A DNA stretch of 64,000 nucleotides from Kalmusia sp. IMI 367209 (Eukaryota; Ascomycota; Dothideomycetes; Pleosporales; Didymosphaeriaceae), in the NCBI GenBank assembly GCA_027946365.1, contig JAPEUQ010000008.1:1798001-1862000 (forward strand), given 5' to 3'. Below the pieces are notes generated by a model, which was not told the origin of the DNA, did no database searches, and worked only from the letters and a program-made list of their open reading frames with translations. The first letter of the stretch is position 1, and each line of letters opens with the position of its first letter. Positions 1 to 64,000 of the stretch are shown here, piece after piece. The position numbers and the translations under genes were made by a program.

Positions 1-962
1 GTGCTGATTTGTGCTAAGCCGGCTTTGGAATTTGCACTATCCGTTTCAACAGGCAGTCTCGTACCGACTACGAAGGGATCTTCGAAGGGATGTCCTTGGA
101 AGAAGTAAGGTTCCCGGGGGGACGATAAAATCAGCATCGCATTGGCCTGTGAAGCTGTATGATGGTGGCGTTGTGGTGCTATCTGCGATCCCTGCTGCCG
201 TAAAGGGACAACTCTAGAGAAAAGGCCGGGAGCGGGTTTTTCCAGCAGTATTGCGTCATCTCGAAAAGGATCCTCGAATGATAGTCCTTGAAAGAAGTCA
301 CGGCTTCGAGAAAGACATGATGCCGCCGCGTACCACCTCGTATCAACGGTGTTACTGTCCAAGGTGCTTGCACGCGGGACAGTGTAGTTCTGGCGACGCA
401 ATCCGATCCGCTTCTCTTGGTGCAGCATAGGCGACAGCTCGTTGAATTCCATCTGGCCAATATCGACAAGGTGCTTTAGCGACGGGGTTGTCACGCTCCG
501 GCTGATCATGGTGCCTTGCCGATTGCGCCCGTCATGCTGCTGGCGGAGCGTCGTATCAATCCATAAACCGTACCCATTCGCGGGACGGTGGGTCGCCTGG
601 TTGCCAAACCTATCGAATATGTCGTCTATCTCGTGCGAGTCGAGGCTATTCCCATCAGTATAGAACGGGTTTTCTTGAGGCGCTATTTGCTTATCACGAG
701 CTTCCTGCGCTTTCTGGCGCCGGTTAGATAGCTCGAGGTCCGCTTGCGCAGCAGCATAAAAATCGAGACCCTGTAGCTTCTTCTCGCGCCGCTTCTGCCT
801 TCTAGACAAGCCGTGCTGCATGTCCTGCTTCGTCTCGTTACGGTGGGCACTGGCCTGAGCACCACTAAAAACACGGCTTGAGCGGTTGGATGTATCGGAG
901 AGTGATACATATGCGAAGGAGCGAGCAGGAGGTGAGCCTGGTGAGGAGGTATTGTCCCCCAT
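1..962 (-). CDS. Unrecognised protein, 5' part, runs off the left edge
   Basis: Reading leftwards from an ATG at 962-960 (context CAACATGGGG) the frame stays open for 320 codons to the window edge with no stop, far longer than expected by chance in mid-GC DNA. The N-terminus is Ser/Pro-rich (MGDNTSSPGSPPARSF), followed by a basic, Gln/Arg/Lys-rich, probably coiled-coil stretch at about residues 50-95 (SRRQKRREKKLQ). An 11-residue motif, FFQG-x2-FEDPF, occurs twice, at about residues 223-233 and 287-297. I see no signal peptide, membrane segment or known domain, so no function is assigned. Its 3' end is outside the window and introns further left cannot be excluded. It lies on the same strand as AIM22, about 2.5 kb away. 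Confidence 0.6.
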   Translation of the reverse strand, partial: MGDNTSSPGSPPARSFAYVSLSDTSNRSSRVFSGAQASAHRNETKQDMQHGLSRRQKRREKKLQGLDFYAAAQADLELSNRRQKAQEARDKQIAPQENPFYTDGNSLDSHEIDDIFDRFGNQATHRPANGYGLWIDTTLRQQHDGRNRQGTMISRSVTTPSLKHLVDIGQMEFNELSPMLHQEKRIGLRRQNYTVPRASTLDSNTVDTRWYAAASCLSRSRDFFQGLSFEDPFRDDAILLEKPAPGLFSRVVPLRQQGSQIAPQRHHHTASQANAMLILSSPREPYFFQGHPFEDPFVVGTRLPVETDSANSKAGLAQIS

Positions 963-3479
963 GTTGACTGAAGTTGAGGTTGACTTACAACCGGGGATTT
1001 GTGGTGAGTGTAGAAGCGAAGTGGGCGTAACCTTATGTGCATTCTTGTTTTCACCAAGACACCGCACGCCCATCCTGGTTGTCCCCCTCGCTAGACCTGA
1101 ATTGCAGACGAACAAAACTGCTGCTATCTATTGACCAACCCCAGAACGATCTACCGACCGCCCACCTCTTACTCTCGCTTAATTACATGTGCAGCAAAGC
1201 TTCGCACTGATGAAGATAGAGGCGCACGCCTGACACGGTACGGAAAGTCAGGGTGCTTCCCTACCCACTAGCAACAGCTAGCTTCAAAGACGGAGCACCA
1301 AGATACTCCAAATGGTTCGTCCTATCAAGAGGGGACGGCACGCCCGCCGGCGACATGGAGGCTCGCTGTAGATTGCCCAACCGAAGGTATGCTAATTGTC
1401 TGCTAACATTAATGAGGCACCCAAGTGCTTCGTGAAGGCCAGCTCCTCCCTATACAGAGCACGTATCGGCCATTGAGCCTTGGAGTGCTCTCTTTTCTTG
1501 TCACCAGTATATGAACGTCGCGCCTTTGTACACAGAAAGTTAGCAAGAAACTGTCGGCTGCAGGGCAAGATCACTTTGACGCGTACATCCTCTGACTCCT
1601 CTGCCGGTGGAGAAACGAAGTATACCGCAAACTTTCGCATACCCGCAGTCCGGAAAGTGACAACTCCAAGGCGCACAGCATTCAGCGTCGAGCGATCCAA
1701 AGTACAGACAGGGGCGCGCTGGACGAGAACTGCTAAAATCGTCACCTTGACTTCAGCAGGAGCGGCCACATCGCTGGCCCCGTCCATACGATTGCGAGCA
1801 TCTGTATGGATCAACAACGGCTAGTCGACAGCGTGCGTCCGGAGACATCTGAGGACGACCCATCCACAGCGGATATCTCTACTGATCCCAGTGCTGGCAT
1901 CGACTAACCGACAACACGTCCGATATCCAAAGAAGGGAACATTGTGTTGAGATGTGTGTGTGAAGGCAGAGGCGCGAGAGGTGGTGCCAGATGCATACTT
2001 CATTTGTGAACATCGAAAACCCTACACTAGACTGCCCTAGCTGCAGGCGATTCAGGTTGCGTAACGCGCATCCTTGTCCCGTTTCTTTCTTTGTCAACAT
2101 CTGCAAAACTTCTAGATGGACATTGCTAGAGGCTCCATTTATAATCGTGATTGGACCTATCATCGGGTGCACAGTTCTCGACATGCCAATCGCTACCCTG
2201 AAAGCGACACGCGCTGTGGCCATGGGCGCTAACTTGTGATCGGCTCATTTTATTGACACAAAGTTGGATTATTGCGCAGCGCACGCGATGTGGTGATAGA
2301 CGCGAGCTTGAGTCCCACTCACATTAGTGTCATAGGTCCGGAGAACGCGGCACCCCCGTGCGTCCCTTGAGCTCCAGAATCCGAGTTTGGATACCTCCGA
2401 CCCTCTTCAGATTCAAGAGATGATCGGATGAACGCCTTGAATTGCTAAAGATGTCGACTGAGCACTCACAACACTCTAGGATTTTTAGCCGCATTCTGAA
2501 AGCTTACGACACCACGGAAGAGCTTCGAAAACCGGGAGAGCATAGACTAGCGGCTCAAGACATTTCCGGCATGTCTCCTATCGGCATGAAGCGTGAACCC
2601 CAGCAACTAAACATTGGCGCCACTGAACTTCAAAGACTTGAGCTGATAGATATCGAAATCGTCATTCGAAGAAACCTTTGCGAGACGAAGTGCGAGCAAG
2701 GTCAGATTACTCTATAGAGGCGATATTTCATCGCTCTCCGATCTTGAACTTCGCGCGACCACGATATTCTGGACTAGCCCAATACCCCTATGCCTATGGA
2801 GTTAAGGTCTTTTGTCCTCAACGGAAATCGGCGCATTGGACACCAGTCCTCGCGGCTAGGGGAGAGAATCACGATCAGTCACATAGCGACACGTATTTGG
2901 AGTGAACCTAGATTACAGACAATGTGGATTTGAAAAGATCAAACCTTGGTTGGTTGGATCGTACGAGGGTCGGATGGAACAATGATCCAGCCCAAACCTT
3001 CGAAGGCAATTCTAGGACGAAGATGGCCTTTCCTCGCACCTGTTCACATCGTCTGAAAAAAGGACCTCAGGATTCCGGTTTTGTTCTGGACGAACCTTGG
3101 AAAAACAACGGAGTAGCACGGAATTCTTCCCATCAATGATCACTCCAAATGACGTAGGTACCTGCCGACTCTTTCTCGGCCAGCAAAGGTGGGTCAAAGA
3201 TCAGTGCGGTGATTACTTCAAGGACGAAAAAGCCGCGATTCCTCTTTTAGTCTGCAATGACTGTATCTTTTATATGCGGACACAGCAAATCGTGCTACAG
3301 GCATGCGTAGAGAAACGCTTTCGTCCAGGATCCTGACGAACATGGTAATGTGACGAGGGCCTTGATTGCAATTGATCAATCTGAGGTGTTCTCTCAGACC
3401 AGGCTCTCTGCATGACTTTTACCGTCCTTCAAGAACAATGCCAGATCAATGTCTCTTTCTGCGACTTCCCACGAAACTT
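963..3479. other. Intergenic stretch, no convincing gene
   Basis: About 2.5 kb between the left-edge gene and AIM22. Open frames reach 141 codons (1392-1817, minus) but overlap others of similar length on the opposite strand and show no motif, signal peptide or plausible splice partner. An 88-codon frame from ATG 2451 (plus) is equally featureless. I see no repeat or transposon. Confidence 0.5.
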
Positions 3480-4790
3480 TTAAGTTTTCTGAGACTGTGG
3501 CAGTGGGAGGAAATTCTCTAGGCGGTCGGCAAGGATCGCATAATCGTTGTGCCAAGGCTCAATGCGGCTTTGCAAGAACTGACTCCAGTCTCCAATGTCT
3601 TGCAAATTTTGTCCAACTAATGCCACCTGTAGCTCCTCAAGTACAGGTCCTAAAACATGGGCCTCTTTAGCTTCGATTGTCTGGATGATGCCGCGGTGTA
3701 CGTTGATCTCGATCTCGCTGCCGGTGGACGTTTGTACGACAAGATTGAATTGCGGCGTCTGCGACCACATCCAGTCATCGGTCTATGAATGTCAGCACGC
3801 CTTCTTTGACATGGTCAGTGTACGAACCTTCAGTTCATCGTAGCCCTTCTTAATCTCAGGGATCTTCAGATGTTCCTCGCCCACGATCTTCACGCCCGGC
3901 GACTGTCCCTGATCAGCATACATTACCGCGAATTCGTCTTGAAGGCGCTCCTGGAAAATCTCAACGTCCAAGCCAATGTTGCCGACCGGTGAGCTGACAC
4001 TCTCGACCCCCTTCGCCTGTATATATTTTCGAGCAGGTGAGTGCAGATATTGCGGGATGATGTGTAGATTTGGGGACGCGAGGAGCGTCGTCGCGTGGTG
4101 CAAAGCTCGCGCCCGTGTCAGCTTGTATGCAGAGCCTGACACCTTCAGTGGCCTGGGACTTCCTTTATCAACCGTGTACGCCGTCCGATGGGCGTCCTGT
4201 GGATCGACTACACGCCTTTCGTGGCCTTGGTCGAGCACAATGTCATGCCGTTCGTTGACTCGAGCGCGCTCGACGCCAATCTTGCGGAGCGCACGAACGA
4301 CCATCTCAGCGTGTTTGTCCCTTGTGAATTCGCTGCGTGGACATGTAATGCTCCAATTGACATTACCCTCGTCGTGGAAGACGGCGCCGCCACCAGAACG
4401 CCTGCGGACAAGCTCGACATCACCGATAGCGGGTGGTTCAGTATCTTTGGCTGCCGTGCCCTGGCACGTCCCTGCTTGTAGTATGCCCAAATTGACCTCG
4501 GACCACGGGTTCTGATTCCTGCCGATGACGACGCAGGGGCGGTTTGTGTAGAGGAAAAGCACCGTCGAGTCCGGCGGAGAGGCGCGCAGGATGTAGTCCT
4601 CGATGGACAGATTGACGAAGGGGTCTCTACTACGAGAAAGGTAGCTCTGCACCCGGTTCGCGGGATTGGCGAGTGTCTCCGCGAATGACGAGTAAGCACG
4701 GCGTGCGATCGACATGCCGGCTGTGTATGCAATCTTTGCCGAGCAAGTCGGTTGAGTGGTCAGGTGCAACAGCCCTCGCGATGGAGCCAT
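3480..4790 (-). CDS. AIM22: Mitochondrial lipoate-protein ligase A family (Aim22-like)
   Basis: This enzyme family transfers lipoate to the E2 and H proteins of mitochondrial dehydrogenase and glycine-cleavage complexes. The family signature [14 protein letters not shown] is at about residues 129-142 and the ligase motif [11 protein letters not shown] at about 216-226. Exon 1 is 4790-3828 and exon 2 is 3782-3480. The 45-nt intron (3827-3783; GTTCGT donor, CTGAC branch point, ATAG end) joins ELK to [13 protein letters not shown], matching the family's C-terminal W...QTPxF region. The product is 421 aa. I chose the ATG at 4790 because the following residues ([10 protein letters not shown]... 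with Arg and Ser, few acids) look like a mitochondrial presequence; in-frame ATGs at 4862 and 4940 would lengthen it. The family call is secure; the exact start is not. Confidence 0.88.
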
Positions 4791-7700
4791 GAGGTCGTTC
4801 GCGTGAGTTGCGGTTGGTTTGATCTGTAGGAGGTACCTGGAGATCCAAATCATGGGGGTCATAGCTCCCCGATTTTTTCGGCATAGCGGGGGCGCCAAAC
4901 CTCGCAACGTCAAGCGCCGCCCGCGATGACCGTCCTGCATCCCAGCGAGCCATGCTAATGCTTGGCTGGTATGCGGCCGTGGGTGGTATTAGGATGATGG
5001 GCGAGAAAGATTAGCGAAGTAGAAGGAACGGCGCCGAACGTGCGGTCCCCTAGTGACATCCAAATCCATAGGGACAACCGACCCAGCCGATATACCAACT
5101 CTCTAAATCACAGTTATCACAATGTAAAAGAGCCGGATTTTCATGGAGTAGAGGAGAGAATCCCCTGTTACCGTTCTTATGCGACGAAGCCTCCGCTCAG
5201 GGAACTGTCTATCGCGAGTAGACAATTTTCCATCGCTTCCTGTCTCCTTTAAGATTTACGAGAGCGTGCTCTTGTCTCAAGAGATCACAGAGGGTATGCT
5301 GATACTTGTAACACTCCTATCATTCTAGATATCAAACTGGGTCAGTATACTTGGAGAACGTCTATCCATTACTAATTGTGCTAACTCAGGACAAGGGTAT
5401 GTGGATCAAATCCGCAAAGGCGCACTCGTCCCATCCGATCTCGACGTTTCGGACTCAAGATTAAGATCGGACTCATTCGTCATCCTTCCCTAGGCTCAGG
5501 CACTATGCTATGCATTGAAATAGTCCTGCTACGAATCTGCTTAGTCAACGGTCGAGGTTTTCTCAGCAACATTTCAGTTTGTGAGCAGGCCATCAGACAA
5601 AAAGGCTATAGCCATTAACGGTCAAGCCTTTATGGCCTCTTGTGTCTTTGCAGCGGCGAGCTCAAGGCTTTCTGGCGCCGATTGCTGAATGAAGGGATCC
5701 CGACCTCTAACGCAGAAGCACTTGGGCTTCTGGCTGTACAGAATAGCTCTAGGAATGGCTGTTACGAGTGCTTCATGGCATGCTTGAGTTTAAGCAGTGG
5801 TTCTCGCTGCCTGTTCAAAACCCTTGTTGATAGGTAAGCTCTGCCTGCTACAGTAATGGACTTTTTTAAAATCGGCCTGTTCTTGCCCATCTCGCAAGAA
5901 CGCCCGCCGCACCGACCGCCTAGCAACAGCTCATCAACAGGCTCTTTTGACCTTCGTCACCTAGCACACCCCGAGCATGAGCACACGTCCCTCCCGCGAC
6001 CATGCAACCAAAACACCAGAATCCAATAAAGGATGGGTATTATCTACCTCCACTCTATATAAGCCCCGAATCGAAAGTCTATGTCATCAAAATAAGATCT
6101 TCACGGTCAATGGCTCAGTTGATTACCACCGTTCCTCAATATCGCCCTTCCGCCAAATTTGATATCAATACGCTAATGGTTCGAATCCAGGGTCCTTCAC
6201 CGGATACTAACGTTCTAGGCAGCCTCCCCCTCCCTGCGAGCAATTGCCGAGCGACTGCTAACAAATGTGTAGCAGGACTTACCTCATCCCCGAACCGAGC
6301 AAAACCAGGCAGCTAACAGACATAGTAAGTAAAAACGTTCCAAGCACTAATACGAGACAGGAACGGAGAGAATCAACTGAGCCCTTCTTTTTTGGCAGAT
6401 TTTCACACCTACATGTTTCTATTCTTGATTTGGTTGGGCTTTCTACTATAAAGTAACTATAAGGGAGAAACGAGACTGATAGAGTAGTTGATTCTGTCCT
6501 ATTGCCATATGTACTATCGAGAGGTGTTAATATACTCTGGGGCGACATGCAGCCAATTCCAAGGACCTACTTTTTCCCTTATTAATCGAACAGTCTTGCG
6601 AAAGAACTGCATCGAGAGCATCGAGGGCAGAATCCGTTACAGTAACTGGCTAAGTAGAATTCAACTCATATAAGATGCGTCATTCACAACGACGGCTTAC
6701 TTAACTCGGAGGCAGGGAGGCCCAGATGTTTAAACACGGCGGCAGCCAAATATGATTAGTATAGGTGCCTGGTATAAGTAAGGGCCTCTGCACTTGGTCA
6801 GCGAATGGGTGTACACTAGCGAACGCGCTAATAAGTGGCTCTCTCAGCTTCGCGGTGCTTGTCTTCTACTAATTAGCGTTTGCGTCGCCCCATGGTTGCG
6901 CAGATTTCTCGAGTCTATTCGAGGAAGATGTAGTATATACTAGAGCTCCTTTGATATATAAATCACGCCAATTGGCCGTCCAAGAACTGGGTAACACACA
7001 TTCCAAATCAATGTCTAAACCAAGCATAATAAGACTCCATATGTGTTGAGGACTATCGGCTTTCGTCAAGTTTCTGCTCGAGGCCGGGTTCTTAACGTGG
7101 ACACTGCTAATTTGCGTTACTCTTGACTGAATCCCGTGTAGGCTAGGACGATTTGAAAGCCCTTCTAAGACTCATAAATCATTTCAGATTGTAGCACCAC
7201 ACTAAGATATTCAATAGTTAGGCAATTCAAGTAACTGCCTTTACGCTTTAGGTATCATAGGACGGATTACATGTTGTACTGTATAGCAACCGCATTAGAT
7301 GAAAGCTCTAGTGTTATGCCGAAGCCAAAATGAACTTAGTGTACACAATACACAAGAATTGTGTACCAATCAATATCCACAATTAACTGTGTATTTTCCA
7401 TTTCCGCGCACCAACAGCAGCAAAAGCGGACGCGAGCTAGGTGCTTGGCGTAAGTCATAAAATGTTCCAAACAAATAGAATACTAACCATATCAGCGTGG
7501 GTGAAGTTTTTACATTGGACATAGTTAGCGTTCTCATTCTATAGATTGGATTCCTTCGAGACATTCAAATAAGCTTTTCGGGCCGCTGGTGTGACACCGG
7601 AAGATGTACCGGACATGACTCGGTTCCCCACATTCCGTTATTTGGAGTGGGCTGGATGACAGCACCATTCCGGAACACGAAATATTTGAATTGACCAACA

Positions 7701-7850
7701 ACATATAAATATACCACAGACAACCTGGGCATGAATGCTAAGTCGATCTAGGGCAAAGAATGACCCTCTGTTGGCCCCGAAATTCAAGGTCCTACGTTTG
7801 CAGAGTGAAGGTCTTCAATACACACGTATAACCATTTTTTGGTTCTCGCT
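4791..7850. other. Gene-poor 3 kb stretch, relatively AT-rich
   Basis: No frame here looks like a gene: all open frames are about 100 codons or less, have no domain and do not splice into one another. From about 5.9 kb on the DNA is visibly AT-rich and stop-rich in all frames, the texture of decayed or RIP-mutated fungal sequence. I could not recognise any remaining transposon or gene fragment. Confidence 0.5.
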
Positions 7851-9354
7851 ATGGCTGCAACGAATGGGAACACACCACATAACGGTGCTTCGATGTCACC
7901 CCTCCCCATCGTGGTAGCGGGTGGTGGCTGTGTAGGCCTCTTCCTAGCCCTCCTTCTCGCTCAATCGAGCATACCAAATCGCGTAATTGTAAAAAGTCTC
8001 CTACTCCATTTTAATACTCATGACTAATCGTTAGCACTCAGATCATCGAGCCCGAAAGTCCTGATCCTGCATCTACCCGCGCAATGGCCCACCAGCCCTT
8101 AATCTTTCCACTCTTTGCACGCGCAGGTCTCATGTCGGAGCTTTCTCGCCAGGGCAGCTTCTCATCTGGTCTCTGTTTTCGGACAAGTGCTGAGAAAGGT
8201 TCGAGGTTAATCGCTGGTAAACAGTTCAAAGAAGGGGAAAAGGCGCAATTGTTACTTCCACAGGGTAAATTCCAAGAAATTCTAATGAAGAAGATGGAGG
8301 AAACTGGGAAGTCGGAAGTACGCTTGGGCTCGCGTGTTGTGGCACTTCACGAGAGAGGACATAGAGTAGAAGTCCGCGTTGAAAATAAGGAGGGCGAGGA
8401 AGAGAGTATTGAAGCAGAGTATCTGATCGGCGCCGATGGAGCGAAATCGTCTGTGCGAAGAGCTTTGGGTCTAGCACTTGACGGAGAAACGTTACCCAAC
8501 CAGCTCGTTGCGACCGACATCGTTTACGACTTTCACGCACATGGCTTCTTCGACGCAAATTTCATCATAGACCCCGAGAATTACGGACTCATCGGACGGA
8601 TAAATGACAACGGATTATGGAGGGTGAGCTACGGCGTACCGAATGAAATGCCGGAAGAGGAGGTACGAAATGGGGCAGAAGACAAAATAAGAAAGATGCT
8701 ACCCGATGGTGGCAAGGGTGGATTTGACGTGAAGAGAATTGCACCTTACAAGGCACAGCAGCTATGCGTGGAGAAATTTTGGACGGGCAGAGTAGGACTG
8801 TGTGGGGATGCCGCACATTGTAAGTAGCCCTTGGAACAAAAGTCGTCACAAACTAGAAACAAGCTCATAATTATTATAGTAACCAGTACGTGAGTACGAG
8901 GAGGAATTCTTGATGTGTGCAGCGCTTGAACGATCCTTGAATTAAGTGCCTACTCTTAGCCATTTTCTCCCCCCTTCCTGCCTAACTTCTTTGTAAGGGC
9001 GAGTAATAACTTGTACAATCACGTTTAGATCCGTACGCCGGCCTTGGCCTCGCCTCTGGCATCGCAGATGCCTCTTCCATCGCCGAAGTTATAATTCGCG
9101 TGCTAACGAAGCAATCATCCGACCCTGCTAAACTTTTCACTTCCTGGTCTGATGCGAGACGGCAGAAGTTCTTGACCGTGATCGACAAGCCTTCGCGCAT
9201 GGCATATGCACGGGTAAAGAACAAAGTCGACACGGAACAAGAGATAGATGCGCTACTTGCAAGAGATCTATTGGTAAGGACATTAAAGAAAGGAATGCCA
9301 GCTATTCCCCCGAACCTCGAGACGAAGGTAGATGAGTTGGACGGCTGGAGTTAA
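7851..9354 (+). CDS. FAD-dependent aromatic-ring-hydroxylase-type monooxygenase
   Basis: Flavoprotein monooxygenase of the PHBH (FAD_binding_3) superfamily, which hydroxylates small organic, often aromatic, substrates using NAD(P)H and O2; the substrate is unknown. The N-terminal dinucleotide fold VVAGGGCVGLFLALLLA is at about residues 21-37, the second FAD motif LIGADGAKSSVRRALG lies mid-protein, and the third motif GDAAHLTNPYAGLGL is produced only by splicing. Exons are 7851-7988, 8042-8819, 8880-8885 and 9029-9354, giving 415 aa in frame. Exon 3 is just 6 nt (TAACCA) between a TATAG acceptor and a GTACGT donor. The start ATG at 7851 follows the sequence CTCGCT. I see no targeting signal. 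It has no neighbour in an obvious pathway; the DUF3176 relic is downstream. The family is secure; the micro-exon is inferred. Confidence 0.85.
8880..8885 (+). other. 6-nt micro-exon of the FAD monooxygenase
   Basis: TAACCA sits between a 60-nt intron (8820-8879) and a 143-nt intron (8886-9028). Joining exon 2 directly to 9029 keeps the frame but gives AHYPYAGL; including the six bases gives AHLTNPYAGL, the form expected for the third FAD motif of the family. Both of its splice sites are good. Confidence 0.75.
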
Positions 9355-9877
9355 TCATGTTGATCGCTTCATACCGATAAACGAGATTTACAGTTCGTTG
9401 TATTTTGGACAAGATTTGATAGACAAAGCTTGAGCAATGCTTCTCTAAGAAAAATGCTTTAGTAATCATGTATAGAAAACTACATTGGCCAATTCTGCCC
9501 CAAATCGGAACTGCATATCTCGCACGACATAGCCGCCAGATGTAAACGTTAGGTTACAGCTGACTTGAACATATCAACCCAAGAAAAGTTTGAATTCAAG
9601 AGCGGCAAACGGTGGGCAATATATTCTTCGCCCCTTCGATGATTTGTGTCTTATGTTTTTTCCATCCCAAAAGGGGCGCGCCTTTACACATTCTCTTCCA
9701 ACACTGTCCTAAGAATTGGAAAATTGCAAGTTGCTCCGAAGAGCTAGAACACCTCCGTAGCTCGCTTGATCGTCGCCAATTGACAAATTCGGACCCGATT
9801 CAATACGCACCCAAACAACGCGACTCGAGATCCAATATTCTAAGAGAAGCCGCGCTACATTCACGCACAAATTCAAA
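9355..9877. other. Intergenic, nothing recognised
   Basis: The 3' flank of the monooxygenase. It holds one featureless 89-codon frame and no other signal. Confidence 0.5.
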
Positions 9878-10990
9878 ATGAGACATGTATCCTGGAAGCT
9901 TGAAGTTCTTAGCTGGATCAGTAGCCTCTGTTTTAACATCGTGATCGTCGTTGTATTGATAGTTTTCAACGGCCGCCCGCTCCCCGATATGCGTTTCGAA
10001 ATCACGACGATTACAAGGTAATTGGCGACATCTACCGAGATTTAAATGATCGTATCTGTGAACTCTGTAGTTGAGCAGCTTGAATGGCCTAAAGTTCCCG
10101 ATAAAGCACCTATGGACAATTTTCGTAGATACGACGAAGCAAGCCGAGGGCCTTAGGGAAGCGGTTCGCTGCTTGCGCGTTACAATGGAGGGTAATTCAT
10201 TGCTGATCGTTTAAAATTTAGAGTAAGTTCTTGCAAATGAAGAGCATATGTCGTCGAAGCTGATTCATTAGTAAGATTGCCGCCTCACTTGGCGCTCTTG
10301 TAACGATACTCGCGCTCGGCATAAGCATATTTTTTCGGCAGGCCTTATAGATTATGATAATACCATTTATACATCAGTTTAAGATGCCGCGACTCCCGTT
10401 ACCCAATCTATGGACGGCTCAGATACCGCTGCAAGTGGACAGATCGGCGGCGACATGACCATGGGGGGCGTCCACCTAACGTTAGCATTGGCTCAATATT
10501 CTGCACTAAATAGCGCTCCTAATACGAAGCCTATCGCCACAGCGCATTGCTGCGGCGGTAAGTTCGTGTGGTCCGTCTCAAACAATGGGCGTTTGCAGTA
10601 CGTGCGATGATCTCATCTCCGAATTGAAGTCAACCAAGGTATCCATCTTCGCCAACAAAGGGAAACTTAAATACTATACCAATTATTGCCTTCTTTCGAA
10701 TGTATTTGGTGTTACAGGTACCCAACCTAATGATGTATCGGGCTCCTTTACAGCCCGACAACGCAATGCGGAACATCACCACAAATTGGTCGCCGGTGTA
10801 TAAACTAACTCTAACTGCGCCTGAGGAAACCTGTATGACAAATGAGTCATGCAGTAGCATATACCGGAAGTATAATTCCTTCACTGGCAATAGCTCACAG
10901 CTGCTCAGCATATTTGCGGTTGAGGCAGCCCCCAGTACTGCACCAGTACACAAGGATGTGACCTATACACTGGTATGTATGCGGCTCAGG
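9878..10990 (+). pseudogene. Decayed DUF3176-family membrane protein gene
   Basis: Collinear fragments in changing frames resemble the fungal DUF3176 family (multi-pass membrane proteins of unknown function). Fragment 1 starts at ATG 9878: WKLEVLSWISS, a hydrophobic segment, then VFNGRPLPD. Fragment 2 (from 10046) has VVEQLEWPK then FRRYDEASRGP, followed by TAG at 10154 where the family has Trp. Fragment 3 (10273-10350) has ASLGALVTILALGI, then FFRQAL and a TAG. Fragment 4 (from 10585) has MGVCSTCDDLISELKS, matching the family's GVCSxCxD box. The segment normally lying between PLPD and the QLKW-like box is missing. Both in-frame stops fit transitions (TGG to TAG, CAG to TAG), as RIP would cause. 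The right boundary is vague. DUF3176 is identified from remembered family features. Confidence 0.65.
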
Positions 10991-12031
10991 TACAAGGACT
11001 CGCGTTTTCGTCTACGAGTCATGCAGTCTTTTAATGGTGCTTATAAAAGAAGCGAAGAAGAAAGGTTTGGTGCCGTGGACAAATAACGTGGGAGTATATT
11101 TTATGAGAGCGGTGTCCGCTTCTCTATCTGGCAAAGTTTTCTACCAAGGCTTCTTTTTGAGCGAAAGATTTGAGCGGTTCTGGATTGAAAGTGGACTATT
11201 AGCATGTGAGCTAGCAAAGAGGAGGGTGATGGCTACCACGAAGTTTCTCAATTGTCTTCGCGATTATTTCTCTGTCTCTTTCATCTTTTTCACTTGCGCT
11301 AGAATTTGTTGGTTGGAGGTCAAAGTTTTCTTGTGGAAACTATCGACCATGCCCCCGATCACAGCAGCGAAAGAGTTGGAGTTGCAAGGTATAAGAAAAA
11401 TCTGTATATATGAACGAGATGTGCTCAAAATGTGAGTAGTGAAGCACAGTATAAGAACAAGCCAACAATGATGTATCTCGGGGTTGTTGGATGGTAGATT
11501 GACTCGATTGTTGTCTTGTGGCTCGTTGAGAAGGGCCGTCGTGCCTCATTTGTCAGCTCTCATCTTAACCCAACCGAAGGTCACGATAAATTCCACTGTT
11601 GTAGTTGATTCGAATTACTGATAGCTCTAGCGCGATAGCAAAGGCGGAACACACGGAAGCTAAAAGATGCGTATATGATAGTAATTGTGGATATAATAAG
11701 AGATCTACAGTATTACATGTTTGAGAACCGATCAATGTGCCTTTAGAGCTTCTGAGGCGAGTGAGGAATATAGTTGGAGTGTGATGGATAGATGCGTCAA
11801 GGTTGCAGGTGGTGACTCGGAGTGAGGGCGAAGGGATTCGGTCATTGGTGTGGCTAGTGCAAGGTGGCTCTTTGGCGCCACAATTGCCGAACCGCTGTTA
11901 TGGACACGATGTGCCAAGTCGAAACATCGACAACACCGGAACGCAATCGCCTCACCCTTTGGTCTCTCCGATGCTCTCGCTCTCGAGCTTAAGCTTTACA
12001 CTCGCTTGCCGATAGCTGTGCGCCCTCAACC
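10991..12031. other. Intergenic, upstream of RUD3
   Basis: No convincing gene. A 133-codon frame from 11034 could be the far end of the DUF3176 relic but shows no clear family match. The last 300 bp, rich in short pyrimidine tracts and CTCGC-type sequence, probably contain the RUD3 promoter. Confidence 0.45.
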
Positions 12032-14071
12032 ATGTCCGCCTCCGCGACATCGGACCCGCTCAAAGAAAGTGGTACGTGAGCTGGACGAACTGTTTACGAG
12101 GATCCCATTTACAGGGATACGGAGAGGAAATAATGGATCGAAGCTGACTGGGGCCGCAGGCGCCGCATCGAAGTCCAAGAAAAAGAAGAATAAGAAGAAG
12201 AGCGGAGCAAGTGCGAACAAAGCTGAGGAAGCTGCGACTGTGAACGGGGTCCACGACAAGCCAGAGGAACAGGAAGATGAGCCGGAGGATGACGATGAAC
12301 ACGTACGGCTTCCCTCAATCTCCAATGCATCAGTACGTTCTTCGAGCGGAAACGGTGTTGACATATCACAGAAGCCCGCTGCTACATCGAACGAACCTGA
12401 TGATGTTGACGATGAGCAACCGCTTTCGCCTACTACAGCACAAGCGAACGGTACCGCATCACACTCCATATCCTCTGCCGTAGCTCTCGGCCTGTCACGG
12501 TCACGGTCACAACAGGGTATATCGCCCTCCCCTCCCCCACCATCCGACGCCAGCGCCCGCCTCGACGCCATCGCGAAAGAGCGAGATGCGTTACGGCAAG
12601 AGGTGACCGAGTTGAGGAAAAGCTTGGAAAGTATACAAGAGAAGCATGAGGAAGAAATCAGCACTTTGCAGGGTGAATTAGAGGAGGCGAACGAGGGCAA
12701 GGATCATTTCGAGACCCAATACAAGAATCTGCTGGGCAGGGTCAACACCATCAAGACCTCGCTAGGGGACCGGCTAAAGGCCGATGCAGTAAGTGTGACG
12801 TCTTGTGTTCCTTACTCCCTGGGGAAGACGCGCTGTTGCAAAAAGAAGTCGCTGATCGCAGTTTAGGCTAGGATCGAAGAGTATCAGACTCACATATCGG
12901 AGCTTGAAGAACAGAATCGTGAACTCCAGGACAGCAACAACTCGTTAACAGAGCAGCTTGATAAGTTGCGGAAAGACCATGAGGTACAAGCAGCGGAAGC
13001 CGCAACCTTACGTAGTCGATCGAATTTGTCACAACAGAATTGGATCAAGGAGCGTGATGAGCTCATCTCAAGAGAGGCTTTTGCGAGAGAAGAATTTGAG
13101 AATGCGAAACAAGCCATGCAAGACTGGGAGGTCTTGGCCATGAACGAGCGCTCGATAAGAGAGAATCTAGCTGAGAAAGAGACGGAGCTGAAGGAGCAGA
13201 TTGAGTCGCTACGCGAGGCTTATGAAAAGGCAGCGAGAGATCGCGATACCAACAATGAGGCTGTTGAAGGTCTCCAAAAGGCGCTTCAAGAGGTACAAAA
13301 TCGTAAGTCAAGATGGCTTGACCTATCTGCGGAGCTAACTGACTGCTATAGTGCGCAAGACTGAGCTGCGGAGATCTGTTGAGAACTACGAATCGCAGAT
13401 TGACGAGCTTCGCAAGCAAGTGCAAGCGGCCCAAGAAGCTGCTACTGCATCCAAGACCGCGCTCGAGACCACACAGAAAGAGCTAGAAAGAGCCTCACCA
13501 TTCGAGAAAGAAGTCAAGGAGAAGAATTTGCTGATTGGCAAGCTCCGACATGAGGCTGTGACACTCAATGAGCACCTCACAAAGGCCCTCCGGATACTGA
13601 AAAAGGGGCGACCAGAAGACAATGTGGACAGACAAATCGTGACGAACTACTTCCTTCATTTTCTTGCAATCGATCGTTCGGATCCCAAGAAGTTTGAAGC
13701 GCTGCAGCTCATTTCTGCGCTGTTGGGCTGGACTGATGGTGAGTCTGAGGCCATCTTGCCTAAAGGGTCGGTGCTAAACAATCCTAGAACAAAAGGAACA
13801 AGCTGGTCTCGCGCGTCCTGGTACCTCGAACAGCAACCTCCGCATTCCTATGTCACCGTTTCGCCGGACACCGTCCACGCCCTCGCTCAATAGCGGGATC
13901 AATGACCCAATGCTCATGGCCAGCAGTTCCAGTAATAAGGAATCGTTAGCGGAGCTTTGGTCCGATTTCCTTGAGCGCGAAGCCGATTCTCGCAGGGGTA
14001 GCGAAGCCACCTCTCCACCGCCGAGGAGCGACACTGGCAGTGGATTGGGGATCACGGAAGAAAAGAGATGA
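12032..14071 (+). CDS. RUD3: Golgi coiled-coil golgin with GRAB domain (Rud3-like)
   Basis: The Rud3/GMAP-210 family consists of long coiled-coil tethers on the cis-Golgi that bind Arf1-class GTPases through a C-terminal GRAB domain. Proposed exons are 12032-12071, 12160-12788, 12867-13302, 13352-13738 and 13788-14071, giving 591 aa. Order: Lys-rich patch (SKSKKKKNKKK), acidic/Ser-rich low-complexity region, long heptad-rich coiled coil, then the GRAB-type block with RILKKGRPEDNVDRQIVTNY and ALQLISALLGWTDEQKEQAG, and a Ser/Pro-rich tail. The EQKEQAG join confirms intron 4. For intron 1 I prefer the 12159 acceptor because CTGAC lies just before it; an acceptor at 12114 is also in frame and adds 15 residues. 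The gene is convergent with MRPL32. Family call strong, first intron uncertain. Confidence 0.88.
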
Positions 14072-14377
14072 TGAGGCTAATATAATTTTGAAAACGATGA
14101 CTACTTCTTGTATTTATATAGGATACCTCTTGGTCGCATGTGATGGATGAATGGATGCAGCGCGTTAGCGCGTTACGAGGCGAGTCTTCCTGGCATTGCG
14201 GTGTTGGAGTTCTGGTGTTTCGAGATCTTCCGTGTGACGCGCATGACAGTATACTAGATTGCCTAAAAGGCTATGATACACTTGGGTCCTCTTACCTCCT
14301 CTTGTTGTCACAGATGGCCCACCATTCATTTTCCCAATGTTTAACAAATCTTACAATATTTCACAATCCTTGCTGCA
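14072..14377. other. Shared 3' flank of RUD3 and MRPL32
   Basis: A 306-bp gap between the stop codons of two convergent genes. No coding frame; presumably two 3' UTRs and terminators. Confidence 0.6.
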
Positions 14378-14967
14378 TCATTTTGATTTCCAGTCGCCGT
14401 GCTTCACGATGTGCTTCACTTCCCTCGGATCGGGTTCGGCCATGCGTTGCCTCTTCAGCTCATCGCGTTGCTCGCGCTTCAATTGCTTCGCCTGCTTGGG
14501 TGTAGGCATGCGTACGGACCACCACTTGTCGCCGAAAATATTGGTTTTGATAGCTGCATCAGGTTAGACATGCATAGCTCCCTCAAGGCATGAAGCCGAC
14601 AACACGTACCATCCACACAGTAGGGACACAGGAGATGCGCCCGCTTTACTCTCCCGCAGGCGGAGCACTTGTTCAATGATGTGATGTCCTTCAAGCCCTT
14701 GCCAGCCATGAAGCGTGTTCGCTTCTTCATGTACGACGTCTTCTTCTTGGGAACCGCCTTCAAAACGCCCTCCCAGATGTCCGATAATGACGGTATCGAG
14801 GGCAGCGAGAGCGACGGTATGGCGAGGGCGGCGAATGGCGCGGGCAGAGTCCGGAAGGGCTGCGCGAGGCGTTGCAGCAGCGGCAGGTTAATGACGGGCC
14901 GTGAGGAGCCATTGAGGGCCGGCAGCAGCGTCTGCCACAGCGGTGGCAGCGGACGGGCGAGAGCCAT
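14378..14967 (-). CDS. MRPL32: Mitochondrial ribosomal protein bL32m
   Basis: Large-subunit mitoribosomal protein. Exon 1 is 14967-14610 and exon 2 is 14553-14378, giving 177 aa. The family core VPKKKTSYMKKRTRFMAGKG is followed by a zinc ribbon CSAC...CPYC, then an Arg/Lys-rich C-terminus (RMPTPKQAKQLKREQ). The intron (GTACGT donor, ATGCAG acceptor) falls just after CPYCVD and restores the expected AIKTNIFGDKWW. The first 70 residues are rich in Leu, Pro, Ala and Arg with almost no acids, as in the long presequence of yeast Mrpl32, which is cut by the m-AAA protease. It is divergent from CDC10 and convergent with RUD3. Confidence 0.93.
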
Positions 14968-15289
14968 GGCGATGCAGCGAACTGAGCGGTGATGGCGCGC
15001 GTTCGTCGTCGCCGGCGACAGTCTTGGTGTTGAGAAAATGCAGATGCAGATGCCACCCCAGTCCCAAGCTCTCGCGCCCTAGCCGCGTCGAGGGCTAGCG
15101 CGCCTTCGCTTCGTGGCTGCCCCTTTCCGCGCCAGCAAGAGTGCCAGAAAGTCCACGCCCGCGACTGCATCTGCTCAACCGTTCTGTGTATACACGCCGC
15201 CCGCTGCAGTCTCTTCGTGCCCCCAATTTCTCCCTCTCCCCAGGCTATCTTCGTACCACATCGCCGCCTCGAGGCTCGCATCGTCTACA
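14968..15289. promoter_or_regulatory. Bidirectional promoter region, MRPL32 / CDC10
   Basis: Only 322 bp separate the start codons of two divergent genes, so both promoters and both 5' UTRs must lie here. The DNA is GC-rich, with CT-rich tracts close to the CDC10 start. I see no clear TATA box. Confidence 0.6.
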
Positions 15290-16483
15290 ATGGCTACCGC
15301 GTATGGAGCACCGCACCAGTCGGTCTACCCTGAGAGCTATGTCGGTTTCGACAGCATCACCAAGCAGATCGAGAAGAAGCTCGTAAAGCGGGGCTTTCAG
15401 TTCAACATCATCTGCGTCGGTAAGATTCACATCCATGCAGCAGCTCGCTACAAGCTGCTCGGAGAATTGTTGGGCTAAACCGCTGTGCAGGACAGACTGG
15501 CCTCGGCAAGTCCACCCTAATCAACACCATCTTCGCCTCGCACCTCATAGACAGCAAGGGTCGCATGCTACCCGACGAGCCCATCCGTCAGACTACTGAG
15601 ATCCAGGCCGTTTCGCACACAATTGAGGAGAACGGCGTGCGCCTACGCCTCAACATTGTCGACACCCCCGGCTACGGTGACCTGATCAATAATGAGCGCT
15701 GCTGGGACCCGATTGTCAAGTACATCAAGGACCAGCACAGCGCCTACCTGCGCAAGGAGCTCACTGCTCAGCGTGAGCGCTACCTCCAGGACACCCGCAT
15801 CCACTGTTGCTTGTTCTTCATCAACCCCTCCGGCCACGGCCTCAAGCCCATCGACATTGTCGTGCTCAAGAAGCTTAGTGAATTCGTCAATGTTGTGCCC
15901 GTCATTGCCAAGAGTGACAGCTTGACGCTTGAGGAGCGCGCCGCCTTCAAGGAACGGATAAAGGAGGAGTTCGCCTTCCACAACCTGCGCATGTACCCGT
16001 ACGACAATGAGGAGCACGACCAGGAGGAAGTTGCCCTCAACACTTCCATCAAGGTAAGTTATTCCACGTGTGAGTTTTCGCACAATCTCGATGCTGACTA
16101 TCCACAGAGCATCATTCCTTTCGCTGTCGTTGGCTCTGAGAAGAACATTGTTGTCAATGGCAAGCAGGTTCGCGGTCGTCAGAACCGCTGGGGCTTTATC
16201 AATGGTATGACACATTATTCGCAAGCTGAACGATTTCTGACAGCTTACAGTCGAGGATGAGAACCATTGCGAATTCGTCTACCTCCGCAACTTCCTCACC
16301 CGTACCCACTTGCAAGACTTGATTGAGACAACGTCGCAGATCCACTACGAGTCATTCCGTGCCAAGCAGCTACTCGCCCTGAAGGAGAGCTCCGCAGTCG
16401 GCCACGGCTCCCGACCCATCTCACCTGCCGCAGATCGCGAATTGAGCAGGAACAGCCAGCGGATGACTATGAACGGGTACTAG
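15290..16483 (+). CDS. CDC10: Septin, Cdc10 class (AspD-like)
   Basis: A GTP-binding septin that assembles into hetero-oligomeric filaments at septa, hyphal branches and the cell cortex. Exons are 15290-15419, 15491-16053, 16108-16204 and 16251-16483, giving 340 aa. The P-loop GQTGLGKST is at about residues 44-52, then G3 DTPGYGD, G4 AKSD, and the septin-unique region SIIPFAVVGSE...RWGFINVEDENHCEF. The short N-terminus (YPESYVGFDSITKQIEKK) and the lack of a long C-terminal coiled coil mark the Cdc10 class rather than Cdc3, Cdc11 or Cdc12. Introns 1 and 3 each split a glycine/valine codon cleanly; intron 2 is phase 0. Confidence 0.95.
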
Positions 16484-17445
16484 GAGTTTCCCGCCCATAG
16501 TCGGGTCGACAGTCTCGGGGCCAAGTCGACGGGTCCCCCTGGACCACGAGTAGCCCCTATAATCGATACTGTCTAAGTGCGAGGGCTAGAGGCAGATGCA
16601 GAGCAAGCAACTCGATGTAGAGAGTGGAGGTTTGCGGTATGATACCAGTGCAGGTCTTTAGCACGTTAGCCGACATGGGGCGTTGTGGGTTGCAAGCGCT
16701 ATACATTCTAATATCTTTTTTTAGTGACTGCATGGATTCTTCTTCGCTTCTCTTCACTTCTGAACTACCTTCTCCTATGTTTAGCGAGGTGTGCGGGTGC
16801 GGAGTCGGAGTGATGGCTCGGGTTAGCTGGTTATGCCTGGGTCGAGTTCTAGGATAGTGGTGGTAATCTTGAGACAAAGAATGGTCTGCTTCCCCCTCCC
16901 ATCCCAACTTTCGAAATTTCGAGAAAACACCACATTTATGTTCTGTGATTGATGAAGGATGCGGTACTTCCTTAGCTAGCTGCTAAATGCGAGACGTGGG
17001 ATCCCTTTTTGACTCGACATCGTGCAGATGGAAACGGCACGGGAAAGCCTTGTTGGTGTGCAGGACTTCAATGACTGAAACAAAAACCGCAAGCTCAAGA
17101 TAAAGTTGGAACTTATTCCGTAATGCGCTTCTCCAAAGATAGGAACCAAGCTGGCAATCGAATTCAACATTTGGACGCTCCTGCTCAGTACGAGTAAGCT
17201 TGTTAGAGAGCCTCCAGCTACCTCACTGTACTGTCCTTTGTAGTTCACGCTGACCCTATTGTATAGCACTACTCCAGCAGACATAAGCACCGAGAGCTTC
17301 GGGATGCCGTTGCACCGATCGGGGATTAACGCATGTAGCATGTACGCCGGTACATCCAACACCGAGCGGCGGGTTCTAACGAGCGACCAGGCGCGCGGAA
17401 GGATGCAGTAGTGCATTTGGGAGTTTCGTATACAAAAAGCTAGAA
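16484..17445. other. Intergenic between CDC10 and the acyltransferase
   Basis: A 146-codon minus-strand frame (16976-17416) shows no domain, signal or splice partner and I do not call it. No repeats seen. Confidence 0.5.
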
Positions 17446-17597
17446 ATGGCCCAACGCCCTCTTTTGCAACGGTCCTCGACGCCAGTGCGTTGACTTCAAC
17501 CCTCCATCTTCATATTGTGGAAGGGAGTTGGTGAAGATGGCAGCCTACGAGATTATCGTCCGTCATCCGGAATGGCAATCACACCCCGCAAACGCAG

Positions 17598-19072
17598 CGC
17601 TACCCCGTCACGCTCTTGGGCCACTTGATGCCGCACATTTATGCCCTCTCCGCTAATGTATGGTACTTACCTGGTAGCGTATCCCCACAGGCAGTCGTGG
17701 AGTGTATGAGGAAGGGCCTGGAGCGCACAGTGCAGCAGTTCCCCAACATAGCTGGCGAGCTGGAATACGACGACAGAGATGGACGCATGTGGATCAGGAA
17801 AGATAAAGAAGGTGGGATCAGTCTGTACGTGAAGAGTCTGGAGAACGACTTCCCAAGCTTTGCAGAGTTGGAAAGGAAGCACGTATGTGCTATCTACATT
17901 CGTACAGCAGGTTTCTGCGATCTATATGCTGATGAGAACAGTTCCCAGACAGTATGCTCCTGGCTTCAAAGCTACTTCCACAATTCACTAGCGAACCTGG
18001 GTTCGTCAAGGATAAGTCTATTCCGACGACGGTGTTCCAAATCAATTTTATAAGAGGTGGGATGGTGCTGGGTTTTGCAATTCACCATGTGATTACGGAT
18101 GGGGCGAGCGGTGAAGATTTGATGACGACGTGGGCCGCGAATAGTCGAGCAGCGTTACAGGGACAACCTTTCCCTCCGCTAGACAAGAATCGATTCGACC
18201 TGCTGAAGTCTGCTCTGGAAGTGCCAAAGCCATCACCGGAGCGATTCGAAGAGCTGAAAGGCTTGTTTCCGCAGCATAAGGACGCCGGTGGGCCTGTGCT
18301 ACCACCACCGGATGTCCAACTACCCAAGATTACGTCCATGATGTTCCATTTCCCCCGCAGCAAAGCAGCGAAGCTAAAAGCCGTTGCAGCGTCAAAGCTA
18401 GGCGGAACACGTATCTCGACCTACGATACCGTAGTAGCACTCATGTGGCAGAGTATAACGCGCGCCAGACTAGCCTTCCTGAAGCCCGACCTTGATGCGC
18501 CCAGCAAAGTCTGCCACGCCGCCGACTCCCGCAAGATCTGGGACCCGCCGGTCCTCGAACGATTTGTAAGTTGCAGCGCGCTCGTCATTGAAACTGCGCC
18601 GCTCAGTCTACGCGAATTGATCGATCCGGCCAACCACCATTTAGCTGTCGCTGCTATTCGTGGTTCCATCACCTCACTCTCTCCCGTGTGGATCTCCAAA
18701 CTTCAGGAATTGGTCGCTGCACACCACGATAAGCGGTGGATCGAGTTTCAGAGCGACTCCTTTCTCGGATTAGATGTCTTCGCGACGAGTTGGGCTGGTA
18801 TGAGTACATATCAGAAGTACGACTTTGGGTGGGGTGTATCGCGGGCGATTCGGTGGCCGAGTTTGGGGGTCGAGGGTTTCGTGTTCGTATATCCAAATCG
18901 AAGTGGCATGGAGGGAACGGGGCCTGAGGAGGGTGTGGAGACTTGTGTGTGTTTGGAGGAGGAGTGCATGCAGAGACTTATAAGGGACCCTCTGTTGAGA
19001 GAGTGGTGTGCGCCGAGGGGGGAGGATGGGGCAGATGTTGGGGTTGTGGAGGCTATGAGGAGTGTGTTGTGA
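17598..19072 (+). CDS. BAHD/trichothecene 3-O-acetyltransferase-like acyltransferase
   Basis: The BAHD/transferase family moves acyl groups from acyl-CoA to hydroxyls or amines of small molecules; the fungal branch includes the trichothecene self-protection enzyme. The catalytic HHVITDG (HHxxxD) and the structural motif YDFGWG are both present, as is the N-terminal TLLGHLMPHIYALSANVWYLP. Exon joins 17598-17882 and 17942-19072 meet in phase 0 across a 59-nt intron. The true 5' end is unresolved: this frame has no ATG before 17626, which is inside a conserved segment. Either a first exon lies upstream (ATG 17446 to 17484 with a GTGCGT donor, CGCAG acceptor at 17597, gives about 484 aa), or the ATG at 17537, whose frame reads LGPLD before drifting off, has suffered a frameshift. 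The substrate is unknown. It ends 19 bp from the convergent LTO1 stop. Confidence 0.8.
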
Positions 19073-19091
19073 TGGAGAAACAGAGAAAAGA

Positions 19092-19673
19092 TCAACTCAG
19101 AAACCGGGATCCGCCAAAGTCCTCCATGCTATCGTCTCCTTTCTTTTGACTGGGCCCGCTTACGCGAACATTCCTTGCTGCTGCATCTGAGGAGTTGTGA
19201 TTAGATGCTGAGAAGGGAGCCTCGCCGACGATGCGCTCGATGATCTTGGATTTTGCGCCGGCGCGCTTGAAGCGGTCATCGAAGTCTGCGACTGCATCTT
19301 CGGTGTTGAGGGTGCTGAACGTCGCAGGGTCGGTCAACCCATGCAACATGTGAATGTGCTTTTTCAGCCTTTCATTCTCTTTGAACTCAGGCAATCTAGC
19401 CTCTCGCTCCACGTTTTCTCTCTTTTCGATTTGAGTTGTAGCATCATCTGTAATTCTGGACGGAGTTAAACGCGCTCCCCATACTGCAGCTCGACCATGT
19501 AACTGCCCCAGCGCAGCAAACTTCTCGAAACCTTTCTCGAGACCGAAGATGCGGCCTTCGATGCGACCAGCATGGGATCCGTCTTGTGTGCCGAGGGCGT
19601 AGGCGGTAGTGTAGAGGTCATCCTCTAGTGTGAGAAGAGTGTCAAATGGATCGGGATTTGGGGAGGGGGCCAT
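19092..19673 (-). CDS. LTO1: Lto1-like Yae1-domain protein
   Basis: Lto1 partners Yae1 to deliver the Fe-S cluster to Rli1/ABCE1, the ribosome-recycling ATPase, and so supports translation. This intronless 193-aa frame carries the diagnostic deca-GX3 pattern near residues 30-60 (DGSHAGRIEGRIFGLEKGFE, then ALGQLHGRA). The rest is a helical middle region and a low-complexity Ser/Asp/Lys tail. The ATG at 19673 begins MAPSPNPDPFDTLLTLEDD, a typical fungal Lto1 start. It is head-to-head with methionyl-tRNA synthetase and tail-to-tail with the acyltransferase, with 19 bp between stop codons. Confidence 0.85.
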   Translation of the reverse strand: MAPSPNPDPFDTLLTLEDDLYTTAYALGTQDGSHAGRIEGRIFGLEKGFEKFAALGQLHGRAAVWGARLTPSRITDDATTQIEKRENVEREARLPEFKENERLKKHIHMLHGLTDPATFSTLNTEDAVADFDDRFKRAGAKSKIIERIVGEAPFSASNHNSSDAAARNVRVSGPSQKKGDDSMEDFGGSRFLS

Positions 19674-20046
19674 GGTTGACCAGAGTATGAATGTTGATTT
19701 TGTCTTTCAGTCAAAGGAACGGATAAACGACTCTAGTAATCGTGACCAATGAGCGCTTATGCGATGCTTATTTTGCCCTTGGAGTCACTGCATGTCGCGC
19801 GCTGGTGGATGTGAGTGATGTGACCAGCGAGAGTGAGTCAGCAGGGTCTGTGGCTGTGGTGGCGTGGAGGGGTAATTTTCTGGGTGTTGGTGGGGCAGAC
19901 TCAGGGCGTACCACGGCGCCGACGTGTTGGAGGTTCGGGGACTAACATATTATTCCACTTGACTCACCCACGCGTCTTTTCCGCTTCTCTCACCTTCAAT
20001 TCGACTTACACATTTACCCACAGAAAGCAAGACTCGTCCATTTAAC
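19674..20046. promoter_or_regulatory. Bidirectional promoter region, LTO1 / MES1
   Basis: 373 bp between two divergent start codons. A CCAAT pentamer lies at 19746-19750, a possible CCAAT-binding-complex (HAP) site, and a pyrimidine-rich tract with CTCACC/CTTTTCC runs precedes the MES1 start. Confidence 0.55.
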
Positions 20047-21906
20047 ATGACAGAGCCGAAGAAAAAGATACTGCCCGTCGAGGGCGAGCGCAATGTGCTC
20101 ATTACCAGCGCCCTGCCCTACGTGAACAATGTCCCGCACCTGGGCAACATCGTCGGCAGTGTGCTCTCCGCCGATGTCTTTGCCCGCTACTCGCGTGCGC
20201 GAGGCTACAACACGCTCTACATCTGCGGTACCGACGAATACGGCACCGCCACCGAAACGAAGGCAATCGAGGAGAAAGTCACCCCCGAACAGTTGTGCTC
20301 CAAATACTTCGCTTTGCACTCCGAGGTGTACAAGTGGTTCAACATTGACTTCGACCACTTCGGCCGGACACCGACCCAGCAACAAACAGACATTGCCCAG
20401 GACAGCTTCCTGAAGCTTCACAATAATGGATATCTCGAGGAGCAGACCACGACGCAACCCTACTGCGAGACGCACAAGAGCTTCTTGGCAGACCGCTTTG
20501 TCGAGGGAACATGCCCATTGTGTCAGTACAACGACGCCAGAGGTGACCAGTGCGACAAGTGCGGACACCTGCTCGACCCTCTCGAGCTCATCAACCCGCG
20601 ATGCAAGCTTGACGGCGCGACGCCAGTGCCCAGGGAGACGAAACATGTATATCTGTTGCTAGACAAGCTTCAGCCAGCAGAGGAGGAGTGGTTCGAGAAA
20701 GCCAGCAAGGAGGGCAACTGGAGCTCAAACGGTACCCAGATTACCGCGAGCTGGCTGAAGGAAGGACTGAAGCCTCGAGGCATCACCCGTGACCTGAAGT
20801 GGGGAACCGCCGTCCCGCTCGAAGGCTACGAGAACAAAGTCATGTACGTGTGGTTCGACGCGTGTATCGGCTACGTCTCCATAACGGCAACGTACACGGA
20901 CGAGTGGGAGAAGTGGTGGCGCAACCCGGACAACGTGAAGCTCTACCAGTTCATGGGCAAAGACAACGTACCCTTCCACACTGTCGTTTTCCCCTGCTCG
21001 CAGCTCGGCACCAAAGATAAGTGGACCATGCTCAACACCATCTCCACGACAGAATACCTCAACTACGAGCACGGCAAGTTCTCTAAGTCACGAGGTATCG
21101 GCGTGTTTGGTAACAACGCGCGAGAAACCGGGATTCCGTCGGACGTCTGGCGCTACTACCTCCTCTCTCATCGCCCTGAGACCGGCGACACAGAGTTCGA
21201 GTGGAAGGGCTTCATCGACTCAAATAACAACGAGCTACTTAAGAACCTGGGCAACTTCGTCAATCGCGTGATCAAGTTCGTCAACTCCAAGATCTACGAT
21301 TCCGTCGTGCCGGACTACACCAAGTTCAGCGATGAGTACTTCGAGAAGCACAAGGCAAAAGTTAACGAGTCGTTGAAGCGATACATCACGGAGCTGGAGG
21401 ATGTCAAGATCAGGGCGGCGCTTGCGACGGCGCTTCACATATCGAGTCTGGGCAATACGCTCCTGCAGGACAACAAGCTGGACAACAAGCTAGCTACTGA
21501 GGAGCCGGACCGGTGTGCTGCGGTCGTCGGTCTGGCACTGAGCCAGATTCACCTTCTCGCCTCGCTCATCCACCCCTACCTCCCCGACACCACCAAGTCG
21601 ATCCTCGCCCAACTCAATGCCGCCTTTCTCATCATCCCAGACAAATGGGAAGCCTCCTCCCTCCCCGTTGGCCACAAAGTTGGCAAGGCTGCCTACCTCT
21701 TCTCGCAGATTAAGCCGGAGCGGGAGCAAGAATGGAGGGAGCAGTTCGGTGGTGAAGAGGCGCGTAAAGCAAAGGCAGAGACCGCGGCGAAAGCGGCCGC
21801 GAAGAAGGCGGAGAAAGAGCGCAAGAAGGCAGCGAAGGCAGCGAAGAATGTTGGGGCGGGGGTGGAAGCTAGTGAAAAGGGCGGGAAAGGAGGTGCCTGT
21901 TGCTAA
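20047..21906 (+). CDS. MES1: Cytosolic methionyl-tRNA synthetase
   Basis: Class I synthetase that charges initiator and elongator tRNA-Met. Intronless, 619 aa. The HIGH-type motif is HLGN at residues 31-34, the KMSKS-type loop is KFSKS at 344-348, and a Cys-rich zinc knuckle in the connective domain reads CPLC...CDKC. The anticodon-binding helical domain follows, then a Lys/Ala-rich basic tail (residues about 565-619) that may contact tRNA. It lacks the N-terminal GST-like extension with which yeast Mes1 (751 aa) binds Arc1. It also has no C-terminal EMAPII or WHEP domain that I can see. It starts without a mitochondrial presequence, so it is the cytosolic enzyme. Confidence 0.96.
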   Translation: MTEPKKKILPVEGERNVLITSALPYVNNVPHLGNIVGSVLSADVFARYSRARGYNTLYICGTDEYGTATETKAIEEKVTPEQLCSKYFALHSEVYKWFNIDFDHFGRTPTQQQTDIAQDSFLKLHNNGYLEEQTTTQPYCETHKSFLADRFVEGTCPLCQYNDARGDQCDKCGHLLDPLELINPRCKLDGATPVPRETKHVYLLLDKLQPAEEEWFEKASKEGNWSSNGTQITASWLKEGLKPRGITRDLKWGTAVPLEGYENKVMYVWFDACIGYVSITATYTDEWEKWWRNPDNVKLYQFMGKDNVPFHTVVFPCSQLGTKDKWTMLNTISTTEYLNYEHGKFSKSRGIGVFGNNARETGIPSDVWRYYLLSHRPETGDTEFEWKGFIDSNNNELLKNLGNFVNRVIKFVNSKIYDSVVPDYTKFSDEYFEKHKAKVNESLKRYITELEDVKIRAALATALHISSLGNTLLQDNKLDNKLATEEPDRCAAVVGLALSQIHLLASLIHPYLPDTTKSILAQLNAAFLIIPDKWEASSLPVGHKVGKAAYLFSQIKPEREQEWREQFGGEEARKAKAETAAKAAAKKAEKERKKAAKAAKNVGAGVEASEKGGKGGACC

Positions 21907-22475
21907 GACGGCGGTGGAGGAGGTTGCGGAGGGGGTAAAGCAAACTAGCTTACAGACTTCTTAGTGGGAACGCGTTGGGTTTTCTTTAGGATTTGTATTT
22001 TAGATTCATGAGTAACGTGACGATTGATGAGTATAGCGCTTGTTAGGTGAGTAGATAAAATGTGCAAATGCGCTTCACGCATTATTACGTTGTTTACACC
22101 GAGTATACTAGCCATCCCAACTTCGGTAAACTACTGACTGTTTGAGTCCTGCACAAGAATCTTGGCAGGGGCGTGGGTCTGTCGTTGTAGATCCGAGCAG
22201 GGCAGTGCTGTGTTTAATCGCCTCTTAACGAGTCAAAATGTGCAAATATGGGGGCCAGTACTCCTCCGCGGGAGCACAGCCCCCATTCGCAGCCACGAAC
22301 GAAGGAACGCTAAACGATCGCGCTTTGGGCTTTGTTTAGGTTATGCTTGTTTTATGCGTAGATCGAAACAGATATAATGGTACCCATACGCAGGTGTTCA
22401 ACAGATCTCCGTCGCGTCACTTCACCATCGCTAATCATCACCCGACCGCTCAACAAGGAACGAAAACAAGACACA
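21907..22475. other. Intergenic, no gene
   Basis: The 3' flank of MES1 and the promoter of the proline-rich protein. No convincing frame or repeat. Confidence 0.55.
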
Positions 22476-22904
22476 ATGAAGTCACTCCTTCCAATTCTTC
22501 TCCTCGGTATCGCAGGAATAGCAGCAGCAGTTGATATTCCCACACCTCCACCACCGCCACCAATTCCTACGCCCAACATCCCAACACCGCCTCCCGTCCC
22601 TTCCCCATCCATTCCATCTATACCGCCAGTACCATCGCCATCTATCCCTTCGGTCTCAATACCTTCGCCGCCAGGTGTGCCGACTCCTTCGATACCATCT
22701 ATCCCTGCTCCAGCGAGCCCATCTTCTCCTGCGACTCCATCACCAGCGAGCCCTTCGTCTCCGGCCAGTCCGAGTCCAGCGAGTCCCTCGGCCCCTGCGA
22801 CTCCGTCTCCAGCGACGCCCTCGGGGTCGGGTGGACAGCAATTGAAAGGCAGCAGAATAGTTGGCGGTTTAATCGCGGTGGCAATGATCGGGGCTTGGTC
22901 GTGA
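22476..22904 (+). CDS. Small secreted Pro/Ser-rich, probably GPI-anchored wall protein
   Basis: The 142-aa product has a clear signal peptide (MKSLLPILLLGIAGIAAA, cut before VDIP). A low-complexity middle is built of IPSIPPVPSP-like units (residues about 20-70) and then PASPSSPATPSP-like units (about 75-115). A C-terminal hydrophobic segment after SGSGGQQLKGSR is typical of a GPI-attachment signal. The Ser/Thr/Pro-rich centre is probably O-glycosylated. The complementary strand is also open (Gly-rich) across this stretch, but only the plus strand has a signal peptide and a GPI-like end. The role is presumably structural in the cell wall; I recognise no named family. The repeats make length variation between strains likely. 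Confidence 0.75.
   Translation: MKSLLPILLLGIAGIAAAVDIPTPPPPPPIPTPNIPTPPPVPSPSIPSIPPVPSPSIPSVSIPSPPGVPTPSIPSIPAPASPSSPATPSPASPSSPASPSPASPSAPATPSPATPSGSGGQQLKGSRIVGGLIAVAMIGAWS
22540..22830 (+). repeat. Degenerate coding minisatellite (Pro/Ser units)
   Basis: Imperfect tandem CCA/TCC-rich units encode the IPSIPP and PASPSSP repeats of the wall protein. The reading frame is kept throughout. Confidence 0.7.
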
Positions 22905-25250
22905 AGAATGATCCATCTAGGATTGCTTGCGATCGAATTGTCTGTGAGAGATGAAGGGAAAGCACCAGTCCAAATGTGTTTATCGGCGTGAATCACTTCG
23001 GTTACGTCAGCGTGGCTGCATCCAGCTTGCGCGTGTTTACTCTGGGTAGACATCGAAAATTTAGACGGCGATGATGAGGGTGAGGATCGACCATAGTGGA
23101 AGTAGGAGTATCCGCAGAATTGGTTTAAGTGTGTTTGAAGAGCTATGTAGGAATACTATACCCGGATTTTATCGAGCGCCAAACGAATTCGTCAAAGTGT
23201 AAAAATAATAGAGTGGATCAAATGTTTTAGAAGGATGTTGGAATATCAGCTGTTGATATATATCTAATAAAGACTTGACCTTTACTGTTACCACCTTTTA
23301 ACAAGCCTTTCAAGTTTTAAAAGTAGGAGGAACCGCTGCTTTCCTTTTGCTTTACTATCTTTTGAGCCACGTACAACCATTTGCTGCTTAGTAATGCATA
23401 TAAATAAGGACTTGACTTTTAAATATGCTCGTGCTTATGGGTGTATTTTCTTGCAGGGAAGGAAGTAACTTCATATTGGTCGAAATAGACAGTGTATAGC
23501 ATCAGCATCTGCCTAATTTATGTAGTTGGACAATGAAATTCTTTGCTTCTGTTTGACATATGAGTAAAATAATTAATTTTTTCGAATAAACGAAGCAGTG
23601 CCAAATACACTGACCCAGGTAAGCGTTAATGATTCTTTCTAAGAACATTCCTCGAATAGTCTATGCGGGAATAAAAGGTATCCCCAGCAGCTTTTATTTC
23701 AACCTAGTGCCTGACTCGTCGCCATGCATTAAACAGATTAGCTCGTCCTTTTCACTGTAATATCCGATAGAGGTTAGCTATCGTCTTAGCTGTTGTCTTT
23801 GCATTACTCACCACCCCTTTGGCATCAACGAACACGTAGCACTTACTTGTTCTAATCTGAATAGTACTTCTTACTATTCCACTGATCTCTCGACTGCCCG
23901 TCTGAAATGCGTCTTACAGTGTGCTTCCCATATCCGAATATAACATCCTCCATATCGTCATTATGGGTCTAGCAATTTCCACGTTCATCCTAAAACCCTG
24001 CAAGCTGATCAACAACGAAGCCAAAAGTACCACCCAAAAGGCCGTGATGAGCGCCTTGTATTCATCCGATCTCATGCTCGTCCACGACAAGTTTCCAAAG
24101 AGCGGCACTGAATCGGGTAAATTATGGGACTCTGCCAGGAGATGGACGGATTTTAGGCAGGATGAATCAGACGGGAGGCATCACGCACGGCGGTTTTTCA
24201 GCAAGAATCTCCAGCGCATGTCTCGAGCCTCTATGCTCTGACTCAAAAGCCGTGATTTGCGCGCACGTGTTTTGTACAACCTGACGCTGCTGAAATTCTG
24301 GTGCAAGATGGCTTGTATCGACTTTGCTATCCACGCCTAGACGAGGGGATGTATGAGAGTCTATTTGGGTGGCTTAGGAACTATGCTTATCTATATATGC
24401 ATGTTAAGCATCGGGACGCTTTCTATTGTAGCATCTCGCAGTTTACCCATGGAATTGAAATCGACGCTCAAAATATGGGTTGAGTCAAGGATTAGGGTAA
24501 CGAGGGGAAAACAAGAATTTAACGATGCTTGCATCTCGAGTTTCAATAGGCTCCGTATAGGGTAATGGTTAGATAATCTTTTTTTACGATCATGAATCCA
24601 CTGTCCGCTTTTTAGCTTTCCCCAAAGCCATGTTCCAGCACCAACCTCTTCCTATGCGTAAGGCTGTTATGTTGTGCCACGTGGCGCGATAGCGTATTCT
24701 TCACGCTGAACAATCGGAGCTGTACTCGAGTGCGTTGATGAGAATACATTAAACAATTGTGTACTCGCTGTGACTCACCGCTAACGCCCAGAAGCTGTGT
24801 GCCTTGTGTGTAGCAGCACGACGCAGGTTATGTGACAGCTTTCTTGCTAGTCACCCTTGAGATGATGGCAATCAATCCTATACCCACCATTTCAAAGATG
24901 GTACCAAGCTGAAAGTTGTTCGCTTCCTTGGCATTAAGGTCTAGGCAATATTGGCTTGTAACAATAAACTTGATAAGCATGCGAGCTTGTGTAACATTCT
25001 GCGAACTGGCGTCGCACATCGGATTTGAGTGACACTGGAGAACCCGAGTGCCAATTGGGCAACGGGATGCCGAGCGTAAGGCTGCCATGAGTGTCGGCGA
25101 GGCTATGTAGGGAAAATACAACGAGGACTCGCCTGCAGCTGCCAGAATGTGCTTGGAAATGGAAGGCAAGTGGGTAGTCGGCAATGTGAAATGGTGCATG
25201 TGCCGAACGGTCTCAGATGCAAGCCTTGAGCCACAGCGTCGCCAACACAT
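22905..25250. other. AT-rich, gene-poor stretch
   Basis: From about 22.9 to 24.8 kb the DNA is visibly AT-rich and no frame has a recognisable domain. A minus-strand frame at 24828-25250 (140 codons, TTG-initiated at its left end; first ATGs inside) and one at 23914-24108 with a hydrophobic stretch cannot be tied to a family or spliced to neighbours. Either could be decayed gene remnants. I make no gene call. Confidence 0.45.
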
Positions 25251-27473
25251 ACGTCAGTGTCTCATACTCCCAGATGCTGTGCCACAAACGGATTGACGAG
25301 ACGACCGAATTGTCTGAAATTCATAGGAGCACACGGACTTCGACCCCGGCGCTCGGCACGGACTGCCTGCAGCCTGCAGATCAGTTCGGAAACAATACGG
25401 CTGTACATAAGGTTTGATTCCTCGGTAAGTGGCATTCCTGGGCGGATGCAGCGCGTGGGACTCGGCTGCTCGATTCCACGCGGAGCACGTACTTTAGCGG
25501 TGAGTGTTGGACGATCGTTCGCTAGGCACTGTGGCTGCGCATACTATCCAGCTGACTCGTCGGGAACTCAACATTGTAATCCCACTGTTGTGTATGTGGC
25601 GAACCAAGATCACAGCGGTGACGAGTGCTCAGAAGACTTGTTGACTTTGAGGAGCTCAGCGTGTTCGGCCACGATGGTCCTGTCCCGTACGTGAGTAGAA
25701 AAGGCAATGAGTATGCAGCAATATCGGAAAGCTGTCAGCAATGGCCGCACTGACCGCACTGTCGTAGAACAGAGCAGGCAGCCGTTTACGGCCTCCGGCA
25801 TGCGATCGGGGCCTGTGCCTCGACAGTCGCAGATATCGAGGGCAAGCACGCCAATCCATGTTCCGAACTAAGTTTGTCAACGAGTAGATGACTGCAGTGC
25901 AAGCTGAGAGTAGATTAGCCGATCGTTTGTATGGGTGAGTAATGACGAAGATGGTGTGCTTCACGGGGATGTGGGTCGAACGTGCGTACGCAGGCACTTT
26001 GGTGCGCATAGCCCCGGAAGCTGGGGTCAAGGAAGGGGACTGTGCAATTGAACTTGGTTTTGCACTGGCCGTAATGGACAGAGTGACGTTCTGCCCAGCG
26101 TGCAGCTGCCTCACCGACGGGAGGTGCGGTTGTACGCGCTTATGCTGGTGGACGCATTAGGCAGGTGCATGATAGACGCGTGGAACGCCAAACTAGCTGA
26201 GTTGTACGTCCATCGCTGCGGCTGGTCTTTGTAAACAAGTGGTCATCAGCTGATGAAAGCAGGTATGGGAGAAACAGATCCGCGCTGTCGGTCCGATAGA
26301 TGATTGCCAGGGCATGGGAAAGGCAGATGCTTCGAGGATTTGCGGGCATGCTATCCGCGAAGCAGGCAGGAGCCGTCGGACGCGTAGACAGGTTCCTCGG
26401 ACGAGATTGCGAGTTGCGACTTGGAGTTGTTTCGCTGAGCAGAGGGCCAGGGCCGAGGCCTTGCTCGTATCGTTTGTGGGATTGCACATTGCAGGTGACG
26501 GCCTACGATGGAGCGGCACAGTCACCACGCGCTCGCTGCTCACCCTCGTCGGACGGTCGTCGACTAGACCGAGGTGAGCCATGGGTGAATTGGACCGGCG
26601 ACGGTGGTATGAAGACTGCGGATCCAGTAGTGGAAGGCGAAGGGGGATGCCGCACGGAAAACAAGTCACGCCAGGTGCACCAAGCGCGATGCCGCCGTCT
26701 CGATGCGTTCGAGAAGCTTTCGTGTAGGTTGTCCCTTGTTTGATGGTCACGAGAGCCTGAGCCTGGGTCGTGGTGCCCCTGTAAGTTTGGAGCATGGGGA
26801 ACTATCGATTCACGCCAAGCGTCGCTTCAGCCAGTCATCAGCCCAGAAAGACCAACATGGCGGCCACGGAAACCATTCTGGCTGCCAGGGTCCTGGAATG
26901 CGGCGAGGATCCAAATCCGATGAGTCTTTGCGGCGGCACTGGAACCGCAGTCTCCCCGTCTTGCTGCGTCGAGTGCGAGACCTTGGAGCGCGAGACGACC
27001 GACGGGCAACGCGTTGCGACGCCGGGCAACTCTTGGCTGTCCAAACGAAGCATGCCGTCGACGACGGGTGGCGGGAAGCTGGAGAGAATTAAGCGCGATT
27101 CAAGTTAGAGTCAACGGGCGGGCAGCAGATCAGGCGCAGCTAAGCGCAATCCTTCGACTTTCCCCTGCTGACTGATCCCTCGCGTAGCGGATGGCGGATG
27201 ACGACAGTAACGGCAGAAACAGTATGCATCCTAGTCCGGAGTCGGAATTCGACGCGGGAAGCAGCGCGCGGCCCACCATGGCGCGCCCCCCATCTCCAGA
27301 AGGACGGAGAAGCAAGCATGGGCAGAAGAGGCGCCGCATGCTCGCAGTCCCAACAGCTGGACGCGCTCGGGAGCGGAACGGCGCGCTCCCAGTCCCAGAG
27401 AGACGCTGGATGCATGAAGAGGGTGGCAATCCGAGCCCATGTGGATACACAAGGCGAAGCAGGCGGTCGAGCT

Positions 27474-27515
27474 TACTGGGGCACTGGGGCGCTGGGGACG
27501 CTGGGACGCTGGGAC
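27474..27515. repeat. Short tandem repeat, GGGACGCT-type units
   Basis: CTGGGGC/CTGGGGACG/CTGGGACG units follow one another about five times. The units are imperfect and non-coding. Confidence 0.6.
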
Positions 27516-27800
27516 AGCCGCCGCAGACATGCTGCTATGCGCGGCCCCGGCCCATAGTGTTCCTGCCAAAGCAATTGGAGGATCTGGTAGCCATTGGCTA
27601 GTACAAAGGCAATCTGCACGCTATTGACTGCGATGCAGGACCACTGCCGGGGTGCCTCCAGTGTGTCGAAGAAAAAAGAATACAGCGCCCCGGCTAAGTT
27701 GCTCCGGCCGTCATTTTAGCCGACCACTTGGCCAGGAGCGTCTACGGTGCGGCTTTGGGATGGAGCGTGCTCACCGCGTCGTAAGCGGGTAGACGGGCGC

Positions 27801-27824
27801 GTAGGCGTTGGCGTAGGCGTTGGC
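27801..27824. repeat. Two 12-bp tandem units (GTAGGCGTTGGC)
   Basis: The dodecamer GTAGGCGTTGGC is repeated twice, continuing into a partial third copy. Confidence 0.7.
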
Positions 27825-28156
27825 GAAGGGGAGCGAGTGTGGGTGAAGGAGAGGAAGGGGCCGGGGTGTTCGTACAGTAGGACTGAGACCAACACACACA
27901 CGCCAGGCCTCGCACCGCGCCGAGCCCGCCGGCATGCACCAATAGACGCGGCATCGACAACGCATGCATCGAGACATTTGGGCTGGCGAGAGGCCGCGCG
28001 CGCGCAGCTGAAGCGACACAAGGCGGGCCAGGGCAACATTGGAGGTAGACGACTACGCCGCGCGGCAGACTGGTCACACAGGCAGGCACGCAGGCACACA
28101 GGCGCAGACACAGTTATTACACAAGGCACACAAAGGCCCAGGCGAGACGGGGATGG

Positions 28157-28207
28157 ACGACTGGGAACGACTGGGAACGACTGGACGACTGGACGACTGG
28201 AACGACT
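28157..28207. repeat. Minisatellite of ACGACTGG(GA) units
   Basis: Six consecutive ACGACTGG-based units of 8-10 bp, ending ACGACTT. Non-coding. Confidence 0.75.
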
Positions 28208-28601
28208 TACATCATCTCCCAAGGGGGGGGGCAGCAGCGTCAAAAGGCTGGACGGCGAATGTGTGTGTGACTGAGTGCTGGGGGCGGGCGTGGCTCACGG
28301 ATCATCAGGTCATAATTTGGATGCGCGCGTAACGAGGGGTGACGGGCCAAGGAGAGGTGTCCTGGCACCCCCATACGCTATCGACTGCGCTAGGACGGCG
28401 AGGCGCCCCTGTGCGAACGGGCGGCAGGGCCCTTTCTCGCGCCCGACGTCTGCGGAGGCGATGAAACAGGCTGCGGGCGGTTAGGGGGGGCGGTGCCGAC
28501 GCAGCGCGCAGCAGTTGCGCAGGTGGATGATTGCCGCCGATGCGCGAAGACGTTGGCGCTAACAGGCAGGAGGAGGAGGAGGAAGAAGACGAGGCCGAGG
28601 C

Positions 28602-28621
28602 CGGGGACGGGGACGGGGACG
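28602..28621. repeat. Tandem GGGGAC hexamers
   Basis: Three GGGGAC units in a row on a purine-rich strand; a G-quadruplex is possible on this strand. Confidence 0.6.
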
Positions 28622-28645
28622 CGGGCGGAGGCGCAGAGGGTGGTG

Positions 28646-28656
28646 GTAGTAGTAGC

Positions 28657-28699
<43 letters not shown>
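28646..28699. repeat. GTA trinucleotide microsatellite, 18 units
   Basis: 54 bp of GTA repeats with a single GCA interruption at 28655-28657. It lies about 1.35 kb upstream of the Zn2Cys6 fusion gene start. Confidence 0.95.
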
Positions 28700-30044
28700 A
28701 TGAAGTGTGTGTGGGACACGGGCACGGGGCGCTGCTGAGGGCGTTGCAGCAGCAGTGCCGTCGAGGTGCCTGGAAGGAAGCCGGCCGACGCGCAGTGGGG
28801 ATGTGAGCACGCAGGCAGACAGGCGGGCAGGCAGGCCGGCCGGGCGTGAGATAGGCGCGCTTCGCGGTTGACTCAAAAATAGGCCCAGTCTCACGCACGG
28901 CTCCCGATTGCGCAGGGCCCCCGAGGAGCCCAATGAGCAGCCGTGCCGGCCCCTTTGATGTGAAAGACACTCTGGACGAGATGCGCCGCGTTCCGCGCTG
29001 GGCTGCCGCTAATGCTCCTCCCTTCGCATGCCACCGTCCCGGGTCTGCACGGCCGCGCACGGGCCCATTCACCCCTGCCCGCCCACACCACCGTCCGCCC
29101 TCCTCCACGAGCAGACTCCGTCTGTAGGGCTCAAATCGTGGATTTTCGCCAAAAAAACGTGGCTCGATGTCTTACAGATGTGGGGAGACGCGCGCTCGAA
29201 AAATCCGCGCTCTCAGACGCGCGGAACGGCGTTTGGCGCATCGTCGCCGGCGGTCGTGAATGGGCAATAAGCGCCCGCCAGAGGGGCCCGTGCGGGTCAT
29301 GTCCAATCAGCGCCGCGCGCGTCAGATGCTGCAGGGGACCCCGGTCGCGCCCACCGCATCGCAGGGAGCCTCCAGCAGATCTCCGCCGCCGCCTGGTGGC
29401 CGCCGCCCCTCTTCCCCGAGCTGTACTCGAGTCTGCCGCCGTCCTTATACACCGCTCTCGCCATCGGCGTGTGCGTGCGTGCTGCTGCTGCTACCGCTGC
29501 TGCTAAGAACCGGCACGCCCCGCAACAACACCACCTCCCTCCCGAGGTGCTCCTGGATTCCTGCCCAAGTTCCCTCAGCATTCCACTCACCTGATAGAGG
29601 ACCCGGCACCCTGCCCTCGGCCTCGCTGGCGCGCATTTCAGATTGCACGGCAGCGCGGACAATAGGGAGGACTACTGCGAAATCGCGTCTCTTGCGGATC
29701 TGAACCACCGTCTTCCACTCAGTGACCATCTCCATCCGGCCATAAGCGCGAAAGCCGCCTCGCCATTGTCGGACATCGAGACACACACACACGCAACATA
29801 CACACCTGCCGCCGTGTCACTATCCAGTCCTTTTTTTCCAAAGACACATTCCCCTTCCTCTCCAAGAGCCCAGATCTTGCCGGGGAGATCCATCCACTGC
29901 GACTTCCACAACCCCGTCTCTGAGCAGAGAGACGTCCATCACCGATCAGGCACTGCGCCCAGACCAGCTTGCTGCTTCCCTTGCCGCTGAACGAACGCGG
30001 TCGTTCTGACTGCTGGCGACTGCTCCTATATCTATTGGCCTGCC

Positions 30045-32309
30045 ATGCCGTCTATCGTGCATCCATCATTGATCACCCCCACTGGATTCTTCAAAGAGAA
30101 GACGAGCGAGCATCTGCCTCCCGCCTTCACGGCCGTGAATGGAAGAAGTTCCCCACCTTCGCCGCCTAGGTTGAATGGTGTCAACGGCATGACCGCCAAC
30201 GCTGCCCAGCGACCGGAATCTCGTCCTAGTCCTGACCGCCAACAACAAGAGCCAAAAGCTCGCTTGCCTACCACTACCAGGGACAACTGGACGCCACCGC
30301 GGCCGGCAACCGAGAATCTGCAACACAACAACCATCAGAACGGCCACCAGAACGGCCAAGCTTCCAGCTCACCGACCCTCTCTGACCAGGACAGGTCGCC
30401 CTTGAGCCCCGGCAAGAGGAAAAGATCAGTCTCATCCGAGGACAATCGCTCGCTCCCTTCGCCAGACGGTGCCTCAGGACCGCGTCGCCGCTTGGATTCG
30501 TACCCTTCCATGCGAGGAAGTGACTCTCCCAACACCGTCGCCCAAGTTCAGCAATTGGCGGCCATGGAGCACCCACCGACGCGGGTGTTGCCTCCGGTGG
30601 ACCGAATCGATACCGAAGGGCCTTGGCCACCATCGCATGACCCACCGCACAATGGCTATCACGAAGCTCCCCATCGTGATATACTCAACCCCATGGACGC
30701 GGACTCGAGCCACAGCAGTGCCAGTCAGACACGGATGGACGCAACGAACGGCTTCGAGCGGTCGAGCACGACTGAGATTACGCGCGCTGGCGTCCAGGTG
30801 GATCCCAAGAAACGGAAGAGGGTGAGCGCAAATTCTCTCCATGTCTAAACGCCTCTAACCATGGTAGCAATTTGCCAATCGAACCAAGACAGGTTGTGGA
30901 ACATGCCGAAGGCGGAAGAAGAAATGCGACGAAGCGAAGCCTGAGTGTACGTTTCTCCTCCCCCACTCCCCCTTTTTTTTTTGGTTTTGTCTTTAATTAC
31001 CCTTTTTTCCAAAGCTGATCTTACCCAAGGCAACAATTGCCAGCGTGGAGGGTTCATCTGCGAAGGTTATGCCAACAAGGTGCCATGGCCCAAGAACGGC
31101 ATCCCGAAACCACATCCTCCTTTGCAAGCCAAGGATAGGTACACAGGCGATGCAACGCAGCTCTATCATAGGTAAGACACTCCGCGCTTACAAGATGGCC
31201 TCCTTTTAATCTTCGGTCAGCCATGGCCCACCCCGAGAAGGCTATGCCGAATCAAGTTCTCCCAATGGAACTGACGGCGCTCGTGGCCGTCCCATTCTTG
31301 TTGAAGAGCATGATCGTCCTCTTGCAAGAAGGAGTTGGGCGAACGGATGGGGCGATAGTTCCCGTCCCGTATATTCGCAAGAACAGCAGCTACATGCCGA
31401 GTATGCGCATGCAAACCACGGCCGTCCTGCTTCAAGTGAGCAGCATCTACCACCCTCTACGCAAGCACCACCTCGACAACACAACTCTCGTATCTACCAC
31501 CACACGCAGCAGACTATGAGAGAGAACCTGAACAACGCTCCTCCGGTCACTGCAGAACAATCGACGCACCATCAACCACTGATGGTTGCCCATGCCGCTG
31601 GGCCTTCTGGACCAAGTCCTACGCATTACCCTCCCCTACCACCACCTAGGCATGAGAAAAGCGAAAAGGCAAAAATGATCGACGGGGAGCCCTTTCTTCC
31701 CTTTGACAGACAACTGATTGGGGAACGCGACAAGTGCAAAAACGCCGTGTATCAATACAACAATACGAACAACCCGAATTTAAAAATATCTACCGATGAG
31801 GTCGGTCGATATCTTCATGCCATCCTGGCCGCAAATTGGACACAGTCATATGCTGGCAACGCACCCTGTGGACATTTGGGGAAAAATGTCTTTGTCGATA
31901 CGCCGTTTATGTGTGATTATGGGTACAATATCCACATTGGCAACAATGTCGACATCGGAACGCAATGCAAATTTTTGGACTCGGGCGAGATTACGATAGG
32001 GAGAAACACGTCCATCGGTGCGAATGTGACCATCGACACTGTCAAAACGCCGACAGATACCAGAGCCACCAAGGGCAGTGGTCGCACCTCTATGGCAGCC
32101 AAAGTTCACATTGGCGACAATGTCCATATTGGAGCTAATTGCACTATTCTCGCTGGTGTCAGTATCGGAGCAGGTGCCATCGTTCATCCCGGGTCTGTTG
32201 TTGTCCGAGTAAGTGTTTCCACAATTCTAGCGCGCGTTCTTCAAGCTGACATGCACAGGATATTCCGGCCAATTGCATTGCTCGAGGCAACCCTGCGGAT
32301 TATGTTTAG
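30045..32309 (+). CDS. Zn2Cys6 DNA-binding domain fused to a maltose-O-acetyltransferase-like domain
   Basis: Five exons (30045-30821, 30868-30946, 31030-31171, 31221-32208, 32259-32309) join in frame to 678 aa. Residues 1-250 are low-complexity Pro/Ser/Asn-rich. The basic KKRKR precedes a canonical binuclear zinc cluster, C269-x2-C272-x6-C279-x6-C286-x2-C289-x6-C296; the fourth Cys codon is split by an intron. After a disordered linker comes a Mac-type N-domain (from about 485: MIDGEPFLPFDRQLIGERDK), then left-handed hexapeptide repeats (IHIGNNVDIG, VHIGDNVHIG, ILAGVSIGAGAIVHPGSVV) ending DIPANCIARGNPADYV. In active LacA/Maa enzymes the catalytic His sits in a GHP motif; here the aligned place reads KTP (Thr609), so acetyl transfer is doubtful. 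Hexapeptide domains normally trimerise. Likely a nuclear regulator; the ligand and targets are unknown. Confidence 0.9.
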
Positions 32310-32731
32310 TTTTTGAGATTCCAGCGTCGCGTGTTCTGAAAAGCTTTTCGTAAGCTTTACAGACATCGTGGGACTTTTCTATTTTGGGCGGATACCCTGA
32401 TTTTATTGTCTTTGACTTTTTTTTTTCCCTTCTTTTAGACGATTTGGGAAGTTTTATGGACATGAAGAGGAGGAGAACAATGTAGGATACTTACAGCTAC
32501 GAAATCTGGACGAAGGAATGCATGGATACCACAACGATATACATTTTCGATTACCAGATGCGTACTTTGCAGGGCTCGCGTGTCGCACTAGTGCATGTCG
32601 GCACACGTGATTGAAATCCCCCCCTCTCATGGCTTAGCGTGTAACGCTCGGGCCAAGCGCGACCCAAAATCTCCAGATCTCCAATAACCATTGTGAATCC
32701 ATCGCATCAGTCCAGTCACGACCAGCACATA
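32310..32731. other. Intergenic between the fusion gene and uL3m
   Basis: The 3' flank of the fusion gene (T-rich, with a run of nine T around 32420) and the uL3m promoter. A CCAAT pentamer lies at 32681-32685, about 47 bp before the uL3m start codon. Confidence 0.5.
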
Positions 32732-33834
32732 ATGCCGCCCAAGGCACCCTTCAATTGGGGCCTTTCCCCTCCTTCCTTCCTTTTGCCATCATCAACGCGC
32801 TCCCTATTGCCCTTGATCCCACTGTCACTGGCGCCGGTGCTAAAGCCCTCGCATACTACAATCCGCACCATCAAATCAACGAATACACCTCGCCCCGACC
32901 GCTTCGCACATCATCCCTCCAAACCCGCTCTCAATAGCACATCTAGAGCTGCTCTCCAGCGAAAGGCGCATTCGACGCCGCTCCGAACCGGCCTCCTTGC
33001 GCAAAAACGGGGCATGACAGCTGTGTTCGACCCCAGTACCGGAAAGCGCACAGCATGCACTGTGCTCCAGCTCGATCGCAACGAAGTCATTGCACACAAA
33101 ACACGGGAACAGAATGGATACTTTGCGGTGCAGGTGGGTGCGGGCCAGCGGCTGATTGCAAACACATCGAAGCCGATGCTAGGGCATTTCGCGATGGCGG
33201 GTGTGGAGCCAAAGAGGTGGGTGATGGAATTTAAGGTCAAAGGAAAGGACGGACTGCAAGTCGGGGTGGGCCAACAAATTGGTGCCAGCTGGTTTACGGC
33301 TGGTCAATATGTGGATGTCAAGGGAATATCTAGGGGTATGGGGTTTGAGGGCGTAAGTGCATTCCTTCGTATGTTAAGGTGGAATGCCTCATATCGAGAA
33401 GAGTGGCGGCCAGCAATGTAGAGGTTAACAACTTGCAGGGCATGAAACGGCACGGCTTTAGCGGTCAACCCGCGTCCCACGGTCAGTCGCTCATGCACCG
33501 TGGCATGGGTTCCGCAGGAGGTTCGCAGGGTTCAGGTTCGCGTGTGCTGCCCGGGAAGCGTATGGCAGGAAACATGGGCAACGAAAGTGTGACCGTGAAG
33601 AACCTCAAGGTGCTACAGGTTGACGAGTTGAACGGCATAGTCGTTGTGAATGGTATGCACACGTCTTTCTATATCTGAAGATCTGCTTGCTAATAGACGA
33701 TAGGCTGTGTCCCAGGTCCAAAGAACCAAATCATCAAGGTTTCGGATGCGATTGGTAAGCCTTGGCCTACAGGCCCCATGAAGATGGAAGATATAACACC
33801 GGCTGTGGCCGAGACGGCGGCTACGGCTGCGTAA
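32732..33834 (+). CDS. MRPL9: Mitochondrial ribosomal protein uL3m
   Basis: Large-subunit mitoribosomal protein of the L3 family. Exons are 32732-33352, 33439-33652 and 33704-33834, giving 321 aa. A basic Ser/Thr-rich presequence of about 90 residues precedes the L3 core: GLLAQKRGMTAVFD, then DVKGISRGMGFEGGMKRHGF across intron 1, and GKRMAGNMGNESVTVKNLKV. The C-terminal VVVNGCVPGPKNQIIKV spans intron 2. Each join reproduces the expected L3 continuity. The ATG at 32732 is the only good in-frame start. The yeast counterpart is Mrpl9. Confidence 0.95.
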
Positions 33835-34161
33835 AGTGCCGGGAGCTGTCGTGTATATATGGAATGTATCATATGGTATTATACGGAGGCGTTTTGGGGA
33901 CTACCCGAGATGCATGCATGCATAGCGAGGAGCTGGCCGTTGCTTGCGGCAATTTGTAGACTTTTGTAGAATTACTCTTGCCTGTACAAAGTTTCCATAT
34001 GTATTCCGTTTGCTCAGCTTCAAAACCTAGGTGCGCCGACGCAAGCAATTGATAGCACCACCCTTGCATTTTTGCCTTACCCATTGCAGCTAGCGCATCG
34101 AGTCCCACACCGCCGCGTCTCAACGTAGCTCAACTATATCAAGACAGTTCACTTCGACATC
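33835..34161. other. Intergenic, no gene
   Basis: 327 bp between uL3m and the HET gene. Contains a short self-similar ATGCATGCATGC stretch near 33911; otherwise nothing. Confidence 0.5.
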
Positions 34162-35441
34162 ATGAGACTCATTAACTGTACAACTTTACAGTTCGAAGAG
34201 TTCTTTGGTAAACTCATACCTCGATATGCGGTCCTCTCCCATACATGGGAGAAACATGAGATATCCTACAAGGACTACTACGGTGTAGATGAGCTGAAGC
34301 TGAAACCTGGCGCTCAAAAGATCTTCAAGACCTGTGATATTGCAACACAGAATGGTTACAATTATGTCTGTGAGTTGCTTCGGCTATTAGAAAATGCAGC
34401 AATGCATTGAATCTGATGACAGGTAGGGATTGATACTTGCTGCATCGACAAGAGCAGCAGCGCGGAGCTTACAGAGGCTATCAATTCCATGTTCAAATGG
34501 TATAGGAGAGCAGCTCGCTGTATTGTTTACTTGAGCGACCTTGATAGCGCGGCTTTGAGCCCGGATCTGAGCGCAGACTTTGGACGGTGTCGTTGGTTTA
34601 CCCGCGGGTGGTAAGCACTTCAGTTCTCAGGTCAGCTCCATGGAATTGTAGTATTCACATTCTGAGATGGCAATCCAGGACGCTACAGGAGCTCATTGCA
34701 CCGCGTGATGTCCATTTCTACGACGCAAACTGGCGTCATTATGGCCGCAAGCGTGAGCTTGCCCCTTTGATTGCACAGATAACAGGTATATCGGCTATCG
34801 TCTTGAGTAGCGGGCGCTTCGTACCCGATAGCTATTCTGTTGCGGAGCGCATGTCCTGGGCCGCGCTTCGCGAAACCACGCGGGAAGAAGATCTCGCGTA
34901 CTGTCTTTTCGGCATCTTCGGCGTTAACATTCCTCTCATCTACGGCGAAGGCTCAAAAGCGTTCATGCGACTGCAAGAAGAAATCGTGAAGAAGACCACA
35001 GATCTTACCATCTTCGCCTGGAAGGCACAAAACATCGACAAGACGCAGACAGAGACGAGGCGCCTGCGTGGGATCTTTGCGAGATCGCCTAGCGAATTCG
35101 CACAGGGAAGTGGAATTCTGTCGTGGCCACGTCTCAACCCAGAGTTTGCGGTCACTAACCGCGGTCTCCGTATCGAGACGCGTCTCATCAAACCAAGACC
35201 GAAAGACAATCAAGGTAGAGATATATCAGTATTCATGTCCTTATCGTGCCGTCGCAGTTGCATGAGCACGTCAATGCACATGGGCATCTGGTTGAAGAAC
35301 GATTTGGGGCACTATTTCCGCGCGAGAGCCGATGAACTTCCTGTGATAGACGAGTTGGATAAACACAGCAAAGAAAATACTCGATTGTTATACATTGTGA
35401 GGGATGTAGACGAAGACGAGGAAGAGGACGACAAATCCTAG
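34162..35441 (+). CDS. HET-domain (heterokaryon-incompatibility) protein
   Basis: HET domains drive fungal non-self recognition and regulated cell death. Exons are 34162-34369, 34427-34610 and 34679-35441, giving 384 aa. The domain begins almost at once (PRYAVLSHTWE, about residues 20-30), continues through YVWIDTCCIDKSSSAELTEA, created by intron 1, then WYRRAARCIVYLSD and WFTRGWTLQELIAP, created by intron 2. The FGVNIPLIYGEGSKAFMRLQ block closes it. After that there is only a short unremarkable C-terminus ending in Asp/Glu (DVDEDEEEDDKS), with no NACHT, ankyrin or WD repeats, so it is a stand-alone HET protein of the short type. Whether it takes part in vegetative incompatibility cannot be told from sequence. 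Confidence 0.9.
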
Positions 35442-35730
35442 GATGCAAGTGTTCATACTATCGATCATTCACCAACTTAGGCCTCTATGATCGCAAACTA
35501 GAGAAGAGGGCTGCTTGGGAGTCGGGTCAGGATCCAGGCTAGGAAGTCTCATTGGTTGAACACGTGGCGATGCAGCGACGGCGCACGCTTTCTTTCCCGA
35601 TGCAAAAAGGTCTGTGCCTAAATAAAACGACAACACAAGGATGCACCTTGTTTTCTTCATGCTCCTTTGTCTCTACTCAACTACAACAGCTACGGTCAGC
35701 ATTTACGGCAGCGGTCTTCTTTCATTCGAC

Positions 35731-36687
35731 ATGACGTATCGACGGTATGCAGACCGCTCCTACAGTCGTCAGGAGACTAGCGACTATGACCACAGCCTTT
35801 ACCACGGCTACGACAAGCCTCGCAGCAGGCTTATCTCAACTCCAAGCCGCCGGGAACCCCGGATCAATATCAGCGTCTCAACCACTTATGTCTATCATAC
35901 ACAGAGCAACACGAAGCCTCAAAGATTTGGCCAGGCCGTGCAGCAAAAAGAGCCTTCCAATTCCCCGAACTCAGACTACATATGCCAGTCATCGGCATCT
36001 CATTCTAGATGCGCAGTTTGCGAAGACATTCCTTACCTTCCTGCTCCTATGCATCACCACGCTCCCAATACACCCCCAAGAACCCACGCTCATCGCGCTC
36101 CGCTAAAAATGAACACGGACTATGTCTCTCCTTGGGATAAGTCGGATAATCAGATCATCAAAGAAGGCGGCTGGACGAGCAAGAAGGACTTCATGGAGAG
36201 CTATGGCCTCAGCGTATACGAGCCTGGCGATTTCGAAGAGGCGAAAGAGCTACTTGATGGGTATCGTAGAGCAGAGACCCAAATGGCCAGGGAGAGCATT
36301 TACATATCAGGCTATGATTCTCGACACACGAGAGCATTTAACAGAGGCGGTGCCGAACATATTCGTTTTGAGGAGTATGGCTCAGACTTCATCAGCGACT
36401 ACGAAGACGAGGAGCGCATCGCGACGAGTAATTACGAGGGCTTTGCGGGATATGAGAAGCGAATCGAGGCGAGTGATGAGCATTACGAGAGTTCTGTCCG
36501 CGGTGATGACGACGATCAAGAGTTGTCTGAAGGGACGGACGGAGATGATGGCTCATCTGATTGCGATAGTACAGATGCTATCGATTACTACAGTGATTCG
36601 AACATTGGCGAGAAAGACGATCTCGACGGTGATGATTTCGTGGATGACGGAAGTGACGACGAGTATGACTACGACGATGAGATATGA
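35731..36687 (+). CDS. Unrecognised protein with long acidic C-terminal tail
   Basis: An uninterrupted frame of 318 codons from the ATG at 35731 (MTYRRYADRSYSRQE). The N-terminal half is Ser/Tyr/Arg/His-rich with four cysteines (ICQSS...RCAVCEDIP). The middle is helical (DFMESYGLSVYEPGDFEEAKELL may be a small fold), and the last 80 residues are extremely Asp/Glu-rich, ending DDEYDYDDEI. An in-frame ATG at 35641 would add MHLVFFMLLCLY..., which resembles a signal peptide but fits poorly with an acidic, probably nuclear protein. I recognise no family. It follows the HET gene in the same direction with a 289-bp gap, which hints at but does not prove a functional link. Confidence 0.55.
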   Translation: MTYRRYADRSYSRQETSDYDHSLYHGYDKPRSRLISTPSRREPRINISVSTTYVYHTQSNTKPQRFGQAVQQKEPSNSPNSDYICQSSASHSRCAVCEDIPYLPAPMHHHAPNTPPRTHAHRAPLKMNTDYVSPWDKSDNQIIKEGGWTSKKDFMESYGLSVYEPGDFEEAKELLDGYRRAETQMARESIYISGYDSRHTRAFNRGGAEHIRFEEYGSDFISDYEDEERIATSNYEGFAGYEKRIEASDEHYESSVRGDDDDQELSEGTDGDDGSSDCDSTDAIDYYSDSNIGEKDDLDGDDFVDDGSDDEYDYDDEI

Positions 36688-37123
36688 TTGGAAAAGTAAC
36701 CATCGGCGATTACGGCCTTGGAGAGTACCAGACGAAAACAGTAATTGAACTTGGGGTATATGATCCATGGACCAATCGATTGGTCGACACAGACATGATG
36801 GTCTGAGACTGAAGTCATCGACGAAATGGTACAAGGTCAGCATTGAAGGCGGTGGTGTACTAAAATTTTAGGCGAGCCTAGATGATTAGAACGTAGGATT
36901 CGAGCTATGGTTTGACAGCGCAAAATTATAGCTAGATAAAACCAATCACAACTGCTTAGAGTGCTGAAGGTTCTCAGTGCTCCGCGAACAGCGATGCTCT
37001 CCCGTTCACCCATGGACACTCAGCCCATTGAAGACGTCCCATTCTATGTCATCAATCCTCTGCACTTCCTTATACCATCAAAAGCCCTCATAGATTTTGC
37101 TATCGACTATCGCACATCTATTC
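36688..37123. other. Shared 3' flank, no gene
   Basis: 436 bp between two convergent genes. No coding frame over 64 codons and no repeat. Confidence 0.5.
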
Positions 37124-37500
37124 CTACGTACATGGTCCTGGAAACATCTCCTTGATCGCTGCGTTGATCGGCTCGGTATGGCACCCTGTACACCGGCAGA
37201 ACTACGTGTTACTTATCAGCGCAACTTGTCCATCATTCCCTAACTTCATATCATGTTTCGCAGCCTGCTCTAACTACGTACCTTCTGCGCTCCTGGTAAA
37301 TTGCTCGCGACACCCTCATATTCCACGCACTTTATCATTGCTTCTTTGGTCAATGGCGAAAGCTTTTCGATGACAAGCTGCTCGATGCATTGGCTGGAGT
37401 TTATGATGTCGAGGCACGCGTAGTCGCCTTTGGGGCAAAGGTCTTGCTCAGCTTTTATAGCTAGCATGAAGAAAGAGAGGAGAGCGATGAGTAGATGCAT
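37124..37500 (-). CDS. Small secreted cysteine-rich protein, candidate effector
   Basis: Two exons (37500-37282, 37201-37124) join in phase 0 across an 80-nt intron with a GTACGT donor, giving 98 aa. The signal peptide is MHLLIALLSFFMLAIKA, cut before EQDL. The mature protein of about 81 residues has eight cysteines: DLC, YAC, SQC, IKC, then the exon-2 cluster FCRCTGC and the final PGPC. The spacing does not fit the CFEM or hydrophobin patterns. Four Cys lie in each exon. An N-glycosylation sequon NSS is present. The product has the size, secretion signal and even Cys count of fungal effectors or antimicrobial proteins, but I do not recognise the family. It is divergent from the DUF1996 gene. 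Confidence 0.75.
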
Positions 37501-38117
37501 GGCTGCGCTTCTTCCGAGTGTTCGTCCGTCCGTGTAAAGCGAGGCTGGAATGATCGACCACGGGTGTTCTCTTCGCAAGTACTGTTGAATCGATATCTGC
37601 TCTGTCGGAAGAAGGAGGTTGGAATTGCAACAGAGAGCATTTGCAGTATGCCCCACCTCGGCACTGTCGTCTGTGCCCCACACGATGAATGTATTGCGGT
37701 CATATTGCGATCCCTTGGTTGCTGCAAGGGTGTAGATTAACGAAGCGCAACATCAGAGCAGGAGCATTTATTCTATGTTTCTCTAAACTATGTGTATTAC
37801 AAAGGTTTCTTCTGTGCTACGAAACGGTTTTTGCATGAATCCGGTGCAGGGCGCTCTGGGACGAGGAACTCGTTTTTCAACAAATCGTGAGAGATTGCTA
37901 GCAGTACCGAGAAGATAAAGGCTCGTCCGTTCACCCTCGAGTGAATTAATCTACGATGGCTTATCTCAATATGCGAAGCCCAGATACTCGGGTGTGGCAC
38001 GCCGAACGCTCTAACACCATCTCGTCTGCCTCCGATACTTTCTCTACCTCGATCATCGTCGAATTTTGATATCTTTTCTGCTCGAATCGACGACCGAAGA
38101 GCAACAAAACGATCAGG
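37501..38117. promoter_or_regulatory. Divergent promoter region of two secreted-protein genes
   Basis: 617 bp between the starts of the Cys-rich protein (minus) and the DUF1996 protein (plus). A long minus-strand frame that runs through here and over the DUF1996 exons is a shadow. I see no clear binding-site cluster. Confidence 0.5.
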
Positions 38118-39449
38118 ATGCATTGGCACGGCCTCCTGACCCTGGCGCTTGCGGTACCAAGCAGCGCCTTGGTTCGATTCCATTGTTCGCAGCTCGTCCG
38201 GGAAAGATTGGATCCGCTCGTTGAACCGGGCACAAATCCCTCCGCGCATGTTCATCAAATTGTCGGCGGCGTAAGTCGTCATTCTAATCTGCTGTATCTT
38301 TGCGGGCAACCTAACTCGATCGACCAGAACTCGTTCAATGCGACCATGGAGCCTGGAAAGGATATGCCCGGCGAGTCTACGTGTACTACTTGCACGTTCG
38401 CAGATGACTTTTGTGAGTATAGTCGCGACTTTCCGACCGGTATTCCTGCTGATGCGATCGATCCGCGCAAGCAAACTATTGGACTGCCGTAATGTATTTC
38501 CGCGCACAGAACGGCACATACAAGCGCGTCCCGAATATTGGAAACAACCAGTTCCGCAACGCAAATGGCGGCCTGACAGTGTACTACATGTCGGATGCCA
38601 TCTACGATCCTAATCAAAGATCAAAAGTGACTGCATTCAAGCCGGTGCGTCGTACCTCGTAGAAACCTTGAGCGTGTCGTGGACGTAAAGACTGAACGAC
38701 AATAGGGTTTTAGAATGTTTGTCGGAGATGTGCATGCTAGAACGCTGGCAGAAGCTTCGCGATTTAGATATCTGACATACACGTGCTTGGACACATGGAC
38801 AACTAGGTCCCCGGAGACGATTGCGTTCCCTCAACGAAAGTGCAAAGAGGGTATCATGACGACTTTGCGCTTTCCGACATGTTGGGACGGAGTGAATCTT
38901 GACAGCCCGGACCACATGGCTCATATGAGGTGAGACATTCTTGGGCATCATCCACACGCGCTGGGAACTCGAATTAGACTGACGAAGACAAAGCTATCCT
39001 GAGATTGGGACCTTCGAGAGCGGCGGCCCATGTCCGGCGACGCATCCCGTTCGTACTGCGCAGGTCATGTTCGAGGTCTTGTGGGATACGAAGCAATTCA
39101 ACGATCTGGAATGGCCCGCCGATGGTAGTAACCCGTTCGTTTGGTCGTTTGGTGATGCGACTGGCTATGCAAATCACGCCGATTACGTATTTGGCTGGAA
39201 AGATGATTCGTTGCAGAAAGTTCTAGACAGCCCTTGCCATTTCACGACCAATTGCTCAGAGTATGGGCATAAGCTACAATCGGTGGACGACATGAACAAG
39301 TGTGCGCAGAAAACTGTGGTGAACGAGGATATCGATGGCTGTGAGTTTTTAATTTTACCTTGCTCTTTTTAAAATACTGACTGAGTGATTCAGGGCTTGA
39401 TGCTTTGCCTGGCGGCTACCATTCTCAGTACGGTCCTACCTCTGCGTAA
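38118..39449 (+). CDS. Secreted DUF1996-family protein
   Basis: Six exons (38118-38270, 38328-38412, 38472-38644, 38706-38929, 38994-39340, 39394-39449) join to 345 aa with all phases matching. The signal peptide (MHWHGLLTLALAVPSSALV) is followed by the DUF1996 core: RLDPLVEPGTNPSAHVHQIVG, then STCTTCTFADDFSNYWTAVM, PGFRMFVGD, FPTCWDGVNLDSPDHMAHMS and GPCPATHPVR. The family, a fungal extracellular protein class, is sometimes joined to WSC domains; none is seen here, and there is no GPI signal. The function of DUF1996 is not established. Conserved His residues in HVHQIVGG and SPDHMAHM suggest a hydrolase-like or metal site, which is inference. It is divergent from the Cys-rich secreted protein gene. 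Confidence 0.92.
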
Positions 39450-39597
39450 TCCGGTGTTGTTAGATAACGATTGTATGCATTATACTTCCTGAAATGATTA
39501 CACGCTTTCATAAGCCCCAAAGCCTTTGTGTTATTACTACCTTCCGCATTGAACGAAGCTAAGATGGCAAGGGTCGACACAGCAATTGTGTAGAGTG

Positions 39598-39966
39598 CTA
39601 TTTCAAGAGCAGTCTCTCCTTATCGAATAGAAGACCCGGACCACTACAGTATCCGCAACAGTAGTCTATGACTTTACAGTTATCAAGACATACCAAACAT
39701 GCAGCGGCGTCAGACGCGTCTCCCATTGGATGACGGTGAAGATGAAAATTCAAGTTTTCTAACTGCTCTTTGCAAGGCTCACAGATATACTCAATTGTCT
39801 TTTCGTGAGTCTTGACTGCATTTTTCGACAGCGATGGCATCTTTAAAACATCTCCGAGGCTGGATGGGATTGACGACCGACAAATATTGTATACGTGGAG
39901 GACGTCATAGTTGAAGGCTTCATAGTTGCGAGGATTCCACCGCCAACATGCGCTCTGTAATCTCAT
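39598..39966 (-). CDS. Small Cys/His-rich hypothetical protein or detached 3' exon
   Basis: A 122-codon frame from ATG 39966. Its second half has paired Cys and His that look like a zinc-binding fold: CEPCKEQ, HLHRH, then CLVCLDNC and CCGYCSGP. The upstream codon is a stop, so it begins here or is a spliced exon. It lies just below the atypical Zn2Cys6 gene on the same strand; I found no good donor that would join them in phase. It may be a separate small gene or a fragment of a larger one. Confidence 0.35.
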   Translation of the reverse strand: MRLQSACWRWNPRNYEAFNYDVLHVYNICRSSIPSSLGDVLKMPSLSKNAVKTHEKTIEYICEPCKEQLENLNFHLHRHPMGDASDAAACLVCLDNCKVIDYCCGYCSGPGLLFDKERLLLK

Positions 39967-40114
39967 CTAACGCGTAGGGGACGGTTTCTTTGACGGTGTG
40001 ACGTCGAAGCCTTGGCTTTGATTTTGTATCGAATTGTTGGTCTGCATCTGTGTACCATGAGATACCGCTATATGGGACGCCGATATTTCGAGGTCTTTGA
40101 TCATGAGACTTGTG

Positions 40115-41803
40115 TTAATCGGTGCGCCCTGAAATCTTGTCCCTAATAAACCACCCATAAGATGCAAAGGGCGTGAAGTCTGCATCAACGTCAGTGGCTG
40201 GACTCGATAACTTTTGACCGGCAGCATGAACATCCTCGAATGAGTGATGCAAGTCATCTAGGAATCCAAAGTCCACCTTTTGATGCATGTCGATGGCCTG
40301 GTCGGTCGTAAAGCTGACATTGCTTTCAAATGATAGAAGATGTGCTATCTCACTGTCCGTGGAATCGGATGGTCGACAAATTTGGCAAAATCCTGCGTAG
40401 TCTAGCTTAGTCCACAATGTGCCGCATGATGAGCATTTGAGTAAATCTCCGTCCTCTGTGAATAGAGCAATCTCATCGAATTCGGAAAGATCGACATCGA
40501 TGCTGCTTAGTGATTCATCCTCAGAAGACGAAACAATCCAGTTAGCTGGAGGTTCAATTCTGTAATGCATCTCCAGGCCCTGTTTGCAATTCCAGGTGAA
40601 AGCTGCGGGTTTGTTCCATTGAGTCCGCCACCGCTCAAGCAATGTCTTCTCTTCGCTTGAGCTTTCAAGAAGAGCTGTAGCCTTGCCAATATAGATGAGA
40701 TAATGGCATAAGAGTCGAAGCAAGGCTTCCTGTTTTGATTCAAGCTCAGTCCATTGCGATACCGTCTGGTCGAAAACCTGCGGAATGGTATTAGCGTTCC
40801 GAATTTGACTACTGACAGAAAAAACATTGCTTACGTCTACACAGGTGTATCTCATGCCTACAATCGTTCCAAGAAGTAGTAAGAATAGAGACCGAAGCTT
40901 AGCTAGCTTATCTTCAGAAGCTTCAATCTCAGAAGGACGAAGAAGGGGATCCAAAGCCCGCAAAAGTCTGTTGCCTACACAATCACGCACAGAGCTGATT
41001 TCCTCGTCTGTGTAGTTTTCGTAACCACCCTGCATCCCAGTAGTGTAGAGATGTGTCGTCATATGTACGAAAAGTCGTAGATTTTTCGCCAGACTCGGAT
41101 CAAGGGCATTTTGTAGTAGATTCGTATTTGAGCTGCAAGAGAAGACACCGACAACGCTGAATGAAGGTGACGCCTCGTCCTCAGATAACCATCGAGCAAG
41201 ATGAGACGAAGCTGCTTCCACATTCAGAGCAAATGGAATGTGAAAATCCAAATAAACGTCGTCAACAAGGAGGTTATCTATGATACTGTCAATGCGAGAC
41301 TGATTCAGTGTCGCCACACCTGCATTTTCTTAGATGGATTTCTTGATAAATAAATGGTTCTTCCATACCCTGATCGAAGATGTTAATTGCTTGGAAGGAT
41401 GGTCGAATACATTCCATCCACATCAACGCTTTCGAATTTGCAGCTGCCCTCGCCGCAGCGATGCATGTCTTACAAGGGTCTTCCCCCGAGCACTTATCGT
41501 CGTAAGTAAGAAAAATTGTAAATAACGTAGACGCAAACCTACAGCTCGCTTGAGAAGCCGGCATCGTAGACAAGCACCTTTCTTCCGAATACCTTTAACT
41601 TCCGCTTTCCTCTTCGGGGAGAATGCCGATCGCCGATGGATATTAACGTCGTTACCATCCAGGGTAAAGCAAGAGAACCCCTTGGTAGTCAAGGCTCGCG
41701 ATGTCTTCCGTCTTTTAAAGGCCTGTTCTTCTTCACGAGAGCCGCTTCGTTTGTACTCGGAGAGCATGCCATATCCTATCGTTAATGGGTCCGCGGAAGC
41801 CAT
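40115..41803 (-). CDS. Atypical Zn2Cys6-type zinc-cluster protein
   Basis: Four exons (41803-41543, 41492-41369, 41319-40835, 40777-40115) give 510 aa. A basic region ([13 protein letters not shown]) leads into C78-x2-C81-x6-C88-x5-C93-x2-C96-x17-C114. Intron 1 splits the cluster just before C88. The last spacing is much longer than the usual 6-8, a variant seen in some fungal zinc-cluster proteins with a Trp before the last Cys (MWMEC). The middle is helical and Leu-rich. A second zinc-ribbon-like CSSC...CQIC sits in the C-terminal third beside acidic stretches. The third intron (40834-40778, 57 nt, GTAAGC donor, CTAAT branch) has no stop and is a multiple of three, so an unspliced reading is also open. 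Probably nuclear; targets unknown. It lies next to two esterase genes. Confidence 0.75.
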
Positions 41804-42250
41804 ACAAATCAGAAGACTGTCGGTAAATGATAAACTTCGAGAGTAATTCGCGACCTTGTCAGCTGGAAGCAGGCGGTAGGAGTAGATGGCGGTGAAGTGC
41901 AAAAGAGGAGGACGGACAAATCATCTTTATGGCAGCAACGTCGTAACCAGGGATTGCGACGGTGAAATGTTGCCTAAGGTGCGAGGAAAGAGTTGATTGG
42001 CGGTTGATCCAAGCCTCACAGTTGCTTTACCGCACCCCAAGTGCGGCTAGCGTGCTTTTCTGAATCAGCAAGCGCAGCCGAGGGATTTCGCATTTGAACA
42101 TCAAGGACACATCTATTTATCTCATCACGAGCAAATCCACTATGATGCTGTTTGATATATACTACTGATTAGAACCTTATCTTGATTACCATTGCTTCTA
42201 TGTTTGTTGTTCATCAATTTTCAGATTATGAACGTCCAGGTACATCTACC
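41804..42250. other. Intergenic, promoter side of the zinc-cluster gene
   Basis: 447 bp between the zinc-cluster start and the esterase stop. No gene; the final part is the 3' flank of the esterase. Confidence 0.5.
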
Positions 42251-44110
42251 CTACCTCACCAAACTATTGATGAACGCAACCCCTTCGACCCGATCGTCAT
42301 CCTCCTCAACATAACTCAAATCCTTCCGAAAAACGAAATTAGACAAGCTCTTTCCATACTGTGGCCAGGCTGCGATATCAGCCACGCCATGTCCGTTTGG
42401 ATCTAAATCGTACGCAAAGGACGTCCACATCCTACCGACTAAGTGCGAAAGCTCGATGTTCTCTGTGCTGTTTCCCAGAGGTGTCAGAGTTTGTTCTGGG
42501 TTACCGAAGATGAAGGGAATCTGTAGTTGTGGTTAGAAATAGTTTATATTTTGATTCATGGTAGATTGTGCAAGAGTAACTCGCGGTTGTAAGATAGCGG
42601 GGGGAAGGCAATCCTTCGGACAACGTATAGGATAATTAATGACATGGGTAGACTGTGTTCGCATTGAAGGGCCATAAGCAAGTACAATGAAATGGACTTA
42701 CCTCTGAGAAATGGTTCACCCCAATGGTGGTTGGCGTGTTATTGAACTTAGGCGCATCCCACCGATACGAATACACATTATCCACATAATCGCTCATCCT
42801 CTTCGCCAACAGCCTCCTCGGAGCGAACATTGCCAAGTCCGTCGCGATGCTCGTATATCTCTTATACTGTAATCCAAATTGCGGCCAGGTCCTGTTTCCC
42901 CAGCCATACGGCGCACCGACAGTGGGGTCATCGGGATATAATTCCAATAATGTTTCTGCCTCTGCTCTGTCCACATTCCAGCGTTTTGAAGTGACAAGCT
43001 GCTCGATTGCTTGTTCGTCCGTATTCACGCCATTAACGCCAAAGCCTTCGTCAGTGTTCGTGCCAACAATGATGGGAATTTTCGCGAATTTGCCTTGAAC
43101 AAGGGACTGTTGGCCGTACCGTGGGATGAACGAGCCATCGATAACATGAAACCATTCGAGACCAACATATCCGTACGGCGCAATACTTTCGTAGGGTACG
43201 TCGCGCATACACTGGAGCGTATCATTCGCGCCAGTGCAGCCCCACTGACTTAGATAAGCTATCGTACATATGTTGGTACCAGTCCGTTCCATTGAGAGGC
43301 GGCCCGACAGAGCTGCCGCTCTCGAGAATGGCCGCGCGGAAGAGACCTTTGGTATCGCCGTCATACGCATTGATATGATCCCCTACCGAATATGCGCCTG
43401 CTGATTCGCCCCAAAGTGTTACTTTGGTTGGATCACCACCGAAAGCGGAGATATGCTTGTTCACCCATTTTAACGCAAGGCGCTGATCGCGCAGACCAAG
43501 ATTTTGGTTGCGAGTTTTCTGAATTTCTTCGCTGTAGATGAAACCGAAAGCGGCCATGCGGTAATTAATTGATATTCCGATTACAGGCTTTTCGTTCAAG
43601 ACGGATTGCTGGACAATGTAACTTAGATTATATCTGTAGTAATGTCAGCTGGCAGCTTTTGATGAACTTAGTCTTATGTAGCTTTCTGTACCGTGGGTCG
43701 CTAGTTGCCCCTTGCTGCCATCCACCACCGTAGATCCATAGTAACACGGGTAAACTTTCGTTCCTCTCTTTCATTCTGGGCTTGATTATATTCAGGTGAA
43801 GGCAGTCTTCACCTAAAGTAGTCCAGCCTCCGGAAACGAGAGCATTGGTATCTGAACCATAACCTGTGCAATCAACACCATACTGCGTAACATTGTACTT
43901 CTTCGAAGGTGCGTCTGCAATCAACTTCGCAGAAGTGAAGCGCACTGGCTTCGCCGCATATTTCACGCCGAGGAAGACATCCTGATCAAAAGTGGGAAGA
44001 TGGCGACCATGGAAAATGCCAGCTTTCGAATGCACAACCGGCTCCCGCGAAGTTGAGGATATTACAGAGAAAGGGAAAATGCCTGCGAGCGTCAGCAATG
44101 TAAACCGCAT
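42251..44110 (-). pseudogene. Secreted type B carboxylesterase, broken by a one-base frameshift
   Basis: Alpha/beta-hydrolase of the carboxylesterase/lipase type B family. Exons are 44110-43692, 43633-42702 and 42520-42251. The signal peptide is MRFTLLTLAGIFPFSVISS; an in-frame ATG at 44158 is less likely. Family marks: EDCLHLNII, GGGWQQGA oxyanion loop, the nucleophile elbow TLWGESAGAYSV, EGFGVNG, and GVNHFSEIPFIFG with the catalytic His. The exon sum is 1621 nt, one too many. The break is at the CCCC run 43240-43243, where SLSKSVG must change frame to reach CTGANDTLQCMRDVP. No intron can fit. It is either a recently broken gene or a sequencing error; one base fewer gives about 539 aa, normal for the family. 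All catalytic residues are intact. Confidence 0.85.
43240..43243 (-). other. Frameshift site in the esterase (homopolymer CCCC)
   Basis: The reading frame before and after this four-base run differs by one. Both sides match the family closely, and removing one base restores continuity. Confidence 0.8.
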
Positions 44111-45034
44111 CTCGTTGATCGATCTGTTTTGTGTAACACCCAACGAACCACTGTGCATGACAGCGCGACTATGTATTTATCCGCCTCACGTTTTTCAGAT
44201 CATCCTTGGAGCCGGCGTTGACGTCCATTGTTGGCGTGGACGATGGCGCGGATACTGTTGCAAAATCCACCAATGACCGGATGATTTGCGGATGAACTAC
44301 CGTATGTACTTTTTGAGAGCAAGAAGGTCGAGTAGGTAGAAAGATGTAAATACACACCTAGACTATAATCATAGACCTTCGAAGGGGAAGGGAATAATAA
44401 GAGCAGCTTCTGCAAAGCTCCTAACATTGGGCATACCCTGGACACTCGATGCTTGGTACTTCTGCCCAGGAACGTGTGACAGGTGTTCTCATTTGGAGCT
44501 AAAATCTAAAGACACGGGCAAATCTCGACCCCACCTTTACCCCGCAAACAAGATACTCCAAGGTTGGTGGAACGATCTCGTATCCAAAGCTTACGACAAT
44601 TGTCTTCCTGGTATGCGGTCCGGAGCTAAAGTCACACTGGAAGCTGAGTGATAGCGCGTAAAATTGCTGATGATCATCAGATCTCTCGCCTTAGGCATAT
44701 GGGAGAAGGATACCTTGTACGGGCCTTAGAGCGCGAGCTTCAAATGTTTTACCAAAAGAAGGAGACGTGATACGAAATGTTGGTCTCGATGTCAACATGG
44801 CAGTGCATTCCGACATCATGCACAGACCAATCCAATTTCCCGCTTTGCTCGTAAATTTCCTAATCAGGCAAGCCTCGTCTCTGGCTACCAAAGGATCGTG
44901 TGTGAACAGCATCGGATATCGAAAATAATGATCCCCTGAAGATGAATCTTAGGACCACTGTATTTAGATACATTCGCATATAATGCTGCAATGTCTCGCT
45001 ATTGTCATCTGCGATCAAGTGACTCCAGGGCGCA
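44111..45034. promoter_or_regulatory. Shared upstream region of two head-to-head esterases
   Basis: 924 bp between divergent starts. No gene; the open frames are short and featureless. Confidence 0.5.
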
Positions 45035-46624
45035 ATGAAGTTCTCACTCTTGTCATTCGTTTCTTGTGCGACCACTGCTTTCGCAAATTATGCTGAAACG
45101 AACGGTTCTAGCCTGCTCACAGTCAAAACTTCCACCGGGATATACACCAGCCTAATTGATCCCAAATTTCCCAAAACACGCCAATTTCGCTCTGTCGCCT
45201 TCGCCGAACCGCCAATCCAGTCGCGCCGATGGCTGCCCCCCCAAAGGCTCTCTCCATCCAGCGAACACCACTACTCTCATAATCTACCCTCATCCTGCCC
45301 ACAATTCATATCCTCAATCCCGTCGTTGTTGAGTGAATATTTTGCAGAGGGCGCCCTGATATACAATGGAGACCAGAATCACACCTCCGGTCTCGTTGGC
45401 GCAGCCACGTCGGAAGACTGTCTCTACCTCGCCATTTGGACGCCCTCAAACGCCACATCTTCCTCAAAATTACCCGTCCTGGTTTTTCTGCCGGGAGGAG
45501 GCTTTCAAGGCGGCGGTATCAATTCCGGTTACTACAACCCAGCGCACTGGATCGAGCGCTCGCAGTCGCATATTGTCGTTACGGTCAACTACCGTCTCAA
45601 CATCTTCGGCTTCCCGAACGCAAGAGGTCTAAATGATCAGAATCTGGGCATCTTGGACCAGAGGGTAGCGCTTGAGTGGCTCAGGGATAATATCAAAGCA
45701 TTTGGTGGCGATGCGGACGCTATCGTGCAGTGGGGGCAATCAGCAGGAAGCATGTCGAGTGATGTGCATGCTCATGCATTCTATGATGATCCAATTGCCC
45801 GTGCGTATTTTCTAATGTCTGGAACGGTTTTTAGCGGGTCTGCGGTCACTGATACCGCATCTTCGAATTTTACGTTCGTAGCACAACACTTTGGATGCGC
45901 CGGCACCAACGGGAACGACAGTGTAAGGGAGCTAGACTGCATGCGCAGGGTCCCTTTCGAGCAGATTTCGAATTTCGTCGGGCAGTATGGGGACAACGGC
46001 GCAACCCCTGCTTTGTCTTTCCTACCCGTTGTGGACGACCGCATCATCTTCTCCAACTACACTGCACGAGCGAGCGCAGGCAAAGTCGCACGCCTACCAA
46101 TTATACTCTCGAACACGGCCAACGAGGCCAGTTCGCTAGTCCCTTTTCCAGCAGACAAACCAACCGCAGGGTTTCCCCAGGAACTCATTCTCGCCACCGA
46201 ACTTGCAGGTTTCATTTGTCCGACATACAGCTCAACACTTGAGCGCAATGCCGTATCCGTCCCGGTCTACCGCTACCAGTATGCAGGTTTATATCCAAAC
46301 CTCAATCCGCTGGTATGGACAGGTGCATATCACGGTGAGGATATACCAATGGTATTCGGGACGTACGGTCTTGTGAAAGGGGTTGGAGATGTTCCTCAGC
46401 TCGAGGTGGAAACCAGTCGGGTGATGCAAGAGCATATCCTTGCGTTCGTGAAGGATCCTTATCATGGTCCTCAGAAGCTTGGTTGGAGCGCTATGGATGT
46501 TGCGGCTACGAACGACGAGAAGCTGATTCGCTTTGGGACGGGTGGTAAGGCAGTGCAGTATGTAGACAGCATTCAGGTGGATGGAGTGTGCCAGGGCCAG
46601 GGGGAGTACGATGCATTTCCTTGA
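45035..46624 (+). CDS. Secreted type B carboxylesterase, GQSAG variant
   Basis: Intronless, 529 aa. The signal peptide is MKFSLLSFVSCATTAFA. The fold shows all family blocks: EDCLYLAIW, the oxyanion loop FLPGGGFQGGG, NQNLG-like DQNLGILDQRVALEWLRDNI, the nucleophile elbow QWGQSAGS with Ser236, the acid-residue region NTANEASS and the catalytic His in AYHGEDIPMVFG. The elbow reads GQSAG instead of the usual GESAG. At least five Asn-glycosylation sequons are present. It differs from its head-to-head neighbour in having no introns, so the two are not a recent tandem duplicate. The substrate is unknown; members cleave esters of fatty acids, aromatic acids or lactones outside the cell. Confidence 0.93.
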   Translation: MKFSLLSFVSCATTAFANYAETNGSSLLTVKTSTGIYTSLIDPKFPKTRQFRSVAFAEPPIQSRRWLPPQRLSPSSEHHYSHNLPSSCPQFISSIPSLLSEYFAEGALIYNGDQNHTSGLVGAATSEDCLYLAIWTPSNATSSSKLPVLVFLPGGGFQGGGINSGYYNPAHWIERSQSHIVVTVNYRLNIFGFPNARGLNDQNLGILDQRVALEWLRDNIKAFGGDADAIVQWGQSAGSMSSDVHAHAFYDDPIARAYFLMSGTVFSGSAVTDTASSNFTFVAQHFGCAGTNGNDSVRELDCMRRVPFEQISNFVGQYGDNGATPALSFLPVVDDRIIFSNYTARASAGKVARLPIILSNTANEASSLVPFPADKPTAGFPQELILATELAGFICPTYSSTLERNAVSVPVYRYQYAGLYPNLNPLVWTGAYHGEDIPMVFGTYGLVKGVGDVPQLEVETSRVMQEHILAFVKDPYHGPQKLGWSAMDVAATNDEKLIRFGTGGKAVQYVDSIQVDGVCQGQGEYDAFP

Positions 46625-47364
46625 GCTGGGTCGTATCACACTTTACGGAGATAATTGAGCTGTTACATGACACTGTAGGTTTCGTTGAGAGACCTGTTGT
46701 ACAGACTGGACCGGTGGATATATCGTATCGATTAAGCCAAAACTCGAATAATCATCGAGCTCCGAAGCTGTATAGGTGGAAGTGCAGATCCATAGGCAAG
46801 TGAATATCATTACAAAGCTTGTCGATAATAAGCACACCCTCCTTATGTGATGACTCTCCACTCACACTGTTGCTCCGTCCGCCTTTGAGCCTGATGGAGC
46901 GCTAATAGCTGATCGTAAGGTGCACTTCTTCCAGTCACCGCCCTCTTCGAGCCCATGCTATGACTCTTGCATGCTAGACTTCTTGCACAGAATCCTCCAT
47001 TAGGCAGCGACACGCCACACTGTCTCTCGACATCGACCGGTGGGCTGCTGTTGGCTTGCATAGTGCTACACTTAGGAACGAGATCACATGAGAAGCTGGT
47101 CAGCGGCGCATTGGAGTAATTATGAGCATGAAGTCAAATATGCTGGTGGACGTAGAGAGCAATGATGACGGTAGGGAGCGTGCGTCCTCTCACATTGAAG
47201 CATTAGGCGCTGACTAAGGCGGGCTTAGGGTTGTCGATCTTGGCATGCGATGCTTCAACGAACTTCACAGCTCCGCGTTACAGTCCGCAGAAGGCTACAA
47301 GCGACGACTCCGTCCATTGACCCTCCTGACCGCCAATTGCACCCCTGCGAGCTCGGAGCCCACA
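46625..47364. other. Intergenic, no gene
   Basis: 740 bp between the esterase and the complex I subunit. All frames are at most 77 codons and unremarkable. Confidence 0.5.
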
Positions 47365-48085
47365 ATGGCGGCCAAAAATGCGTCGCAGCGCTTCGTGGTA
47401 CGCCTAGCAAACCCTCTTAACGCCCATCTTCACGTTCTTCCTCCCTCGACTCGCCCAGCTTCGAAAGGCCACTACTGATGCTACTCCATGTAGAAATACA
47501 CACTCGAGCCCAAGGGCATCTATTCCAAGATCCAGCGCTTCCTCGCCATCGACCCTAATCGCTCAACTGGTGTCCCCATGAACCCGACCTTTCGTAACCC
47601 GCCGCCGGGCGCCACCGATCCCGCAACCTACGACGACCCCGTCACCGTCCCCGCCGCCGATATCGCAGAGAACCCTTACTGGAAGCGCGACGTGCGACGC
47701 CGGTACCCTCAGCTCTCGACGGTAACACAGGCCGATGCCGTAGCTCTGTTGGAAGTAGGAAGCGCGGCCGCGCCGAAGCAGGAATTGATTGGCGAGGCGG
47801 GTTCGAAGCAACTGGTTGCTGCGCAAGAGGAAGGCGTGAAGGGGTTGGCAGTGGCATTTGAGAAGAACACTGAGTTGGCGAAGGATGTGTTGGGGCCGGG
47901 TGGGTTGCCTCCGTTGCCGAGCGGGATGCACGTTAGTGCGCTTGGGAAGAAGCAATATGAAATCGATGAGACACACGGATACCCTGAGCAGTAAGTCTTA
48001 ATCTAGTCTCATAGGAATAGGTGGAAAAACAGCTGCGACAAGATGCTAATCGTCGAGCAGATACCCTTGCCGGCAATTCCAGTAG
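47365..48085 (+). CDS. NADH-ubiquinone oxidoreductase 21.3 kDa-type subunit (complex I)
   Basis: Accessory subunit of mitochondrial complex I, as in the Neurospora 21.3 kDa subunit. Exons are 47365-47397, 47494-47990 and 48061-48085, giving 184 aa. The first exon is only 11 codons (MAAKNASQRFV) and joins in phase 0 to KYTLEPKGIYSKIQRFLAID. Then come DPNRSTGVPMNPTFRNPPPG, ENPYWKRDVRRRYP and a helical C-terminal half. The last exon, after a GCTAAT branch point, supplies the conserved end YPCRQFQ. No strong cleavable presequence is visible, as in other members. The tiny first and last exons make this gene easy to truncate in automatic calls. Confidence 0.92.
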
Positions 48086-48457
48086 AACGTGGCTCAAGCT
48101 CGAGCATAGGTCCCGTAGATGCACTGTAAATATGACCTCTTGATTTCTTTGTGTGAAGACTAGCACATTGTTCTGTGTCAAGCTCGAATGGTTTTGTTTT
48201 CTCGGCTTGAGCGTCGCCGTCTTCATAATCAGCTGAATTCTCTCAACCTATCGCATACCAATCAGGTGCATTCTAATATCAAAAAAGGTATTGGCTACGA
48301 GCATTCATCTTTTGGCTCGAGTGGATCTCTACCGCTGCGCTGGCTGCCTGGGTTGTGATTTGAGGAGCTTTTGTTGAGTCCTAGCGTCGTCGTGCCTTCC
48401 TCACTGTCCTCGTCGCGCTTCAACTCGGCAGGCAGGCGGCTGTCAACTTCGCCCACC
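48086..48457. other. Intergenic, no gene
   Basis: 372 bp upstream of the RING-protein gene. Nothing beyond presumed 3' flank and promoter. Confidence 0.5.
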
Positions 48458-51056
48458 ATGCCTTCTCTCCTTTCCTCCAAACTGCACACAAAGACAACTC
48501 TCAGCATGAGTGTGAAGGCGCAGCCCGACCCTGAGGGTGAGGGCGTCACGCCCCTCGACTGTATCTTCGCCTGCTCAGTATGCGGCGACTCATTTTCGGA
48601 TCTTTACCAAGAGCACGACACCGTGCATGGCCTTTCGGATGGCATCAACCCCAGGGAACGCCTGGTGACGCGCCTCTACGTTGCTTCATGCTGCCACGTC
48701 ATCTGCATCAAGCACATCGAAAGCGGCAGCGGTAAGTTCCTCGCGTCTCGTGTCGCCATATCACTAATCCTTCTACGGTTCTAGGGCCTGCCTTTCATAA
48801 GGCTGGCCAGCAGCCTCAGGCATCGTGTCCAGTGTGTATAAGAGAGAACAGTGACGACACGCTTCGGCAGTTGTTCTCTGTGCGTGGGTTCAATAAAGAC
48901 GAACATGATCCGGCAATCCCTCAATTCTGGTTCAAAGCCCCCCCGATGAAGCTAGAGGGCAAGGACAAGGAGATGGAAGCCCTGAGGGTGCGTCCCTGTC
49001 ACTTTCTATGGTACTCACCTTGCTGACTATTTTCAGTTCCAGTATCTCGCCCTCATTCGGTACAGCAAGAACGTTACCATAGCTTACAAGCGAGTGATGA
49101 AGGATACTGCCGAATGCGAGGCCAAACTACGAAGCATGCAGGATCTAGCATCCGGAAAACATGCGAAAGCGCTTTCGCTCGAGCACGAGCTTGAGGAGCT
49201 CCGTCCGCTTCAGCGGGAAGTGCAAAAGCTGCATAGACTTGAAGCGCGGCTGCCTGCCATTGAGCACTACCTTAAGCTTCTCCCAAAACTAGCCGAGTAG
49301 GTTCCAATGTGATCAGCTCATTCACGCTTCGCTAACGTTCCATAGGCAGAACGACATGATGCAGCATCGTCTAGCTTCGCTAGGAATCTCAATGTCTCTA
49401 GAACCAATACCGAACTTCAATGAGCCTTTTCCTCTCGATGCAAATGGCAACTTCGTCGAAGAAGATGAAGACCTCGCATATTTGGAGTTGCAAAAGACAG
49501 GCTCCAGTCACACGATAGGGGGATCTACACACCACACTGGTGTTGAAGAGCTCGAAGCAACTTCTAATTCTCAATCGCAGCGACCGCTCAAACGATCGAG
49601 ACTGGATTCTCCTGTGCGAGCGAACAGTACTCACGCCACACCTTCAAGCCGAGACCTGATGCCACCCCCATCTAAGCCACTATCCAGAATGAAATCGATT
49701 CGGAAGATAATTCCAAACATACGCAACAAACTTTCGAACGGACGGCTCACCCCAGCACGAGCTCGCAAGCCTGTAGCCGGTCTAGACATACAAATGTATG
49801 ACAACGATCAATGTGAAAACGTCAATTATCCTATGCAGCTTGACAGTGTTGACGAACGGCCACCTTCTCGTCACAGGTCACAGCCAAGAAAACAATATAT
49901 GTCAGGCGCCTTGCCAGCGGGCCATGGCCGTCAAGTGAACACACCATCCCAATCACGACTACTTACAGGCCTTGGTATTTACAACAGCAATTCAGATTTT
50001 ACTTTTGAAGTTCCTTCGCAGGCTAAGTTGAAGAGCCAGCGATCCGGCGAACTACCTGCTGAGCCGTCATACATACGTCTCTTAGATGGACTCGGTCATG
50101 ATACCAATCTTGATCTCGGGCTCGAGGATCCACGGTGTTCCACTCAGGTTGAGCAGTCTATTGCTTACCAGGCCAGCCAGCGTGAACATCAAGCTCAACC
50201 TAACAGCAAAACACAAAACCACCGGCACTGGCACTTTGGTCATGCCTTCTTACAGCAGTCGCCCGTCAACGCTAATTCGTCTTCAGCTCAACTGAATCGT
50301 GATCTGGATCATAGCAGACAAACCCATGGAATGATTGTCAATGGTCATCCGGATCGTGATTTCACGAATCCAGTCACTCCAGCACCTACTCGCTTCCGAC
50401 GACCCGCAGATGGAGTAGACAGTGTAGTAAGTCCTTTCTTTGGAAGCAGCAGTCATCATTCGCAGCCATTTTCGAGGACCCAGTTCGCTGAACCAGAGGC
50501 TAGTTCAACTCGCTCCGTCGGTTATCGATTGCACCACCTAAAGCCGTCTACGGAAATGGATTGGTATGAGCCTCGTAGTCTTAATGGGTTATCATTTTTC
50601 GACTCGCCTCTTAACGAGAGAAATGAACGCATCGAGTGGAGGCGTGGAAAAAGAACTCAAGAACAAATGGCTCCTTCATCGCACCAAGCTTCAAGTATCG
50701 ACTCTCGGGGTCTCCTCTTGAGACCAGATATAGGTCATGCCCCGGCTCAAGCTGATATCACATGCGGTTTTCGCCATCGACTTGATTCAAGACAACCATC
50801 TACACAGTCTCAAAAAGCAATCGCTTTTCCACTCTCCTGTCATCCTTCGCACCCTCGAGCCAGCCGTCTTCCATCATCAATGCCGTCTATGATATCTAGC
50901 AACACGTCCGTTCGGCCAAAACCTCAGAGGGAAAAATTGGGGTTGGTCGGAGTAAGCAGCAGCCAGTACCTACGGCCGAACATCTCCGGACACACATTTA
51001 CAAGGCCGGTGAGGACAGGCGATGCAAGTAGTGGGAGGCGCGTTATACAAAGGTAA
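48458..51056 (+). CDS. RING-type zinc-finger and coiled-coil protein
   Basis: Four exons (48458-48731, 48785-48987, 49037-49296, 49346-51056) join to 815 aa. The N-terminus holds a RING-like cysteine/histidine array: CIFACSVCGD, then CCHVICIKH and, after intron 1, SCPVC. The spacing suits a C3HC4-type E3 ligase. A conserved-looking block DPAIPQFWFKAPPMKLEGKD follows, then a coiled coil (LSLEHELEELRPLQREVQKL) and a long disordered tail rich in Ser, Pro, Arg and Gln. The layout resembles the Zip3/HEI10-type meiotic ligases in outline only; I do not claim that identity. Starts at 48458 and 48506 are both possible. Probably nuclear ubiquitin- or SUMO-related. Confidence 0.8.
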
Positions 51057-52230
51057 AAGAGTCTTAATGTATATATCAGATTGTTCTCAATTTGCGATGG
51101 CTTATGCATTGTGTGCTTTCTATGGTCGGGAATGTTATCGGGATCTCTCGAATGTTTCGTAGGTGCATACCGTCTTACGGACAGTTGGAAAGAGGACATG
51201 GATGGAGCTTGAGCTCTTGGAATGCGTACCACCTGAGTCTGTTAGTCTAAGACAATGATCACACGGAATTCTCCAACGATCTGACTTTTGTTGCTGGTGA
51301 TTGGTCGCTCGCCGGGGGGAAGGAACACAAGTGACGCATTAGTCGATAGTGTTCCGTCAAACAAAATCAGGTCACGCCTCTCACTTTCACCAATAGACAA
51401 GTCTAGATACGCGACCTAGCTCGTTCTGCTCCAAGCTCGAACCTACTCGGACCCCGGGACGGCTCTCCTATTAACCAAGACCTAACAATCACTTGCGATT
51501 TTAGTGCATTTGCCAGTGCTCCACTCCAATACGTCAACTGCGAAGGTTAAGCACAGTCGAGTAGACGCTTTGAAATATTACCGCTTTGAATGCGGAGCAA
51601 GACTTCCGTCCCTCTATACAACTGCGGACCGTGTCCCAGAGACCAGGTTGATCACAGTGCAGCCTTGGATTTCGGCGAAATTGTTATGCAAGAGAAGACG
51701 CATTCAATATGCCAGGCTTCTAGGTATCGGCCTTTAATATGCGAAGCGGCGTTGATTGGTTGAAGCCTATAATCGCCTCGGCGTTTCAAGACGTGCGCGT
51801 CAAATTTGCACGACGTCACGGCACTCCAGTGTGTTTCGAATCGGGACGTCTGTAAATTTGATGGTTTCCGCGAATAGGAACCCTTGTCTCCCCGCAACGC
51901 CAACTCTTAATTCCCCACCACTCGTGTTACCTAAGCCAGGCTTTAATCTGAGCAAGTGTGAACAAGCAATTTATCCTCGGCTTTGTCTAGCTCGATGTGG
52001 GATGGGGAAGCGTTGAGCCGCAATATGGACTGTGGGCGTTGATGAGGGACCGGCTTGAGCTGGGATGTGGTTTCATTTGGAGAGCGGACAGAAGGTTGCC
52101 GTGCTAGAATGGGGTCGGTCTAGCGTTTTGGTTTAGCAAAGGAAGTATAAAGATGGTAGTGTCTTGCACATAGGGGAGGGTGGCTTTGCTACACTCCTTC
52201 GACGATAACCTATTCGGACGGCTCTCAACT
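51057..52230. other. Intergenic, no gene
   Basis: 1.17 kb between the RING gene and the endoglucanase. Small featureless frames only. An inverted CCAATCA (ATTGG at 51300-51304) is present. Confidence 0.5.
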
Positions 52231-53214
52231 ATGCGCTTCGAACTTTTGGCTACGGCCGCTTTGGCCTCAACTGCGGTCGCACAGACCAGGAAGCTGAAGT
52301 GGTTCGGTATCAATGAGTCTGGTGCAGAGTTTGGCGAGGGAACGTACCCTGGGGTATACGGCAAAAATTATATCTGGTACGACTACAACACGATTGACCA
52401 GTTCATCGCCCAAGGAATGAACATGTTTCGCCTAAATTTTGCCATGGAGCGCCTCACACCAAACTCACTCACGGGAAGCTTCGATGCTGCATATCTGGGC
52501 AATTTGACAGAGCAAGTAAATTACATCACGAAGAAGGGTGCCTACGCCATGATCCAACCACATAACTACGGCCGCTTTTACTCAAACATCATTACCGATA
52601 CCGCTGGTTTCAAGACCTGGTGGCAGAACCTAGCAGCCAAATTCAAAGACAATGAGCTTGTCGTTTTTGATACAAACAATGAGTACCACGACATGGACCA
52701 AACTCTCGTATTCAACCTCAACCAAGCGAGCATTGATGGCATCCGCGCAGCTGGTGCGACGAAGCAGTATATCACACCCGAGGGAAATTCTTGGTCAGGT
52801 GCATGGACTTGGGTGAGCAGCGGCAACGGCGCGAGTCTTGTGAATTTGAAGGACCCGCAGAACAAGTTGGTGTATCAAATGCATCAGTACCTCGACACCG
52901 ATGGATCTGGGACGCACGCAGAATGTGTTTCTACCACCATCTTCAAGGAACGTCTACAAGCTGCTACTCAATGGCTCAAGGATAACAAGAAGGTGGGCGT
53001 CATCGGAGAATTCGCTGGTGGCAACAACACACAATGCATCACTGCTCTCCAAGATGGTTTGTCGTACCTAGGCCAGAACTCGGATGTTTGGTATGGTGCG
53101 CTGTGGTGGGCTGCAGGCCCTTGCTGGGCCGATTATATGTACAACATGGAGCCAACTAGCGGAACGGCCTGGAAGGTTGTGCTGCCGAAGATCAAGAGCT
53201 ACTTTATCTCATAG
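52231..53214 (+). CDS. Secreted GH5 endo-beta-1,4-glucanase
   Basis: Glycoside hydrolase family 5 (subfamily 5-like) cellulase that cleaves internal bonds in cellulose. Intronless, 327 aa. The signal peptide is MRFELLATAALASTAVAQ. The GH5 marks are KWFGINESGAEFGE, the Arg-containing FRLNFAMERL, IQPHNYGRF, the acid/base Glu151 in FDTNNEYHDM, the HQYLDTDGSGTH loop and the nucleophile Glu260 in GVIGEFAGG. The C-terminal WWAAGPCW is typical. There is no cellulose-binding module, so it acts as a bare catalytic domain. It is likely induced on plant polymers and subject to carbon repression in general, but I identified no specific promoter site. Confidence 0.95.
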   Translation: MRFELLATAALASTAVAQTRKLKWFGINESGAEFGEGTYPGVYGKNYIWYDYNTIDQFIAQGMNMFRLNFAMERLTPNSLTGSFDAAYLGNLTEQVNYITKKGAYAMIQPHNYGRFYSNIITDTAGFKTWWQNLAAKFKDNELVVFDTNNEYHDMDQTLVFNLNQASIDGIRAAGATKQYITPEGNSWSGAWTWVSSGNGASLVNLKDPQNKLVYQMHQYLDTDGSGTHAECVSTTIFKERLQAATQWLKDNKKVGVIGEFAGGNNTQCITALQDGLSYLGQNSDVWYGALWWAAGPCWADYMYNMEPTSGTAWKVVLPKIKSYFIS

Positions 53215-54470
53215 AATAAGTTGGACATGAATGAGAGGGAGAGCTTCGCTTCTTGTGTATACTCTTATTTCACCACTGTTTGAAAACCACGTCATGCACG
53301 ATTGGCTGAGCTCTAAGTGTTCTTTTGCAAGATTTTTAGGTGATTGCTGGCTGAGAACGGTGTTGGCCATTGCTAGCGAGGCCGATTACAGTCGATGCTT
53401 CAATATCTGATCCTGTATCCTAGTATAGGATTCCTGCAAAGCCGTCTACAGCCTATCACAAAGTTCTCCCGCTCCCCTCTTCCCCATCCTGTCTACCCTT
53501 CACTCATCACAGCAAAAGCACCCCATTCGGTTGACTACACGAGTCTATCCCTCGTATTAGCAAATCTAACTTATTCCCAGTTGTTCAACGATTCTTTCTC
53601 ATAAGGGTCCTCACGTATCCATCCAGACATGAATGCACACTGGCGGCGTTTGGCGTACATTTGAAGTAGCACGTCACTTCTATGGGACTTCCGAGGGCCA
53701 TGATGATGAACAAGATGGCGAAGGTAGTGGCATGGATGCGCATTGTAACAGAATTTGGTAATCAGAGTTCCCATAAAATAATATGCTATTATAATCTCAA
53801 TGAAGTAAGGGGGGCAGTTGTAGTAAAGCGAGAGATGCAGAGTGTAAATGATCTCTATCCATGATCCGCTATATAATTTTTTCAAAATCAAATCAATGCG
53901 TTTGACGCGTGTACATCGTATTCGATGAAAAGAGCAAATGGTGGATTGTGGAGGAAGGAAGGAGATATCAGATCTTTGCGCGCCGAATTTCGGAGATGAG
54001 CGGCTGTTATATAAGATAGGCTGATCTTGCAGCGTAGCAGGCTTTGTACAAGCGCGATGACACGCAAGGTGGGAGAAATAGGTTGCATGACGTCGCAGCA
54101 GCCATTTCTGGACCTTCGTATAGAAATTTGACGTGCATTTATCTTTCGATATCTCTTATCGGATCATCAGATACAATGGGGCTAAATGAAACCAAGCGAG
54201 GCATATGCATTTGATACTTTGTGAAGATTATGCGCTTCTCACGGCAGTGCATCGTATTCTTCGCAGCTGCTTGATTAGTGGCTAAATAGACCATCCGAAA
54301 AGAAAACTGCTCTTGAGCGGGGCTCGAAAACATCTCAAGCGGTTGTTGATGTCTTGAGTCGTGATCAGGAACCATTGTAGTGACTAAGCATGTCTACATA
54401 CTCTCTTTCAACGCATACGCAATCGCTTCTACTGACCATCACCTCCCATATACCTTGAGCTAACAATCGA
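53215..54470. other. Intergenic, no gene
   Basis: 1.26 kb of AT-leaning DNA between the endoglucanase and the NmrA-type gene. Open frames reach only about 106 codons and are featureless. Confidence 0.5.
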
Positions 54471-55462
54471 CTACACTTTCCCCTCCCACGCCTTCGTCAA
54501 ATATTCTTCAAGGCCAGAGAACTTGTAATCGGGAAACCTCTCATTCCACGTGGTACCCACATCCCAACTTCCCCTCAAAATCCCCCTAAAAAACATAATC
54601 ACAAATTCCTTCGAGAATCTTTCCCGATTTTCAACCGGAATGACCGGATGGCTTGCCTGTGGCACCCAACTTGTCTTCAACTGCCCCTTTTCAATGTCCT
54701 CTCCCTTGACGTATTCAACCGTCCATTCACCAGGCCTCAATTTCTTCCCAAGAGCAAGCAGCTCATTGATATTAGTGCGCGCCCCGCGCATATCGCCAGT
54801 CGTTGGCCAGACCCGTTCATCAGACAACGCTCGCTCTAGCATATCCGATATATCTGCAATCGCAGTCACAACGATTGGTTGATCCCCACCATCGAGCACC
54901 ATCGCCCTCCTCTTCTCAAAGTCAATGAAGAATGGCCAGGTGATGAGTCCTGGACTCAGGGGATTCGGATGAGCGAAATAATCCATGAAGATACTTGGTT
55001 GAAAAAGACAGTATTCTAGTTTTTTCTCTTTGCTATTCAATTCTTCTAAGTAGGCGGCAATGATGTCTTTGTTGGTGTACTGCGGGACCCCAGAATGATT
55101 CTTGATGCCCCATTCTGAAGGGGCGAAGCGCTTAACACCTGCTTCAATGCAAGCGTGGATTAGATTCTTCTGCACAATGCTGTCGGTGTCGAGGTGCACG
55201 ACGAGGAAGCTGAGGCAGACGTCGTAGCCTTTGAGCGCGAGAGTGAGAGACGCGCGGTCATTATAGTCAATCTTCTTGTAAGAGACACCAGGAGAGGGTA
55301 TGGTGGGGTTCGAGCGCGTTAATATGGTGATCTCGTGGTTTCCTGAAGCGATGGGGGTGCGGAGGATTTCTGTTGCAACGTCTGGAGAGGTGTAAGCAGA
55401 TGCGGGAAGCGGAGGTATCGGGACGTACTGCCTGTGCCGCCGGCTACAGCGATGCGTACCAT
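54471..55462 (-). CDS. NmrA-like / isoflavone-reductase-type NAD(P)-binding protein
   Basis: Atypical short-chain dehydrogenase of the NmrA/PCBER group; members are either small-molecule reductases or redox sensors. Exon 1 is only 34 nt (55462-55429) and joins exon 2 (55381-54471) through a GTACGT donor to build the nucleotide-binding signature RIAVAGGTGNVATEIL. The product is 314 aa. KRFAPSEWGIKNHSG, the typical family block with the SEWG turn, is mid-protein. The Tyr/Lys pair of classical SDRs is replaced, as usual in this group. No signal peptide, so cytosolic. Substrate unknown; there is no obvious biosynthetic neighbour. The tiny first exon is easy to miss. Confidence 0.92.
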
Positions 55463-56132
55463 TTCAGAGATTGAGTAGGTACCTTCGGGTTCAAGGGGTG
55501 TATGATATTTGAGGTACTTGAACCGGGAAGTCTTCTCTTTATGTCTAAAACCGTGCCGAACCTTAAGCCCACAGCCGGACTACTCTGCCGACGATCCCAG
55601 TCGCTCTGAACGGCTAGGTAGGACACACTAGACTAAAGATGGTTCAGTCGTGCGTCTTCGAACTAGGGTAAATACCTTACTCGCGCGGAAAGTACCCAGA
55701 GGTACCCTGCGCCATACTCCATTGCGGATTTTGGCGGGGCTAACAGCACAAAGTGGGTCCGACCTCAAAGTTTGGAACTAGAAATGTGAAAGGGTAGATG
55801 TAAGTATTTGAGTGTCTCCTTGAGAAGGAGGATCGAATATTGAATGCATCGTGAGCCTTCTAGTGATACGTGACACAAGAAGCTCGATTGGGAGTCCAAA
55901 AGGAAGAGATATGCCCTGTGGCCTTAAAGACCTTATCCCCGTGTGCACATTACTTTAAAACTTGGCTGTTGAGTGCAAAACGTTTCTGTGAACGGGTTGC
56001 AGGCCAATAAAGTTGGTGGGTGTAGGTACCAAGCGAATAAGCACATAATTTTATCCAAGGATAGATCACAAGCGTCTACAAAGGTTATCTCACATACAGT
56101 ATGGATCCTGAAAATTCGTTCGAAAGTGCCTT
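55463..56132. other. Intergenic, no gene
   Basis: 670 bp. No frame of interest. Confidence 0.5.
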
Positions 56133-57504
56133 TCATGTATCGATAAGAGGAACAGCAGGCAGAGGCTTCTCTGGCAACGGCTTGCTCGGTAGCGGCTTGT
56201 TCGTTTGAATCTCATCTGAGTATGCCGGCGGCCGCTCGTCGGGTTCATCCCGATATCCTTCATCTCTTGACTGCTGGTCCATGTAAGCTTCATCTCTGTA
56301 TCCGCCAGCCAACAATTGCTCGTCCTCCTCCTCGGCTCCTTCTCTCCGCATCCGTGCCCACACCTGATCTATCCCATCCCATCTCGCCAATTCTCTTTGC
56401 CTTTTCACAGCAAAGAACAACCACCAAGCAAACCACAAGCAGACAAGACCCAGAGCTACGAAGCCCGCAATTGCAAGGATAATATCCCATGGTAATTCGT
56501 GGACGAAGATGCCAAAACCTTCGCGGAGCGAGCCTTTCTTTCCATAACCACCCCACTCCTCAGCAAGGTAGACGATATGTCCATTTTTACGCTTGACGTC
56601 ATTTCCGAAGAAACGTCGCACCTTGTCCCAGAACCCGGGTTCCTCTACGTGCGGAACCGGTGAGTAGCGCTCGGTGAATTCCACGCTGGCGATTTCGTAC
56701 TCATACAGTGATTCCGACTCTCCGACAGTGCCAAACAGGGGACTCGCGGCCTGGTTGTGATCACCTAAACGCTCCTCTTGTATTTCCTTCCCTTGCACGA
56801 TAATAAGTAGCACCGACTGGTCGTCACTGCCGAACACGCGGCCTGTATCTTTTGGTGGCCCATTTGTTCCGCCAATCGCATCGAACACGACCTCCCATTT
56901 CTCTGTCTGCGTCTCCGGATGAGATTCAAGCCATTTGGTATAGTAGTCAAAATCCAAATCGACCTTGGAGATGATAGGTCTAGTGCACTGGCAATCATGG
57001 CCGACTTGGCAGGCTTTGCGAGCACATGCGAGCGTGTCTACGAGGTCACTACGTGTGAAGTTCGGCGGAATCTGCGGAGTAGATATTTTCGGCGGATGTG
57101 GATTCGTAGATAGCGACGGGAATATAGCTTTATTGTTTAGGAGAAGCGTGCGGTGGTCGCGAGTAAGAGAAATGTTGAAGAACTACGGCGTAGCTCATGT
57201 TAGCCTACACTTCTGTATGTTAGGGGACGAAGACACAGACTAGATCGTTCTCTTTTTGCACAAGCTTATACGTTCTATTCTCGCGCTCGCCAAAGAATTC
57301 CTGCACAGCGCATTCTGGGCATGACAGCTTCGCAATGTAGTAGGCACCAGGGGTAATGGTGGTAACGGGCTTCATTGGCTCACGACACTCCTCGTTTGCT
57401 TCGCCATCGTGGCCAGCGCAATCAAGCGACAGCTCGAGGGCACCAAATACGGCGCATGGGAGGAACAGCGAAATGACGGGTAGGCTAAACGACAACAAAC
57501 GCAT
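56133..57504 (-). CDS. Type I membrane protein with Cys-rich ectodomain and PPxY/KPLP tail
   Basis: Two exons (57504-57241, 57182-56133) join in phase 0 to 437 aa. The signal peptide is MRLLSFSLPVISLFLPCAVFG. The ectodomain has several Cys (DCAGHDGEANEEC, CPECAVQEF, ACARKACQVGHDCQC). The single membrane span is about 20 residues (IILAIAGFVALGLVCLWFA), followed by a basic stop-transfer KRQREL and an acidic cytosolic tail. The tail carries RPPAYSDE, a PPxY motif of the kind bound by WW domains of Rsp5/Nedd4-type ligases, and three NKPLPSKPLPEKPLP-type repeats that could bind SH3 domains. The intron donor is GTCTGT, a weak form. I recognise no named family. It may be a surface receptor or wall sensor, which is inference. 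Confidence 0.7.
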
Positions 57505-58080
57505 GTTTGATGGTTCAGACGAGGAGCGACAGCGGGACCATCGGCGTTCAGGAACCAGAGTGGACCGCAGCACTAAGCTGTCTTGGCGTGGGGGCGCAGT
57601 GTCTCCTTAAAGGTATAGAATGGACACGGACGAACTGAACGGTTCCAAAGTATCTATCGCAACATGCAGGAGCACTTAACTTGACGAGATTGAATGGGAG
57701 CGTACCTTGGAGCCAGAAGCGGTCTGGCGTCCAAAACAGTGAAGACAAGGAAAGCGTAGGTCTGCCAAAAGAAACATGCACATCTTAGAAGCTTGCAAGC
57801 TATTGGTGTCTATAAGGATTGTGCTACTGTTGAAGAGCAGTTGCAGTTCCTCTTTGTGAGTTCGACTGTCCTTAGGTTCCTACCACACCGATCGGCTGCC
57901 GAAGTCTGCTGGAACATGACGTCATTGTCGTCACCCTCAGCCAACAAATCACCTACATACTCCACGACGCTCAAAGCACGCCTCTTTCATACCTACATAC
58001 CATCGTACAGCTCGAAAGCATCTTTCTCCTACCGAAGCCGGGATCCAAAATACCAAGTTATCAACATTAATTCATCCAAA
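57505..58080. promoter_or_regulatory. Divergent promoter region, membrane protein / small conserved protein
   Basis: 576 bp between divergent start codons. No convincing gene. The run of plus-strand codons before 58081 is open in frame but has no better start. Confidence 0.5.
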
Positions 58081-58395
58081 ATGTCCCAAAACAAATCCAC
58101 CTTCCAATCCGCCTCATACTCCTTCTCCTCTTCCACTATCAATGGCGAAACCCGCTCCCGTAGCGAAGCCACCTTCAGCGACCCTTCCGGTACAAGAGTG
58201 CACCGTAGCTCACAGGAGCCTGGTCAAACCGCCCGCGAAGAGCGGCTAGAGTATGACAATGCAGGGCGCAGGATCGAGGATTCAGGAATAAAGGGCAGGA
58301 TCGAGGACGTAACGGACAAGGAGCAGGAGGAGAGGGACAGGGAGTACGAGGAGAGGATGGAGGATGAGTATGCGAAGAAGGAGGGTGGTGCCTAG
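58081..58395 (+). CDS. Small conserved hydrophilic fungal protein
   Basis: 104 aa from the ATG at 58081 (context CAAAATGTCC). The N-terminus is Ser-rich (FQSASYSFSSSTINGETRS), followed by FSDPSGTRVHRSSQEPGQTA, a run of charged residues and a Glu/Asp/Arg-rich helical end (ERMEDEYAKKEGGA). No Cys, signal or membrane segment, and likely disordered. Short proteins of this pattern recur in filamentous ascomycetes, so I think it is real; the function is unknown. The frame is open upstream to 57793 without a better start. Confidence 0.7.
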   Translation: MSQNKSTFQSASYSFSSSTINGETRSRSEATFSDPSGTRVHRSSQEPGQTAREERLEYDNAGRRIEDSGIKGRIEDVTDKEQEERDREYEERMEDEYAKKEGGA

Positions 58396-59088
58396 GGGAT
58401 CGTCCTAGGAAGAGGAGGAAATGGGATGTGGTCTCGCGAAGGCGAGACGCGAAACAGGACAGCATTTCCACAGAGTCGGAATGACGACCCAGAATGCGGA
58501 GAGCAAAGTGGCATCAGATTGGCTGAATAAAATGTGTATTAGTTGACCCCTCGATGAAAATTGTAAACCTACGAATTTAATGAATATGACACTTAAGAGC
58601 ACAATGTTACTACCAGACTTCCAGGCCAGCATATTGGAAATGTAATATCCGCGCCCATCCACCCCGATCATCCACTTATCTCACCACGCTAAATGTCATA
58701 CCTGAGTATCCGCGCCAGACTGCAATATCCGCGTTTGTATTGCTCTACACCCCATCAGCCGCGAATAGCCGCGACCGCCCGTGCGATATATCCACCACCT
58801 CCCGCATGTGCAAGCGCGCACATGATAGATTTTTCCAGTCGTTATCCGGATTGATGCTAACAATGACATCGTTGCTGATTAGTTGAATTGGTGAGCTGGC
58901 ATTTCAAGGGAGCGCGGATGGAGATGGCAGGGAGCAGACTATATATGTTCACGTAGACCTCCGTCTCCCTATCGTTGCCTTTGTCCGAGTGAAAGTCTCC
59001 CTCGCTGTTCGACCGAGTATATATGCCAGCAAGCTGTGATAGATTTGTGTCCATGATACAACGGTGAAAAGCGTCTAAGCAATCCATC
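58396..59088. other. Intergenic, no gene
   Basis: 693 bp upstream of the P450 gene. It has several ATATCCGCG/AATATCCGCG-like repeats around 58644-58765 (ATATCCGCGCCC, TATCCGCGCC, ATATCCGCG, TAGCCGCGACC), but no frame. Confidence 0.45.
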
Positions 59089-60776
59089 ATGGAGTTTCTC
59101 CCTAACCTCGCGCGCACACTCCTGGCTTCGCCGCTCCTCTTCCTAGCCTCCATCTTAGGACTAGTCCTCTTTTACGTATGTATCCAGCCTATCATACCAT
59201 GGCAAACACTCACACCACCTAGATCTCCGCCGTTATCATCTATCGCCTTACCCTACATCCCCTCGCTCACTATCCTGGTCCCAAACTCGCCGCCATTACC
59301 GACATCTATCTAACATACTATGCCTACCACGGCTCGCGTCACCTCGCCTTCCATCGCGCGCACGTCAAGTACGGACCGTGCGTGCGCATAGGTCCCAATA
59401 TGCTGTCCATAAACACCGCCAGCGCGCTTAAAACCATCTACGGGTTCCGTGCCAATGTACGGAAGGCTGATTTCTACACGGCTTTTCCGGCGAACAAAAA
59501 GACATATAATGTACATAGCAGTATTGACAAAATGCAGCATGCACGGAAAAGGAGGGTCATGAGCCATGCATTTAGCGACCAGGCGATTAAGAGCTTGGAA
59601 AAGTATATTTTGGCAAATGTGAGGACAGCGTGTCGGTTGTTGGGAGAGAATCGCAAGGGAGCTGAAGAGGGCAAGGCATGGGGAGAGGCGTGGAACGTGG
59701 CGAACTGGTGTAACTGGCTGGTATTTGATATCATGGGTGACTTAGTTTTTGGTAAGGCGTTCGGGATGTTGGAGAGCCCTGCAAATCGGTTCGCGGTGGA
59801 ATTGGTTGGTAATGCGGCACATCGACACCTAATTGTGAGTTCGATTCGTCTGCAAGGCTGGGTTAAATGCTAATGCAGACAGTGTGGAACGCATTTGACG
59901 ATACACAATTGGCACCTAGATAAGATATTGTTCCGCAAGATTGCTGCGCAGCGAGGCCAGTATATGCAGTACAGCAAATCGCAAGCTATGGAAAGGACCA
60001 AGATGGGGCTCGATGTTGACCGCAAAGATTTTTTCTATCACCTCTTGAATGCCAAGGACCCAGAAACTGGCAACGGATTCAGCATGGATGAATTGTGGGG
60101 CGAATCGAACCTGTTGATCATTGCCGGCTCAGACACGACATCTACAGCCATGGCTGCCACATTCTTCTATCTTACCCACAACATGGCGACCCTGCAGAAG
60201 TTGTGCAATGAGATTCGGACTACTTTCTCTGACGTGGAAGAGATTGTGGCTGGACCTATTCTTAGCAGCTGTTCATATTTGCGCGCGTGCATCGATGAAT
60301 CCATGCGTATGACACCGCCGGTGGCGGGTGCTCTTCCTCGGCAAGTTCTTCCGGGTGGTATGGACATTGATGGCCACCATATCCCAGCCGGAGTCGATGT
60401 GGGCGTTCCGCATTACGCAATTCACCATAACGCTGATTACTTCCCACGACCCTTTGACTACATTCCCGAACGCTGGCTTTCGGATCCAGCCTCCAACCCT
60501 CTACACAACAACCTCGCGGTCGCCCATGCTGCGTTCTGCCCATTTTCCATCGGCCCTAGGGGGTGCATTGGGAAGGGTTTGGCGTATGTAGAGTTGACTG
60601 TCACGATTGCACGAGTGTTGTTCCTTTTCGATCTGAGATTGGCGCCTGGGTCGACATTGGGGGCGGGTAGTAAAGACTTAGAGATTGGAAGGACGCGGGC
60701 AACAGAGTATCAGATCGAAGACCGGTTTGCGAGTATGAAAGATGGACCACTTTTACAGTTCCGGCCAAGAGAATGA
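59089..60776 (+). CDS. Cytochrome P450 monooxygenase
   Basis: Membrane-anchored heme monooxygenase of secondary metabolism type. Exons are 59089-59175, 59223-59834 and 59883-60776, giving 530 aa. The N-terminal anchor lies in exon 1 (LLFLASILGLVLFY), followed by ISAVIYRLTLHPLAHYPGPK across intron 1, the usual proline-rich hinge. Then IIAGSDTTSTAM (I-helix, with AGSDTT), ESMR (ExxR), RWLSDP (PERW region) and the heme loop FSIGPRGCIGKG with the axial Cys. The 48-nt second intron ends at ACAG (59881-59882); the alternative acceptor a few bases earlier gives an immediate stop. The substrate cannot be told and no synthase or transporter genes are nearby, so this is not a clear cluster. Confidence 0.95.
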
Positions 60777-62182
60777 CATATTTCTTCTTTCAACATAGAT
60801 TGTAGGGTTTTGCCTGAACGAGAACTTTCCTAATATCTAATACTCTAATGGCCGATTCAGTGTCTCCCAAAGTGATTCTATTGTACACTCGAAGTTCTTT
60901 TCATCACCATCTTCCTAATGTTCGTAGTATTTGTCTTCACCTAGCGAGTGCTAGTGTCGATTTCCACTTTGGGCGTCTTTAGCCCTGCTAATGTGACCAG
61001 TCAATATTGAACAAGGAGTTAATGGCTATCTAACAGGTCTTGAACGACATCGACCTCCCGGGAGGTCTCAAAGCCTATTCACAAAGCCCAACCACTTGAG
61101 CATGATGACTTGTTGCGAGACTGTCGAGCAACGTGGTTCATGATATTTTCGACTTCAAGGAAATGTTTCATAGCGTGCAATTCTTCGTGGCGACCAATAC
61201 CACTAGGATATTCACTTTATGACGGCGAGTTCTGTACTTCCAGGCATATTTAATCCTTCATTGATGCAAAATCTCCTCTCCTTAAATCGCTAGGGACTTA
61301 GCATGGCCGGATATGGCTGATCTGATAGCATACCACCTAGTCCGGGAATAATGGCAATCGTGCAAGGCGTCGTCGAGCTTTTTGACACTCGAATGCATGT
61401 TGAAGCTATACACAACACGTGCCACGACACTAGTAATTAAATCAGCCATAGGTGAATATACTCTCACCGTGTGTGAATGAGCTGGTCCTATAGAGGTGGT
61501 GTTTGCTTTCATATAGACTAAGTAGCCTTACATGACAAGACCACCTTGGGTAAACAGTGCCTTCATGTTCAGCTTCGTAGACAAATTTTGGGATCCTCAC
61601 TGATACTATACGAGGAATTACATTGGCGGGAAAGCCTTATGAATGGTGAGGCACTCTCTGTGGAAGTGCATAGATAGTTTCGCTACTCTCTTGTGATATT
61701 ATTCGGTCTAGAGTGTTTTTGATACTTCTTACGCGCTGCTGTAGAGTGTTTAGATGAAGCCGTCGAAGTGGAACTGTTTGACGCGCACCGAAAGCGGAAT
61801 AATGGTTCCAAGTTGCAAGACGAAGATGTCGAGCTAGGACATGAAGCTATCTCCAATTCCGACATGTAAACTAATATACCGGGGTGTTATGCTATGCAAA
61901 TGAATCAAATTAAGGTTCAGAATCTTCCACCAACAGATCACCAGTTTGACCGCACCTAGAGCGACCGAAGAACAGAGTGAAACAGCAAAGCAGTTGAAAG
62001 TGCCGGGGCTGACGCTAAAATTATCGATAGTATTATATAATCATTCTTGGCGAATCTGGGTTTCGACGACTTTTCCAGAGCGCGCAAATGCATCTCGGAA
62101 CAATCAATTACTGCATTTTCCGCCATCTCTTGCCCTCATCTGCACCTTTCCGGAATCTGTCAGAAAAGTGCACATAAACGGC
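60777..62182. other. Intergenic, no gene
   Basis: 1.4 kb of AT-leaning DNA. The frames are short and unmatched. Confidence 0.5.
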
Positions 62183-63316
62183 ATGGCGTTGTCCCGGACA
62201 TCCTCACTTGGTCGTGCTTTCCTCTCCAGGGGTTCTTCGACACGCGTGGCCAGCGCAATCTTTTTGTCCACCCGCTTCACAGCACCATATCGCTCAATTT
62301 CATCAACTTCACGAAGTTTCCAGGCGACTTTTCAAGAAGATGCCACCAGATCCTCTAATACATCTCCTCCAGCTCCAATACCTGAGGATCTGCAAAGAAC
62401 GAATGCTAGATCCGTCGCAATTTTCAAGGTTCCAAAACGCGCTACGAAAAACGCAGTGAAATCAATGTTCGAGAATGCAGGTCTCAGTCCGTACGTGTAT
62501 AATTCCAGATTTGTGACGATAGACTGGAATTTGGGCACCTCTTGTTATATTCGTCACGTGATTCTTGCTGATCTAAAAAACAGTGCCAACATTCACATGC
62601 GACTGGATCGCTTTAGATTCGAGGGGGACACATACGCATATGTGGAGTTAGCAGACGAGCTGCAAGCCAAGCGAGCCGTCGAAGTGCTCAATGGCAACGA
62701 ATTCCTCGGTAGCAAAGTCTACTTCAGGGCCCTAAAGCCAGACTACACATGGGACCTTCTCCCTTCTCAACATCGACGCTTTGTTGTCAACAATGAGGCC
62801 GGTATTAGAGATGCAATTCAGCCCTATCTTGATGGTCGCCGGGTCCGTCTCTCGGTCAAAAGTCCTGCCTGGGGCAAGAAAGGAAATGTGACGCAACGCC
62901 GTCACACAGACTTAGAAGTCTTGGAACGAACCTTCTCTAAATTCGACATCGAGGCGATCAGCCGGGTAGCACCACAGCACGGACAGATAACGTTGAACCC
63001 TAAATACTTCTGTCACATCGACTTCACCACGAAGAAGGGCGCCGATGAGGCTATCCACGCTTTTCACAACAAGGAAATTGAGGGTGTACTAGTATGGGTT
63101 AAGAATGCTGAGATCGATGCTACAAAAGCGTACCAAATTGGAACGGCAAACAAAGCTATATTGACCGAGTTGCAAGAGAAGGGCCAGGCGCCAACAGAGA
63201 TCGATGAGAACTTAGTTTCGAAGTTTACAAAGAGAGATCCTATGAATTTTGACCGTGGAAGGAATTCGACGGATGACTCTAGGCAATATATGCCGCGCGC
63301 GGAGAGCGCCGTATGA
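62183..63316 (+). CDS. Mitochondrial RRM RNA-binding protein
   Basis: Two exons (62183-62490, 62584-63316) join to 346 aa. The N-terminus (MALSRTSSLGRAFLSRGSS...) is Ser/Arg/Ala-rich with no acids, a mitochondrial presequence. An RRM follows: SVAIFKVPKRATKN, then, across the intron, NAGLSPANIHMRLDRFRFEG, TYAYVELADELQAKRAVEVLNG, with the RNP1-like TYAYVEL. A second, more degenerate RRM-like fold appears later (KYFCHIDFTTKKGADEAIHAFH). Likely role: mitochondrial RNA processing or translation. The intron is 93 nt, a multiple of three with no stop; spliced and unspliced forms are both open. I prefer splicing because the GTACGT donor and AAACAG acceptor restore an unbroken RRM. Confidence 0.8.
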   Translation: MALSRTSSLGRAFLSRGSSTRVASAIFLSTRFTAPYRSISSTSRSFQATFQEDATRSSNTSPPAPIPEDLQRTNARSVAIFKVPKRATKNAVKSMFENAGLSPYVYNSRFVTIDWNLGTSCYIRHVILADLKNSANIHMRLDRFRFEGDTYAYVELADELQAKRAVEVLNGNEFLGSKVYFRALKPDYTWDLLPSQHRRFVVNNEAGIRDAIQPYLDGRRVRLSVKSPAWGKKGNVTQRRHTDLEVLERTFSKFDIEAISRVAPQHGQITLNPKYFCHIDFTTKKGADEAIHAFHNKEIEGVLVWVKNAEIDATKAYQIGTANKAILTELQEKGQAPTEIDENLVSKFTKRDPMNFDRGRNSTDDSRQYMPRAESAV

Positions 63317-63937
63317 GGTCATGTTAGGTTGTTTAAAAAGATTAGCGAGCATGCTAACCTTCTTTTAAAAGGTGTTGGTCGACTTGGCAAGAGCTATCTG
63401 ACATGTATTATATTAGTGTAGACTACGATGTAGGATATGGAAAAGCGTGCATGAACGCGCTAGAATATAACAATATGGAACGCGACTGTACATCAAGATT
63501 CTGGAGAGCATCACAGTAACAAGACAGAATTTTCTTGTTCAGGCTCATAATTTTTTGGGAACTCGCTAATGTAGACAAGTGGGTAAACAGTAGGATTATC
63601 ACAAAAATGCATGCTACGGCCTACGCCTCACAACATCTCAATGTTACCCGCCCCGCGAGGCCAACTCCGCCTTCGAATTTGCCCGCCAGCGCAATCCCGC
63701 CCGTGCATCTATCTCCTCATCCGGTCAGCTCTAAGCGCGAAGCATCGAATCACGCTTCCAGCCTCCACTTCGCGAGCCAATCAGCACTCGCTACGTTGAA
63801 CATCCCAATCGTCGCCGGGTCACCGCACTTTACCTGCATGCAGAGCCACCTAGGCCCGACATGCGCGACACCCGAAACGCGCACTGGACTTGTTTAAATG
63901 CAAGGTTGCCCCAGATCTCAACATTACAAGCAACAAA
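63317..63937. other. Intergenic, promoter of the right-edge gene
   Basis: 621 bp. A CCAATCA element lies at 63777-63783, about 155 bp before the downstream ATG. The last 300 bp are GC-rich. Confidence 0.55.
63777..63783 (+). promoter_or_regulatory. CCAATCA element (possible HAP/CCAAT-complex site)
   Basis: The heptamer GCCAATCAGC is a strong match to the CCAAT-complex site and lies about 155 bp upstream of the final gene's start codon. Confidence 0.5.
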
Positions 63938-64000
63938 ATGGCGGACTCACCGGCTCCAACAGCTCCACCTGTTCCAACAACGTACCGTGAGCGACTGGCA
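63938..64000 (+). CDS. 5' end of a gene running off the right edge
   Basis: The ATG at 63938 has an excellent context (CAACAAAATGGC). The 21 visible codons read MADSPAPTAPPVPTTYRERL plus one; this is too short to identify. A GTGAGC in the final bases could be a splice donor, which would end this exon after TTY. Confidence 0.4.
   Translation, partial: MADSPAPTAPPVPTTYRERLA

Follow-up and report, generated by a model that had tools for sequence, protein, structure and literature searches.

What might a sugar-acetyltransferase fold do at a promoter if, fused to a DNA-binding domain, it is catalytically dead? A gene of Kalmusia sp. IMI 367209 raises this question: in the 64,000-nucleotide stretch of DNA that we analysed (the window), one protein joins a Zn2Cys6 cluster to a maltose O-acetyltransferase (Maa)-like domain with a threonine at the place of the catalytic histidine. 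The point that our analysis supports well, and that we did not find in print, is that the catalytic residue appears to be gone not from this protein alone but throughout the sampled lineages of a known family of regulators.

One spliced gene encodes the cluster and the Maa-like domain

Five exons (30045–32309, + strand) splice into 678 codons plus a stop across four introns of 46, 83, 49 and 50 bases, all of them GT-AG. The first-pass annotation had described a 678-residue protein with a cluster from C269 to C296 and the residues K608-T609-P610 in the catalytic loop, Thr609 replacing the histidine, and splicing, translation and Pfam gave all of this again; the five exons that it had called matching in phase do join into a frame that runs 678 codons to the stop. 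The exon joins are bridged by predicted orthologue proteins such as P0002 and P0007, compared by eye. The features, in window coordinates, are as follows.

30045..30821, + strand: exon 1, start codon and N-terminal region, residues 1–259 (spliced frame)
30126..30140, + strand: FTAVN, conserved short motif, residues 28–32 (pattern count against shuffles)
30868..30946, + strand: exon 2, opening part of the Zn2Cys6 cluster (spliced frame)
30895..31061, + strand: Zn2Cys6 cluster C269–C296, split by intron 2 (Zn_clus 267–305, E 1.3e-9)
31030..31171, + strand: exon 3, final part of the cluster, then the opening of the linker, residues ~286–333
31221..32208, + strand: exon 4, remaining linker, Mac cap and most of the beta-helix, residues ~333–662
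31672..31773, + strand: Mac capping motif, residues 484–517 (PF12464, E 2.3e-8)
31957..31959, + strand: Gly579 at LacA Asn85 (Asn in 79/80 controls)
32047..32049, + strand: Thr609 at LacA catalytic His115 (His in 80/80 controls)
32068..32070, + strand: Thr616 at LacA Arg122 (Arg in 80/80 controls)
32125..32127, + strand: His635 at LacA Trp139, the tryptophan of acetyl-CoA users (Trp in 80/80 controls, a count biased upward)
32259..32309, + strand: exon 5, closing 16 residues plus stop (cf. the C-terminus of P0002)

The cluster cysteines are residues 269, 272, 279, 286, 289 and 296. Pfam also matches Hexapep at 628–660 (E 9.8e-13), and the Zn_clus, Mac and Hexapep matches each lie above the curated cut-off. 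The linker, which had been placed within exon 4, does run through that exon but not only there, since it starts in exon 3. Neither a Fungal_trans (middle homology) domain nor AROM domains are among the five Pfam matches of the protein, and Mac_assoc is unmatched in it; the same model (PF16628) matched nothing in this genome, in a search that matched no control either. Between cluster and C-terminal domain the longest run free of proline and glycine is at most 22 residues, and given this and the absence of Fungal_trans, an ordinary dimerising coiled coil is not evident. The next downstream gene on the + strand, at 32732–33421 and on, is one that we take to encode mitochondrial ribosomal protein uL3.

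The final 202 residues match solved maltose/galactoside O-acetyltransferases with E down to 5.4e-28; this alignment of the C-terminal region with LacA and Maa, proposed at first pass as a check, sets Thr609 opposite LacA His115. Among 63 such matches, the four solved enzymes with an alignment shown all have histidine at that place. AlphaFold, given the exon-4 part of the domain (residues 475–662) and 46 aligned sequences, returned a best model with mean pLDDT 86 and pTM 0.84, the remaining four of five models being weaker (mean pLDDT 67–71), and the solved structure nearest to the model is the maltose O-acetyltransferase 4isx (TM 0.80). Pfam, the solved matches and AlphaFold together place both a Mac cap and a left-handed beta-helix in the 678-residue protein. 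From this fold, with maltose O-acetyltransferases as its best solved matches, a homotrimer is expected.

The fusion is the architecture of FF-7

The fusion of Zn2Cys6 and Maa-like domains is not new: it is the architecture of FF-7 (Neurospora NCU04001, Botrytis Bcin04g03490, Fusarium FGSG_10069). That the two domains form a true fusion is borne out by sequence and already in print for this family (PMC4378982, PMC8079791), and the similar architectures that the first-pass annotation mentioned for other Pezizomycotina are published for FF-7 orthologues, which are reported only in that group (PMC8079791). By its shared architecture the gene is most likely an orthologue of Neurospora ff-7. From the genera with characterised members, our comparison took in P0062 of Botrytis sinoallii and P0156 of Fusarium fujikuroi, both found with a relative as query; the two have the same architecture and carry the cluster motif.

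According to PMC4378982, Neurospora FF-7 combines a Zn2Cys6 cluster with a putative O-acetyltransferase domain and shows weak co-purification with the GATA factor SUB-1. Its putative binding sites number 2756, the AACCGC motif being present in 117 of the top 200, and it is required for transactivation but not for light-induced nucleosome loss or eviction. Natural non-pathogenic mutants led to Bcin04g03490, for which acetylation of targets such as chromatin proteins is offered as a speculation (PMC8079791). The family is published as needed for sexual development and, in Botrytis, also for sporulation and pathogenicity; the Fusarium orthologue FGSG_10069 appears in a phenotype table (PMC3197617). 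Penicillium POX09752, which is reported to bear the signatures of a zinc cluster, of hexapeptide repeats and of a maltose/galactoside acetyltransferase, appears in a list of regulators of starch-digesting enzymes (PMC6318894).

The catalytic histidine is absent from all sampled family members

Using the window C-terminal domain, a Glutinoglossum relative and one further relative as queries, with the best 120 of 354 and the best 120 of 339 matches taken from the second and third searches, we found 238 proteins, of which 215 form the family set; 23 weak matches of the first search (P0027–P0049) were left out. A recognisable cluster motif is present in 126 of the 215. We count these separately, as the other 89, which lack one, may be fragments, other gene models or possibly free-standing relatives; among family proteins of at least 600 residues, the motif lies in the same chain in 119 of 136. 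The top matches of the window domain (P0001–P0023, at 49–75% identity to it, with a zinc-cluster domain precomputed in 17 of 23) are our Pleosporales-like set, whose named members we take to be Pleosporales. The sampled bearers of the fusion presumably span Pleosporales, other Dothideomycetes, Leotiomycetes, Sordariomycetes, several lichen-forming groups and Geoglossomycetes. The family set contains no named Eurotiomycete, Pezizomycete or Orbiliomycete; orthologues are reported in all three (PMC8079791).

When the family is aligned with E. coli LacA, histidine stands at LacA-115 in 0 of 215 proteins and likewise in none of the 126 that carry a recognisable cluster motif; the residues there are Leu in 158, Thr in 15, Met in 15, Val in 14, Tyr in 5 and others in 8. 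The bacterial LacA-like control loci (tblastn; the best 80 of 587 LacA relatives, hence close kin of each other) have it in 80 of 80, as do the other three genes with a Mac domain that the search detected in this genome and, outside the family count, the Mac-domain proteins P0027, P0028 and P0033 (3/3). A structure paper reports this histidine as common to all beta-helix family members crystallised by then (PMC3046976). The pseudoenzyme status that had been suggested for this protein is thus strongly supported for the FF-7-type C-terminal domain across the sampled lineages, as far as sequence can tell. We found no mention of a dead catalytic site of the FF-7 family in the open-access literature, and the main texts of PMC8079791 and PMC4378982 contain none of the terms catalytic, histidine, active site, trimer, acetyl-CoA and pseudoenzyme; the acetylation proposal made for Botrytis in the former accordingly rests on no site check.

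Two simpler accounts of Thr609 were considered. A local substitution or an assembly error is out, since the residue-609 column, singled out at first pass for comparison among orthologues, holds no histidine in any sampled lineage. A misaligned catalytic loop would be expected to leave a shifted histidine, which is not the rule: 190 of 215 proteins have none within two residues of LacA-115, 24 have one at +1 (the place of LacA Pro116) and one has it at +2. The +1 histidine occurs in P0062, P0075, P0080, P0083, P0100–P0109, P0111, P0112, P0128 and seven more; these 24 proteins include one of Botrytis, Monilinia and 13 of Colletotrichum gloeosporioides type. As their histidine adjoins the lost catalytic place, residual chemistry is conceivable in them.

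The 23 proteins left out of the family are other hexapeptide proteins. Aligned with LacA, 21 of them show histidine in 6, another residue or a gap in 14 and an uncovered position in 1; aligned with the free-standing L001 protein of this genome, 7 of 21 have it. P0027, P0028 and P0033 combine Mac/hexapeptide with other enzyme domains, judged from Pfam numbers and one source name. The L001 gene itself (861–1517, − strand, G000 contig 26) is of Maa type with an intact THP motif, and an open frame adjoins it that we read as an isoprenylcysteine methyltransferase. L002 and L004 are two more Mac-domain genes of this genome in which the histidine is kept.

The active site looks eroded in two steps

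The repeats had been described as otherwise well kept. This is true of the fold, whereas in the active site the counterparts of Asn85, Arg122 and Trp139 have changed too: at LacA positions 85, 115, 122 and 139 the 678-residue protein has Gly579, Thr609, Thr616 and His635. Asn85, which we take to be an acceptor-site residue, is kept in 1 of 215 family proteins (Gly in 202) and in 79 of 80 bacterial controls. Arg122 is present in 0 of 23 Pleosporales-like proteins vs 192 of 192 other family members, and Trp139 in 6 of 23 vs 172 of 192, or 178 of 215 over the whole family. The control count for Trp139 is biased upward, as the retrieval patterns included IGNNVWIG; the histidine was in no pattern. 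Control positions classed as "other" were compared in 48 of the 80 bacterial loci only.

Erosion thus looks to have had two steps, His115 and Asn85 being lost family-wide and Arg122 and mostly Trp139 in the Pleosporales-like set. In the rest of the family, where Arg122 and mostly Trp139 are still present, the pocket may have been retained.

In two trees of the domain a long branch (0.66 and 0.50 changes per column) leads to the Pleosporales-like set, and neither tree dates the loss of the histidine. On the tree without L021 and L004, two free-standing proteins of this genome fall among the fused ones and the fused set takes two changes, and a single fused clade is not rejected (p-AU 0.23); the histidine label needs 2 changes on both trees, the first of which includes the mis-cut control L021.

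Conservation and loss-of-function alleles point to a needed fold

We measured identities against the 678-residue protein. In 15 full-length Pleosporales-like proteins with the cluster motif the means are 95% for the DNA-binding part, 61% for the beta-helix, 51% for the linker and 45% for the N-terminal region; in 104 other relatives they are 79%, 40%, 26% and 25%. Within the otherwise poorly conserved N-terminal region sits an FTAVN-type motif. The pattern F[TS][AS][VILS]N occurs within residues 1–150 of 130 of the 136 family proteins of at least 600 residues, vs a mean of 0.14 over 50 shuffles, and we regard it as a candidate docking motif.

Two missense alleles in the Botrytis domain, Y633D and G722R, are reported as loss-of-function (PMC8079791). 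We mapped them through the Botrytis sinoallii protein, which is one residue shorter, with an offset of one taken from the matching residues. Y633D hits the CDYGYN tyrosine, which all 215 family proteins have; G722R hits the counterpart of LacA Gly159, a glycine in 175 of the 215 but His655 in the window protein, a point against the scaffold reading given below. Neither falls on the catalytic loop, and both look like fold positions. Loss of function at such residues implies that the domain is needed, which fits a structural role.

A pseudoenzyme scaffold is the favoured reading

We think it probable that the Zn2Cys6-Maa protein is a pseudoenzyme scaffold, most likely homotrimeric, that provides avidity and partner contacts for a transactivator. 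The Zn2Cys6 cluster would contact DNA, while the C-terminal domain, lacking its catalytic histidine, would serve as a rigid beta-helix module and most likely as a homotrimer; the presumed trimer would gather several DNA-binding arms, giving avidity for short single sites, and the surface of the domain may receive partners such as the GATA factor SUB-1. Weak contacts with single sites and with SUB-1 would then sum up, and promoters opened by other factors would be transactivated. The partner surface could instead sit in the disordered parts, where the FTAVN-type motif is conserved (130/136). More tentatively, and with somewhat less than even confidence, we suggest that the whole family is a trimer-forming pseudoenzyme factor holding three Zn2Cys6 arms, in which Pleosporales also lost the cofactor site to leave a pure scaffold.

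The main rival is a dead ligand sensor, in which binding of acetyl-CoA, CoA or a sugar would let the domain inform the DNA-binding part of metabolic state. Family members beyond the Pleosporales-like set keep Arg122 (192/192) and mostly Trp139 (172/192) though His115 is gone in all, and a common tryptophan, supplied by the adjoining subunit, is reported to mark acetyl-CoA users (PMC3046976). In amylose, ff-7 expression is reported to depend on the carbon regulator COL-26 (PMC8495738), and the AROM-derived repressor QutR, thought to respond to an inducer, offers a parallel. Against this, with Arg122 in 0 of 23 and Trp139 in 6 of 23, CoA sensing as a family-wide role would have been given up in the Pleosporales-like set, and the erosion of both residues there weakens an acetyl-CoA sensor for the 678-residue protein. 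We therefore consider sensing the less likely reading and, overall, an unlikely one, with more in its favour where Arg122 and Trp139 survive and less in the lineage of the window protein.

Continued catalysis, in which other residues would let the domain acetylate chromatin or another protein, is less supported than a ligand sensor. It was proposed for Botrytis (PMC8079791), and the 24 proteins with a histidine one place on could be cited for it. With the catalytic histidine in 0 of 215 proteins, its place mostly Leu (158), Asn85 in only 1 of 215 and FF-7 dispensable for light-induced nucleosome loss (PMC4378982), we regard it as quite improbable. That the domain persists with no function, or that gene prediction produced the fusion as an artefact, is a reading to which the long Pleosporales-like branch might lend itself, but it is largely refuted, and hardly credible, in view of a domain conserved above the linkers (40–61% vs 26–51% mean identity), the cluster motif in the same chain in 119 of 136 long proteins and the loss-of-function missense alleles in the domain (PMC8079791).

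The scaffold reading, and the wider judgement that the C-terminal domain is more likely a structural or binding module than the annotated enzyme, bear on regulators of some reach, as FF-7 orthologues are reported to govern sexual development, light-responsive genes and infection in plant-associated species. If the domain is dead, the chromatin-acetylation proposal for Botrytis fails. If the protein is trimeric, it would be unusual among binuclear-cluster factors, whose binding is described as monomeric or dimeric (PMC8079791). The lineages that keep the cofactor site and those that have lost it form a natural test of sensor against scaffold.

Comparison with known systems

The window protein and the FF-7 family have in common the domain order, a mid-chain cluster, a long linker and a Maa-like C-terminus. 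They differ in that the published architecture is Zn2Cys6, Mac_assoc and LbH_MAT_GAT, whereas the window protein has no Mac_assoc match; in that its Arg122 and Trp139 are gone, unlike in FF-7-type proteins outside the Pleosporales-like set, which mostly keep Trp139; and in that the tail is called a (putative) acetyltransferase in print, where we did not find the loss of the catalytic histidine. With the enzymes Maa, LacA and NodL the protein shares both the Mac cap and the left-handed beta-helix; it differs from them in lacking the catalytic His, Asn85, Arg122 and Trp139 and in being fused to a DNA-binding domain. Other fungal regulators built from enzymes thought to be inactive do exist, and the AROM-derived QutR, GaaX and TanX of filamentous fungi likewise represent a metabolic enzyme turned gene regulator (PMC10512348). 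They differ in deriving from another enzyme, in acting as separate proteins beside a Zn2Cys6 partner rather than fused to one, and in having inducers that are known or proposed.
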